Shown: piece by piece, positions 1 through 64,000 of the stretch
Layout: the number at the start of each line of letters is the position of its first letter
How positions within the stretch are numbered: the first letter of the stretch is position 1
Source: Mesodorylaimus sp. YZB2_4
Lineage: Eukaryota > Nematoda > Enoplea > Dorylaimida > Dorylaimidae
NCBI GenBank assembly: GCA_030248295.1
Contig: JASANH010000212.1
Span: 372,001 to 436,000 of the forward strand
Length of the DNA stretch: 64,000 bases
Direction of reading: 5' to 3'
Notes under the pieces: generated by a model
Told to the model about the DNA's origin: nothing
The model's database searches: none
The model's input: the letters and a program-made list of their open reading frames with translations, nothing else
Translations under genes and position numbers: made by a program

Positions 1-1266
1 CATCATCGTAATAATAGCAGTTGTCGACTGGCATAAGTTTTGGACAACCGGGGAATAGTTCGCTGGTGTAGGACCACGAAAATAACTGACACGACGAAAC
101 GTAGCTTGTGTCGAGAAGGAAATTGAAACTGTGACATCAAACTGTTTTTGAATACGCGTTTGCACAACCTTGAGGTTCGTCTGCTATAATTGTTTCTATT
201 GGCTTCTCCATTAGACATAGGCCGTTAATCTTGCTGTAGGTCTGCTCACAGTCTAGAAATAAGAAGTGGCTATAGGCATTGGACATGCCAATATTATCAC
301 TTACTTGTCAATTGACACAACGGGTAACCTCTTAACGCGATAGGTTGATCGCCGATATAACTAAAAACCTAAAATATTCCACTAGCTTCTCAGTAAAAAA
401 CGGGTTCTAGGTGTGCCTCACTTCGTACAGGCTGATTATAAATGGAAAACCCATTCAGGATCGCGAAATATTCCTCGCTGCCGCTCTCTGTGTCGTCTTT
501 CGAATTGGACCTGGCCCGTGTCGTTTGATACCAAGCGAGGGTCACGTGTGTTCACGTCCGCGTACCAATAAGTTGCATTAAGCACAAGGGAGTATGGCTG
601 GCCTGGGACTTCAGAATCGCGGCGAAGGGCGATCCACATTCGATAAGCGACCGCATTTCCATAGCCCATCTGAAATTGATTCTTGGGAAACAGCTCGCTT
701 TCTCGAACCCTTACGGACACAAAATAGCTCCATACCAGATTTTGCTTCCCTGTGGCTACGTAAAACCTTATTATTATGAATCCCATCTCACAATACAGTA
801 TATTGCTTACACGACTTTGTGATGCGAGTATGAGAATTATTGCTCGACAATTCGAGGAGACGACTGTGACACTTGCGGCAAAACATGTGCCAGATCTTTT
901 GCCGCCAATACAGTGTCACGTGACACGACAAAAGTTTCCTCGCCGCTATCAAATATGGGCTTTCTGTAAGGGCCCACCCAGGGGTTGCCAAGCTTCAATT
1001 AAATTTTTTTCGCCATTTTCGGATGGCGCTTCAAAAATGGCATCGGATGGTTTATTTAGTTGAAATTCGACTTATAATTGTAAAAGTAAAGGGGAAAAAG
1101 TAACATTCATCAGTGCTAGAAGTACGCACGTTTTGAAATTTCCGCGTACTGCGTATGACAAGAGTGCGGTTTCGGGAGTTCTGAGGCGGATAAAACGATT
1201 TTTTAGTGGTGCTGCCAGTGGCTTTGTCGCTCAATCAGGTGCCTTGGTAACCAAGACCTGCGGGCG

Positions 1267-1686
1267 GCCGCGTTGGTGCAGCATTCGTCTCTCCGTATTG
1301 CTTGGGAGCGAGTGCCTGGACTCGTCCTGGGTTCGATCCCCAGTGACGGAGGTTGGTTCGCGAACCATAAACCGTCGCTGACCCTGCACGCCAGGCCGTG
1401 GGTGACTTACCCAGTACCGCCGAGGTGCTCCGAGTGGAGAGACGAAAGCCAAACGAGTAGACAGTCTCGGCTGTATGTAGAACACCGACAGGGTTCAAAG
1501 CCCGTCTGCCATCGTCCGAGGAAGTCGGTGTCCAGTTCAGGGTGCCCTCGCGTGGAGGAGCTCCTAGTGGAGACACGCAGAGGGAAGCTGCTGTGTTTGC
1601 CGGTCCCCGCACAGCCCTGCTTAGAAGGTTTGACTGCTGGCCGGCTAGAGGCAAGAACTGGCTTCGGCCCACAAAAATTGGAAAAA
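1267..1686 (+). mobile_element. Full-length tRNA-derived SINE, family B
   Basis: A 420-bp element whose 5' part is tRNA-like: a B-box-like GGTTCGATCCCC near 1331-1342 lies downstream of an A-box-like stretch (TTGGTGCAGC). The 3' end is A-rich. It is bracketed by an 18-bp direct repeat (1249-1266 and 1687-1704, one mismatch), read as the target-site duplication. Related copies are at 44923-45090 (-), 48160-48395 (+, 5'-truncated) and 53640-53995 (-). It sits in the long intron of the broken lectin copy. Confidence 0.8.
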
Positions 1687-1704
1687 AACCAAGACCTGCA
1701 GGCG

Positions 1705-1830
1705 TGGAAGAGGAGGTTTGCTGGGCAAGTACTCTGGATGTGAGAGCGAGCGACTATATCTGTGGCTGAAACATCAACTTCCCATCCAGGGCGATAGATT
1801 CCAGGCGCCTTGGGGGCTATTAAGATGTCA
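1705..1830 (+). repeat. Diverged relative of the structured 196-bp repeat, split by a SINE
   Basis: Shares CTGCAGGCGTGG and GGCTGAAACATCAAC with the 196-bp terminal repeats at 22480-23117. Its first bases lie before the family-B SINE (about 1245-1266), so the SINE appears to have landed inside an older copy. Confidence 0.5.
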
Positions 1831-2064
1831 GAGATGTTGGACAATTATAGATACAGTAGCATCGACTGATCCGATCCTCGACGTGAATCGCTATCTCGAT
1901 CTGGCTGATCCGTTCAAGAAATGAGAAATTTTTATAGGGGCTGCCGTCCCAAGCAGCCTCCCTTTATTTGCAACACGCGACCACCACCCTGCCTGGTGTC
2001 GCCTCCTGAGTCTAGACGCATTACTCACGTCGGACGAATCCTTGGGGTCCGTAGGTGGTGAACG

Positions 2065-2185
2065 CCTGAAGCGCCTGAACTCTAGTAGTCTAAGACTGAT
2101 GAAACAGCAACCGGAGAGGTTGACTACGTTCCACTTGTGCCAATCGATGGGCTCACTGCCGGCTCCAGGCACATGCTACATGTTT
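2065..2185 (+). repeat. Second, older relative of the structured repeat
   Basis: Contains TAGTAGTCTAAGACTG, a GATGAAACAGCAACC...GGTTGAC hairpin and CCAATCGATGGG. The closest relative is the minus-strand copy at 39715-39835. The order of short hairpin, GAAAC, CAACC/GGTTG hairpin and ATCGAT block matches the 196-bp repeats. Confidence 0.45.
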
Positions 2186-2462
2186 CCTTTCCTCGCTGTC
2201 ACTGTCCATCAAACCACTCCAAAACTACCCTGCACCTAAGGGATTCAATTCTGATTTTAGAGGAAAATTGGATTGGATTGAATTTTGGAGAAGATTTAAG
2301 TTGGATGTGGCATGACACATTTTCAGAGAGAGAGCGTAAAATTTGAGTTCACAATTCGGCTGATGCAGCAGTCGAATTCGAATCAAACTGAAGACTGAAT
2401 GATCCATCATTTCATCGGCGGATCAGTCGATGCTGCGAGCAATGCTTTTTCGAAGTGAATAT

Positions 2463-2531
2463 GGGGGGGGGGGGGGGGTCTGCTCAAGTGGACGTCCAAT
2501 TTTTTTTTTTTTTGGGGGGGGGGGGGGGGGG
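2463..2531 (+). repeat. Homopolymer cluster G16 / T14 / G18
   Basis: Two long G runs (2463-2478 and 2514-2531), the second directly preceded by a T run (2500-2513). Lengths are likely uncertain in any assembly. Similar G/C runs occur near 57014, 59091 and 60727. Confidence 0.85.
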
Positions 2532-3572
2532 TCCAGGCGAAACAGATGAAAGGTGGACAGGGGGAGGGGTAGGGGGAGTCGAAAAATCGCATTTTTTGGT
2601 GGAGGTTCTTTATGGATGGCCCCCGATGTCATTTTTGAAGCTCCATCCGAAAATGGATGTCTGGTTCCACGAGCGATTTTGCAAGATTTTCGAAAATGGA
2701 GTTTTGTGAAACTTCCGTGAAGTTGGGTGCAGTTTTTTGCATATTTGGACATCAAATGTAAAGCCAAAGTACAGACGATGGTAATAGATGGACTGGGCAT
2801 ATTTCAGGCTGGTCAAACCCCGTCTCCCAGTTAGCATAAACGAGCAGTAAGCCTAAAAGTGTTCAACTTGGAGGGGACCTCCTACTTTGGCGCGTAATAT
2901 CTCAACATAGGTGATAGGTGAAAGATAGGAACTTTTCGCGAAAGCATTCGACTCCTCGTCCATTTGCGAGCACGCTGATGTGTCATTGATCGAGAAAGAC
3001 CGAAAGGTCAATGAATTATAACCGATAACGCAGAAACACTTCCGAAAAACCGTTTTTTCTGGTAATCCTGTGAAATTCGAGTGTGCGCAAAAAAGCATTG
3101 TTGCGTCACTATCATCACTCAAGGGTGCATCGAATTCACTCATTAAAAAAGGGGGTCAAGCATTGAAGCTTGTCGACTCCTGGGTCGACCCTTACAGAAA
3201 CCAAGTCTTAAATTTTAAAACCTTCCTTCGTTGCGATGCGGACTCGCACCATCCAGGGGTCGAGAAATATTCAAAGGGAGGGATTCAGAGAAAGAAACTT
3301 GGGCAGGCTGAACTCACAGTGCCGTGATAGTAACTTACTGAAGCGGTCTTGATGACCATGTCGTACTCTGTCGTGGTATGAATTTGTGCCAATGTCGTGT
3401 TGAGGACTCTACAATGGGCCCATGTCTCGATCCAGCTAACTGTTACGCTTCCAAAAAAGAAACATCTTCCATTGACTATGAAACCATTGAATTGCGAGCA
3501 TTGTGTGCCCAAAAAGTTTGCATGAATTTCGCTAGTTAGAATAATCATGACCAAACTTGCAACAAATTTCAT

Positions 3573-5030
3573 CGTTCCGTGGGCAATTAGACAAGCTGCC
3601 ACGGGGGTTTTGCAAAGTGTACAAACCCTCCGTTGTTCGTCTCGTGTCGGTATAATCAATTTCATTGATCCTGTTGTACCAAAGTGTAGGTACGCTAATT
3701 GTCCTCTGTAACTGTGCTCTCTCTCACTTTGAAAATTGCCAGGAGACTGAATAAGTGCGAGAGGCCTCAAATTGTGAGAAATTCAGTTTGAAAATATGTT
3801 ACTTGACGCTTCCCTACTGCGTCACACGCAACAATGCTATCACCTTGGTACTATACCTGTTCAAAATATTGATCGTAGAAACGCATGACATAAATATACC
3901 TAGTCACTGTGTTATTCTAACCATAAGCGAAAAACTTTTTTTTTCTTCAGTTTAAAGTAACAGAGCACACGGGGCACGCACGCAATAAATTTCTGATTTT
4001 AATTTGAGTCTAGAAGTCAAGACACACTTTCTGTAAGAATCGACTATTTTCGAGAGATAATGGACAACCTATAAAAAGAATTGCGATTTTTGGTGATAAA
4101 TCGATGGGGTATACCGTGTAGGTGAGCTCATTGCTATTCTTTTCGCCTGGAACGCGCCTGCTGACTTTATATTGGGATTGGAGTAATTTTGTGAAACACG
4201 AAAATTTTTGTAAAAAGTAGGCTGGGCGATATCGCCCATATCTGGTCAATCATTCGGCTGAGTAACGCTTCAATGACTATCCTGATAGAGAATTGAACGC
4301 AAAATCCGAATCTGGCTTTAAAATTTGTCTAACTGAAATAGTTATTGCGCTATTCAACATTTTCGCGCGAAATTCAAGTTTTTGACACTGTAGTCACTTT
4401 ACGCTGAGCCCCGCCAAACGAGTCTAAAGAACGGGTCACCTCCATTTCTCTCATATGTCGTACAGAATTCAATGGCCTTTCGAACTAGACCAGTCGCGCC
4501 TCATTTCATAATGACCAAGGTGTGCTAGGGCTTCTCAAAGTTCACCGACGACCTTGACTTTTGACCAAAAATTGCTATTTTTCCCTCTCCCTCCAAAATT
4601 GTCCAAACAGACACGTCTTCTTACACTCTAGCCTGGTGCAGAATTCAAAGACGAGTCGAATGGGCGTACGCAGAGCTTTGTAGCTTGCCAGGATCGTGAA
4701 ATACACAAAAAAACAGGCGTCGTTTCAAACTTACCAGTCAAAAAACTTGCGAGTTGAGGGGGACCAGACGAAGTTTGCTAATGGCGAATGCCCGAAGTTT
4801 TCTAATAGATGAGAACGCGTTAGGCATTGCATTGACGCCATTTTTTTGCATAAAGCCTGGCATAAAATGCAGCACTGAACCTGGCGAAAGTCACTGTGAA
4901 AAGTGTCACTGCCCACCATCATCCCAGAATGAAGTCGCTTTGGACTTTATCTGTGCTGTTGCTCTCTTCGACATCAGTAATGGGCCCACCGGTGCCGCTA
5001 TGTCTGGTTCAGCATCCATTGTCTAGGATG
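3573..5030. other. No recognised gene
   Basis: AT-rich sequence with short unconvincing ORFs. No homology to the local repeat families was seen. Confidence 0.4.
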
Positions 5031-5451
5031 GCAACACTTGGGAGCCTCGTGTTCACCTGGCTTGCGAATTCGAAACGTATGTCAAGGCTGAAATTGCTGG
5101 TCTGTCTGTCGCTAAGTCCATGATGACAGCACACGAACTCTTCAGCCCATCCGACGAGTATTACGATAATGGTGATAAGGGTCCGAATGGAGAGGACTCT
5201 GAAGGTGAGTCATCTTCCTCTAATTCAGGCTCTTCTGTTCTTGCTGTCAGGTCACCCGTCATCGTGATCGTGTTTTCAAACGCTTCAACCGAACATCGTC
5301 ACGACCGCAGTATGATTCCAATGGCCAAGCACGCGCTCGTGGCCAATGGCGAGGAAGGTACAGTACTCGCTATTGGCACGACAGCGGTCACGAATCGCAT
5401 CGTTTCGACAGTCCATGGCCTTCTGGCCACAATGCCAGACACCCTGAGGAA

Positions 5452-5874
5452 TTGGAATCGCGTCCGGATGGTCGCGACCAACGACAATTTCGTAGCAATC
5501 GTCAGCGTTCATCGTCTTACGATGGTTATCGATCCGCATCTCATGATCAGCCCCGATCACGACACTCGTCCAAGAACCTTGGCCAAGTGAACTGTTTCAA
5601 CTACCAAGGTATTGGTTATTTCGCCCGAGACTGCCCCAGCCCCTTTGGCAAGTGTGGTAGTTCTTGTCATTTATCCAACGAATGCACGGCTAGTGGTCAA
5701 ATTCGATCGACGACTCTGAGCTCTGGGTCAAACCTTTGCTCGGAGAAACAGAGTCAGTCTAAATCGAAAGAGCCAGACTCGAATCTTCCGGCAACTCCTA
5801 AAGGGCAAGACTGGTATATCGCCCCAATCGTCTCGAATTATTCTAACCCTCCGTATTTTCTTTGTATCGCCTGA
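5452..5874 (+). pseudogene. gag remnant with degraded zinc knuckle
   Basis: A basic, Arg/Ser-rich stretch is followed by a knuckle reading CFNYQGIGYFARDC, where the second Cys and the His of a CCHC finger are replaced by Tyr, then a partial second finger (CGSSCHLSNEC). Position upstream of a protease-like domain supports a retroelement gag C-terminus. It is non-functional as a finger and has no intact start. Confidence 0.6.
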
Positions 5875-5896
5875 GAATGTACCTAAACTTTCTTAT

Positions 5897-6334
5897 ATGT
5901 TCACAGCATGCGAGCTGCCCAATGTCTGTCTTTCACGAGATCGACGTTCTTTGTCTTTGCCGACGAGCTTACCACTGCCCCTGATCGACATCTCTATTTG
6001 TGGTTGGTCTACGCGTGTCTATGTGGACAGTTGCGCTAGTGTCTCACTTATCTCGGAAGGAGCCCTAAAAGGCATCTTTAAGGGAAAGTTTGATCGTGCG
6101 AAACTAGTCCCAGACAACTTCGATCATTGTGTTAATGGAGATGGACAAGCTATGCCCGTCCTTGTTGTCATTCATTTGGACGTGAAAATTGGAGATAAAA
6201 TTGCGACTAATACGTTTTTCTATGTTTTAGAACGTGGTAAGTACACTGTTCTGCGAGGAGAAGACTTCAATGCTCAACGGCATCGATTCCAATATCGTTC
6301 TGAAATTGGCCGAATTCGATATACGTACTGCTGA
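5897..6334 (+). pseudogene. Retroviral-type aspartic protease remnant
   Basis: The stretch around VYVDSCASVSLIS aligns with the D-[ST]-G-A active-site loop of retrotransposon proteases, but the conserved Gly is Cys. A second family-like segment, FYVLERGKYTVLRGEDF, matches the usual C-terminal part leading to the xLG(x)D motif. The reading frame changes before the following linker (6234-6563 frame), so no continuous polyprotein remains. Confidence 0.55.
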
Positions 6335-7250
6335 CGAATTGGCTGGCGCATGCGTTCCAGTGCGACGATCTCCGAAAGGTCTTCTGAAGTGTGCGGCACG
6401 ACTGACCGAAACTGTTCGCCTTCGTGCACGGCATCATGTCATCGTGGAAGCTGTAGCTCCAAGATCCCTACACGGCCGAGACTTGTGCTTTGACCCCGTC
6501 TCGCCTGTTCGACACGTCGCAGCCCCTCGTGGTTTTGCCCGCCCTGATTCATCAACTGGTTAGTTCTTACTTCCGTTGGTCAACTTGGCGAATGTGTCGG
6601 TGACTATTCCTAAATTCACGAGTTTGGGGTTTTTTCTCGGAGCTGTACCCCTTCCCTATCCAACGGGTGCATGGCTGGGTTGAAGGTGGTAACAAGTCGA
6701 ACTGGGAAATGCAACATCCATTTATCCAGAACGAGGATGCCCCAAAATTTCTCTTGGTGGAACCTTGACTGCCGTGCATGCTTATATGCAAGCAGAATCA
6801 TTTCCATCAACCGATCCTGAAGTCGAAATCTGGTACCCGGAACGTGGAAAACGCGCACCGAAGACAGAATTCATGCGTGATCCGGTTTGGCCGCATAGGG
6901 TTGAGATTGATAAAACCGACCCTACCCGACAGGAAACCTTGCCTTCTAGGCTCAAAGTCGGACACGTTCAATTGCCGGAGCAAGATCGTGAACGAGTTAA
7001 GAAGTGTATCGCCGATAATTCCGACGTGTTCCCCCTGGATAAGAGCGAAATTGGTGGTACACCTTTGACGACGCATCACATGAACACGGGTGATGCAAAT
7101 CCGATTATGGCTCGCCCACGACGATTGGCCGAGAGTCAGAAGCACATCGTGCAGGATGAAGTTGCGATGCTTCTTCGGCTCGGTTAGATTCGCCCATCGC
7201 GTTCGCCCTGGGCATCGCCGGTCGTCAATGGTGCGCAAGAAAAATGGATT

Positions 7251-8800
7251 ATTACTACTTACGGTGGGAGTTTTAGGCGAATCTGAACCAGGTATTTTAC
7301 CATGGACAGTGCGTTTTTTGCGCTTTCGGAAAATGTGGGGGCTGGCTCTTTGCGTCTATTGGTAAAAAAGTTATAGGCTATTGAAGTGGTGCACGCCTCC
7401 AACCCCTACATGAACGCATGGGATATTGACTTACACTAGACGGTGGTCTGCGGTGGTAAAACACGCGATTAAAATGTAGAATTTTTTAAAATTGAAGCCA
7501 ATAGGACAATGTCTTCAATTACAAAGCGTCTTAGCCGCTCCTGTCAGCCTGACCACTGAGGACTCAAAAACCACCCGAAACATGTTAATTTAGGCGTTTT
7601 TTGGTGGCGGTGCGCACAGGCCAACTGGTCGGGTAACTCAATATGACGGATTCATACTGCCTCCAGAGCCCCGATCAAGAACTCGCTGTCCTGTTTTCAG
7701 AAGCTGGTTGCGTTAAGAGAGGCGCAATCTCGAAGAAAAATATTTTTTGCCCTTTGCGCAAAAACGGCGCAAAGGGCAGATGCGATGCCCAATGCGTCTC
7801 ACATGCGGCCTGTATTTGATGGTTAGAAACTACACGGAAACAAACGTAATGGTGTTACAATAAGCTACTGTAAATCGATTGCATTGCTTTGATAAAGTGC
7901 TTTTGATCGAGACAAGAAGAGCCAACATGAAGGTCTAGTGAAAAAATCGATATGCTTCATATTAATCGATACGGCTGAGATGAATCATAAAGTGATAATT
8001 GACTGAAAAAACCTATGATCGGCCTTCCAATCAGGCTCCTCATGACCCTCCAGTGATCGATATAATCAGCTGGTCTCATCGATATAATCGACTAATTAGT
8101 TGATTGATCGATCAAACGATCATATTGATCAGTCTGTTCATCAGACGATCAGCTAATCAGCTGATCAATCGCTCTATCACAGACAAAAATTAGTTGGCTG
8201 ATCGAATTGAAGTTGTCAAAGTCATCGAGTTATTAAAGTTATGAAAAGTATAAAACTGTTAGTTCGATTAGTGAGAATACATTAATTAAGCAATTGCTAT
8301 AGCCAATCCATTAGATTTGATTATGTCCTTCAATTGACGATGAACCTCTTGTCCGTTTTAAAAGAAGTAATTTTGTCAAAAAATTTTTTGTCACAGTTGT
8401 GTTATCGAAGTCTTCGCCCAAAGCCAAATAACTTACCCTTTCTGAGAAGTCGTTAACTTCGGTGCACAAATGTGCGGCCTTTTAAAAATTTTGCGCCATG
8501 ACTTCGAAATGATAATAGCGAAGCCTAGAATTTTCAATGGCTGACTTGCTCACGCTTTGTCAATTCAGTGTTCACAAAACAGCCTGCACCGTAGTGGTGC
8601 AAAAATCCTACGCACAGACGAAGCCATACAGAGACATTTCTTGGCGCAGGGTCAACTTTGTTGAATAGTAACCAAGACAATGCAAGGGGGCATGTACCCA
8701 GCAAGTAGGACCGAGAATCTGGAAAGAAGAGGCGAACTCGATGCTCGAAATGTCCAACTTCCATATTGTTTCGAAGCATCTAACCGATAGCTAGTTGAAG
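7251..8800. other. No gene; AT-rich, GATC-palindrome-rich stretch
   Basis: No supported ORF. About 8035-8175 is unusually dense in short palindromes (ATCGAT, TGATCA, AGCT) with TGATCGATCA-like units, possibly a decayed simple repeat. Confidence 0.4.
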
Positions 8801-10374
8801 ATGGGGAAGCCTCTTCCAGTGATTCTGTTTATCCAATATTTTTTGGCAGGTACTGTATAACGTCATCCAAAAAAACCGTGGGCTGGAGCTCACTTCTGCA
8901 TTACTTTTAGGGCGAAGCCTCGCGGACACCTCCGAAGCTTACTGCACCACGACTCTTAACGGTGTCATGGACGGAGGACGGTGTTTCTTTTTTGGGACAC
9001 AAACAACTTTTTGGTTAGATGCGTTCGCACATTGTCAATCAAAAAATGCCACTCTAGCCATGATTCTTACCACGAGCGAATTTGATAAAATTATTGCGAA
9101 GGCAATGGTATGTTTTGTAATCTGCCTGCAAATAGACACTCCCTCTAAACTCGAGTTACCTCCTTGAAAACGTAGCCAGAGTCGAATGAAGTCATTTTGA
9201 AAAAGAGACGGACAAGAAGCTGTAGTGATGGATACAACAATCTATTAGCAATCACCACAAGAAAGAGGCTTCATATCAATGCCGTTGCCAATGATTTTTG
9301 AAGGTCCCTCCCTTCTCGCCCAGTACCATCCCGGGAGGCTGTTGCTGGCACAGGATGCCCTCGGATGTGGAGGCGCTGAAAAATTTTTGACGATCGCACG
9401 AGGTTCTAGTCAAGAGTGGCAGGTGGTCAACTTCGATTTTTCTCTGATTTTTTTCAAAATATCTTTGCGCAGTCTGCCTAAATTGGATGCTTTTGTCATG
9501 GCCCACAGTTTGATGCATGTCTCGATCCAAGGAAAACCTCAACAGTGGGCAAGCATTCCTTGTTAGCGAAGCACACAGAGAGACCATGTCGTGAAAGCTG
9601 GCCACATCACGGTCCAGCCCATCATAATATGAATGCTGGCCGGCTATAGGCGAAACGGGTCGAAATTCCTGTGGGGAACTGGGGCGGCAAGGGGCCCCAC
9701 CTCACAGAAACTCAGATTCTCAAAATCCCTGACGCGGATTATAAACGGATAATTTCATTTCAGGTCAGCTATACGAACTTGACGGCATTGTGGATCGCCT
9801 TGCAACGTGATACTGGCGTCTCCGGGAATCCTTGTTCTATAAATTTGAACTACACTTATTGGTACAATGGGCCCACACAGAAAAACTGGGCACTGCCAGC
9901 TGGCAACACTTGGATTCAGATTCATTCTTGCGACGACTCTGCCATCAATGCAGATGAGCGGTATTTTGCCATAGTATTGAGGGAAAGCGTCAGTCAGCCA
10001 TTCTACGTTGGTGACCTTGAGAATCTTGACGACCATTGCCCCATCTATCCCCTCTGCCAAATAACAAGTAAATATTCGCCAATGGCCCACTGCCCAGACT
10101 GAGAGTACTAAATGCGTTTGTAGATTATGCCCGAAACTACACTCTAATCAACGGCAAATGTGTCGAAGAAATACCGATCGCGTCTCTAATCGCTGATTGT
10201 CCCATGGATTGCGCGTCAGAGTGTTCAAAACAAGCCTGGTGTCGAAGTTTCAACTATAAAACAGATTCCATGTGTGATCATGTGTGTGAACTGTTCACCT
10301 GGGCAAATGGGGATAGCCCGCGTTCAGTTGGAGTTAATGGGACACAGTGTTATTATTACTCTTATGTGCCATGA
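8801..10374 (+). CDS. Secreted CTLD-PAN protein (family copy 2), 266 aa, intact
   Basis: Four exons join in frame: 8801-8849, 8911-9107, 9764-10067 and 10124-10374. All have GT-AG borders, in phases 1, 0 and 1. Exon 1 encodes the signal peptide MGKPLPVILFIQYFLA. Exons 2-3 encode a C-type-lectin-like domain with GGRCFFFG, FAHCQSKNATLAMI, LWIALQRD, NYTYWYNGP, AGNTW, HSCDDS and PLCQIT. Exon 4 encodes a cysteine-rich PAN/apple-like module (CPMDCASEC, WCRSFNY, CELFTW). The EPN/QPD and WND motifs of calcium-dependent sugar-binding lectins are not seen, so the ligand is unknown and need not be a sugar. The protein is presumably extracellular. The exon structure was deduced by comparison with copies 3 and 4. 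A 656-bp intron carries a short SINE-B 3' fragment (about 9628-9670). Confidence 0.8.
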
Positions 10375-12081
10375 CAATCGATTTCGTCCTGCACTTCAAA
10401 GCTTTTGTAGCAAAAAGGTGATGATTGACTGTCTAACTCGTACTCTTAGGAATCAATGTTTCGGTTCTGTGCGTATGGAACCATTTAATTTGAAATTTGG
10501 CGTTAGCAAACCTGGTTTTATTATTTGTCTGACCCATGCTAGTCATACGAATAACGAGCTTGACCTCCTGCATCTTTTGCCCCCTCCGTCCTGCAAATTC
10601 AGTTTCAACGATATTCAATCATTGGAAAAAACGGGTTGTAACTATTTCTACCACGTACTTGCACTCTCGTATAAAGAGATATAATAAGCTGAAGCAATCT
10701 CGGCGCCGTTAAAAGTGCCTCACAGCTTCTGGAATTTTGTCAAAGCGAAAAAAAGCATAAGGTTTCCAAGTAAAGTTGTTGGCTGGACAAAGATAGCTAT
10801 TAGGATTACTTGGCTTTAGGGGAAGTTCTGGGTTCTAATCTCACACCCAGCACTCTCTTTATGATTTAAACTGTGCGTCAGCAGCCACTGACCAATTTGA
10901 TTACTGCTAATTTTTGACACATAGTCACAAAACGTTCATCCTACAGTTTTATGGTCGTCAGAGCTCGACCCTTTTGCGAATGTACCTAAAAACCCGCCTC
11001 TCTTTGTTCTTGTGTATCATGCGCGTGATGTGCAAGGATGCGCTATTTATGCTCGTTTAAAATCGTGATAATTTGAATGAATAGCGCCACATAACTTAAG
11101 AGTTTCCCGAGAACACATATTTGTCGTCCAAGTCTGCTTTTTCTTATGAATTTCGACTCTTTTGCTAGTAGGCGAGAGGATCGAGGAGACAAAACGGTGA
11201 CTGCGTCATAGTTTTACTAGCAAAGACAGCACTAGCATAGCATTTACTAGCATAGGAGCATATACTTTACGTAACGTAACCCTGTCTACAGTCTCTATGG
11301 GCTTGCATACCAACGCACTGAAGCTAGCTATGAACTCTTTGTAGAATATGGGTCAGGGCCAAGGTTCATGCATTCTTAGCAAGTCTGTAGGTTCTTGAAG
11401 CCTAAACTACAGTATTTGGCACCACATGGCTGAGCAATATTTTTCAACAAGACAAGATATATATTCGATCTAGGTGTCTACATTATGCTTCTACTCCTTT
11501 GTACATGAGGGAGGGGCACGGAAAGTCGTGAAACAAGAATTGCTCTCATGGCCTGGCAAATAACACTATGAGACCTGTTAAATTACGTACATTTGTTTGT
11601 GTTTCTACTTATTTCGCAGATCGTCGTTATTGGTTAGTTTTCTGTATTTTGCAACAATCTGAAGGGCTTTATTTGCACTTTTTTTGGATGAGCATTTGCA
11701 AATTTCTGGCATACGGGTACTGCCAGGGTGATCAATTGCTTATTGCTTATTGCTTTGAACTTTGATCAAGATTCGTCCTTTGTGTTTCCCAGCATACCAC
11801 ATGAGTGACGATACAGCAGGCATTAAAAACCATGGCGACATTTCCGAAGGAGCAAGAGAGCCAAAAACCCGTATTAGGGTTCAGTCCCCATTTATTAGGG
11901 TAGGATGCTCACCCTAAATTTTAGAGTCCTTTTTCAGACCCAGTTGAAAAAACCTTTTCCTAGGATCATCGCAGAATTTGCGGTACCTAATTTTTCTTTG
12001 CAACAAACTCAAACAGTTAGCAAGGGTGACGAAACCGAAAAAACGAGTTTCATGACAGATTCTCAATCTGGCGATATACAG
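10375..12081. other. No supported gene
   Basis: Intergenic sequence between two lectin-family copies. About 10790-10870 has a tRNA-like GGGTTCTAATCTC that could be an old SINE. A start-like exon at 11568-11619 (MRPVKLRTFVCVSTYFA) resembles the signal exon of copy 2, but AT stands where the GT donor should be; I cannot decide whether it belongs to copy 3. Confidence 0.35.
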
Positions 12082-13829
12082 TATCCGCTGCTTTTTGCAC
12101 AAGCACACTGAACGGAGTCATGGATGGAAATCGATGTTTCTTCTTCGGAACCATCGAGACCTCTTGGACGAACGCATGGACCCATTGTCAAACATACAAC
12201 GCTACGTTGGCGCAAATTCATACCACAAGCGGATTCAATAAGATTTCAAGCCTTGCTTCGGTGAAAAAAAAGAGCGGCAGGGTTTTCTATGAAATAGCGC
12301 CATGGTTTCCGTTCTATAAATTCTTCAGACACTTTTATGAGGAATGGCCGTTGTACTGTACTGAAAAATGCGAGTATGTGCCGCCACTTCATACACACTT
12401 TGCCCCCTTCAATAATGAAGTCGAATTCATTGGCAGGAAATTTCTATTCTTACTTTTAGGGTGAGCATCGATGGTGCTAGTTGCGCACACCTCTTCCTCC
12501 ACTGCTTATATTTGCTTATCATTGCATGACATTCATTTATAATTCCATAGGGTCACATATCGAGTGACAACCCAGCTAGTGTGGCACAAGCTGTCGGATC
12601 CGTATGCATGAATGGCATCTCTTTTAGGAAAATAATGATGATAAGCGTGATTTCTAAGGGATTTCGCGTTAGAACTAACGATAAGGCTGATGATTCTTTA
12701 CAGCTTTTATTTTAAGTAGGATTCGCAGATGCATGTTAATAGCATTCACAAAGTTTTGAAAAAAAGATTCAGTTTCACTAATTCATGTGTTCAGAAGTAC
12801 TGAATTTGTGTCATACTTTTAATTCCTGCCTTTTCTCTTATTCGATCGAAATTCAAGTACTCTTTCTGTTACCTACTCAAAATTAGTTTCTCTCGTGCTC
12901 ATGTATCCTGAAAAATCTGAGAAAAACTTGAATCAAAAGCTGAGCAAAGACTGTGGGGCACCGCTACTACGGGTTATTTGTGTGGTTATTTGTTATGGGC
13001 TCCATGCTTTTAGAAAACTAGGGTCAGGGGGGAGGGGGGGCGCTGGCCTTAATCTGCCCAGTCCTTACCAATAGGACTTTTTTTAGTCGCGATACAGTGA
13101 ACGCACTGGGCTCTGGATCGCTCTGCAACGAGACAACAATGTTGTGGGGATCCCTTGCGCGCTCGATAAGAACAAGACGTTCTGGTACGATGGCCCAACG
13201 CAAAAAAATACAAGAATGTGGGTGGACACTAGCTGGGTCAGGAATCACTACTGCGACAATAGCGACGGTGGATCGGAATACTTTGCTGCACTAATTATAA
13301 AGGATGGAGTCAAGAGTCCGTATTTTGCGGACATGCGAGACAATGACAGTTGGTGTCCATTGTAACCCCTGTGCCAGATTACAAGTAGGCTCTAATGTAA
13401 TACGCGGATTTCTTTATCTCTGAATCATTTTTCATAGATCAAGCGAGAAACTACACTTTTATGAATGGGTACTGTATGACGGACTTTGTGATCGAATCAT
13501 TCAGTGTCAACGAAATACAAGACTGTGCCATCGTCTGTTCACAAAGAGTCTCGTGTCGAAGTTACAATTTCAAAACGGATCCAAGCTGCAATCACTTCTG
13601 CGAACTGTTCAATTGGGTCATGAAAAACGAGCCGTATCCCAACTGTCCTGGCGCCGCTGTAACTGTCGGGGATGAATGCTTTCACTACGAATACATTCCA
13701 CAGAAGACTCGGGACTCATGTTTTTTATTGTTGCGTAGTGTTTATAATAGCAACTCGCCAGCCATGTCATGTCATGTCATGTCATATTTTATCCATAGCC
13801 AAGCACTATACAGCGCACTCGAGGGCTAA
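12082..13829 (+). pseudogene. CTLD-PAN secreted protein (family copy 3), nonsense-interrupted
   Basis: Three exons match copy 2: 12082-12260 (NGVMDGNRCFFFG, WTHCQTYNATLAQIHTT), 13087-13384 (GLWIALQRD, KTFWYDGPTQKN, HYCDNSDGG) and 13438-13829 (NYTFMNGYC, VSCRSYNFKTD, CELFNW). Splice phases agree with copies 2 and 4. At 13363-13365 the codon for the Tyr of the family motif CPIYPLCQIT is TAA, truncating the protein before the PAN part. The first donor is GTGAAA, weaker than in the other copies. No convincing signal-peptide exon was found. Downstream of the stop the PAN exon is still open, so decay looks recent. The C-terminus runs into an adjacent SINE, which supplies the final stop. Confidence 0.75.
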
Positions 13830-13918
13830 GAAACACATAAGGGGACAATCATTTTGTACCGAGGCGGTAGTCGAGCCCTTCCCTGTAAGCGCGCACCAAG
13901 CACCCAGCGTGAGAGGCA
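13761..13918 (-). mobile_element. tRNA-derived SINE, family A
   Basis: In minus orientation it has the family A-box/B-box layout (TGCCTCTCACGCTGGGTG, then a GACTACCGCCTC-like B box) and ends in a repeated ATGAC microsatellite (13763-13785 on the plus strand). Further copies: 27160-27335 (-), 43195-43340 (+), 45340-45490 (-), 50315-50480 (-), 53360-53500 (-) and 57540-57715 (+). Confidence 0.7.
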
Positions 13919-16055
13919 GAAGCGTCTATTTTTAGGAAAATTTGCAAGGCTTCTCACACATACCGTGAGTGATACTCATTCATTTATACCCATCGTTTAC
14001 TTTACAGAGTGCAAGTTCCATCCTGGAACCGAATTGGGTAAATGGTCCCCCAACCCTCCGATAGTTGATAAGGGTTACAAACAAGTAACTACATGCTGTG
14101 ACCCCTTTCACGGGTCCCGTTTGGCGATGTTTAAAATGGCGCTGTAAATGCAGAAGAATATGAAAAGCTATGCTCATCAAGTGATTTCCATGTACTGCTG
14201 GGGTTTAAAGAATAAAACCATGCATTTGATTTTTGATGCCAAGATGTGTTGTAAGTTTCAGTCCTCTCAAATAGTCCCTTCCCTTCAACGATCAATGAGG
14301 GTTGCTTGAACAGATTAGGTGGACGAACTGGCCGGATAAAAATTTCAGTGCTTCTGGAAAAGTCAGGCTCTGTGTCTTACAATAAGTCAGATGCCGATAC
14401 ATAGTTTACTGTACTCTCGACCGCATCGCACGAGGAACATAGGTAGATGAGACTAGCTAAGATACCAGCATCAGGTTATCATGCAGCTCACGGAAACAAA
14501 CATGAAAAAGAAACCAGCCAGCATGACCTGTACCAATCTTAGGCCTGACAGGGAAAAGGTAATGATGCACAAGGCATAATTATCATGGCACTCGAACTAG
14601 ATCTTATATGCCCCCTTACAAGATAATACTTTTTTTTACTCAACTCACTCAAGGTCTTATCGTTCGTGAGTGCTGATGATCTCGCCATAAAAAGAGTCCA
14701 TGAGAACCAAAATCGTTGGCTATTGTATGCGTCATGCCAAAACATATTGACTTGAAAGAAAACCATCTTTTAGTTATTCTTTCGTCATAGGCAGATTGTC
14801 CGCTGTCTTTTATAAATCCCCACGGAGATTCTATGCATCAGAAAACATACTATCGCACGCGTATGCTATCTACAGTATATTTTTCTTCGCACCCACAGGC
14901 ATGTCATGTCAACCTTGAAGGTGCGACAGGTAAAGTTTGTGTTCGTACAACTCGACTTCTCTTGACTGACAAAAGACATAACGAGACAGGTAGCGTCTAC
15001 AAATAACCATCTACATAAAGGCTGGATTTCGTGACAAGGGAAAGAGGGACTAGCGCGAGTGAAAGGGCTTGACTTTCTAGATTAGATGAGGGCGGACATC
15101 CGCCCACTTTACCCATAAGATCAAGTACGACACTAAAGCTTCGGAGCCACACATAATAACAAAGCAGCCCTGGTTTAACAAAAAAAGAAGCGAAATCACA
15201 CTCTCAAATGTTGTGCACATGTACTGTACAGCATACTGCGTAGCAGTGATGTCAAGTGAACCGAAAAAAACCGACACTGCAATATATAGCATCCAAGAAA
15301 ACAAAGTTATGGATGAAATTTTACACTGAGGTCAGCAAATTTTTGAAGCATTCCTTTTTTCCAAATATTCCCCAAAACGAAGATTATTGATCCGCTGTTC
15401 TACAGCTTATAAGGGAAATATTCAAATGGAAACTTATCTTACTTGAATTTTTCAAATGATTTAAACGAAGCTATTACAACTTTGATTAAAATGTCTGCTG
15501 TGAGTGAAAGCTCCCTAACTTTCTGCTCATCCGTTTTGCATTATTAAACATGTATTCCTTCGTGGATTTCCCTTAAACATTGTTGATATACTGCTAACGG
15601 CGCTGCAGCTCACGATCAAAAAACCGTGACTTACCAACCGCGGGCTTTTCATTTACACAATACGTGCAAGGTCTCAGCTCTCGATCGAGCCAACAAGAAT
15701 TTGAATTTAAAAAGCAGATATATTCTTGCCTGAGCTAACGAAAGACATATCAGCAATGAACATCCATGTGGTACTGCTCTATGTCACATGTACCTGCGGG
15801 AAAGATGTTTACGAAATACTGCACACGCAACTCCTATAAACCTGCCCCAACTAACTTGGTGTGTTTTGATATCCGCCTCTTTGAATATTGCTTCCGCATC
15901 AAAATTGTCGGATATATTCGCGCATACACGAATGTACTGTAGGCATTTCTGCGTCATGTTTCGACACGCAAGCGTCTTTTTAGAGTCTCGTCGTCATCGT
16001 CGTCGTCAAACTCGTGCGTCATCTAAAAATGGCCAAAACATTGATTTTGATCGAA
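13919..16055. other. No recognised gene
   Basis: Only short ORFs. An AATAAA at about 14212 could serve the upstream lectin copy. The rest shows nothing I can name. Confidence 0.35.
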
Positions 16056-16062
16056 TATATAA
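16056..16062 (+). promoter_or_regulatory. TATA-box-like site upstream of receptor A
   Basis: TATATAA lies 50 bp upstream of the first in-frame ATG of the receptor. This is an inference from sequence and position only. Confidence 0.4.
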
Positions 16063-16112
16063 GCTTGTACCAAGTAGGAAATCCAGTCAGATGAGGGCAT
16101 GGCCCGAATGAG

Positions 16113-17228
16113 ATGTGTTATAGCAGACAATTTTGTGAATGGCAGGCAGTCAGTCGACAGAAAATGATTTATAGCCAAACTTCTTTAGCTGTTTCCGCTT
16201 TCGGAATTGTCTCCAATCTCTTTATGACTGTTTGGCTCGCCAGGTCTCGTGTGGGCACGACAGTCAATCGGTTGCTAGCACTGATCACATTTTCTGACGG
16301 AATGCTGATGTTGCTTCACTTAATTTACGTCGTCCATTTCGAATTGGGGGACTGGAAACAATACCCTATCGATCTTCTGACCTTGCCATGGGTCACATTC
16401 CAACTCCTTTACGCCAGTATCAGTGTATTTCTCAGAGCATTTACCCTTTGGCTCTCAGTAGCAATAGCTGTTTACAGAAAAGCAGTTTTATCGAGAAAAA
16501 CACCTTTACTCCAAGAAAATGTCAGTTATGCCCTAAAACTTAGTTTTGGAGTGGCTGCTGCTGTTTTTGCGATGTGCAGCCCCATTTTTGTGCAATACTC
16601 TATTGCGAAGGGCCCTCCAGCTCCACAAAATGGCAGCATTTACCAAGGTAATCGTAATGTATATTATGTATTGCAGCATCCAGAGTTTGTTTTATGGAAT
16701 GATGAACTTTTAGTCAGAATGTCATTTTGGGCAAATGGGTTATTTTTAAAGTTAATCCCGTGTCTTCTACTGTCGTATTTTTCTATAAACGGAGTAACTT
16801 TGATATACGCAAGGCACCGAAAGAGGCAGCAAAGCTTGTTCCGAAATAACAATCTCATTAATGATATGAAAGAAAAAATAAGTGGGAATCCGATTTCTGG
16901 TGTCAAGAAAAGCCCACGCATATCGGGGACTTCAATTCTGCTTATTTTATTTGCCACTGTGCTGTGCGAACTACCAAATATCATATTGTCTGTTTTGACC
17001 GGGATTTGGCCAAATGCTTTCATGGAAACTTATCTGAGTTTATCGAGCGTGATGGACATTTTGTCCTTGCTCAGCTGTGCAACAACATCAATTTTATATT
17101 TTGCTATGAGTCGAATGTTGGGGGAATCGATAATCCAAGCAGTTCCGAAGGTTTCTTTACGGTGTGGTAACATGACCAAGAAACGAGACGACATCAAGAG
17201 GAAGCAACATGACGCGACGACGGTGTGA
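16113..17228 (+). CDS. DMSR-like seven-transmembrane receptor A, 371 aa
   Basis: A single-exon rhodopsin-class receptor, likely in the plasma membrane. Predicted helices are near residues 21-43, 52-76, 93-121, 140-161, 203-232, 271-297 and 307-333. The helix 6-7 region (CELPNIILSVLTGIWP, then SSVMDILSLL and AMSRMLGES) resembles the myosuppressin/DMSR receptor family, where ELPQG and MSRQFR occupy these places. The ligand is therefore plausibly an RFamide-type neuropeptide, by inference. The DRY position reads YRK. Compared with receptors B and C, both cysteines expected to pair between helix 3 and extracellular loop 2 are Tyr (codons at 16362 and 16641). The conserved family start may be the Met at 16164 (MIYSQTSLAV). 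Using 16113 adds 17 residues. Several upstream ATGs (for example 16091) precede it. The N-terminus is very short for a receptor, so an upstream exon is possible. Confidence 0.8.
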   Translation: MCYSRQFCEWQAVSRQKMIYSQTSLAVSAFGIVSNLFMTVWLARSRVGTTVNRLLALITFSDGMLMLLHLIYVVHFELGDWKQYPIDLLTLPWVTFQLLYASISVFLRAFTLWLSVAIAVYRKAVLSRKTPLLQENVSYALKLSFGVAAAVFAMCSPIFVQYSIAKGPPAPQNGSIYQGNRNVYYVLQHPEFVLWNDELLVRMSFWANGLFLKLIPCLLLSYFSINGVTLIYARHRKRQQSLFRNNNLINDMKEKISGNPISGVKKSPRISGTSILLILFATVLCELPNIILSVLTGIWPNAFMETYLSLSSVMDILSLLSCATTSILYFAMSRMLGESIIQAVPKVSLRCGNMTKKRDDIKRKQHDATTV

Positions 17229-18102
17229 TCAAGTGTCTCTACTATTGTTGCAAACTCGCTAGCCTTTTCTCGCTAGCCAGGTTTTCGTTGGGTTCAAACT
17301 CACGACCAATTTATGTATTCTCAGTTTCATTTTGTTCAAATGGAAAGTGTGTCATACTACAGGAGCAAAAGCGTATTCTGAAGTAGAAAAAAGATGAAAA
17401 CTTGTCAGTTATGGAGAAAATAACCTCCATAGGGATCTCGTTGACATAGGTGCCATGTATGTACTCCTTAGAAACAAAAAAATATATCCGCAATCACAAA
17501 GTAAAATTGACAGTTTTCTTACTGAAGACGCACAATCCAAAACAACAGCATGGTGATTATAATCAAGAAAAGGCGGCACGATTGACCAGCTCCGACCCAG
17601 GTGTGAGGTTCGCCTACCGAGCCAACGTTTTACGTGTTGGCCCCGCCCATCTATTTTATGGCATTGTACTCTCTTCGTTTGATAAAGCGTCATCCATAAA
17701 AAACAACCGCAGTCAGGAGTGAGGAGTTGACACCGTTTTCACACCTTTAACCTTTAGCACCTCCTCAAGAGTAAGGCGGTGTTGAAGGATGCTGGACAAA
17801 AACGACCAGGGAGGCGGTAAGGGCTGGCGAAGAAAAGACTTCCGCTTTGGGAAGCTTTGCTGCATGCAGAAGTGATCAATATATGAACTGTCCTTCAGGA
17901 AAAAGTGAAATGTGATCGTCCCCGATTTGTTGATGGAATTCACGCCCCTCCGTTCGCAATGTTATACAGTAAATGCAGAAGCTAATCAGGAAACGGGTTC
18001 TTCAGTGGTGTGACCCAGGTCCAACAACGGGTTCACAGCTTGACCCAAACCCAAAAAACCCAACCCAAAAATTTTGAAGTCGAACCCAGCCCAAATTCAT
18101 TT
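17229..18102. other. No recognised gene; AACCC-rich end
   Basis: About 18003-18105 is rich in AACCC/ACCCA units; an inverted counterpart lies at about 22090-22195. Nothing else was recognised. Confidence 0.35.
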
Positions 18103-18423
18103 TTAAACTGGCTTGGCCGTCTTGAAGAAATCTTTCGCTGGATTTTTTCTCTCATTGCCATGTGACATTGGGGCGTAAATTGATTCGTCACCGATATAAT
18201 GCACCAAAACTGGAGAAAGATCCTGCGGCAGCTTGTGGACGTACATCACGAACCTAGTATCGCCTAGACGATGATCTGGTGTTTTGATCTTCACGCACTT
18301 CCGTCGCGCAGTGATCTTACGAGTCGATCGCTTCAGCAGCTGATCGACTCGTAAGATCAGTGAAACTTGTGCTTGAGCACCACTGGTAGCAATCAGCGCG
18401 GAAGCAAGGTAAAAGGGAAACAT
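18103..18423 (-). CDS. Possible small secreted protein, 106 aa
   Basis: An ATG-started single-exon ORF on the minus strand begins with a classic signal peptide (MFPFYLASALIATSGAQA), with a likely cut before QVSLIL. The mature part is about 88 residues, basic, with a single Cys (RRKCVKIKTPDHRLGDTRF) and a C-terminal segment YIGDESIYAPMSHGN. I do not recognise the family. The third codon positions look gene-like, but there is no homologue in the window and no splice evidence. An 18-bp perfect hairpin at 18312-18359 lies inside the coding part. It could be a genuine secreted peptide or a chance ORF in repeat-rich DNA. Confidence 0.4.
   Translation of the reverse strand: MFPFYLASALIATSGAQAQVSLILRVDQLLKRSTRKITARRKCVKIKTPDHRLGDTRFVMYVHKLPQDLSPVLVHYIGDESIYAPMSHGNERKNPAKDFFKTAKPV
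18312..18359. repeat. Perfect 18-bp inverted repeat with 12-bp loop
   Basis: Arms at 18312-18329 (TGATCTTACGAGTCGATC) and 18342-18359 (its exact reverse complement), loop 18330-18341. Confidence 0.95.
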
Positions 18424-19283
18424 TCATGTCAAATCTCTGTTTTGTTTATTCATCACCATTCTTACCAGCATTCTCTGGCCCATATAAATAGATTTCACCT
18501 CCAGCAGGGCGCACAGGTGGCAGTGACGAATATTTTGACGCGTCTGGCGATGCTAAAAAAGACGCAGACACAAAAACAGCACACGGGAGATATGCAAAAC
18601 AGCACCGTTTACTTCCCGCGGGCGCACGCGCACATTTACCGACCACGTACTACAAAACAGAAACAAATTTTTAGCGCACGCACAGCACGCACTGTTTAGT
18701 TTTTACACGCACTCGCGGGCACGAACACGCACAGTTTATCCCTGCCCGTTCTCAGCGCATTGCCTTGAACCCCTGAGCAACAGCGCCCATTCCGCACTTT
18801 CCGACAGGCTGGCTGATGCTGTCTTTTAGAGTTTTCCCAATCACTTATATCAAGAGGGGTTTTCTCCAAGTGTAAACGGCGAAGGGATTTCTACTAACTG
18901 AGATCTTTCTCTTTCTACTCGAACGCATGGCATGCACGCCATGTACCACGGTTAAGAAATCCTAAATATGTTTCACCTTGTGTCTAATTGTTGCCGCCAC
19001 TCGAGACTGCGACTCAGCCTCTACAGCCTAAAGCATTGGACAATGGTCAATTCAGCTTTCCGCAATTTCTCTTTCTTTTATCATTTGAGCAACCATCAAA
19101 CCTGATCGCAAGCATCGATTGCTGTTCCATGCCAGAGAATGAGAGGCTTTTGGTGTTTTCTCGCAACATAATTGGTGTTCAAATTGTTATGCGACCAAGC
19201 CAAACACCAATTCCGTTATGAGAAAGCCCCCTCACCCCCCCCCCGTAAAACTCTTGTTGCCAGTCTCATAGTCAAGCATGTTT
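18424..19283. other. No recognised gene
   Basis: GCAC-rich stretch around 18600-18740 and otherwise unremarkable sequence. Confidence 0.35.
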
Positions 19284-20105
19284 CAAATCTGTACCCTGCC
19301 AGGCAGACACGCGCCAAAGGCGGCGGCAGCGTCTGTTTGTGACTGCAACGAAACCGTGTGCGCGATCGCAGAGCACAGGCCGCTCGCACGCAACATGGTG
19401 GGCGGAAACAACTTTTTGCTTGATAGCTTTGCAATCGAGGAAATACCAGACTAATGAGCCTAAGCGTAAGCCTACGATGAGAAAGGAAGTGATAAAATAT
19501 AAGAGACGCATAGGAGTCGGGTACTGCGATATCCAGCATAAATCAAACCCTTTTTTGCCTACTTACAATTATTTACGGTTCGTGTCCAGTGCACGCTCAC
19601 ATTAGAAGGATGTAGAAATGCTTTGTTTTTCAGTTGTATTACATACTTCAATGATGCAAACTCCTTCTGCAGACACAGAAAAAGTGACCAGTAGGCCTTG
19701 TATAATAGCTCATTTACAGGGAAGTCATTTCCCAGGGTGAGTCATAAGGCGGGCTCTGTGCTGATGATCCCCAAGTATTTGCACAAACTGGACACAAGCA
19801 GAATTGGACACGAATTGGACACAGACAGTGAATAACTGGAAGTAGGTTAAAATGGGTTTATTTTGTAGTGGATATCGCATTATCCACCTCCCTTGCTTTT
19901 TCTTTCATATCTTATCACTTCCTTTCTCATCCTAGGCTTAGGCTTAGGCTCATTATTCTGGTATTTCCTCGATTGCGTAAGTATCGAGCTCCCACGCACG
20001 ACCCGTGCTGTGCGACCGCGCACACGGCTTCGTTGCAATCGCAGACAGTCGCTGCCGCCGGCTTTGACGCGTCTCCGCCTAGCAAGGTACAGATATTAAA
20101 TAAGC
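19284..20105. repeat. Long inverted repeat (fold-back element), arms about 240-250 bp
   Basis: The left arm (19284-19534) is the reverse complement, with mismatches, of the right arm (19870-20105). Shared landmarks are GGATATCGCA, TATCACTTCCTTTCTCATC, CTGGTATTTCCTCGATTGC, CGCGCACACGG and GACGCTGCCGCCG/GTCGCTGCCGCCG. The spacer is about 335 bp. The right arm contains three TTAGGC-like units (about 19932-19951). The ORFs in this region are by-products of the repeat. Confidence 0.8.
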
Positions 20106-20394
20106 CATTGCCCGTGTCTCCCCCTTCTCGCCTCGAGATTTATTTGCTTTCTTGTCAGAGACGGGCCTTACGCAGGATTCCTTGCGGGCAGCACACAAGA
20201 TTTGCATGACGTTCTTGCAGTGCGAGCGAGATGATTTTCGAGGTGCATTCTCCAGTGCACTGCGCCGCAAATTTCACACACGCAACCTAGAAATGCGCCT
20301 GCACTCTTGTTGGCCTGAACAAGCCAAAATTTCCTGTCGAAGAAGATGACGGCTCGCGATCGACACAATCGTTGCACGACAAAAAAAGAGATAA

Positions 20395-20490
20395 ATGCGG
20401 AAGGATTTGAACACAGGCACGATCACACCCAAGTGCATTCCTGTCCCACCGATTTTATCCCCAAGGCTATCACTGCCATGCGCTCCATGA
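20395..20490 (-). mobile_element. Possible third tRNA-derived SINE type
   Basis: In minus orientation it has a B-box-like GTGTTCAAATCC and an upstream A-box-like stretch (CATGGCAGTGATAGCC). No second clear copy was found, so this is tentative. Confidence 0.3.
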
Positions 20491-20970
20491 CTCAAATAAT
20501 GCCATTTCCAAATCAGATTGTTTGAACAGTGCGCAAAGGGCTCCAATGCAAGAGGCCACTGGTATTCTGATTGTCTAAGTTTCTCGGATTTATCAAATCG
20601 ACTACCTGTCGCTATTTTTTTCGCTGCTTTACCTCAGTGTACACTGCAGTAGGGGGCTGGTGTTATGGCTTTTCTATCACGGCTTTGCACTGCCTGTTTC
20701 TAGAAGACCCGCTTATTGATTGAATGAGCTAACGGACTATGCACAAAACGTCTGCTCAGGTCTAACCCGCTGCAGCGCATTGATTTTTTCCAGCTTTCAC
20801 TTAACACTATGAAACATCAGGAAAAAGGGTTTCATCTTTTCCCGCGCTGTTCAAAAAATAACAATGCTCTCTTTACGTATCTCCCTTCCAGCATTATGTA
20901 TCTCCTTTAAGAAAGAAATCAACCAGGTTCCCTCACACTCTGCTGCTATGTCGACTTCAATCTGAGCATC

Positions 20971-21400
20971 ATGTACTGTCGAAGCTTATTTGTCGGCTCT
21001 CTTATTCATCCTATTCCAGACTTCTGGACTCGATTTCCCAAAATCCATTTTCAGGGATACGGAGATGCTTCTGGCATGTTTGCCGTTCTGAAATCATTGC
21101 AAGATGCGGAACGGCTACTCAACCAGCGATTGATTATGTTATCGTGGGTCGAGTTCGCTGGTCTCAATTTCAACGTTGGTAAATCCCAAGCTGTCATCTT
21201 TCGGTAGGCATCCAAGTTGCCTTTTGCAACCCTTATTGCTCTGACGAGGTCACAAATTAGAATTCGAGGATGAACTAGTATCTTGGCGTACTTTTTGATA
21301 CTAATATGAAGTTTAGTGCTCATGAGTCTTGCATAGTTCGCAAGGCCACGTATATGAACGGAACATTGAGACGAAGGCTTGAGAGGCACGTGGACTCTGT
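20971..21400 (+). mobile_element. LINE reverse-transcriptase fragment
   Basis: An ORF ending at 21207 contains GYGDASGMFAV at the YADD catalytic position, then a helix and GLNFNVGKSQAVIF, the usual GLxLNxxKSQxxxF block that follows it. In another frame, at about 21278-21380, LGVLFDTNMKFSAHE matches the next conserved LGxxxDxxxxFxxH block. Frame breaks and the missing 5' part mean it is dead. Confidence 0.7.
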
Positions 21401-22479
21401 ATTTTAGAAAAAGCCTAAATACGTGCGTTCGTGCTGGAAGTATAGTATCGGGTTGAAAAGTGGACCCTACAAATCTCCCTCTGACTCGTAGAAAATCACT
21501 CGCAGGTTACAACTCTGTGCTTTTTCTGAAAACTTGTGAGTTAATGAACCAAGATCGCTTATAATTTCTTGTTAGTAACACAAGTCCTGTAACGCTAGGA
21601 CTTTCGATGGCTCATTTTTATGAAGCATCAGTTACAATTGTAACTTGGTGTAATTCGTAGCTGTTACAAGCTTAGTAAGTGTTTTAAGTCATATGCAAGG
21701 GATAGCACAAGGACATATTCACAGGGAGCATTCAAGAACTTTTTCAAAAGGAAGATAATAGTCACTGGTCTTTCTGTAGTGACTGCGAGTCGACGAGAGA
21801 TTGCATAGGTCAGAGCTCGATATCATCTGCTGAACAGATGATTTTTCAGCTCCATCACAGGCAGACTGACATGTCGAATTAGACTGACTGGAGGCACTGG
21901 GCCTTCGAGCGGCCACGGTCATCGATCGCAGCAGTGATCTCATAAGCTGGATTGTGCGCCCGACTTCTGTGCCGTCGAACGCTGAACGCTTTCGTCACAC
22001 CAGGATCTGTTCGACTAGAAACCTATAGCAAAGGCTTCAATACGTTGTGCCGAGCAACCGCATGCTCACGCTAACAAATAAGGCTGCCCCTCAACTCAAA
22101 ACCCCTCCGTCTGGAAACCCGACCCAACCCAACCCAAGAACCCAAAATAATGGCTTGGGTTTTGGGACTCAATGTCGGACCTGGTGTGGCTCATAATGCC
22201 AGCGATCGAAAACGATAGGACGGAAATTGGGGGATAAAATATTATGTGGAACGTACCATGGAGATATCACACGAAAAAGATGACAAGAAGAAAGAAATGA
22301 TGAAAAAGATATCAATAGGAAAAAGATGACAATTCTCATATAGTAACCTCTAGATTTATCCAATAGCGTATCCTTTTGGCAGCGGAAGAATTCGAAATTG
22401 AACTTATGGCTCGACAATTTCTGACACTAACATATATTTTGGATGCTGTTATACAGGTTATGGTGTGTCCATGTGACGG
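21401..22479. other. No recognised gene; AACCC-rich block
   Basis: About 22090-22195 contains ACCCAACCCAA units and the inverted match to 18003-18105. No supported ORF. Confidence 0.35.
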
Positions 22480-23117
22480 TGTAACCAGGCCTGGCAGGCG
22501 TAGGAGGGAGGCGGCCGACCGAAGTCGGCGGGTCAAAAACTCCGACTGGAGCAGGATAGTCTTGCGACTATACCTACGGCTGAAACATCAACCCGAGGGG
22601 TTGACGCTTCCCAGCCAGGGGAGAGTATCGATTACTCTCTCCCACTCGCCATGGCCTACCAGGCGGGGGGTTACATTCCTCCCATCGACAGAAGAAGCGA
22701 CGACCCCGTCGCTCTTCCCGGAAGGAAGACCTCCCCCTCCCAATAAGATAGAGGGCCGACCTCACACTGCCTACGCAGTGCAGACGGTACTGGGACCAGT
22801 TGGGTAGGCTGGCCGTGCCAGTGTTGGTCTAAACGCCCTAGACCGTGACGAACATGGGCGCACCCAGCGGTTCGACGGGGACTTACACCACTATGGATGG
22901 CCCCTAGGTCCGCGACGCCAATTTAACCAGGCCTCGCAGGCGTAGGAGGGAGGCGGCCGACCGAAGTCGGCGGGACAAAAACTCCGACTAGAGCAGGATA
23001 ATCTTGCGACTATACTTACGGCTGAAACATCAACCCGAGGGGTTGACGTTTCCCAGCCAGGGGAGAGTATCGATTACTCTCTCCCACTCGCCATGGCCTA
23101 CCAGGCGGGGGGTTACA
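22480..23117 (+). mobile_element. TRIM-like element: two 196-bp direct terminal repeats around 246 bp
   Basis: Repeats 22480-22675 and 22922-23117 have the same length and differ at few positions. Each is bounded by TG/CA-type ends with short inverted termini (TGTAACC...GGTTACA; the second copy starts TTTAACC). ACGG occurs immediately before (22476-22479) and after (23118-23121), read as a 4-bp target-site duplication. There is no coding capacity. Each repeat folds strongly: GCCGAC-CGAA-GTCGGC, an AGG...CCT stem with ATAGTC/GACTAT, TCAACCC-GAG-GGGTTGA, and GGGAGAGTA/TACTCTCTCCC around TCGAT. The internal part is GC-rich and also hairpin-rich. A plausible tRNA primer-binding site or polypurine tract is not evident, so terminal-repeat retrotransposon in miniature is the best fit rather than proven. 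Confidence 0.65.
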
Positions 23118-23149
23118 ACGGCATCCCCTCACATAGTCGAGAGTCGCGA

Positions 23150-24235
23150 CCGGATCTGATGGGGGTTTGTCGGATCGGATCGGATCGGATCGGATCGGAT
23201 GAGTTTCGGATCGGATCATGTGAAATTCACGTGTGTAATTTTTTTAAAATCGAAAACGCATTCAATTTTTTTCGGAATGTTGCTCTCCCATGATAAACAT
23301 ACAGTATTCATTATCACAGAGCCATAGCACAAGCAGCCTCTCTCACGTCAGCCACACTGCTCCTCATAGATCTACTTTGCAAGCAGATACAGTAAAGAAG
23401 ATCCATGCTGCTCATAAATGACTGACCATAACTTCAAATCTGCTAATAAAAGCGGATATTTCCACTTCTTTCCTCTCCCCTTTAATATGTTTGTCTTCCG
23501 ACTCCAAACATTCGCAAAATATGACGCGGCAACATCAGCACCCGTTGGGTCGAGCTCAACAAAACCAAAAAGCATGATTTGTTTCTGGGTGCAAAATAAA
23601 GCACTCTGAAAAATATCAGAGGCGTCTGACCAATGAGTTAGCAGTGGGCAGCGCCTGAAGTCATGGGAATTATTTTAATTCTTCTAGATTTTTGCATCAA
23701 ACCCAAGTGTTTTAAACTCAAAGCCCGAAACCTGAAAACCGAGTTTGGGAAGAGCCTGGCGTGTTTTTTTTTCTCAACGCTCGGGCTCCTTACCATACAA
23801 GAATTCAAAAATTCTCAGGACTTTGGGCCACCGCTACTGCTGATCGATCAGTTGGCCAGACGCGCCTGATATTTTTCAGAAAGCTTTCCTTTGCACCTAG
23901 AAACACATTACAAGTTTATTGGTCATCCATCTTTTCTCTGGCCTCAAATGATAATAATGATCTTACTTTCAACTCTAAATGAGCAGAAAAATGGAAGCGT
24001 CAACGCAGATATTGATCTTATCTCATTCATTACACTAGAGTGAGTGGAGAAAAACTGCCAACAGTTAGTTGTTTGCCCGTGGTGATTGCAAACACCGTCG
24101 GCTTAGAATGTCGGATTGGATAGCTCAGATCGGATGATCCGATCCGAATTTTCGGATCGGATATCTGATCCGAATCCGATCCGGTCCGATCAGGTCCGAT
24201 CCGAATCCGATCCGGTCCGATCCGGCCGTGAGTCG
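23150..24235. repeat. Region flanked by inverted GGATC/GATCC arrays
   Basis: The left array (about 23155-23215) repeats CGGAT; the right array (about 24130-24232) repeats the complementary GATCCGA/TCCGATCCGG units. The outer sequences (CGACCGGATC and its inverted form CCGGCCGTGAG) are loosely matched, suggesting a roughly 1-kb fold-back or satellite-ended element. Confidence 0.45.
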
Positions 24236-24604
24236 AGAGGAATCCATTGAAGACTATGAATGAATTTGTATGAGATGGTGAAATCTAGGGTTCTGGTAGG
24301 AATCTTGGGTCCTCAGGATAGGACACTATTCACACCTATTTTGATACCTAAAGATTCGAAGCATTATGACAAAATTTTTGTCAACTTCACCTTTTGGAGC
24401 ATAGATTCTTGCCTGCTTATCAGTTCTTGTCAAGTGTGCGGCAGATGTCGCACCAAAGCTTTGCACAGTATTACGAGGACTGTATCACTTCTCTCCACTT
24501 TTTTATTTTTCTCTTCTTTGCGGGGCCTACATAGTAGGGGTAGAGGAGATGCCAATTATTTCGAATAAATGGTTAACGACAATAAACTCAGTCAGATATT
24601 GGCG

Positions 24605-25042
24605 CTTGGCGTCATGTTTTCGAAACGTGCCATATGCATGAAATTTCACGCATCAAAAACCTTTGAACCTAAGGTACCCTATTATTAGTGGACACAGGAT
24701 ACTGCACGCGGTACCAGAGCCATGATAGCGAGAGGTCGCATCGTGCGGAGTTGATACATCACCAGCTGCACAACATAGCCAGTTAAGCGAGAGAGAAGAA
24801 TCTCCGGCCACATTGTTCTCATCGTCAATTCGACACGCTTGATGCCTGATATAGAAGAATAAAGGAGATGTTGTGCTTATATGCTCCTGCGACCCGACAA
24901 ATATCGTAAGCGCCATTAGTCCTCGAGTTTCTGTTCAAACCTTACAGCGAATTTACTCTCAAGTTATTCTATGGCCCATATTAAGAGATTTGATTAAGGC
25001 AAGTCTCCCGGACTTCAGGCCTGAAAGACAGGTGCTTTGAGG
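24605..25042 (+). repeat. Upstream region of receptor B, duplicated upstream of receptor C
   Basis: Shares many blocks with 33540-33960: GTCATGTTTTCGA, ACCTTTGAACCTAAGG, GCACAACATA, TGCCTG(A/G)TATAGAA and CTGCGAC. The coding sequences were therefore duplicated together with their flank. The conserved TATAGAA block is a candidate core-promoter element. Confidence 0.7.
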
Positions 25043-26119
25043 ATGGGATACTGCAAAGCTTCGTTGGCTATTTGCGCATTCGGTATAGTCTGCAATATAT
25101 TCATGACCTCTTGGCTGACCAGGTCTCGTTTGGCCACCACAGTCAATCGGCTACTGGCCCTAATCACATTTTCGGACGCTGTGCTTATGTCGCTCCATTT
25201 TATTTACGTTATCCATTTCGAAATGGGAGAGCGACACCGATGCCCCATCGATCTTCTGACCTTGCCGTGGGTCACATTCCAACTGATCTACGCCAACGTC
25301 AGTGTCTATCTAAGAGCATTCACCCTTTGGCTCTCAGTTGCAATAGCTCTTTACAGAAAAATGGTTTTATCCAGAAAGACTCCTTTAAGGAAAGAAAATT
25401 ATAGTTTTTCCCTGAAGGTAGGTCTTGGAGTCGCTATAGCTGTTTCTATGATGTGTACTCCCATTTTTGTGCAACATTCTGTCGTGGAAGGCCCTCGTGC
25501 CCCTGAAAATGATACCATTTGTCCAGGTAACCACAGCGCATATTACGTGTTGCAACACCCCGCGTTCGTTTTATGGAATAACAACTTTTTAGTCAAGATT
25601 GCATTTTGGACGAATGGACTCCTTTTAAAGTTGGCTCCGTGTCTGCTACTCTCGTATTCCTCGATGAATGTCGCAGTTTTAATGTACTTGAGACATCGGA
25701 AGAGGAAAAAAAGCCTTTTCCAAAATAATGTTTTTATTAATAAAATGAAAGAAAAAATAAGCGGCCGTTTGAATTCATTTGGCCAAAAGAGAGTTCGTAT
25801 GCCCAGCTCTCTAATCTTGGTGATCATTTTATTCACCACTGTTTTGTGTGAGTTACCAAATACCATATTGTCGCTTATGACAGGGATTTGGCCAAATGCT
25901 TTCATGAAAACTTATCTGAGCTTATCGAGTGTCATGGATCTTTTGTCCTTGTTCAGTTGCACTACCACATCCATTTTATGTTTTATAATGAGTCGAATGC
26001 TGCGAGAATCCTTGATCACGCAATTTCAAGGTGCTTTTCAAGACGTGATGATCTGGCTAACATCGATATTTTGGAGGATCATGTGGGGACGGCAAATGTC
26101 AATAACTTCGACGGAATGA
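25043..26119 (+). CDS. DMSR-like seven-transmembrane receptor B, 358 aa
   Basis: A single-exon paralogue of receptors A and C, with the same helix pattern. It starts MGYCKASLAI at the conserved family Met. The helix 3 entry has the expected Cys (RCPID, codon at 25241) and extracellular loop 2 has its likely partner (ICPG, codon at 25520). The DRY position reads YRK. Helix 6-7 carries CELPNTILSLMTGIWP, SSVMDLLSLF and MSRMLRES, as in myosuppressin-type receptors. The C-tail ends in a hydrophobic, Trp-rich stretch, unlike the basic tail of A. The closest relative is receptor C, with which it also shares upstream DNA. An AATAAA lies at 26371-26376. Peptide-receptor function is inferred from the family. 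Confidence 0.85.
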   Translation: MGYCKASLAICAFGIVCNIFMTSWLTRSRLATTVNRLLALITFSDAVLMSLHFIYVIHFEMGERHRCPIDLLTLPWVTFQLIYANVSVYLRAFTLWLSVAIALYRKMVLSRKTPLRKENYSFSLKVGLGVAIAVSMMCTPIFVQHSVVEGPRAPENDTICPGNHSAYYVLQHPAFVLWNNNFLVKIAFWTNGLLLKLAPCLLLSYSSMNVAVLMYLRHRKRKKSLFQNNVFINKMKEKISGRLNSFGQKRVRMPSSLILVIILFTTVLCELPNTILSLMTGIWPNAFMKTYLSLSSVMDLLSLFSCTTTSILCFIMSRMLRESLITQFQGAFQDVMIWLTSIFWRIMWGRQMSITSTE

Positions 26120-26370
26120 GAGTTGATTGTGCGGCTTTGTTTTTTGGTTTTTATTGAAAAATCTTATTATTTTTTTTGGCGATTTGTTTTTTTGTGGAAC
26201 GTGTCATTTTATTTATAAATACAAGCTTAACAAAGGGTTGCAAAACCATAGAAATGAGGCGATGTTTTGCTTTGGTGATTTGGTGATCGATTCTGATGAA
26301 ATATTTTCATTAGCAGAAGACCCAGTCACGTTACAGTTTCTGGCTTCAAATATAAAAGCTCCCCCAAAGA

Positions 26371-26376
26371 AATAAA
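26371..26376 (+). terminator. Polyadenylation signal AATAAA for receptor B
   Basis: Hexamer about 250 bp after the stop codon; position only. Confidence 0.4.
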
Positions 26377-27159
26377 ACTTGAGTTACAAAAATCACAGCC
26401 ACAGAGGTACTGGGGCGTACCCGTACATTTAATAAACGTACACTTATCAGGATACAACTAAATACAGTATTATACTTGTGATCATACAGTTGTTTCTGGC
26501 GATTTCATGTCAATATGCCTGGGCGAAAATGTCGTGCGTCAAAATATCTTAGAGACAGTATGCCGTCTGAAATACCGTTAGCTAGAATAAAGGTCAGGAG
26601 GAAATGAAGTCGTGAGTGAAGAATGCTTCGGACGTAGAACAAAGAAGGTGGCAGAAGAAGAGGGTGAGTCTAGATTGCGTATGAGTATACAGATTCAGCC
26701 AGCCATTACTGCTTTTTATTCGTGACAATGCACCAGGCTTTCATAGGCTTCAGGCTTGCGAAGAAGATACTAGATAAATACTTCCTGCTTTTGTACAATT
26801 TTTGTACAATATTAGAGTCGAGATTTTCTGCAAGGGCGCCTACAGACGTCTGTAGATTTTGAAACCCTTCAAAGCCGCTTGCCAACTAATACTGTGCACT
26901 AATACATGTGCTTATGTCCCTACCATACGATAGTACTCTAAGCTTGCACAGGAGTGTACATCAAAATATCAGTCCCCTATAAATTCCCTTTTCAGGTACA
27001 GTCCCCTTATACACTCACCCCATTCCAATCAATACTGGCTAGCAGGGTTGCCAGACGCTCAAAGCAAATCCCTGCGCACGTGACCCTGAAAACCTCCACA
27101 AAACCTTCATCACTTATCCAAAAGCCGTCAATAATCCCCTCACAAAATATCACGTGCGG
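26377..27159. other. No recognised gene
   Basis: Non-coding, AT-rich; nothing recognised. Confidence 0.35.
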
Positions 27160-27335
27160 TATCATGTTCATGTTCATGTTTCACCACATCACCAAACGCT
27201 TATGCGCACTCGAGGGTGAAGAGACACATTTTACACGAAATGATTTACCAGCACGCGAGTCGAACACTCGCCCGCAACTGCGCACCTGGCGTGAGAGGCA
27301 GACACCTAACCCACCAGGTCACGAGGCCGGTATGT
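27160..27335 (-). mobile_element. tRNA-derived SINE, family A
   Basis: Nearly the reverse complement of 57540-57715: GGTGGGTTAGGTGTCTGCC, then a GTGTTCGACTCG B box, CACTCGAGGGTG-type block and a CATGAA-repeat tail (27162-27180). Confidence 0.8.
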
Positions 27336-28918
27336 TAGGTGACGAACTGTAATCACAAAAAAGTCAGACAAAGTGAGCATCACGCTTTTACTGAACGGCA
27401 CCTTGCTAGCTACAACATTTCTTTGAGAAAATCTAATGGATCAGACCAGAATCAACCGATCCGATTCTTGGCCTGGATCCCGATCACGATCCGAGTCGAC
27501 CGATCCGATTTGATCAAATGATACGTGTAGGGATGATGTGTTTGACACTGCGTCCTGACCAACCTGCCATGGTTCCTCGCTGTCACTCTCTGTTAGACCA
27601 TCCAGGACATAAGAGAGATAAGCAGCAACCAAAGCAGCAACTAAAGCAGCTACTTGCTAGGTTTCGGGGCCACCAAGCCGAAGTCTGCGCAAGTTTCTCG
27701 GATTTCTAAACAGGATATGCGGCAACTTGTGCCCTGAACATTATCCTGGTTCTTGTGCTGATTGTGGCCCATTTCGGCCAGTGTCCTCTTTCAGCCGCAA
27801 AAATTCCCAGCTCGGCCAGGGTATTGTTTCACCCAATGTACGTGTTTGGCCAGTAAAGTTTCAGCCAGAAAGCTGATTCGTCCAAACTCTTCTTTGAAAA
27901 GGTAGCAAGCATTCTTTAAAAGAATTAGTTTACTTCAATCTCCCTTCCACGAAATACGCTTGGTGAACAAAGGATTCGAGTAAGCTTAAATTTCTTGCAC
28001 CAGCGCATTCAAACTAACGTTCCATCGTAAATAAAATATTCTGACCTTTTGAGAGCTCGAAAATCAGTCTGAAAAGAAGACAGCAGGATGGCGCCATTGC
28101 TGTTTTGTAGAATCGCCTTCAGTTTTAGTTCTCGATTATGATCTGTTGGTATTTTGACCATTTTTAACCACGTCATGGGTGCGGGTGCAGGCATGCCGAG
28201 AGAACACCATATGCACTTGCTGTACAGAGATTTTGGCTGAGTTGGGACTGGTCGTACTGGAACACTTGCAAAAAGGCGACACTGGCTCACTAGATACAAT
28301 GGCCAGAAGGGGATTCTGTTCCAAACGGTCGCTGGCTGAATCAGGATGGGCCCCTGAGAAATAATCCATGATCGAACCCAACAGATATTTCTCCCCAAAG
28401 ACATTTGTTGAAGCTGATCATAAGCGTCAGCGACAAGTTCTGCGATGTCTAAAAATGTCTAATGTCTGTTGTACTGTTGTGGTTGCTCAAATTTCAGTTA
28501 CTGACATACAGTTTCAGGCAGTTAAGGACTACATATATCATTAGCTATAGCGGGAAAAATACGCAATACGCATACGAATTGAAGAGCCCTTGCGTATACG
28601 CATGTGCATTCAAATTAAGTATTTTTACCAACCGTAGTTAGCACACCGCGCTGCTGAAAAATGGATGTCGCGAATTAAATTACCCATTTGCGACACGAAT
28701 ATGCAAGATATCACAAAATGGAGAAGGCGTAATGCTGGTGATGTTGGTGCGATCTTCGTGAGATGGATGTTGGTGCGAGGTACATGATGTTGGTGCGATG
28801 GAGAGCGGTTGCGCTTTTTGCTGCTGTGTGTGTGCCCATCTTCGCAACTTGAAAGACCAGTTTTCCAATGTGGTCTAAAATGGCTTAAGTATCGATTATC
28901 ACGAAAATCTATTTTTCT
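27336..28918. other. No supported gene; short minisatellite
   Basis: About 27720-27770 reads CGNLCPEHYPGSCADC, perhaps a gag-like cysteine remnant, which is weak. The 13-bp unit GATGTTGGTGCGA occurs three times at 28740-28752, 28766-28778 and 28786-28798. Minus-strand ORFs around 28009-28404 show no recognisable domain. Confidence 0.4.
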
Positions 28919-31236
28919 GTGGCATTGATCACGATTTCAAAATTTAAGTTTGATTTCTCTAATATCAACAACATCAGAGGAAAATTTGGAATGTTTCAAG
29001 CAGAATTACATGGAGGAAATTATGATTTCTACTCGATTGTTGAATCCAAGATCGACTCCTCAATTTTAGACTACGAGATCACTGCCCCTGGTTATGGCCT
29101 ATTCCGACAAGATCGAACTCTTAATAGTCGTCTATTATCTATTATTGGTGATTCTATTATCTATCGTTTTCTATTATAAAAATTCATTTCCCTGCATTCA
29201 ACTCAAGGGGCCTTCTGATTTTGGTGTTGGGAAAGAAGTCGAAGCCCTAGCTGTACAAAGTGGTAGTGTTCGTAATTCAGTTATTGTTGTCTCCGTAGAC
29301 GTATTTACCAAAAAAGTCATCATCATCAGTTAATGCACTGCATGACTACTTGTCAAGGGCATCCGCACGAAATTTTCATCGTCTGGTGATCATAGGTGAC
29401 GTCAATACTGATTATTTGACGGATTCTCCTGAGCGGAAACGTTTAGTCGCAATGCTGTCTGCAAGTGGTGGCGACCAAACTGTGGCCGCTGCCACCCGTC
29501 TGGATCCCATCCAGAAAACTCGTTCATTGATTGATTTGGTCATTTTGGGGGATCATATTTGCAAACGCCATGTGTCAAAGTCATTTTTATCTATACCTTG
29601 GAAATCTGACCAGGATGCGATTGAAGTGGAAATCTCAGCAACTTACGAAAAGCTAACCCAGGACTTGCGTCGCAATTGGCTATTGAACACTGGGAATTGG
29701 GACCACGTCAATAGCCATCTGTCAGAATATAATTTAGTCAATTTGGTTGAAACAGCTCCCACGATCGACTCGGCTTGCGAATTCTTGACCAGCAAAAGCA
29801 ATGAGGCATTATCAGAATTTTGCCGCCAAAAGAACGTTCGATTCGACAAACGATCACCATGGGTGTCATCCAATTTATTAGCCTTGATTCGGCGCAAAAA
29901 CATCGCTTACAAAAGGTGGAAGAAATCTGGAGATATTGTGGATGAACGTATTTTCAAATCACTCTGTGCTCAAGTGAGGAAATCAGTTGGACGATCAAAA
30001 AATGGACTATATCAAGGAGAAATGTTTGGGGATCAATACCGCTGATCAATTTCGGTCAGCTTATCGCAAAATTATCGCCTCGAAGAAGCACAATTCCAGC
30101 CCTGATCGATTCAAATGATCGCCCGCTTCTATCAAACCTCGAAAAAGCCAATGCTCTGAACATTGAATTTTCGAACAATTTCAATTCTGAAGACTATGGC
30201 AAATTCAAACTTCCACCGCTGGATCCTGACGATTTTCTGGACTACAAAGTCAATGATTCATTCATTTTCCGAGAGATTTCTAGTCTAAACCGAAGTAGTG
30301 CGCCAGGCGAGGATGGTTTGACTGTTACGATCATCGAACGGATCGCCCCCGCTATTGTACCTGCTCTCACCGCCCTCTCTAACAGATCCATTGCGGAAGA
30401 AATATTCCCTGCACCCTGGAAAAAGCGAAGATAACAGCAATGCCAAAGTCAGGTGGAACAACGATCTTAACTCATTTCGGCCTATTTTGCTATTATGCAT
30501 CATGTCCAAATTGTTAGAACGACACCTCGATTAATTGTTCCGACTGTTTTTGCATATTTCTCCGAAGCAGCATGGTTTCGTCAAGCGGCGGGGAACAAAT
30601 AGTGCTTTAACCCCTAGTTGGTCTCACTGTTCGCAGCATCAAGTAGCAACTGTACGATGCCTGTGCTAGAAGATAGTTCTTCCTTTCGTACGATTCATGT
30701 TTCAATTGAAGTTATTATTGTTTTTGGGCACTTTTTTGGGGTTTTCGGGCCGCCGTTTGAGAACCGCTTGATCGATTTCGATAATTTTTGGTACTAGCAT
30801 GTCCTACCTACCAACCTATGATACTACCAAACGGTCTTGCAAAATAATGGCTGGTTGTCGAGATATGCAGATAAAACCGTTTCGCCCTGTGTTATAACAT
30901 GCGTTGGGTCTGTGGACCCAAGAGTTCGACCAACTACGGGTTAATTTCGGCCAGTCAATTCATCCGCGACTCGCTCAACTCAAAAAAAGTAAAAATCGTA
31001 GCAGGAGTGTTTTTGGATCTTAAAAAAGCGTTTGACAAGGTGCCGCATAGTCCCTTACTGCAACGGCTGTTTCTCGATCATAGAATTCCGTCAAAAATTG
31101 TGCGATGGGTGGCATCTTATTTATCTGGTCGCTCACAGCGAGTGATCATTGACGGATGCTCGTCAGATTCAATTCCCGTGCGATCTGGTGAACCGCAAGG
31201 TAGTATCCTGGGACCTACCTTGTTCGTCGATGCGTG
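28919..31236 (+). mobile_element. Degenerate LINE: endonuclease and reverse-transcriptase remnants
   Basis: 5' endonuclease-like part at about 28919-29110 (INNIRGKFGMFQAEL, SIVESKIDSSILD, APGYGLFRQDR). It is followed by LVIIGDVNTDYL and SLIDLVILGD (29390-29550), the usual end of an APE endonuclease. A linker leads into reverse transcriptase with SSAPGEDGL (30295-30320) and FRPILLLCIMSKLLERHLD. It then breaks and resumes at 30899 with VFLDLKKAFDKVPHSPLL, SYLSGRSQRV and PQGSILGPTLF. The copy has frame changes at about 30020 and 30090, an in-frame stop, roughly 290 bp of foreign or unrecognised sequence at about 30610-30895, and no YADD or 3' end. A Jockey/CR1-like group is likely, but the clade cannot be assigned by eye. 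Confidence 0.8.
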
Positions 31237-31439
31237 GGGGGTTTGTTTGTTGACGTAATATAGCAGATGCCGTCTGTTGTTTTAGGAAAATTTTCCATCC
31301 GACAGGAATGGAGGTACAGTATTGGAGTGTGTAGATCGAAAACAAAACAGGTGGATTGATATTAAGCTGAGCGAAATGAAAAAGAAGCGGTCCAATCATG
31401 CCATATACTTTTACTGGCAACCTGCCAGTAAGCGAGACC

Positions 31440-32091
31440 CCCACTAAAAAAGGTCCATGAAATGGACCAACCCCTAGGTGCTTAGGAATAGAGAACACAA
31501 ACCTGCCACCAAAAAACCGTGCGAAAAATTTCCCCTCTCCACGCGCTTCTCTATTCATAAGCCCTGACAAATGATACCGTTGTGCGTTGCTGCAGGAACG
31601 CTGAAGCTTCGTGGCATGCGGTCACTACACTCACGTTCTATGTATAGCGTGAAATAAACATTGCACAGGAAGCTTACTCTCTGACACAATGAGTAACCGA
31701 CACAGCCATTATATCCGGACACTTGGCATTCTATTAATTGACCTACAGCTTGCAATCGTAACATGCCTACAGTTATAGTGACATAACGCACTGTCCATTT
31801 ACAAAATGCATAGTTTACTTGAAAGACTAAACGAATCACTGCACCGAACCCATAACAGCAAAATCTCATGCCTCCAACCATGCAAGCAATGCAGCAAATG
31901 CTTCTATGCATTATGACTCGGCATGCAATGTATTCTCCACGCTATACCTAACGCAAGGGTATATCAGGGCTTAGGAATAGAGAAGCGCGTGGAGAAAGGA
32001 AATTTTTCGCACGGTTTTTTGGTGGCAGGTTTGTGTTCTCTTTTCCTAAGCACCTAGCGGTTGGTCCATTTCATAGACCTTTTTTAGTGGG
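31440..32091. mobile_element. Inverted-repeat element with 128-bp terminal arms
   Basis: Arms 31440-31567 and 31964-32091 are the same length and near-perfect reverse complements, starting CCCACTAAAAAAGGTC. The middle (396 bp) has no coding capacity. No clear target-site duplication is seen (flanks GAGAC and TATCA). Probably a non-autonomous DNA transposon. Confidence 0.75.
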
Positions 32092-32500
32092 TATCACAAG
32101 CTGCACAACATGCTCAGCTGAGCGAAAGCAAAGAATTAACGAGTCCGCTTGTTGCTAAAGCCAAATGTGATGCTATTTATGAGTGTTTAGGAAACTTGCG
32201 CCCACTTGTGCTCGCGCGACTAGCCAAACACCACGTGTTGTTATTAAGCCTTGTTGAACGCTCTACTGCTAAGCTATAAAGCTGTCTCTTATTGTCAAAT
32301 AGTCTCTCGACGTAAAGCTGCAAAAGACAGTTGTCATGTGAAGATGAAATATTTTATGGCTTTCTTGACTACATAGTTCCGTATTTGGAATATTTAGCAA
32401 TGTGTTACGACTGCTTCAGTAGTCTCGTGTGGGCACGACAATCAACCGATTGCTATATCTAATTACATATGTTCTCATGTCACTCACGCATGGCTACTTC
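32092..32500 (+). pseudogene. Relic of a fourth DMSR-like receptor
   Basis: It begins with upstream-type blocks shared with receptors B and C (GCTGCACAACAT, GAGCGAA, GCGACTAGCCAAA). At about 32415-32490 it then contains TCGTGTGGGCACGACAATCAACCGATTGC, split here as TCGTGTGGGCACGACAA plus TCAACCGATTGC, which is the end of helix 1 and the first loop of the receptors. It is followed by a shortened helix 2 stretch (CTCATGTCACTC). Nothing of the rest is left. Confidence 0.65.
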
Positions 32501-32708
32501 AAGCAAAGACAATTTTAATTTTTGCCTTGTTTGGTGTTTTCGTGGCATACAGACCACTGTGCACACTATGAATGCCTACACAACACACAGCACAACATCG
32601 TGTGTTACAGCATGACCAAGAACCACATTTGGAAATAAAGCTCGTCAGATTGTAATCAAGAAATAACAACATAATCAAAAACTATGGCACAAGAAAGCAT
32701 GCGACAAT

Positions 32709-33084
32709 CCCCAAGAATAACGCTATTCATACATAAGCGGTTTTTACTGGGAGAGATTTGTTATAACAAATACTTTCATTATCCGAAGTGAAATTTATGG
32801 ATCTAATTAAGCCCACAAATTCCAGCCTCATAATTCCAATCAGTCGGCCTCTCTGTTAAGAGATGCAATTGAAGAAGCCTTTTTGGGTGATGACGTCGAC
32901 GATTCAAAATGACAAGGACACATGACACATGCCAGTGTAGTTCACATGCGTGAATGACAAAAAATGATTAGCAGGTAATTAGCATCAAAGAAGAAAGCAA
33001 TAGAAGAACGTCGACTATCAGCCCCAAGAATAACGCTATTCATACATAAGCGGTTTTTACTGGGAGAGATTTGTTATAACAAAT
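32709..33084 (+). repeat. Identical 63-bp direct repeat, 313 bp apart
   Basis: Copies at 32709-32771 and 33022-33084 are identical, beginning CCCCAAGAATAACGC. Each ends in the perfect 16-bp palindrome ATTTGTTATAACAAAT (32756-32771 and 33069-33084). The sequence between has no ORF. Confidence 0.9.
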
Positions 33085-33539
33085 GCCCCGCTTCACCGAC
33101 CTCGCTAATTTTCAGGCGTTCCTCAAGGCTTTACAAGTGGAATGTTTTGCGTATCATTTATCCGTCATATCTTCGAGAGGAAATCGACATAAAATAGTGA
33201 TTTAAAACAGGTGTTTATGGCTCTGTGGATCTCGTATCCTCAGCCGACTTAGGACAATAACCACGTGGTAGATATCGCAAAACACGCGTGACAAAAGCCG
33301 TTTTGGTCATCTCGATCCTTGAAGGTTTACATCGGACCGTTCTGGTCACGTGTAATACTGCTAATGGACGTGGCTGACGTCGTAACGACAGCTGCTTCGT
33401 TTTACATGAACTGTACAATATGCTCCAACTTTAACATTCTATGCTGCCATCCTTTTACACAGCGGTCTGTAATTAGCAGCTTCCTGTTACTTCGGGTAAA
33501 GAACTCATAACAATGCAATCACACACAAATGGGTTTTGT

Positions 33540-33913
33540 GCGTCATGTTTTCGATACGTGCCATGAGCATGGGATCTCATGAATACGAAACCTTTGAACC
33601 TAAGGAACGTATTTATACGCGGTAGACCCCAGGATGCCACATGTTCCTGAAGGATGCCACATGACACTGAAGCTGTCAACGTCGATCGTATCATGGGGGG
33701 ATAATACATCATAAGCTGCCGCACAACATAACAAGTTGAGCGAAGGAATTCACGAGATCTCCTTGTTTTCAATAGACGTGCTATGCCTGGTATAGAACAA
33801 GAAAGCCTGTGCCCCTTTAGGCTCTGCGACTCGCCAAATATTGTTCATTGCGATAGTCCCCAAGCTTCTTGCTCGATCTAAGCTGTTCTGTAAAGTTGCT
33901 ATTTGGTTGTGCA
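33540..33913 (+). repeat. Upstream region of receptor C, duplicate of the receptor B flank
   Basis: Homologous to 24605-24980 (see shared blocks there). Contains an internal duplicate AGGATGCCACATG at about 33632 and 33653. Confidence 0.7.
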
Positions 33914-35041
33914 ATGGGCCACACAGCTGGCCAGTCTCTTGACTTAATCCCGGAAAGACTGGCGTGTCTGGGGATGTACTACTCCAAAGCGTCGCTGGCT
34001 ATTTCCTCATTCGGTATGGTTTCTAATCTATTTATTACTGCTTGGGTGACCAGGTGTCGAGTGGGCACGACAGTCAACCGATTACTATCTCTAATTACAT
34101 TCTCCGATGCTGTCCTAATGTCGCTCTATACCATTTACGTGATCCATTTCGAAATGGGAGAACGAGACCGGTGCCCCATTGATCTTCTGACCTTGCCCTG
34201 GGCCACATTCCAACTGATCTACGCCAACGTCAGTGTCTATCTAAGAGCATTCACCCTTTGGCTCTCAGTTGCAATTGCCGCTTACAGAAAAATGATTTTA
34301 TCCAGAAAGACTCCTTTAAGCAAAGAAAATTTTAGCTTTTCTTTGAAAGTAGGTCTTGGAGTCGCTATGGCAGTTTCCGTCATGTGCATTCCCATTTTCG
34401 TGCAATTCTCTGTCATGGAAGGCCCTCCAGCCCCTGAAAATGATACCATTTGTCTAAGTAACCACAACAAATATTATGTGATGCAACATCCGGAATTCGT
34501 TTTATGGAATAACAAATTTTTAGTCAAGATTGCGTTTTGGACGAATGGGATCTTTTTTAAATTGGTACCTTGTCTGCTGCTCTCGTATTTTTCGATTAAT
34601 GTCGTAGTTTTAATGTGCTTGAGGCACAAGAAAAGAAGGATGAGTTTGTTTCGAAATAATTCTGGCGCCAATAGTGTGAAAGAAAAAATGAGTGGTGCCT
34701 CAAGCAACACAGGACGTAAGAACGTTCATATGCCAGGTTCTGTGATCCTAGTTGTGATTTTACTTGCAACTGTTTTCTGCGAGTTACCAAATACCATATT
34801 GTCAGTTATGACTGGGATTTGGCCGAATGCTTTCATGAAAACTTATCTGAACATATCGGATGTGATGGATCTTTTGTCCTTGTTCAGTTGTACTACCACA
34901 TCCATTTTATATTTTGTTATGAGCCGAACGCTGAGGGAATCGCTCACCTTAGCAGCTTCAAGAATGTTCTCAAGATGCGGCGATACAGCCAACAACCAAA
35001 ATGGCATTGAGGAGCCAGAAGTCGGGATGGCGATGGTGTGA
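33914..35041 (+). CDS. DMSR-like seven-transmembrane receptor C, 375 aa
   Basis: A single-exon receptor closest to B. The first in-frame ATG is at 33914 (MGHTAGQSLDLIPERL...). The start homologous to B is the Met at 33974 (MYYSKASLAI), which would give 355 residues; which is used is undecided. Helix 3 entry Cys (RCPID, codon at 34172) and loop 2 Cys (ICLS, codon at 34451) are present. The DRY position reads YRK. Helix 6-7 motifs are CELPNTILSVMTGIWP, NISDVMDLLSLF and MSRTLRES. The acidic tail ends EEPEVGMAMV. Likely a peptide receptor at the cell surface, by family resemblance. AATAAA at 35322-35327. Confidence 0.85.
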   Translation: MGHTAGQSLDLIPERLACLGMYYSKASLAISSFGMVSNLFITAWVTRCRVGTTVNRLLSLITFSDAVLMSLYTIYVIHFEMGERDRCPIDLLTLPWATFQLIYANVSVYLRAFTLWLSVAIAAYRKMILSRKTPLSKENFSFSLKVGLGVAMAVSVMCIPIFVQFSVMEGPPAPENDTICLSNHNKYYVMQHPEFVLWNNKFLVKIAFWTNGIFFKLVPCLLLSYFSINVVVLMCLRHKKRRMSLFRNNSGANSVKEKMSGASSNTGRKNVHMPGSVILVVILLATVFCELPNTILSVMTGIWPNAFMKTYLNISDVMDLLSLFSCTTTSILYFVMSRTLRESLTLAASRMFSRCGDTANNQNGIEEPEVGMAMV

Positions 35042-35321
35042 TCCTGAGTTTTTTTAATGACCGTGAGTTTGTGTTGGGTGTTTAAGTCACGCTGCATATG
35101 CGCATTGATCTCACAAAAATTTTTTTTGGCTTACAGTCTTACGCAACTATACATAATTACTCGATGGTTTTTTTGTGTTGTACTTGGAATATTTTTAATA
35201 GCGTGCATCAATTTTGTCTCAATCAAATCAGTTTATTTGGGTGAAAATGTCTTTGACTGACAACAATGATATTTACAATACAGTAAAGGTAAGTTGCCTG
35301 ACTTCGTCTTACAACATAAAA

Positions 35322-35327
35322 AATAAA
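35322..35327 (+). terminator. Polyadenylation signal AATAAA for receptor C
   Basis: Hexamer 280 bp after the stop codon; position only. Confidence 0.35.
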
Positions 35328-35445
35328 ATCGTATGCACGATTAAAAATGCATTTTGTTAGCATAGTCTATGCAGTTTCAATACCGCGCCTATCGTCCGCC
35401 AGCCATTAGCCGGCAACGTTGAACTGGCTGTAGTCGTTGACCGTG

Positions 35446-35709
35446 TCAGACAGGGGCCATAGCGCTATCCATAAATTGCGACCGATAAAAGTCATGGTTT
35501 TTTAACCCCACCCACGACGACCGCATGCCGACCATTTTCCTCTGATCCCGTGAAACATGGTCGACTACTTTAGCCACGACCCTTCCAATGCAGTTTTTTT
35601 GAAATGCATTTTGTGCGTTCTTGAGCTTGGCATAGTGCCTTTTTCTTGGTAACATCGATTCCTCACACACGCTACAAACTTCCCACAACTTTTCCCTTTC
35701 TGGTGCCAT
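35446..35709 (-). CDS. Short ORF of unknown function, 87 aa
   Basis: An ATG-started ORF (MAPEREKLWEVCSVCEESML) with one CxxC pair and a basic middle (PRKRHYAKLKNAQ). I do not recognise it. It may be a fragment of a zinc-binding transposase or a chance ORF; no splice or paralogue support. Confidence 0.2.
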   Translation of the reverse strand: MAPEREKLWEVCSVCEESMLPRKRHYAKLKNAQNAFQKNCIGRVVAKVVDHVSRDQRKMVGMRSSWVGLKNHDFYRSQFMDSAMAPV

Positions 35710-36773
35710 TTCAGTGAGGGTAAAAGTCCTGATGAATCAAAATTTCACCATCGAAAACAAACGACCAGAGAAAACAAAAAGTTCAGGAGACTTGAGAACA
35801 CACTGGTTAAGATGAAACTGTGTTTTTGTCATCAAAATTTGCAAACTTGAAGGGGTCTACCCCTCCCGCAGCTGAGCATTCTTTGCTAACCCCCCTCGAC
35901 CGTTATGGATGGCCCAATATCGCTTACAGAATACATTCTTTCTCAGATATCAAATCGGCTATCAATCAAGCAGTACCAGGAGGCCACAGATTTAACGTAA
36001 ATTGCAAGTTGGTCGCCAATGAGGCTGGGCAAGACATCCATCATTCTTACAGACATCTCCACCAGGTTCGTGCATGTGAGTACTATATTGTGTACAAGAG
36101 CTGTGGATGCGGAGTGGATGTTGTATGACGAGTGAGATTTTGGCCCACATTCCAGGTAAAAATGCTGCGTATAAATCTTGGCAACAGACTGGTGCTGAGC
36201 GTGATAATCAATTGTCTCTTTCTTTCTTTCGGTTCGTGCAAAATACGTCAAAATGATTCGAAAAGCGAAATCTGAATTTTTGGAAACGACTTTTTTGAAC
36301 TGAGACAATCCGCGTGCCCGCGAAATTCAGAATCTACGTTCGAACAGTCCGACACCTGTCAAATCCTCTTAACCTTATTGAGATTGCTTACACGTGCTCT
36401 CTTGTCTTATCGTAATCAGTTGTACGAAGCACGTCACGTCTAAAATAGGGATGTACTCATGGGCGTTTAACTGGACACGCAATCTATTGGAAAATCTCAA
36501 TCTCCCTAGCAGTTCGGTTCAGTTCTTCATTTTTGCTTAGCATGGCGTGAGTACCATATAGCTCACAAGCACCTGTCTCACAGTCAGTGTCTATCTCAGC
36601 TTCTGCACGCTCACAAGCGTTCCTTGTCGTTTCTTTCCATCTCTTTAGCTGCATGAGGCTGGAGGTGGCAATTGAATTTTCTTTTGTGCAGCTGAATGTA
36701 CTGTAGATTATATAAGAACCTTATAAATACTCTTGCACCGCGTGAAGCTAAATTCACAGTCGTCCCAGGCTCG
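35710..36773. other. No recognised gene
   Basis: The plus ORF ending at 36128 has no known motif. Nothing else seen. Confidence 0.35.
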
Positions 36774-36966
36774 TGTAACCCCTACCGGGCAGGCCATGGC
36801 GAGTGGTAGAGAGTAATCGATACTCTCCCCTGGCTGGGACGTCAGCCCCTCGGGTTGATGTTTCTAGGTCAGGTAGTCGCGAGACTTGCCTACCTGCAGT
36901 CGGAGTTTTTGTCCCGCCGACTTCGGTCGGCCGCACTCTCTCCCACGCCTGTCTGCACGGGTTGCA
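36774..36966 (-). repeat. Solo copy of the structured 196-bp terminal repeat
   Basis: A 193-bp minus-strand relative of the repeats at 22480-23117, with ends TGTAACC (plus-strand left) and GGTTGCA (right). It keeps GCCGAC-CGAA-GTCGGC, CAACCCGAGGGG and the ATCGAT hairpin. The variable stem reads CAGGTAG/CTACCTG instead of the sequence in the other copies. Consistent with a solo LTR. Confidence 0.65.
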
Positions 36967-37363
36967 CTTGCCTGCGCTGCTTTAATCGCCCTTAAGTGCA
37001 GGTAATCGAATGCCTTAATCCCCATGCTTGTCAAGACATGTGGGTGCAGACGCACAATTGTCTGTCAGCCTATTCGGTTTCCATTCGAGTGCGAATATTA
37101 GTTTTGGTCTAGTTTGATCTGCCAGTAAGCTTATTTCTTACAGTTTCGCTACAAAACTATCCAAGTTGAAGGAAACGACAAAACTCAAAGACCTTGGCAC
37201 ACCTGATCTAGCTTATGCCTCAGTGATGCTCAGTGTAACACTGGATCACGAGTCGCAGTCTATCCATATTACCTTCTTTCGAAATTATCAATTTTCCGCT
37301 AAAGACCTGCACAAAAACGCGTTTGTTCTTTTGTTCCATATACAGTCTATTGACCTGTGGAAT

Positions 37364-38395
37364 ATGGCTAATTGTTCTCCGACGGACATGGCCTCGTGGG
37401 TAGCTTACTCGATAACAAATGCCAAAAGTTTTACAGAATATTTGACATATCCGTACTTTTGTCTCGTTCTCTTCGGCCACAGTCTTTTCCTCCATGCTTG
37501 TTACAAACAATCCAAAACTGATTCGGGTTATCATCATCAAGCATTTCTGTCTGCAATTCGCCTCCTTGAAATAATTTCCTTCGTCCCTCTGACCTTTGCT
37601 GTGAACCGTTGGTCTGGCCTGAATTGTGCGTATGGTGCCGCGTGGTATCGTCGGACTTTGGTCCTAATGTGGCATGCTGCCCATTTGGGCATACCATTAG
37701 TAAACGTGTTTATTAAGGCCTCGATGCTTATTACCCTTCTGATTGTACTTGATCGATGGTTTGCACTAGCTAAACCATCCTTTTATCAAAATAAATGGCA
37801 AAATCGTCAAAACCGAATCATAATTTTTGCGTTGTTGCTCTCGGCGAGTTTTGCTCTTGTGTTGTACGATACACAGAGACTGTACCTGTCCTACAATTCC
37901 ACCGATGGCATGTACTCTATCTCTGCCAACTTCCAGTATCAGAACAGCCTGACGGCGATTTTCTTCGTGAATCTACGAAACACTGCCCTGATCGCTGGGG
38001 TGGTGATTCTCTGGCTAGGCAACATCAGTGTCATTAGATTGTACAGATCTAAGATGGTGCAATTGATAGGCATCATCGAGCTCGCAAAAAATGAGGCTGA
38101 GAAGGACAGAAAGGCGAAAAGGAAGGAAGCCGAAAAGGTACTCCCTGTGTTGATGGTGTGCCAAGGGACAATAAATGGTGTGGCCATAAGCTCGTTGGCC
38201 GCTTGGAACAGTCTGGCCTTTGGTGCGCCTAACTGGATGAGGAGTATGGGCGTGTTGAAAGTGTGGGCACCACTTGATGATGCGAGATTGCAGATAGCTG
38301 CTTTGCTTGATTTCTACGTTCCTCTATTGGTCAGCAAGCAACTGAGGCGAATGGTGTTTCCATGGAAGTCAGTGGTTGCAGTGGGAATTCCATGA
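37364..38395 (+). CDS. Divergent rhodopsin-class seven-transmembrane receptor D, 343 aa
   Basis: The start at 37364 has a good context (A at -3, G at +4) and leaves a 25-residue outer N-terminus with a Cys. Helices are near residues 26-46, 58-80, 97-130, 150-168, 196-225, 258-282 and 303-325. The helix 3 end reads LIVLDRWFALAKPSFY, a DRW version of DRY. The third inner loop is highly charged (EKDRKAKRKEAEK). NPxxY is replaced by DFYVP. It is unrelated in detail to receptors A-C. I take it for an orphan class A peptide-type receptor; the ligand is unknown. No introns and no paralogue in the window. Confidence 0.8.
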   Translation: MANCSPTDMASWVAYSITNAKSFTEYLTYPYFCLVLFGHSLFLHACYKQSKTDSGYHHQAFLSAIRLLEIISFVPLTFAVNRWSGLNCAYGAAWYRRTLVLMWHAAHLGIPLVNVFIKASMLITLLIVLDRWFALAKPSFYQNKWQNRQNRIIIFALLLSASFALVLYDTQRLYLSYNSTDGMYSISANFQYQNSLTAIFFVNLRNTALIAGVVILWLGNISVIRLYRSKMVQLIGIIELAKNEAEKDRKAKRKEAEKVLPVLMVCQGTINGVAISSLAAWNSLAFGAPNWMRSMGVLKVWAPLDDARLQIAALLDFYVPLLVSKQLRRMVFPWKSVVAVGIP

Positions 38396-40408
38396 ACCAT
38401 CAAGTCGTGGGAGGCAATTAAAGATGGTGACAAAGAGATAATTAGGCGCTCTGGAGGAGATATCGAAGTCTCCAATGAAGGACCTCTCAGTCAGGTACTC
38501 GTATTGGCCGCATTGGACTAGCACAGGTGAGCGCAAATACGGATAAAGAAACTGGTTTGGCTTCTACTAAAGAAAATTTATAGTTCTGCTGAAAGTATCA
38601 TTGTTTCCTTTCCCTTCGAGATAGATGGAAAATCGTTCTGCTTCGGATCTTCAAGCCTCTTTCTTTCGTCTTCGCATTGGGTGTATACGGTAGAGGAAGG
38701 AGGAACCAGATGTATTTATCAACTCATACAAGTTAACAGCGTATCGATCGCTTTGAACCAAGTTGATTCCCTGCTGAGTTTTCACTCTAAAGATGACTCT
38801 CTCGCTCCTTGAGTGTATGTACAATATTTGCTTGAGCGAAGAGTAAAATATGAGTCAGAGTATAAAAAAAAATTTGTCTTTTCTATTGCTGTCACTCAAA
38901 AAATTTTATGGCATTGATTTGACGGACGCCAATTCTCGATCACATATCGAACAATATGCATCACCAAAAGCATGAAAGTCGTCACAGTATCAAACATCCC
39001 TTTGCAGTATCGGTTTGCCCAAGGCACACAGCGCTCGAGGCCAGCGAAAATCAGAAAGTTTAAATCCAATACACTGTTCTTATACTGTAATATTGTAGAA
39101 AAAAAATATATGGAAATGACTTTGATGCCAATATTTCAATGAAATATGGCATGTCTACTTGAAATTTCTCCCGCAAACAAGACTTGTGCAAAAATAAGAT
39201 CGCAAAAAACACAAAACTGTCTGAGCGTCAGGAAAATTATGAGCATCGACAAAAAGTCAAGAAAACAATAGAAATATCCGAATCATCCTCATTTACCGAT
39301 CATTCAATCCTTTTTGCTGAGATCCGTTTTCTGCAGATTTCCCTTATCTTTCTCCGGTCTGGTGCGTCTAAAATGCCTCTATGAAATGTGAAAGTTGTCA
39401 GCCTGATGTACAGCTACAGAGAGTTGTACGTCCAATTAATGGTTGAGTTTTTTGCCAGCCCAGTTGTACAAAGAAACGTTACCGCTCCCTCAAAGTACGA
39501 GTGAAGGTATGTTCATGGTGAAGTAAACACGTTGGTCATGGGAAAAGACACAACTCGATCTGCAGTGCCTTGATATTTCAAAGTATTTGGGGGGAAGGGA
39601 AGATGAGTATGTCCCCTTACCCCCAAATGATTTGTCCGCTTCAGGTTTAAAGTCTGAATTTTGAAAAGTTTTAGGTTTAAGACATATCCGTATACACAGG
39701 GTAGAGTATGAGTGTTAGTGTAATATGCACCTGGAGCCGACAGTGTGCCTATCGATTGGAACAAGTGGAACGTGTTCAACCTCTTTGGTTGATGTTTCAC
39801 CAGTCTTAGACTACTAGAAGTCGGCTCTAAAGTTCATGCGCAATCGAACCGTAGGTGCCGGGCGCGGGGTATATTAGTCAGGATGAGCTATAGTGCACGT
39901 ACGAGTATATCCCAAGTTTCAGCTGGGGTTAGCGGGCGTCATATGATAATCTCATACTGAGCATTGCAGTTCTGGCAGTTGCTCTTGAACATATGAAGAC
40001 ACGTGTCATTCCCTCTTCCATGAAACATCACGACACAACCTTCATGCACAGGGTCAAAACATGACTATACTGCTGAGGAAGACATACAAGAACAAACAAT
40101 AAGTGTGAAACAACTGACCGAGTTTCAATATGCTCATCCCAGGTTATCCTGATTTTACACCTCAAATTTGGTATGGAGACTCATTAAGGGTGACGTGCCA
40201 ATGATGAGGGGGTGAAAGATAAGGAAGAAAGAATTAGAAAAACAAGGTAAACAACGAAACTGATTCACTGGTTCACGTGACCATATTTCACATAAAAGAA
40301 AGGTTGTTAGGGAATAAGTGGGCATAATCCCGAGAAAGTAAGTGTAGAACTATTCCTCTGCACTTCATTCGCTGCGTCATTTGCAAAGAGGCGATCTGTC
40401 GATGCAAG
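38396..40408. other. No recognised gene; one old repeat copy
   Basis: Non-coding. About 39715-39835 is a minus-strand relative of the repeat at 2065-2185 (GAAACATCAACC...GGTTGA and CCAATCGATAGG). Confidence 0.4.
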
Positions 40409-41132
40409 CAGCGTTGCCAGATGCAAAATTGAAAACTCGCTGCCAGGGACCTGAAAATCCGCTAAGAATCCGCTGTATATGTTAAAAAATCCGCTAAAAA
40501 ATTCGCCAAAAGTTTATCGCAAAACTGAGCTATTTCAGCAAATAAAGCATGGAATACAGTCGATAACGGCGAATGAGGTAAAGTTCACTCACACATGCTC
40601 AAATGCTGTACCATCTACCACACATTTCAAGGATTTTATACCAGGCTTGGGGCCAAGGTCAGGGGAGAGGGAAAAATATCTATTTATACCAAACAAGGGG
40701 GACAGAAGAAAGCAGAACCGCCTTTGAGACCCACACTCGTGCCAAAGGCTGGACTGTGGTTAGGCCTACTGTAGTACCGACTGAGCACTCAACTATGAAT
40801 TTGTTGTCAAATACGGTCTTTTATTCAAAATCGTAGACCCATAGTCGAAATTACTGTGTTGCCTACCCCATCCCTTGTCAACAAGGACCCTTCAGACCTT
40901 AACGCACGGACAAAACTGTCTCAAAAGTCGCAGAAAAATGGGCGAGCTGTTTAAAAAACCTTCCCTACAGGCTACTCGAACATACTGTAGATTGCCACAA
41001 ATCCGCTAGAATCCGCTGAAAACCCCAAATTTAGCTGCAAATTCCGCTAAAACACTCAATCCGCTGTTTTTCCCGCTGCCGGACAAAAAATCCGCCAGAT
41101 CTAGCGGATTTTAGCTGCATCTGGCAACGCTG
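40409..41132. mobile_element. Non-autonomous hAT transposon, 724 bp, with 8-bp target duplication
   Basis: Terminal inverted repeats CAGCGTTGCCAGATGCA (40409-40425) and its exact complement ending at 41132. GATGCAAG lies directly on both sides (40401-40408 and 41133-41140), the 8-bp duplication typical of hAT insertions. Subterminal parts repeat AATCCGCTAAAA-like units. No transposase ORF. Confidence 0.85.
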
Positions 41133-41430
41133 GATGCAAGGCAGAATACCCGCCATCCTGCCTTTCAAGTACCTGCTCTCAGTTTTCCCTTGTACTTATA
41201 ATTTTGGCATTTCGTCTTGTAATTGACTAGTCGCGACTCCTAAACAAGAGACAAATAAATAAATTGATGGAAGTTTACCCGAGTGGGAGCACAAACATCC
41301 GGCATTGACAGTTGCCAGGCGCCGAGACAAAGCTTAACTGCTGTTATAGATACCCAAATCGGCGCGAAAGATAAAGTTGTCAGGCGCTGCTTTGCCACAA
41401 GCATTGATGGTTGTGGGTATAACTATACAA

Positions 41431-42401
41431 ATGGGCAAAACATCAGCTACACTTCTTCTGATGCTCCTTTTTCTGGAATTCGTGACTGGAGATATATCTA
41501 GTCAGACTTGCCAAACGACATTCGGCGGGGTCACGGTGGGAAGCCAATGCTTTTTTGATGGACCAGAGCCGACAAGCTGGTTTGATGCGTGGAAATACTG
41601 CGAAAGTCGAAATGCAAGTTTGGCTCAGATTCACTCGACTGCAGAATATGAGAGTGTCAAAACATTCCTGACTGTAAGTTTTCAAATAGTCAAAGGAAGC
41701 AAGAGTCTAACCATACAAGCGCACATGGTGAAAAAAGCACTATTGTACGGCTGTGTGGTCAGATGTTGTAACTAGATTTATTGCTCAGTGGTCCAACCAT
41801 TTTATAGACCAAATATGCGAAAACAACAACCTGGCTTGCCCTCAAGCGAGAACAAGTTCCCGGCTTGCCGTGCCCAATAACATCAGACACAACGTACTGG
41901 CATGACACTTCCACAGCACCGAACACTGGTATGCCAGCTGGCATAACTTGGATTCGTAGTCATTCTTGCGACGACACCAGTAGTGCAGGCGAATACTACA
42001 TGGCAATATTTCAACTAACATCCAAGTATTTTATCGGCGATCTGCCGATGCAAGGCGGATATACTCCTACACGTCCACTCTGCCAGATCTCAAGTACCTG
42101 CTCTTAGTTTTCCCTGTCACATCTGTGATTAAGACTTGTAATTTTAGACTGCGCTCGCAACTTTACGAAATCGAGTAATTGCATCGCCGAAACGCCCATT
42201 TCTTCTTTCCCCGCAACACAGCCTTTCGAGTGCGCTGACGCGTGCTCCATCCGGAGATGGTGTCGAAGTTTCAATTTCGGCATTGCTCCGGCTGAAGGCT
42301 ATCAATGTGAATTATTTTCGTGGTCAGCCACAGAACCATGCCCTGCTTGTCCAGCTGTGGCCCTGGGTGGGGCAACTTGCGTTCATTATGAGAGTGATTA
42401 A
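41431..42401 (+). CDS. Secreted CTLD-PAN protein (family copy 4), 260 aa, intact
   Basis: Three exons: 41431-41673, 41808-42093 and 42148-42401, all GT-AG, phases 0 and 1, 783 coding bases. The signal peptide (MGKTSATLLLMLLFLEFVTG) is in the same exon as the first CTLD half (SQCFFDGPEPTSWFDAWKYC, NASLAQIHSTAEYE). In copy 2 an intron separates them. Exon 2 gives TWLALKREQVPG, TTYWHD, AGITWIRSHSCDDT and PLCQIS. Exon 3 is the PAN-like part (CADACSIRRWCRSFNF, CELFSW) ending CVHYESD. The last CTLD donor (GTACCT) is weak. No EPN/QPD sugar-binding motif. Extracellular; ligand unknown. This is the most diverged member and lies 28 kb from the others. Confidence 0.8.
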
Positions 42402-43194
42402 TGGTAAGAAATATGACAGGGTGAGGCTGTCACATGGTCCAGAGGCACGATATTGATGCATTTTGGTCCAGCTGTTTATGAATGCTATGACAGCCGTGAC
42501 TGCAACGAGTTGTTTCCCTTATCAACAAACTATTATTTATGCATTAGTTGTGTCAGCTGCCCATGCTTATGCTGTACGCATCGTAGTATCTCTAAAGAGT
42601 TGTCTGATCGTAAGCGAAAATAATTCCCATGTTTTCTGCTTTTGTAAAAATAAGTAGCAGTGCTACGTCAACTTCCATGAACGTGGGAGCGGCATACTGT
42701 ATGTCGATTAAGCGCGTGTGAGAACGAGACTGCGTAAGAATAAAAACGTGCTCATGACCACGCCAACTCTGTGTCTTTAAAGTCCTCATACATTTTTTGT
42801 TCCGTCACGATAGCAGGTCAAGAACCAGGTTTCTGGCGACTAGCTGGTAGGAAGATATGCTGATAGCTTTTAAGTTATATCTGTCAGATTAATGTTGTCG
42901 TGGCAAAGTTACAGAGCTCGACAAAGTTCATGCTAGCTTTACTTCTCCCTGCTGGTAACCGATTAAGGCGCACTCCGTAACTCGTAATAACTAGCTACAT
43001 ATGAGGGTTATCGATTTTAAGCCTAAGCTCGCAAGCGGCAGTGCACGTCTCTTAGCGAAATAGGTGAGGTCATTGAAAAATCCTGTGTAAAGGTGATCTC
43101 CTGTGCGTCCTAAAGCAATCCTTTGTAAAGGTAATCTCCTGTGCAAGCACCTCTCCAAGATGATTCTCATGTAGCGAAAGATTTTGAGCATGAT

Positions 43195-43340
43195 TGACAC
43201 CCAAGATTACCCAGGTCGAGCCCTGGCGTCTGCCTCTCACGCTGGGTGCGCACTTAAAGCGGAGGTTCGACTCCTGCCTGGGTAGTGAGCGCTGTATAGC
43301 GTTGGCTGCGGGTAATGTACAACATCGTATGACATGAAAG
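43195..43340 (+). mobile_element. tRNA-derived SINE, family A
   Basis: GCGTCTGCCTCTCACGCTGG followed by a GAGGTTCGACTCCTG B box and a TATGACATGAAA end. Confidence 0.65.
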
Positions 43341-44922
43341 GGAAGGTTACTAATGCATTGCCAGACCATGCATGGCTGACTGAATAAGTCTTTTCTCCCA
43401 AAAATGATCTAGAAGCCTAGGGCCGCAGTTCTGTCAGCCCTGGGACGAAACGAAGATTTCAGATGTGACCGACTGGATTTGTACGGGAATTCAAAGCCCA
43501 CTCCACTGCAGTAGCTGCCGAACAAAGCTCTTACATGTACATGTTTCCTTTCCCGAAGAAGTCTTAATCTCGGCCAAGTGCAGCAAGACAATTTGGTGAA
43601 GAGAGAGAGAGATCTTTGCCAGCAGGGCTCTTTCGCCAGTTAACATGTGGTTCTTTGAAATTATTTAGTCTGATCGATCATAATCAGTAGCGCTGTGAGC
43701 CGCATTTTCGCACATATTTATGTGATGCATATTATTTATCATACATGATTTTATGAAAATGGTTGCTGAATACTCCTACGTGAGAACGGATGATAGGGAA
43801 AGCTGTTAACCGTTCTGCTTCCATGTCGGAATAAATACCCGTTTCTGATGATGCGTTTCATTATGACTCTTACCCGTTTGAGTGCATGTAAGTGCTAGGG
43901 TACGAGTAAAATATGCTATGGTATGGTATGGCGCTGAGCGCACCGGATGTCAGGCGCAACCGCTTGGTCCCACGTTCCACTTGGCACTGAACATATTACA
44001 TACGATAAGTAACAGCGGTCAGAGAAAAGCGGTACGTGACATTGTAGTAAGCAAAGTCACGTGTCTTATGCCTTTCCAGCTTTCTCCATCGCGCAATGTA
44101 CACAAGCACCTGGCTGTCTACGTGGAGCCATGATATGTATTCAGAGCTCCCTGTTATGTCACTCATCGTGAGTGCATTCTTCTGCTACGAGTGATATGTA
44201 GGATAATAATGTCAGTTGCAAATGTCACGCTATTCACCCGGCAAAGTCGCGATAAAAATATTTTCAATGCAGTTTTAGTAAGGCGGAAAAGTTGCTCAAA
44301 ACACCAGCCCCCAGCGGAGCACGTATTTGGCACAGTGCATGGCTATGCTGTATGTGATAAAATCACATATATTATAGCCATGTACCAGTTACTTTGCACT
44401 GAATGCAAACGCGCCAAGGACCATTCCAAGTTGTCGTCGGGGCGTTTGACTGTGTGTACGGTTTTGTTAAGGTGCTAAGGTGCTGCTTGGACTCCTTCGG
44501 TGATTATGCTTCTACACTATCCATTAGGCCTACCACAAATACACCCTTCCGTTACAAATAAACAGGTGAGCCCGAGATGCCTGGATCAGTAGTGATCCGG
44601 AATGAAACGAAATTGTCAATTCCAACAAAAATTGTTTTCTTCTCAACTAGTTTCCCCAAGTCTGTATTAAGTAATGGCGCCAATGTTCTTAGTTCTTAGG
44701 CGCCAAGTATGTCCTATGGGACCGCCATGAAGCTTCGCATGGTGAAGAGGCTAACGAAGGTACAGCGAGCACGCTCATTACAAAGCTCCACGCACTGCGT
44801 GAGCGTCACAAGGCTACCCACTAATGCTTGGAGTGAAAACACCAGTTTCTTAATAGAACTTACATTTGTTGGATGAACTACAATATATTACAAATTTATA
44901 TCCCTCTGGTCAGCATTTTTTG

Positions 44923-45090
44923 GCGTCCGTCTCTCCAGTCAGGGCACCTCTAGGGTACTGGATGAGTCACCCACAGCCTGGCGTGAAAGATCCATGGGGG
45001 CTTGTGGTTCGTAAGCCGCTCCTTTTATGGTTAAGAAGCTCTTTAACCCAGGGGCTCTTTGCCAAGCAATGCGGGTAGACGACTACCAGT
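44923..45090 (-). mobile_element. SINE family B, partial
   Basis: In minus orientation: CGTCTACCCGCATTGCTTGG, CCCTGGGTTAAAG at the B-box position, then GTGGGTGACTCATCCAGTAC. Confidence 0.6.
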
Positions 45091-45339
45091 CGATAGTTCT
45101 GGTTTATATCGTTCTGTCTTGGTGGGGATGAGTCGCAAACCATCGCCTCGACTCCGGGTTGGCGCCCCTGATCGGCTAGGCTTACAATTAGTCTGATATT
45201 GATGCCGATGGCATGGTCGGCGTTATGGTTAGTACGGCTATTGTCGGAGGAGGTTGTTGCGGTGGTTTGCTTTACACAATCATGGCCAGTGGTGATATTA
45301 CGGGCTCCACTTGCTTGGCGAGTGGCGATGGCGGCATCT

Positions 45340-45490
45340 CATGTCATAGTTTATCCATAGCCAAGCACTGTACAGCGAACTCGAGGGCTAAGTAACTCAT
45401 ATTTGACAATCATTTTGTACCGAGGCGGGAGTCAAACCCTCCCCTGTAAGTGTGCACCCAGCGTGACAGCGTGAGGCAGACGCCTTAATT
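45340..45490 (-). mobile_element. tRNA-derived SINE, family A
   Basis: Close relative of 13761-13918, including the block TTTATCCATAGCCAAGCACT on the plus strand. Confidence 0.65.
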
Positions 45491-45669
45491 TTCACTGCAT
45501 GCGAACGCGCCAAGGACCATTCCAAGTTGCCGTCGGGACGTTTGATGTGCGTTTTACTTTTGCGTACTGTACGGGCACCTCGTACAAAATGTAATACTTA
45601 TTACTTATTCTTCCGCTCTCTCTCCTCTCTTGCGTGATCCTGTCCTATTTGCCTACGACAGTGCAAGCA

Positions 45670-48600
45670 ATGGCTGAGCAGTCGACGTATGAAATAATGT
45701 GCGATTTGTGCTATGATCTTGGCAGGGAAAACAATGGCATCATATCGATTTCTCAGGAAAACGCAAATCAGGAAGTCGATTCCCATTTGAGATCTCATGA
45801 TGCGGACCTGAAATCGATCAGCGGGAGCGCGCGATTAGAAGTAAAGAAAATTTGTGGGACGAAAGAAATCAATTCGAGCAATAATACTAAGCGATCCAGC
45901 GGCCATATCGCGGCGGCTGTCATCCCAGCAAATAGTAAAGAAGCAAGAGTCCATGGGCAGCCACCAGGAAGGGCGAGGTAAGTTGGGTTTTGTTAAAGTG
46001 TATGTTCAAAAAGTTGACAAGGTTGACATGATCTGCAAAAGGCGTAAGAACTTAAAGTGCTTTGTTCGCATGTTTTGTCATCGGTATTCGCATCTAAACA
46101 TTTTACCGCGCTTACAACTTGCAACCAAAGCCAGTTTTCCCTGAAGCTCAGACAATCATGCATTTCGTTTCTTCTGCGCCTAGCATGATGGTGTCTGCTT
46201 TGGTAGTTGGGTACATCGGCAGTTGGCTGCCGGTCTTCGCATTCCGTTAGGTTTTTCCTTTTACATGGACAGTTTGACTGACCACAGTTTTTACTTCTGG
46301 CGCTGAAGAATCAATGGCTGGGAACAGTTCAGAGGCCTCGACGCTATCACATTCCTAATATTGGGATTACAGTCGAACTCGTCTGACGGCAACCCGGATA
46401 GCAGCAACTTCTGTATAACAGCTACTGTTTGCCCCGCACTGATTTTTTCAGCCATGTTTTATACACAGTTGAGCCCTGCATAAGAGCAACCTTGATAACA
46501 GTAACCGTTTTTGCCGCCCCAATTAGCTTGCAAACTGCATAACGGCAACTTTGGTCAATATGAAATGGTTCATGTCTGCATTTGACGCTAAAGGAGCGAC
46601 TAGCGATGATCAGATCAGATTTAGGAAAACAATTTTTTGCCATGGGTCTCATTTTCTTTATATTTCCTTTTCTTAGCTTCAGTTATGGCCATTTGGTTAC
46701 CTCGGCTAAAATTACCTTCGTGGCACATAAGTTTTCAATGGAAAGTTTTACACAGGCTGATCCCCACGAATCGATTTTTGTTCTTAAGGAAAATAAAACC
46801 ATCCGAAAACTGTCCTTTGTGTGACGAGTCACCTGACGATTTCGAGCATTATTTCTTCTGTGTTTTCTCACGTGCATTGTGGGCTGAGTTGGAAGAGAAG
46901 TTACAGAACGTAGGAATCAATATTTTTTTGACCAAGTTGGATTGTCTCTTAGGCGCGCCAAATCAGAATATCCCTCTGAATTTATTGCTGCTGTGGACTA
47001 AATTCTTTATTTATAAGTGTCGCATGAAATGTGTCATTCCGTCGAGTCATTCACTTTTTGCCTTCATACGCTCTGCATTTTTTTGTTCAAAGCCTTGCAA
47101 CGTAATCATCCAAATTTTGGGTGTATTAAGATACTTTTTGACGTGATGAACACACGGTATAAGGCCTGACGTCGAACTCGAGGATCTGACATGAACCAAT
47201 CTGAGCTCCAACCAATCTGATCAACATCCTGGGTGCATGTGATCATGGGAAGCAGTGAAGTGCACTGTCTATTGCAGTCAACGCTTCGGCTGTAGCCCAC
47301 GATATATCCTCTCCAAGATGATAACCAGTAAGCTCGGAAAGGGAATTGGACTGTGAATCGGGTTTGGCAGACGGTTTCTCTTTTTCATTGATGTTCCACA
47401 ATACTTCTTTTGTGATTTGTTCGGGCCGCATCCCTTGTGCCTTCTTTGCTTTAACCTACAATTGCCGCCAACTTGTTAGGTTTTTTTTAAAATAAAACTC
47501 TAAATATATAAACAAAACTTATGGCCATTTGGAAAAAGCAGGAACGAAAAAAAAATTCGACAAAGTATACGCGGAAAAAGATACCAGACCTCTTTAAGGA
47601 ATCAATAGCATCTGCGTGCAGTGCTAGTATATTGCCCCTTGATATAAATACTGGGTGGAAAGCCTGTTCTTGTGTTGCACACATAAAGTAGAAAGCTTTT
47701 TTGGCAAACATCGGATAGCAGCAATCTCGATTAACAGCAACTCTTTTGGCGGTCCCTAGCGGTTGCTGTTACCAAGTTCGACTGTATAAATAGCGTGGTA
47801 GATGCGGTATGAAAACTAGCGATAGGTCGGGGTCACCTTTTATGGGGATCGGGATCGGGAGTTTTTGCTTTCTGTTTTGTTGCCTACGAACTTTTTTCCT
47901 CACTAAAGCACACTTTAGTAATCCAGGTTTTCAAAAAGCTTTTTCTTAGGTCAATTTTCAAGCATTACATATAAGCTGAAGTGGTTCAGTAAATTTGCAC
48001 TTTCGATACACGTTGTTCTTCTGAATTCCACACTATTTCCAGCCAGAAATATCAAGGATTGTTTCATTTTTTTGTCTGCGCACAGCAAAAACTCGAGAAG
48101 AGCCAGTCTACCTGATCCAGACTTGGAAAGCCTGATTAGGAACGCTGTCCCACCAGGTTCAGTGCCCAGGTGCTATGAGTGGAGAGACGGAAACCATCGC
48201 AGCCCATCCCTCGTTGTCTTAGGAAGCCTGAATCTGGTCCACGGTGCCCTCATGCCCCAAGTGCAAGTGGAGATGAAGGGAGGAAAGTTGCCGAGTAACC
48301 TTTCCTGACGCGGCCTCGACTGCTGGCCGTCATTGAGCAAACCGTGTCCAAAAAATTTCTAAAAAAAAACCAAAAACTAAAAAAATATAGCGAGTGGTCT
48401 TCAGGAAACTCGTATCACAAAAGATATTTAGCATTTTATGTCCTCCATCTTCTACTTTTTAGATCCCCATCACCATCGTCCTTTTCTGACCCCACCGAAA
48501 AGCATTGCTACGAATTATTGAAAACTCGTCGTACTGGTCGCAATGTTCGATGTGCCCTATGTGGGGGCTATCTGACTGTCGCCCAACGGAGCAATCAAGT

Positions 48601-48841
48601 CGAGGTCAGAAACGCTCTGCTGCACGCCTATAAGCACTTAGGCTCTTTATTATTTATGTGTAACTTTCGTGGCTGCCAATTTCAAGCCAGCTCGGAAACT
48701 GTCATTAGGAATCATCTGCAGATGGAACACGCCTTGCCGCCTTTTAAAAATTACAGAGTATCGTCTGTGAAAGATGCACAAGAAGTGATGGCCACGATCA
48801 CGCAGTGTTATGGTACGCCCTCCGACAAAGTGAATAAATAA
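45670..48841 (+). CDS. Two-exon C2H2-like zinc-finger protein, 228 aa
   Basis: Exons 45670-45977 and 48463-48841 join in phase 2 across GTAAGT...TTTTTAG. The start MAEQSTYEIMCDLC gives a first finger-like unit (MCDLC...HLRSH). After a linker with many Ser/Lys comes a second Cys pair (VRCALCGGYL...HAYKH) and a third, the most regular (FMCNFRGCQF...VIRNHLQMEH). The long spacings in units one and two are unusual for DNA-binding C2H2 fingers; nematode-type orphan finger proteins have similar layouts. It probably binds nucleic acid, by inference. The 2.5-kb intron carries a Tigger-like transposon and SINE-B. The stop overlaps an AATAAATAA. The exon pairing was made by me from phase and motif logic. 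Confidence 0.65.
46700..47146 (+). mobile_element. LINE C-terminal zinc-binding (zf-RVT) fragment
   Basis: Reads SFQWKVLHRLIPTNRFLF, then CPLCDESPDDFEHYFFCVFS (C-x2-C-x7-H-x4-C), the layout of the domain at the end of many non-LTR retrotransposon proteins, followed by ALWAELEEKL. It is nested within the Tigger-like element. The 5' part is missing. Confidence 0.7.
47243..47455 (-). pseudogene. Possible terminal exon of the Tigger transposase
   Basis: After a TTGTAG acceptor the minus strand is open for 70 residues (VKAKKAQGMRPEQITKEVL...) to a stop. Its position inside the transposon suggests a transposase C-terminus. No DDE motif is visible, so this is inference. Confidence 0.3.
48160..48395 (+). 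mobile_element. SINE family B, 5'-truncated
   Basis: From GGTGCTATGAGTGGAGAGAC to an A-rich tail (48350-48385), matching the 3' two-thirds of 1267-1686. Confidence 0.65.
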
Positions 48842-49739
48842 TACGGGTACGCCTGGTGCAGATCTTGTTCACGCTGTGTTCAGTACAATCATGTAACAAA
48901 GTACCTATTTGTGTAAGTGAATGTGCCCTTGTTTGAGAGAACTTGTTTCACTCTGTTGTGTCTGTCCCATTCTGATGGTGTTGCTGTGTCTGAATGCGGG
49001 TCGGGCGTACTAATCGTAAGTATGGGTTGGCTCAAGACATGCTGCTAGATACTTACTTTCTCAACCAGCTTTATTGGTGCAGCTCCTGAACATCGTAAGC
49101 GCGGTAGCGCTTACCTTGGGAGTAGAGACTACCGCCATAGGCGAGGGGGGGGCGTATGTTTTGCGTGCGAGCCCTGTGGAAAACATAGTGGAGGGACTGG
49201 TGCAACTCGGTGCAAATGACGGCAGTATAACACGCGGGTATATATGCGTACGTGTTGAAGGAAAGGCGGCGGATGGCAGCGAGGAAATTTTATGACTAGT
49301 GTTTTCTCGAAATTTTAAGTGATGACATAATTATTTAAGACATGAAGTTTGTTGGGAATTTTTCGCTATACAAAATGAGGATAACCTTTGAAAAATTGGG
49401 CTTAGGAGAGAATTTTGTCGGTGGTCTTGGGGAAAATAGCGACAAAATGTGGTGCGATGTGATTTCAAGCTTCACGATAAATCGAACCACTTTTTCCAGC
49501 ATCTATAGTCGTCGCAATTTTTTTACATTTTTCGGTTTTTACATTCTTATTTCTAAAGGCTCACTGTTCCCTTTCAATTCTTCTCTAAAACCTCCTTTGA
49601 ATCCATCATATCAAGCTAGTGAGAACCCTCTGCTCACAAACCTGCTGTGAACCTGTTTGTGAAATGTCTGACTTCCCACGTCCACATAATGACTGAAACA
49701 GTGCAACCTTTCTTTTTTCCCAACAGGAATTTGTGTGAT
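48842..49739. other. No supported gene
   Basis: An open frame at 49074-49295 starts with a non-ATG codon and has no recognisable motif. No repeats identified. Confidence 0.35.
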
Positions 49740-50276
49740 AGATGTAATCGCCGCGCATGCGATTTGAATATTGGCCCTGCTAGTGCCGAGAAAAGCCAAA
49801 CTGGAGCTGAACAATGGGGTCACAATGCTCAGAGCTGCGAGCCCGCATTAAACTGCTGCATTATGAGCATAATACCATGTCGGGGTCACAAGGGCTAAAT
49901 TGCGTTCCATACTTAGGACGAGAATGGCATTTAGTCCATAAATATTTGAAAAATTCATGGAAAATAACCAACCCATGCATTCTACTTGATTTATTATTTC
50001 GTCTTCCCGCATTACTGGCAAACGAACACGCTGACACGAAACGATGCCAAAGGCGGCCGCCTTCAGAACGTCGCTAAGCGCAACGTTAATGACGCGGAAC
50101 TGACGTTTCTCCCTTAATGGCTTCCACAAACTTTGTACTAAAAGTTGAAGACACGAGCAAATGAAATCAGCTGCAAATAGTGCGACAAAAACACTGGCTC
50201 CAAGTAATTGCGATGAAATGGCCCGAGTAGATAAATCTATCAAATTAGAGTCATTAATACTGCTCTCTGAAACCAA
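49740..50276 (-). pseudogene. Fragment of a further seven-transmembrane receptor (E), nonsense in helix 4
   Basis: On the minus strand, helix 1 (LLGASVFVALFAADFICSC), helix 2 (RVINVALSDVLKAAAFGIV), helix 3 with a Cys at its outer end and ERN at the DRY position (SMERNLALVTPTWYY), then TAA (49850-49848). The same frame continues with helix 4 (ALSIVTPLFSSSLAFLG) and a loop Cys. Helices 5-7 are not found. There is no ATG at the 5' end; a TTTCAG acceptor precedes the open frame, so a first exon could lie upstream. It looks like a decaying class A receptor unrelated to A-D. Confidence 0.6.
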
Positions 50277-50314
50277 CTAGGGCAGCTCTATTCAATGTGT
50301 AGCAGCCAGATGTT

Positions 50315-50480
50315 CTGTCTGTTCCTGTTTCTGTTTCGCCGCATCGCCAAAAGCTGACAGAGCAGTCGAGGGCGAATGGCACATTGCACAAGAATTGATT
50401 TACCAGGCCCCGGATCGAACAGTCCCCCGTAACCGTACCTGGCGTGAGAGACAGACGCCTATCCCACCCAGGCTGTGGGC
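50315..50480 (-). mobile_element. tRNA-derived SINE, family A
   Basis: In minus orientation: TGGGATAGGCGTCTGTCTC, then a CTGTTCGATCCGG B box, then the GAGTCGAGGGCGA-like block. Confidence 0.65.
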
Positions 50481-50784
50481 CCGGGGCCTGTGTCAGCGCA
50501 ACAGGCTATTTGTCGCGCAAAAAGCCAAAGGGACTTCCATCTGCTGGACAAATCGCAACCATTTTTTGATCACGGGGCATAATTATGTGATTTTTCCTCG
50601 GGCGATGCAGCAAGGGCAACCCAATTTGATGGGAGAAAGTCAATCAATAGGAAGTAAGGTTTGCTAGTACGCTCGCTGCTCCCCGACTACCTAGTGTCAC
50701 AGCGTCACACGTCAGTAATTGTATAGATTCAAGTGTGGAACACTGACAACTCTCACTACTGGCTCCATTAGCACAAATTCGATC

Positions 50785-50994
50785 ATGCTTTCTAATGAGC
50801 GGGTATTACTGCCCGTCCTACTCGCGTGTCCCATATCCGTTTTCGTCTTTGGACAAGAGCAGCGTTTTTCATTATCTGCCCAAAAATTACTGTTTGGCCT
50901 AAAGAAGGACAAGAACATTTTAAATAATCAGACTTGTTCGAGGACAAGAAATGGCAATCAGGGAATCTGGGTCATACATACCCATCAGGGATAG
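50785..50994 (+). CDS. Possible small secreted peptide, 69 aa
   Basis: ATG-started ORF with a signal-like N-terminus (MLSNERVLLPVLLACPISVF), a predicted cut near VFGQ, then a short basic tail with one Cys. No family recognised and no amidation-type GKR site. Could be chance. Confidence 0.22.
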   Translation: MLSNERVLLPVLLACPISVFVFGQEQRFSLSAQKLLFGLKKDKNILNNQTCSRTRNGNQGIWVIHTHQG

Positions 50995-51394
50995 TCATAC
51001 TCATAGTTCTTTTTTAAATAAGAACTGTGTTTCGTGTAAGCACAGTTAGCAGACTAGACTGACTGAATCCATTTGCGATGTTCGATAGAGCGTGATGGAT
51101 GTTGGGCGCAACCGCTCCACCTAATGACATGATAACATCTATAGTTGACGGGCTTTACTTGCCACTAACGATATTACGCACAATAAGCAAGGGAGGGTTT
51201 GCAAAATGGGCTGCATGAATCATAACTATTCAGCAAACTTGCGCATTTTGAGCAGATAAAGATGAGACCACCTCAATGCGGCCGCTGTGGTCGTACATGC
51301 ATGAGCTAAAAAACGACATTGGCTATACTAATGATACATAAGTCAATGTAACAACAACAAAAACAGAATAATAAGCTCCGTTTTTTGTTGTTTT

Positions 51395-52002
51395 TGTTTC
51401 GAGTGACCCAAGAAACAGTTACGACAAATCACCAAACCTGGGTTAGCCAACCACACTCGGAGAAGAGGAGCTAGAAAATTTAAGAAGAATGATAACCACC
51501 CAGTTAATGGGTACACGATTTCCGACAGGATGGGATGACCAAAGGGCTCTCATGAGGTTTCGGAGATTTGAAGAGACGTCATTTAGCATCAGAGGACAAA
51601 CCCACAATGTGGCTGGAGCGATGGACGAAGCTAATCTCGTCTCATCGCCTTTCCCTATTGCATATGTCAAATCTGACCGCGTCGAAGCAAAATCACAAAC
51701 ACAATTGCTGCTTCTTTTGCGCAGCCACACATGGGCCATTTGCTATGTGAGTAAGGGCGCTCACAGTCAGCTTGGTTTACCTTTCCAGCCACATCCCAGG
51801 TGGTGCTCTGGTGCTAAACGATGTCCAAATTTTTGGAGCCTCATGAGATCCCTTCGATCATCCCATTCTGTCCGAAATCGTGCCCTCATCAACTGGGTGG
51901 TTATCATTCGTTTCAGATTTTACAGCTCTTCTTCTCTTAGTGTGCTGGGTTGGTGCACGTTTTGCTGATTTGTCGTAACTGTTTCTTGGGTCACTCGAAA
52001 CA
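51395..52002. mobile_element. Long inverted-repeat element, arms about 230 bp
   Basis: Left arm 51395-51630, right arm 51770-52002. Outermost bases TGTTTCGAGTGACCCAAGAA and the exact complement, with mismatches growing inward. The internal part (about 140 bp) is non-coding. Likely a fold-back DNA transposon; target duplication not clear. Confidence 0.75.
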
Positions 52003-53359
52003 TCTTATTGATTCTGACTCGTCTGCTAGCCTGAACAATTTTGAGAAAAAACAAGTACCACAATAAATTAATGCTGGGCTAAGACTTCCAAACCTCTTTC
52101 TCCGTCACATACTGTACGACAACGTCACTTGCAAGTCAGACATGGCGTCTTCAAGAGATGTCGAAACGAGTCTATCCAATGAAATCATTGGCGGCATGGT
52201 CCTCACGATGCCCAGGAAAATGTTGCTCAGCGACAAAAGAAGTGACGGCCAGCAATAACAAGAGTTTATATACGTTTTGGCTTGCTTGCGGAAGCTGCTC
52301 GAATGACTTCCAAGCGACGTCGACGCAGGCTCATTGAGTGCTCTGTGCACTCAGAAAAGCCCGGGGCCAGTTACGCAGCTGTTTAAAGGGTCAGCAAAAA
52401 CTTGGCAATAGCATAAAACTCCGAGAAGTGTCTGAATTCCAGCAGTGTCCACAGATTGACCGAGAGTTGAAAATGATGATTCGTTCCAGGGATTTTAGTT
52501 GTGCTGAGGGTAGGTGCAGATAGGATGCAATTACAATCGAGGCAAAGGTAACTGTGCACGCGAAGATCGGCTTGTTGAAGCTTTTGTGCGCATTTGGGAA
52601 GTTGAACCTGCCGATCTCTCGATAGCTATGCACAAAATGAGCAGTTCTGCTGCGAACGGTATCGTCGGCCTCGCAAAGTCGCCATGCAGTACCTCCCAAA
52701 CAGCGAACACGTTTATCAAATATCAGCGCAAGGACGTTGATGATAAAAAGGTAAAGTCGTGTAGGCTTGAATTTTTTTCACCAAAAAACGATGCGGGCCA
52801 GAAATGAACTCGTAAAATTTAATATAGAGCCAGCGAGAGAAATATAGGAGGACACAAGATTGTAATGGCGATCGAGACGTGAGTGGACATAGCTTGAAGG
52901 CAAGGTGACTCTGGCCAGGTTGGATTCTGTGCTCACAAAACGAGTTTTATTGAAGGAGCTGATTGTAGCAGAATCAGCGTAATAACTATGAGGGATAGAT
53001 TTCAAGGGCAGTTTTGATCGCTTCTTCCCTTTCTTCAGCCAAATTCTCCCAGAAAATGAGGTAGCCCGAGGATTCGAGGCGTCTGAAGCTTTGCGACTAA
53101 GGATGAGCAGGTCGGCGGGTATCATAGACCCCATTTCTGTTGATTGAATATCTGTCAGAAAGAGAAAGGACATGTTTTGCGAAAAAACTAGTACAGTAGC
53201 CAGGTAACAAAAAGGTTGGTTGGCTTTCACATTGAGTGGACGATAGGACAAGCTATATTAGCCTAAGTGTGGCACAAGATTTGTCATTATTATTTTTCAA
53301 GAGTCATCATTATGCTGTATTCACAGAATCTGCTTTTTGGACCTTGATCACCAGTAAAT
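52003..53359. other. No confident gene; weak ORFs on both strands
   Basis: A plus ORF at about 52514-52755 (LVEAFVRIWEVEPADLSIAM) ends at a possible AAG/GTAAAG donor, and a minus ORF covers 52778-53251. Neither has a recognisable domain or partner exon. Confidence 0.3.
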
Positions 53360-53500
53360 TTATTCATGTTCATGTTGCCTCATCAATAACAGGTATGAGC
53401 ACTCAAGGATGATGACGCATTGTGCCTAAAATTATTTCCTGGCACCTAGCGTAAGAGGCAGGCTCCTAACCCACTAACCAAGCCAGAAGCCACCATCATC
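53360..53500 (-). mobile_element. tRNA-derived SINE, family A, partial
   Basis: Minus orientation: GGTTAGTGGGTTAGGAGCC, TGCCTCTTACGCTAGG, with a CATGAACATGAA end. Confidence 0.5.
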
Positions 53501-53639
53501 ATATCATGACCATCGAATCCTCGATTACTTTTGACTGTGGTGATGAGAAATTGATGCAGATGATTAGACTGTTGATTGTACGTATCCGTAGTTGGGTGGT
53601 GGAGTGGATTCTTTCTTTGGGGTGGGGGGCACGTGTTTT

Positions 53640-53995
53640 GCTTGCAGCCGCCCAGGAGTTAGACCTTATAAGCAGCCGTGAAAGAACCAGCATACACAGC
53701 AGCGTCCCTGTGCGCGTCTCCACTAGAGCACTTCCACACGAGACCAAACACTGGCTTCCTCAGACGATGGCGGGCGGGCTGAACCCAGTACCCTGTTGGT
53801 GTTTGACAACCAAGTCTGACTTCCGTCTCTCCACTTTAAACACCTCGAAATCAGTCACTTACAGCCCGCTGCGAGGGTGCGTGGTTCGTAAACAAACCTC
53901 CGTCACGGGGGGTCGAACCCTGGACGAGAGCAACCACTCGCCACCAAGCAATACGGGTAGACAACTGCAGAGCCGCTGCGCCCCCTTAGCCTGGG
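53640..53995 (-). mobile_element. SINE family B
   Basis: Minus orientation: CGTATTGCTTGGTGGCGAGT, AGGGTTCGACCCCCCGTGAC (B box), GGTTTGTTTACGAACCAC, then the family body. Nearly full length. Confidence 0.7.
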
Positions 53996-54319
53996 GTGTA
54001 GTTACCCCTCGTGGGTGATCTGCACAACATTGAAGAATAGTTATGCTTTACCCGTCCCTTTTTCTAAGCCCTCCCTTTGCTTCTTGTGCGTAATCGTTAG
54101 TGCCAAGCAAAACCGTGAGATGGAGAGGTTGCGGCTAGCATCCATCACTCTCTATCGAACATCGGGCACTCTTTCCGATAATGGATGCAGGTTGCCGTCA
54201 GGTAAAAAGCCCTTTGTAGAATCTGTTTCTGCAAATTGAAATACCAGAAAAAGCATGGCTTGCATGGCCATGACCTTTTTACAAAGCCATGCTTCGTTTC
54301 AAACAATAAATAAAAAAAG

Positions 54320-54325
54320 TTTATT
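54320..54325 (-). terminator. Polyadenylation signal for the cysteine-repeat gene
   Basis: AATAAA on the minus strand, 74 bp after the stop codon at 54399. Confidence 0.5.
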
Positions 54326-54398
54326 CACTCGGGATTAGAAACAAGGTAGCGTGCACAAACGACCCAGCAAAAACAACGTAGACAGTCCACACATCTGT

Positions 54399-56822
54399 TT
54401 ATGAATATCGCCTGACCACGCTCGACCAAAGCATGCATGCAAGAGTGATAAGCATGAGTGATGATTTCGCAGCACTCGCCCTGGCCGCCCATCGTTCTAC
54501 CACATAGGCAGGCACACGACACTTGCTCGCCAGGCACCTGCCCACCGAGCACTGTCCGTCCGACCAGCACGTTGACTTGTAATGAATACTGTTGGGCGGT
54601 ATGATCGGCCTTCGTACAACATCTCTCGGCCGTTTGCAGAATGCGTCCACGCACATGGAACCAGGGGCGCACATGTCTGTGGTCTTACACCGCCCTCCGG
54701 GTGCCACACGACCAGGAGTCTCGCCACCTACGATACAACGTTTATAATAGCAATAGCCGCTTGAGCAATCAGAATCGATCATGCACGACGCACCCCCGGC
54801 CACAGTGCGAACCATTGGGCCATCGCTGCTGCACACCGAACCTGTTGAGCACATGTCCGAATAGCAGTCACCGTCGCTGAGACAAATTCCACCACCGGCG
54901 ACGCGATTGGCATAAATTTCTCGAGAGTTATGCTGTCGATTGGTTGGATCGTCGGCGTAGGAGTCGGAACTGCACTTCCCTGAAAAAAAATGTTGGTGCT
55001 CGATTAATAAAGACATTCTCACAACTAGTAATTTAGAATTCTGTGGTCTTTTTTTGAGTGTACCGAACAGACAAAGCAGACGTCACTGACAGTTGGGGAA
55101 TAACTCTGGACTACCCTACACTGTGTGCATGCTCTTGTAAAGCACGAGTAAGAGGGCTAAGTTCAAATACTCTGATATGTGGTACCAGACCCATTGCAAT
55201 GATGTTTTAATCTATTCCAGTGTTCCCTGAATGCTACAGCAGGTATTTACCAGTTTGGATAATTCAGTCTCAGATCCTCTGCTGGACCCACCTGAGTGCG
55301 TCTAGATGTAATGTATAATTCAGGCTGTCCAGCTAGGGAAGCACCAGCATTACCTTGCACGCATAAAAATGAGAAACAATGGTGATGTTCACGACAATAG
55401 GATCCAGCAGCCACCCATCCAGTCACAGTCATGGGGGCATAGGAGACGGAGCAGACCTCCGCGTGGCACTGCCCAGACGCGCATTGTCTGTCGTGGACGC
55501 ACCGCCCACCATCGGCGATCAACGAGGCATTGACTGGCGATGCTGCTCCGCACCGATTAAACACACACGGCACTGAAGCCACACAATCTTCCGCAGTCGT
55601 ACATTCACCGCCTGGGTGTGATTTCGGCGGACGATCGCTATCATCGTCCTCTTCCTCGTCATCATACAAATCATCATCGACATAATCCACTTTTGAAGGA
55701 ATTATACTCTCGTCTGGTTTCGGTTTAGGGATAATTGTGCAAATGTCATCTTCGCATTGACTTTTATACGGACAGTGGTAATCCTCCCGACACCGGCCAC
55801 CATTGGCCACTTTACCTTTGGCACGAAAATGGTAACTTTCGGGAGAACATCGATCGCCGTAGCAAACGTGGGATGAGCACTGATTGTTGTGAGAACAGGC
55901 GCCCCCGCTCGGAATCACGTTGCGACGTCTAAAGCATAAAAAGGTGAAAGATTTATGTGAGCTTGGGGATTCGAACGGCCTTCTCTGGGATTGCTAGTGC
56001 TGCGTGCTGATGTTCGTAATGTTGACTGTTGCCAGCACAGTAATTTAGTCGACTCTTAACGGTAAACCCAGAGGCGCGGATCCGAATCCCGCTGATGTTA
56101 TAGTTTTGCGTCTCTTGCATTAAACATTCCTAGTTTTTGTGATAAACTAACATCAGTAGGGGCCAAAAGGAGTGCTGGGGGGTAGCATGATAAACTCTGA
56201 GAGAACTCTGTTCTGGCACATGCGCCATCACATACTGTAAGCCATACCTAGTCTGTGTCTTATGTTTCCTGTGGTTCATGTCACATAGCAAACTGTCCAC
56301 TGTGCACTCATTTTTCACTACAGTACCTACTTTCTCGAGTGTGGAAACAGGCAGGTTAGGGCATCTCTGACCCGTCTTACCTTCCATCCGGTCCGCACCT
56401 CGACGAATGGCAATAGCCAGAGTAGCACTGTTCGTGCACTTGACATTCTGCACCAGCCGCCAGCAAGCCAAGTTCGCTGTCAGCACTGTCAAAACTCTCG
56501 GCTCTACATCGGCCAGCTCGACAGTAGCCCGAAAAGCACTGCGAACTCGACGAACATATGCCGCCAGCCGCCACCTTGCCTAGCGAGCGACTGTCCGAAG
56601 AGCAAGTAAGATTGTAACAATAATTAGAGAAACATTGCGAATTGGAAGTGCACGCACTGCCGCCCGCCATTGTGCCATTGACTGGACCATCGGGTGCGCA
56701 GAAACTAGTCGTTCGAAATTCAGTGTAGCATGTGTTCGAAAAGCATTGAGAATTGGTTGTACACGAGGTGCCGCCTGGTAGTGTCCCGTCCTCGTACAAC
56801 GCATCGGATGGATGTGAGGCTG
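54399..56822 (-). CDS. Secreted cysteine-repeat protein with GGxC modules (5' end not found)
   Basis: Three minus-strand exons join in frame: 56822-56381, 55928-55354 and 54979-54399 (phases 2 and 1, GT-AG). About ten modules of the form GG-x-C-x5-6-C-x3-C-x3-6-C are visible, for example GGTSCTTNSQCFSNTCY, GGICSSSSQCFSGYC, GGACSHNNQCSSHVCYGDRC and GGRCVHDRQCASGQC. They resemble EB or Dickkopf-type disulfide modules of invertebrate extracellular proteins. An acidic linker (YVDDDLYDDEEEDDD) interrupts them in exon 2. The last 20-odd residues are hydrophobic (SSLMLITLACMLWSS), which could be a lipid-anchor signal or a short membrane tail. The first exon enters in phase 1, so a signal-peptide exon must lie further upstream; I could not find it. 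Function unknown. Confidence 0.7.
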
Positions 56823-56924
56823 CTGAAAATCATCGATCACTTGTAACTCGCGTGTGTAAAGCAGTCCACTTTTCTTGTTTACTTTACACCTTTTCCTGCC
56901 CTGGCTGACGAGTGAGTCTACTGT

Positions 56925-57095
56925 AGTTCAGGTTCGGGTCGAGTCGAGCGAGCTGTATGACTGTTTACATAGATTTTGCTTCTCCTTTTCTTTGTTCCTG
57001 CTGGACCTGAGGTGGGGGGGGGGGGGGGTTTCGAGAGGAAGGGTTCAATGTCCTGGCCGGCCCAACAGGGGGTTATCCCCCTTGCCCATACTTGG
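56925..57095 (+). repeat. Dispersed repeat, second copy at 60520-60750
   Basis: Shared order: GGGTCGAGTCGAG, GAGTTGTATGA/GAGCTGTATGA, TTTACAT, TTTTGCTT, CCTGCTGGACCTGAGGTGG, a G/C run, CCTTGCCCATACTTGGA. Confidence 0.65.
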
Positions 57096-57539
57096 AACAG
57101 TTATGGTGAATCGTTTTGCCTTTCTGCAGGCATTTTGTTAAATGCATTATAAGAAGTCTGATCTTTTCGAATGTGAAGAAGGTTTATGACAGCAGTGGCA
57201 ATTTGATGTTTTAGGATTTATCCTCTCTGACCCCCATGCTTTTGTTATTTTCGTGTCGGCTTGTCCTCAGAGACTTGTCAGATAGTAAAACTGAAGTGGA
57301 ACTGGATCAGTTCTTTCTAGGCTCCAAGTAGGTAGTTCAGACTTTGCACTGCACGAACCGTGCATTCCTACACTAACTACTTTGGTTGCGTGTCCGCCCC
57401 GTTTCCTGAATCCAGTGGTCTATTTGCCTCAACTCGGGTACTGCATCGCGTCAACCTGGACCTGACCTACCCGAAATTCTGTTACACGTTTGGCTTGTTG
57501 GGCCATTCCAAGATTTTTTGGATGTGCAGACAGAAATCC

Positions 57540-57715
57540 TCGTGGCCGGCCTCGTGGACTGGTGGGTTAGGTGTCTGCCTCTCACGCCAGGTGCGCAGTT
57601 ACGGGCGAGTGTTCGACTCGCGGGCCGGTAAATCATTTCGTGTAAAATGTGTCCCTCCACCCTCGAGTGCGCATAAGCGTTTAGTGATGTGGTAAAACAT
57701 GAACATGAAATAAAG
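57540..57715 (+). mobile_element. tRNA-derived SINE, family A, best preserved
   Basis: GGCCTCGTGGACTGGTGGGT (A-box region), GAGTGTTCGACTCGCGGGCC (B box), CCCTCGAGTGCGCATAAGCG body and an AACATGAACATGAAATAAAG tail. Confidence 0.8.
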
Positions 57716-60700
57716 TGTGAAATTCAAAATTTGGGCGAGGTCGAGCTAAAAATATTCCAGCACTGGATGGTGTTGGCAAACGGCTGACTGATCCCATCCC
57801 GCATTGGATGATCCGTCCAAAAAACGAAAAATGAATTCTCAGCATGGATTGCACCCTCATCAGACTGTTCTGCTCCCTCACTAATGTTGTCCATCATGCT
57901 TCCCCCCCCCCACCCCCCGAGGTTCAGGAAAACCACGTAGAGCCTAAAGCAGGGAGAAACAGAATATCCACATTATGGCATGCCAAATAAATGATTTAGT
58001 CAGCGAGAGCGCATTAAATTTAAATTGCCGATTCGGCCGATCGAGCAGTTGAGTCATCGATCCTTTCTTCAGAAAGGTGCGGCTGGATAGGCCGATGCTG
58101 GACTTTAGTTTACACGAACATGAAACAACAATCCTCACTTCGTAACTACCCAACTTCACCCGACTTACCCAGCGCAAACACGATAATCCAAGTCAATCTA
58201 TCCATGATTCCTGCAATTTCCGAAAGATTCTTTTTCTGGAACTTACAAAATACAAAATTATACAGAAACCACGCAGTTTCTCCGATTCACAACACTCTGT
58301 CAGAGTATAGTATGATTTGCACTAAGCAAACACGTAATTTGCTCAAAGGCTCGATAGCTCTTCTTTGTAAATCCAAATGGCAGCCATATCAGCGGGAAAA
58401 CTTGATACACTATTTGCCCGATTCTTATCTTCGAAACCGGACATTAGCCCTCAGCCCACCGGCCATTTCCCATCCGACACGAGAGGGCCATAAAGGACGA
58501 GTAGCACTATGACGAGTGAAAGACCACAAGCCCAGCCCGCAAAGTACATGGCCGAGGAAGCCGATAAAGCTTAATCGATGCGAGACGGGTCAATAAGGAT
58601 GAGCTGGTCAATTGGGCTCGGCGTGCAGGAGGCACACTTCGGCAGCCGCCAACCACAATGCAAACCTAGCAAAAATTGAGTAATACTTTTTTGGGAAGCT
58701 GTTTTTCATTTTCGAGGCTTTTCAGTTTTTAGTCATTTCTATGCCGATAGTCAAAACCTGGCTATTCTAGAAATAAACTTGCAGGGTGGAGTCGACGGCG
58801 CTACTACATACGCTGCCAATCATTGTTTTCAAATTGGGCGAAATTCAATCAAATTGTTTATTGAAGGGCGCAAAAAGATCTGGAACCAAAAAATCAGCCT
58901 ACTTATAATAATTTCTGCCTTATCAAAGCAATCTACATATTCTTGTCGTGTCGCATCTACATAGTTTCCTGCTCCCTGCCTGCGCCCATGCCAGTCTCAG
59001 GCACCCGTCACCTTACCCAGCCCGCCTACGAGGGTTGAGTCTTTTTCATCAGACCTCAGAGGTGGGGGCGCCCTTCCAGGGGGTTACCCTCCCCCCCCCC
59101 CCCCCCAAGTGCCCTATGGCACATTTTACATCACCTCCATCACGAATCCGAGCTCACTTTCTTCTTACCACTCCCACAAAATCTACTGTTTGTATTTCCA
59201 GACTAATATTCCATGAAACTGAAAGTCGTCGACTTCAACACAACACGAACACGATAACTTTGAACTCTAAATGAGAGCTAGCCTCCATTCATCTCTCCCC
59301 TTCATGCTCTCTCCCACCATATGCCACCAAAGTAAACGAAAATGCTAGTCGACCTAGTAGGCGCCACATATATCATTGCTTACACGCAAATCAAACATTT
59401 CCACGCAATCAATAAACGCATCTCGAAAAGAAAGAAAGCGATTGCTTCAAATACTCGCAATTATTGCCCGAGATTCTGGAAAGGACCAAATTTTTCAACA
59501 TTTAACGTTTCGGAGGCAGAAAATCATAATCTAAAAGAAATAACGTGGCAGATAATACAGTTCTCACAGCCAGCATTGAGCTCACAACTACAGTACATTT
59601 ATTCGCAGCTATGTTTAGCCAGTTAGCCTGTGGTTTCATATGTTCAAAGTTTCTGCTTGTATTTGTCAAGTTCAAACAATAATTCTGAATATTTTAGGGT
59701 CACTCAACAGCACATAAGTAACAGAAACTTTCCTGTCGTTGCATTCGTTTAGCATATCAAATTGAAGTTCGTTCGAAATTACGACCAGGGACCGGATTCA
59801 GGGAACCGTGTTCGGGACTAGTGAGACTTGGGACTACAGCAGAAAATGTTCCTGAGGTTTTTTAGGCGAAAAATTCCTTTTTTCCTCGATTGTCACTGTT
59901 CCAGCTCCAATGAACAAATTTCAACTGATTTACTGATTTCCAGCCTGATCAACAAGTGCACAGAAAAGACGGGTAATTCAAAATTCAAACCCGAGAATGC
60001 AGCCTCTCACAGAGTTCCCTGCTTCTGGCTCGAAAATTCCCATTTCCCCACGTTTTCCAAAGGCTTCAAGGATTCCTGAGTTTCCCAGGTTTTTTAGCAT
60101 TGTATTTTCAACCTATGCACAGTACAGCACCTCTTATTTTATTAGAAAATTTCCGAATGAATTTCTGAAAAAATGACAAGAAAGCGCGTACCACAAGCAT
60201 CAAAGCCTTAATTTCAGCCAAGTCAAAGCCTTCAAAGCCAACATTTTTTAATTTAATATTGAAAACCACCTTAAAATTTCGCCAGGAAAAAGGTAGAGTG
60301 CGCTTATTTCAGATGCGCTTGTCAAAAAAGAGTGTAAAGTGTGTAAAGCGCATGTGTATTCGTGCTCTATCGCAAGCTTTCGAGCTTTATTTGCCGCTTC
60401 ACCCAAAACTGCTCTACCAGTGTCCTGCCAAATTTTTTTGAATTGTATGCGATGTAAAATTAGGGACGGGGTAGAGATCAGATCAGATCGCCTAAGCCTG
60501 ATCTGATTGCGTGTGAGACAGGTCAGGTAGGGTCGAGTCGAGTGAGTGAGTTGTATGAGTGTTTACATGCAGTACTGAAGGCTGGATGGACAATTGGCCT
60601 GTGCTTGGAGGCCAGGGCTTGGTCAGTTAGGTCAGGTCTTGGTCAAGCCGACATACAATTTGATAGCTTTTGCTTTCTTCTTTATCTTTCTTCCTGCTGG

Positions 60701-61773
60701 ACCTGAGGTGGAGGGACTACGCCTACCCCCCCCCCTTGCCCATACTTGGATCTGAGCACAATTTTTCAGCCAGAGGTCAACAGTCTCAGAAAAGGAGGGT
60801 GATTCAAAACTTGCAACCTCCCACAGCTGTCCCTAATTTTGACCTCAAACTTCCTATTTTCCCAGGCAGCGTTCGGTCAAGATCCCGATTCCAGTCAGCA
60901 ATGCTCCTCCCGAACCCGATCCCGATGAAAAGTAGTCGGGACTCAGGACTGAATGTTGTGGAGATAGCATGTTTTTATTGCAACAGGGAACGCGACTGGT
61001 GTAAGGAAAACGCGTTGCAGGGACGATAACGGCAAGATCAAATAATGGCAAGATCGCGATCCCAAAAACAATAATCCCGAACTAACTCTATTACCAGGTT
61101 TTCCAGAGACTTTCAGATTTAATTACTTTTCCAGGTTTTCAAAGTTTTCTAGCCTTGTTCTTGTTCTAAATCAAACACTACTCGGAGCTGCAGAATACCC
61201 GCAACCTGCGTTTGGATATATGGAATTAAAATACGGATCAGTCTCCATTTGGATAAAGACGAAGTCTAAAACTGTCAAGCTGAACCAAAACCAGTGCTAT
61301 TTTGGTAGTTTAACTTTTTTGGATCTAAAAATATCCATAAAGAAAGAGTTTTCAAAAAATACCTATTTGCTTCATTTTGTGTGGTACATTTGAGGTTCCT
61401 GGCAAGCTCAAACTTCAGCCCGAAAGCTTCTGAATTTTGGAAAATTACACTGGACGAATCGAGCCCGCCCTCTACGAACAGTACGATACATATTTTTGGG
61501 ACCCTACAAACGCGGGTTTAATTCCCTCTGTAACTTGAAATCTTTTTCGCAAGAAATCTAGCAGTTCCAGCCAGATATATCAGAGTCGGACTATGAATAT
61601 TATCACCCTAAATTCTACGCTAAAAGTTCCCTACACCATAATGAATCCATTGATTATCGCCCTGGGTAAGCGCGCTAGAAATTTTCGCGACCCCCAGCCA
61701 GCATTCACAAAAATCCTTGCTCCTGCATCTTGTTTCTGCTTCAATCATTTAAGTCTGCATAAACTTCAAAAAA
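57716..61773. other. No recognised gene; low-complexity and repeat remnants
   Basis: C run at 59091-59106, the dispersed repeat at 60520-60750, GATCAGATC units at about 60478-60510. The missing 3' exons of the LOTUS gene were looked for here on the minus strand and not seen. Confidence 0.4.
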
Positions 61774-61779
61774 ACTTAC

Positions 61780-63767
61780 CACCAGGCTCTTGGTCCTCGT
61801 CGAATTGCTTGCCTTTCGGCAGCCCAAGTTTTTGACGTTCCTGAGCGGCTTGTTTTTGACATTTATACAGCGCTTTGACACGATCGTAAGGCACCGGCCT
61901 CAACCACACTTTGCCATCCGTTTTGGCCCGTCCCAAATCCACCAAGTCGCCCATCAACTCCAACGTTTTCTCCAAAGACATTCCGCAAATACGCGTCGTA
62001 TTTAATGATGCTCCGTACCGTTTCGTAAAAGCTTCTCCAAACGTGCTAATATCGACCCCGTTTCGGAACTTATTCCACAACAATTGATAAATTTGAACCC
62101 GTAAATCTTGCGGAATCGAAGCTACTGGATCATTTTTTTCACACGGCGGTGGTTTCGGCACGAACAACGTTTCTTCGCTTTCTAAAGCTTCCGCCATTTC
62201 TTGCGGCATCGATAGACCGCCGTGAGTTTGAGCTCGTACGCTATGAAAACGAGGTTTGACATCGACCGTAGCCGCACTCTTTTTGGTCAGTGTTGGAGCC
62301 AATAAACGAACGTACATTACATCGTCGGGCGAATGCATCACATCGACGTGCGGCAAATCCACAAATAATTGTTTATACGATTGAATTCCACAAGTTTTCT
62401 TCAAATAATCCGTACTCAAAGGCGCTTTCTTAACACGAGCATATTCCGTTTGAAATTGACGTATATCCAACCACTTGCCTTGTTGTTCGCGTAAAATATT
62501 ATAAATCGTTTCCCAAAGCGCCCGAGGCACTTTTACTCCTCGAGGTAATTGATGAGGCAAAATTATAGGCGCTTGATCAGGAAACTCAGCGCGCGATATG
62601 ATGGTCGATGCAGCCACGCTGCTACCGGAATCGTGTCGTTGACGTGCGGATGCAGTACCCGTACTCGAAGCATCACCACCCGTAGCTAGGTCGTTGACCA
62701 GAGCAGAAGCGTAGATTTTCGGTTTGTCTTCATTCCAATCGACACCGCTGGCGGCCATGGCAGCCGCGGCTCGCTGCGAATTGTAAGACGACACGGAACC
62801 AGTGGGCGATGAATGTTGAGGCGCGACCATACGAGGGGTGGGAAAAGCGAGCGGTTGATCAAACGTGTTCAAATTGGCAGAACCTGGTGCGCATGGGGCT
62901 CCGGAAAGAAATCCATCACGATCCAGCACTGGTGTGGTTATTGGCTTTAGAACCACCGATGAACCCATTCGAATAGATTGAGCCGCTTGACCAAGTAGAA
63001 CATTCGACGTTGGAGTCGAGCCGATGGTTGAATTTTGCGCTGGACCCTGAGCAGGAGGTAAGCAACTGGCAGCTTTTGCTAATGTTAAGTCGTTCAAACG
63101 ACGAAGAATCTCGGTTCCTGCCTGACGATCATTACGAATCGACGAAGCGAAACGAGTTAGCGTGGGTGCTTGCGTAGCTGATTGACCATTGCCACCGCCG
63201 ACCAGCATCGGTTGACTCCAAGGAGCAGTATTTGTTGAAGGCACACCGGCTATATTGCCATCATTAGCCAAAGTGGAGGCCATTCGAGGATTCGAAATTA
63301 ACCCAGTTTGCATTCGAGTCTTAACTCCAATTCGATTCGTCATTTCCAACAATCGTTCGTAGGCTGCTTGTTGCTGCCCTCCACTCATTTCCATTCGTGG
63401 ACCATTTTCCGATCGAGAAACCACAGCGAATCCTGGACCAGTTTGGAAACCCGGCGGCCGATAGGTGTTTCCGTTGCCGTTTCCATTCGATACCATAGTT
63501 TGATCCGTCCAAAAACCACCTCCTTCGCTAGTTTCGGGCGTGGATTCCGTCAAAACTTTGCCACCGAAGCGAGTCGGTACATGCACACGTTGACGATCGA
63601 TTAATGCTTCCAAATGACGAGTTGACGGATCGGAAATGGGATAGTACAAGTCCGGACGACGGTCTCGGGCTGGCATGATCAACACAACATCAGGCATACT
63701 CGCCAACAGGTCTTTCGTCGACGACATACCAAACACTTCGTATGGCATTGGGTGTTGAAATAGGTCT
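61780..63767 (-). CDS. LOTUS (OST-HTH) domain protein, TDRD5/TDRD7-like, internal exon
   Basis: One 1988-bp exon between a TTTTAG acceptor (exon starts 63767) and a GTAAGT donor (exon ends 61780), open throughout. Counting from the upstream end of the open frame, residues 15-60 look like the end of a first LOTUS domain (FQHPMPYEVFGMSS, DLLASMPDVVLI). About 424-503 is a second (RALWETIYNILREQQGKWL, CGIQSYKQLFVDLP) and 563-638 a third (DLRVQIYQLLWNKFRNGVDI, GMSLEKTLELMGDL). Between the first two is a long Gly/Asn/Ser/Gln-rich disordered stretch. Three LOTUS domains in a row are known from TDRD5/TDRD7/Tejas proteins, which act in germ granules on piRNA pathways and mRNA, and bind Vasa-type helicases or RNA. 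A Tudor domain would be expected after this exon but is not in the window. MARF1-like proteins are the alternative. Partial at both ends. Confidence 0.75.
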
Positions 63768-64000
63768 CTAAAATCGGAAAATAAGTCAGAACATGTAAGT
63801 CGCACCCACAAATGTGCATTTTAAATTCTGCAAATATGACTTTCTTAACTCAAAAAACTTTCGTAGACAACGTCTCGTCCTCGTCTACTCTTTCAGGACG
63901 TCCAGCAAATGGTTAATAAAAAAACCGAAACGCTCGCTTATTCGCACTCTAGGCAGCCACCCGAACCTTGCGGACAAAGCAGGTTTTCATTTGCATGCAG
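63768..64000. other. Intron sequence of the LOTUS gene, no exon seen
   Basis: On the minus strand upstream of the acceptor nothing resembles the first half of a LOTUS domain. Confidence 0.4.

Follow-up and report, generated by a model that had tools for sequence, protein, structure and literature searches.

The 638-bp element at positions 22480-23117 of the 64,000-nucleotide stretch of Mesodorylaimus sp. YZB2_4 DNA analyzed here (the window) is a terminal-repeat retroelement of the TRIM type whose sense strand is the minus strand. We consider it highly probable (roughly 0.87) that the element is primed by tRNA-Ser, is mobilized in trans by an autonomous LTR retrotransposon, and carries its RNA fold as a packaging or cyclization signal. 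At the level of sequence, the LTR pair, the primer-binding site (PBS), the polypurine tract (PPT), the target duplications, the copy families and the recent copies are directly apparent, while mobilization in trans, a partner of the gypsy type and the role of the fold as a signal are what we infer. The family is a real, partly young and abundant TRIM, ordinary in its life style.

Two direct repeats of 196 bp (22480-22675 and 22922-23117) enclose 246 bases (22676-22921), and ACGG adjoins both ends of the element (22476-22479 and 23118-23121, from sequence and copy comparison). Alignment bears out these coordinates and the duplication, which had been given in a preliminary description of the DNA. 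The LTRs have the TG..CA ends and the element the target-site duplication of TRIMs, and the two LTRs with their short internal region, 638 bp together, fall under the ~1 kb of this class. The repeats of the window copy are 97% identical over the 194 of 196 positions aligned by the repeat tool and 96.4% identical over 196 in a whole-LTR comparison. The internal bases had been taken to be non-coding, in agreement with the finding that no stop-to-stop frame of at least 150 aa overlaps the element (the listing covered frames of at least 150 aa). The orientation had been missed: neither a PBS nor a polypurine tract was seen on the plus strand, and both appear on the minus strand, where the element reads as an LTR (TGTAACC..GGTTACA), a T followed by the PBS TGGCGTCGCGGACC, the internal region, the PPT GGGAGGAA and a second LTR. 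In this orientation the 5' LTR, identified by repeat alignment, is 22922-23117, with differing terminal bases (..GGTTAAA); the PBS lies one base past it at 22907-22920 (pattern search and tRNA match); the 246-nt internal region (repeats, ORF list and genome search) ends in the PPT at 22676-22683, which copy comparison places directly before the 3' LTR at 22480-22675 (repeat alignment and genome search).

Within the 3' LTR, again on the minus strand, folds place hairpin H1 (GGGAGAGAGTAATCGATACTCTCCC, LTR 33-57) at 22619-22643, H2 (CGTCAACCCCTCGGGTTGATG, LTR 70-90) at 22586-22606 and H5 (CCGACTTCGGTCGG, UUCG loop, LTR 148-161) at 22515-22528, and alignment and consensus fold place H3 (GGTATAGTC-GCAA-GACTATCC, GNRA-type loop, LTR 102-122) at 22554-22574; the H3 loop is GCGA in most aligned subfamily-2 copies. 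The stretch CTCCAGTCGGAG followed by TTTTT (H4, LTR 125-141, 22535-22551), marked by the word used for counting LTRs, is a possible hairpin and is not paired as one in the consensus fold of representatives. All four hairpins that had been named for the repeats are present in the left repeat, and the right repeat has one arm changed (ATAATC for ATAGTC). A short tandem run of TCGGA(T) units lies some 50 bases from the element, at 23170-23226.

Separated from the 5' LTR by a single base, the PBS TGGCGTCRCGGACC fits a tRNA-Ser(CGA) gene from the same genome at that gene's 3' end. This gene, located by a 3'-end pattern at C89:265523-265604, is 82 nt long and ends in ..CCTGTTCGTGACG; once CCA is added, the 3' end of the gene complements TGGCGTCACG, and when ..TCGTGACG (+CCA) is set against the PBS, ten bases match exactly and are followed by a G-U pair and then AC. 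The element thus presents both a PBS next to the 5' LTR (TGGCGTCRCGGAC against tRNA-Ser(CGA) of the same genome) and a PPT just before the 3' LTR (GGGAGGAA), as expected of a TRIM. A second tRNA-Ser-like gene on contig C369, recognized from pattern matches only, ends in ..TCGCGACG and would fit the G variant of the window copy. A tRNA-Ser sought by a guessed 5'-end pattern was absent from the 15 loci cut, and two tRNAs obtained by tRNA family search, a Leu (L087) and a Ser-TGA (L088), do not fit the PBS. Genome-wide, the PBS pattern ACATTGGCGTCGCGGACC occurs at 106 places with at most two mismatches, against 21 for the reversed control; TGGCGTCACGGACC is read at 48 of the 50 one-mismatch places, and some two-mismatch places lie in other retroelements. 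The PBS core TGGCGTCAC is kept at the start of four of seven subfamily-2 internal regions and at both subfamily-3 loci, and GGRGGAA stands at the end of five of the seven subfamily-2 regions.

Searches of the genome (145,146,385 bases, 1067 contigs) returned 41 LTR matches from the best 40 of 2916 candidates scored and 40 internal-region matches from the best 40 of 119 candidates scored. Twenty-six full LTR-internal-LTR copies of 591-646 bp were found at separate places among the loci fetched, and 23 of them carry an exact 4-bp duplication, a count in which LTR ends could snap to TG..CA within three bases, which can help to find duplications; under a stricter rule, with LTR matches reaching both ends and no snapping, the duplication is exact in 17 of 19 full elements. 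The build and the 4-bp duplications thus recur elsewhere in the genome, and the element is therefore not a product of chance; the label TRIM-like of the preliminary description is upheld by the PBS, PPT, duplications, LTR pairs and LTR-only copies, and the circumstances it named as fatal (no such build, no duplications, a satellite origin) are contradicted by the genome copies. LTR-LTR identity among full copies ranges from 88.8 to 100%, and because it reaches 100% in two elements (96.4% in the window copy), some insertions are young. The LTR word CTCCAGTCGGAGTTTTTG occurs 941 times with at most one mismatch (reversed control, 0), so there seem to be many more LTRs than internal regions, as solo-LTR formation would predict. 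Other fetched loci carry a lone LTR or a truncated element. A looser set of 32 "solo" rows, 16 of them with a duplication, gives no clean solo count, since it includes pieces cut at locus edges and LTRs adjoining internal regions; the stricter set holds seven solo-type rows, five with a duplication.

The family comprises several subfamilies. Subfamily-2 internal regions are ~72% like that of the window copy, and a subfamily-2 LTR lies in the window itself, at 36774-36966 on the plus strand (LTR search and alignment), with no internal-region match beside it and no exact target duplication. Subfamily 3, a putative TRIM group represented by one complete LTR (L125), shares the middle of the LTR and the PBS and has partly different LTR ends and a different internal region. 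Its two loci are on contigs C8 and C19. At the former, two LTR-PBS-internal pieces (L125 and L128, G000:C8:1329780-1331000) are inverted relative to each other and form an imperfect palindrome of ~1.2 kb (88.6%), with the contig ending some 4 kb away; the partial copy on C19 lies 4-6 kb from the end of that contig. At a further locus (L012/L013, G000:C14 ~157000-160300), internal-LTR-internal-LTR units stand in tandem and two LTRs carry an interruption of equal length, 172 bp, an arrangement that suggests growth by unequal recombination. This tandem locus and the long inverted ends of the LTR are what could be said for a tandem satellite or a MITE in place of a retroelement, an origin that we regard as practically negligible in view of the 26 full copies at separate places, 23 of them with 4-bp duplications, and of the PBS and PPT; head-to-tail arrays free of insertion duplications were not the rule, L012/L013 being the one exception.

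The LTR folds to an unusual degree. The sense strand of the window LTR reaches -104.8 kcal/mol (z -8.26; plus strand, z -5.25), and on either strand none of 200 dinucleotide shuffles is as stable as the left repeat (22480-22675); the internal part alone gives z -1.68 on the plus strand, with 11 of 200 shuffles as good. Sequences for these comparisons came from final sets of 93 LTRs and 49 internal regions, obtained by dropping matches below 150 (LTR) or 190 (internal) bases, identical copies, copies cut short and those missing more than 25 terminal bases (in the first alignment set, LTR matches below 140 aligned bases had been dropped); representatives were picked by hand and not at random, namely 16 LTRs and nine internal regions for z values, nine and eight for RNAalifold, seven for end pairing and four elements for U5/U3 pairing. 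Sense z values lie between -3.6 and -10.6 in all 16 LTRs, the sense minimum free energy is below the antisense in all 16 (by 0.1 in two), and the sense z is the stronger in 15. In the nine internal regions the sense energy is always the lower, and the sense z is stronger in only five. Forty random 196-nt plus-strand windows gave a mean z of -0.61 and a minimum of -3.55. The consensus fold of nine diverged LTR representatives reaches -72.9 in sense, where column shuffles give -34.7 +/- 4.1 (antisense, -59.5 with shuffles at -34.1 +/- 3.7), and that of eight internal regions -56.1 against -42.9 +/- 4.4 (antisense, -50.8 against -35.6 +/- 4.4); by these margins over shuffles, the sense strand has no stronger internal signal than the antisense in terms of z.

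The two ends of the LTR pair with each other better than 200 of 200 shuffles in all seven representatives and better than 100 of 100 shuffles in 66 of the 82 copies that start with TG among the 93. End pairing is found in three subfamilies, subfamily 3 being represented by one locus only, where the ends of L125 make 21 pairs within the first two helices and 26 across the arm duplex as a whole. As a control, the LTR of a different element (L086), bounded by eye from one copy whose 6 kb of fetched sequence showed no second LTR, gave z -1.14 and an end pairing matched by 89 of 200 shuffles. The earlier claim of strongly structured terminal repeats thus holds for the examined representatives in several subfamilies, and these predictions point to a fold that is unusual in degree, apparently conserved and common to three related subfamilies.

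Covariation, which had been proposed as a check, counts rather against structure as a trait under selection. In a home-made tree-aware test (G statistic with APC, the null being placed on a tree from FastTree), no pair reached significance among the 93 LTRs, over all of which RNAalifold collapsed to 13 pairs. Among the 49 internal regions none of the pairs was significant genome-wide (best E 0.76, outside the structure), and two pairs within the structure set gave weak signals (E 0.012 and 0.048). Where stem positions of the window fold depart from their commonest pair, the 93 copies show 150 G-U and 13 double-standard cells against 113 A-C and 382 other mismatched cells. Many apparently dead copies and the poor end alignment of subfamily 2 dilute these tests, and the results are still not positive. 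The weak or negative covariation, the 382 mismatched cells, the stability above shuffles on both strands and an internal signal for which the sense strand has no advantage in z would all be compatible with a fold that is a by-product of ancient inverted duplications at the DNA level, inherited by descent and free of RNA function. We hold this to be somewhat unlikely, since the single complete subfamily-3 LTR, with partly other end letters, nevertheless forms 21 pairs in its first two helices, the sense energy is consistently below the antisense, and the consensus fold of nine diverged representatives goes far past column shuffles.

If the fold acts in RNA, a processing element of the retrozyme kind comes to mind, in which a self-cleaving or host-processed LTR RNA would cut read-through transcripts to unit length (LTR plus internal region), with the products circularized and then reverse-transcribed. 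Size class, 4-bp duplication, PBS and PPT, and the LTR-internal-LTR build are as described for plant retrozymes in the available text of PMC4918200, the two LTR ends close the fold, and TATAWA and AATAAA are absent from the two LTR copies scanned. We nonetheless judge this route very improbable. The hammerhead of retrozymes was not found in the element, CTGANGA being absent from both strands of the element, as the preliminary description had noted for the canonical CUGAUGA core; the Rfam search that it had proposed returned no ribozyme at E<=10 over 22300-23300 (the single match being a snoRNA, E 8.8) and none at the gathering cut-off over the whole window; and a circle of the window unit, although more stable than 25 shuffles (-196 against -168.3 +/- 6), is not more paired (0.661 against 0.663).

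A second question concerns the promoter. The word TGGCGAGTGG is kept in 73 of 93 LTRs and CAGTCGGAGTTTT in 63 of 93; the former resembles the tRNA A-box consensus minus one base. TTTTT follows CTCCAGTCGGAG in the LTR. The LTR might then hold a small-RNA-like Pol III promoter of the TRIMp3 (Helenus/Ajax/Cassandra) kind, with a start near TGGCGAGTGG and a possible stop at the TTTTT after CTCCAGTCGGAG, a reading that the two conserved words, the missing TATAWA and AATAAA in the two scanned copies, and the 4-bp duplications also made by animal Helenus (PMC10886601, in the text available) would accommodate. The LTR of L086 has AATAAA and TATAW, the latter a looser pattern than that applied to the family LTRs. 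Against a TRIMp3 identity, a sense-strand scan of the two LTR copies and the internal region turned up neither a strict A box nor a strict B box, and Rfam and tRNA searches found no tRNA or 5S similarity in the element; in place of tRNA- or 5S-derived LTR sequence with Pol III boxes, there is an imperfect A-box-like word. Membership of that group seems unlikely, and a TRIMp3-like promoter is possible but unproved on these sequence features.

The reading that we prefer, a tRNA-Ser-primed TRIM mobilized in trans, would operate as follows. The TRIM RNA would be primed by tRNA-Ser at the PBS, and an autonomous element, probably an LTR retrotransposon of the Ty3/gypsy type, would lend the proteins that reverse-transcribe and insert it, leaving the 4-bp duplication; such a partner would supply Gag, reverse transcriptase, RNase H and integrase. 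Later LTR-LTR recombination would yield the solo LTRs. The fold of the LTR and internal RNA would, as our best guess, serve as a cis-acting packaging or cyclization signal; within it, U5 may pair through its 3' end with the 5' start of U3 and so bring PBS and PPT together. Such pairing was predicted with four assumed start sites and an end at LTR 141, and with a full-length form. In the young elements L118, L042 and L004, 16-23 pairs are expected under all five start/end choices; under one pair is expected in the subfamily-2 copy L112, and the window copy has none in four of four minimum-energy folds. That the LTR is a new RNA device altogether, either an undescribed self-cleaving or host-processed fold (a 196-nt, hammerhead-free animal retrozyme with unit-length circles) or a dedicated U5-U3 cyclization stem setting the PBS beside the PPT, appears to us distinctly improbable.

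An autonomous element with matching LTR ends, PBS and PPT was not found among the loci examined. L086, probably an element of gypsy type, has a Retrotrans_gag match and a similar PBS (TGGCGTCGCGAACT), and its LTR is unrelated apart from the TGT..ACA ends. A pair of LTRs on contig C3, with 5.9 kb between them, was considered as a large autonomous element and rejected: they are 81% alike, one being nearer subfamily 1 and the other nearer subfamily 2, and by eye no retroelement-like protein was seen among the inspected frames between them. L110 (G000:C58:1-3560) was likewise set aside; it has a subfamily-2 LTR, PBS and internal region followed by a gypsy-type pol, but lacks a PPT and shows no second LTR before the contig end. 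Its pol (RT, RNase H, H2C2 and rve; minus strand, 360-2999) is followed, after one stop, by an open frame in the same frame; towards its C terminus this open frame has a match to a PWWP domain (E 2e-12), possibly a chromatin-reading targeting domain; no description of a retrotransposon joining a gypsy integrase and PWWP in this way was found in a literature search on titles and abstract starts.

The window has further features beyond the family. Open frames at 16095-17228, 25025-26119 and 33857-35041 are alike by eye and resemble seven-transmembrane chemoreceptors, perhaps forming a local array of genes; Pfam Srw matches the first, and the last (a GPCR) has only two distant matches, both from nematodes, at 25-28% identity. 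In searches for SL1 RNA, Rfam gave no match, the control genomes being likewise silent, and the core pattern of nematode SL1 had 0 occurrences at up to two mismatches. Remains of non-LTR retrotransposons lie at 46625-47146 and 29299-30434 (zf-RVT, E 8.7e-9, and an endonuclease match below the Pfam cut-off). Frames at 5027-7187 resemble by eye the start of a gypsy gag, protease and RT, with no Pfam match in the four frames scanned, and three minus-strand frames at 54399-56829 have repeated Cys-rich motifs (GGxC..QC-type) that are EB-module-like by eye.

TRIMs must fit all cis signals for transcription, packaging, priming and strand transfer into a few hundred non-coding bases, and the present family is a compact test object for what the LTR retrotransposon machinery must recognize, with signals that may appear as a stable common fold and with predicted pairing that ties PBS, PPT and LTR ends together; should the fold prove to act in processing, retrozyme-like life cycles would gain a route that does without a hammerhead. 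A limited literature search found no described TRIM that has structured LTRs but lacks a ribozyme, and titles and abstract starts gave no such TRIM family in nematodes or tardigrades. The proposal of a new class of small structured retroelement is nevertheless not sustained: the TRIM features tested are present, neither a hammerhead core nor a ribozyme of Rfam was found, and LTRs that are structured or bear small RNAs have already been described in retrozymes and TRIMp3 elements, as far as the available text of the two reports goes (PMC4918200, PMC10886601). Plant retrozymes share the LTR-internal-LTR build, 4-bp duplications, PBS and PPT, solo LTRs and a highly structured RNA, and differ in the hammerhead within the LTR and in LTR length, ~350 bp against 196 (PMC4918200, same portion). 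The Helenus/Ajax/Cassandra TRIMp3 elements are likewise TRIMs with PBS and PPT, and in animal Helenus with 4-bp duplications; small-RNA-like LTR content is a further likeness, whereas the element here is without tRNA or 5S similarity or strict A/B boxes (PMC10886601, same portion). Contacts between RNA ends that serve reverse transcription are, as an idea, shared with the 5'-3' cyclization of Ty1 and Ty3 genomic RNA, which according to the accessible part of PMC11381356 uses CYC5/CYC3 (Ty1) or a bipartite PBS (Ty3) in contrast to the direct U5-U3 pairing predicted here. The ta-TRIM of taeniid cestodes is also a small LTR element that does not code for protein, and many of its copies have duplications of 4-5 bp; in the text available, a structured packaging signal is proposed for it. 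It has ~590 bp between its LTRs, and its U3/R/U5 were set by transcripts (PMC4558846). The bivalve TRIMs, in the text available, have the same build (PMC6934838). PbTRIM of the harvester ant, likened here by description and not by sequence, is 480-781 bp long with LTRs of 152-184 bp, a non-coding internal region, PBS and PPT, 4-bp duplications and abundant solo LTRs; in the text of that paper the word hairpin does not occur and secondary structure is mentioned once, for insertion sites, and the PBS fits tRNA-Leu, where that of the nematode element fits tRNA-Ser (PMC3532108).
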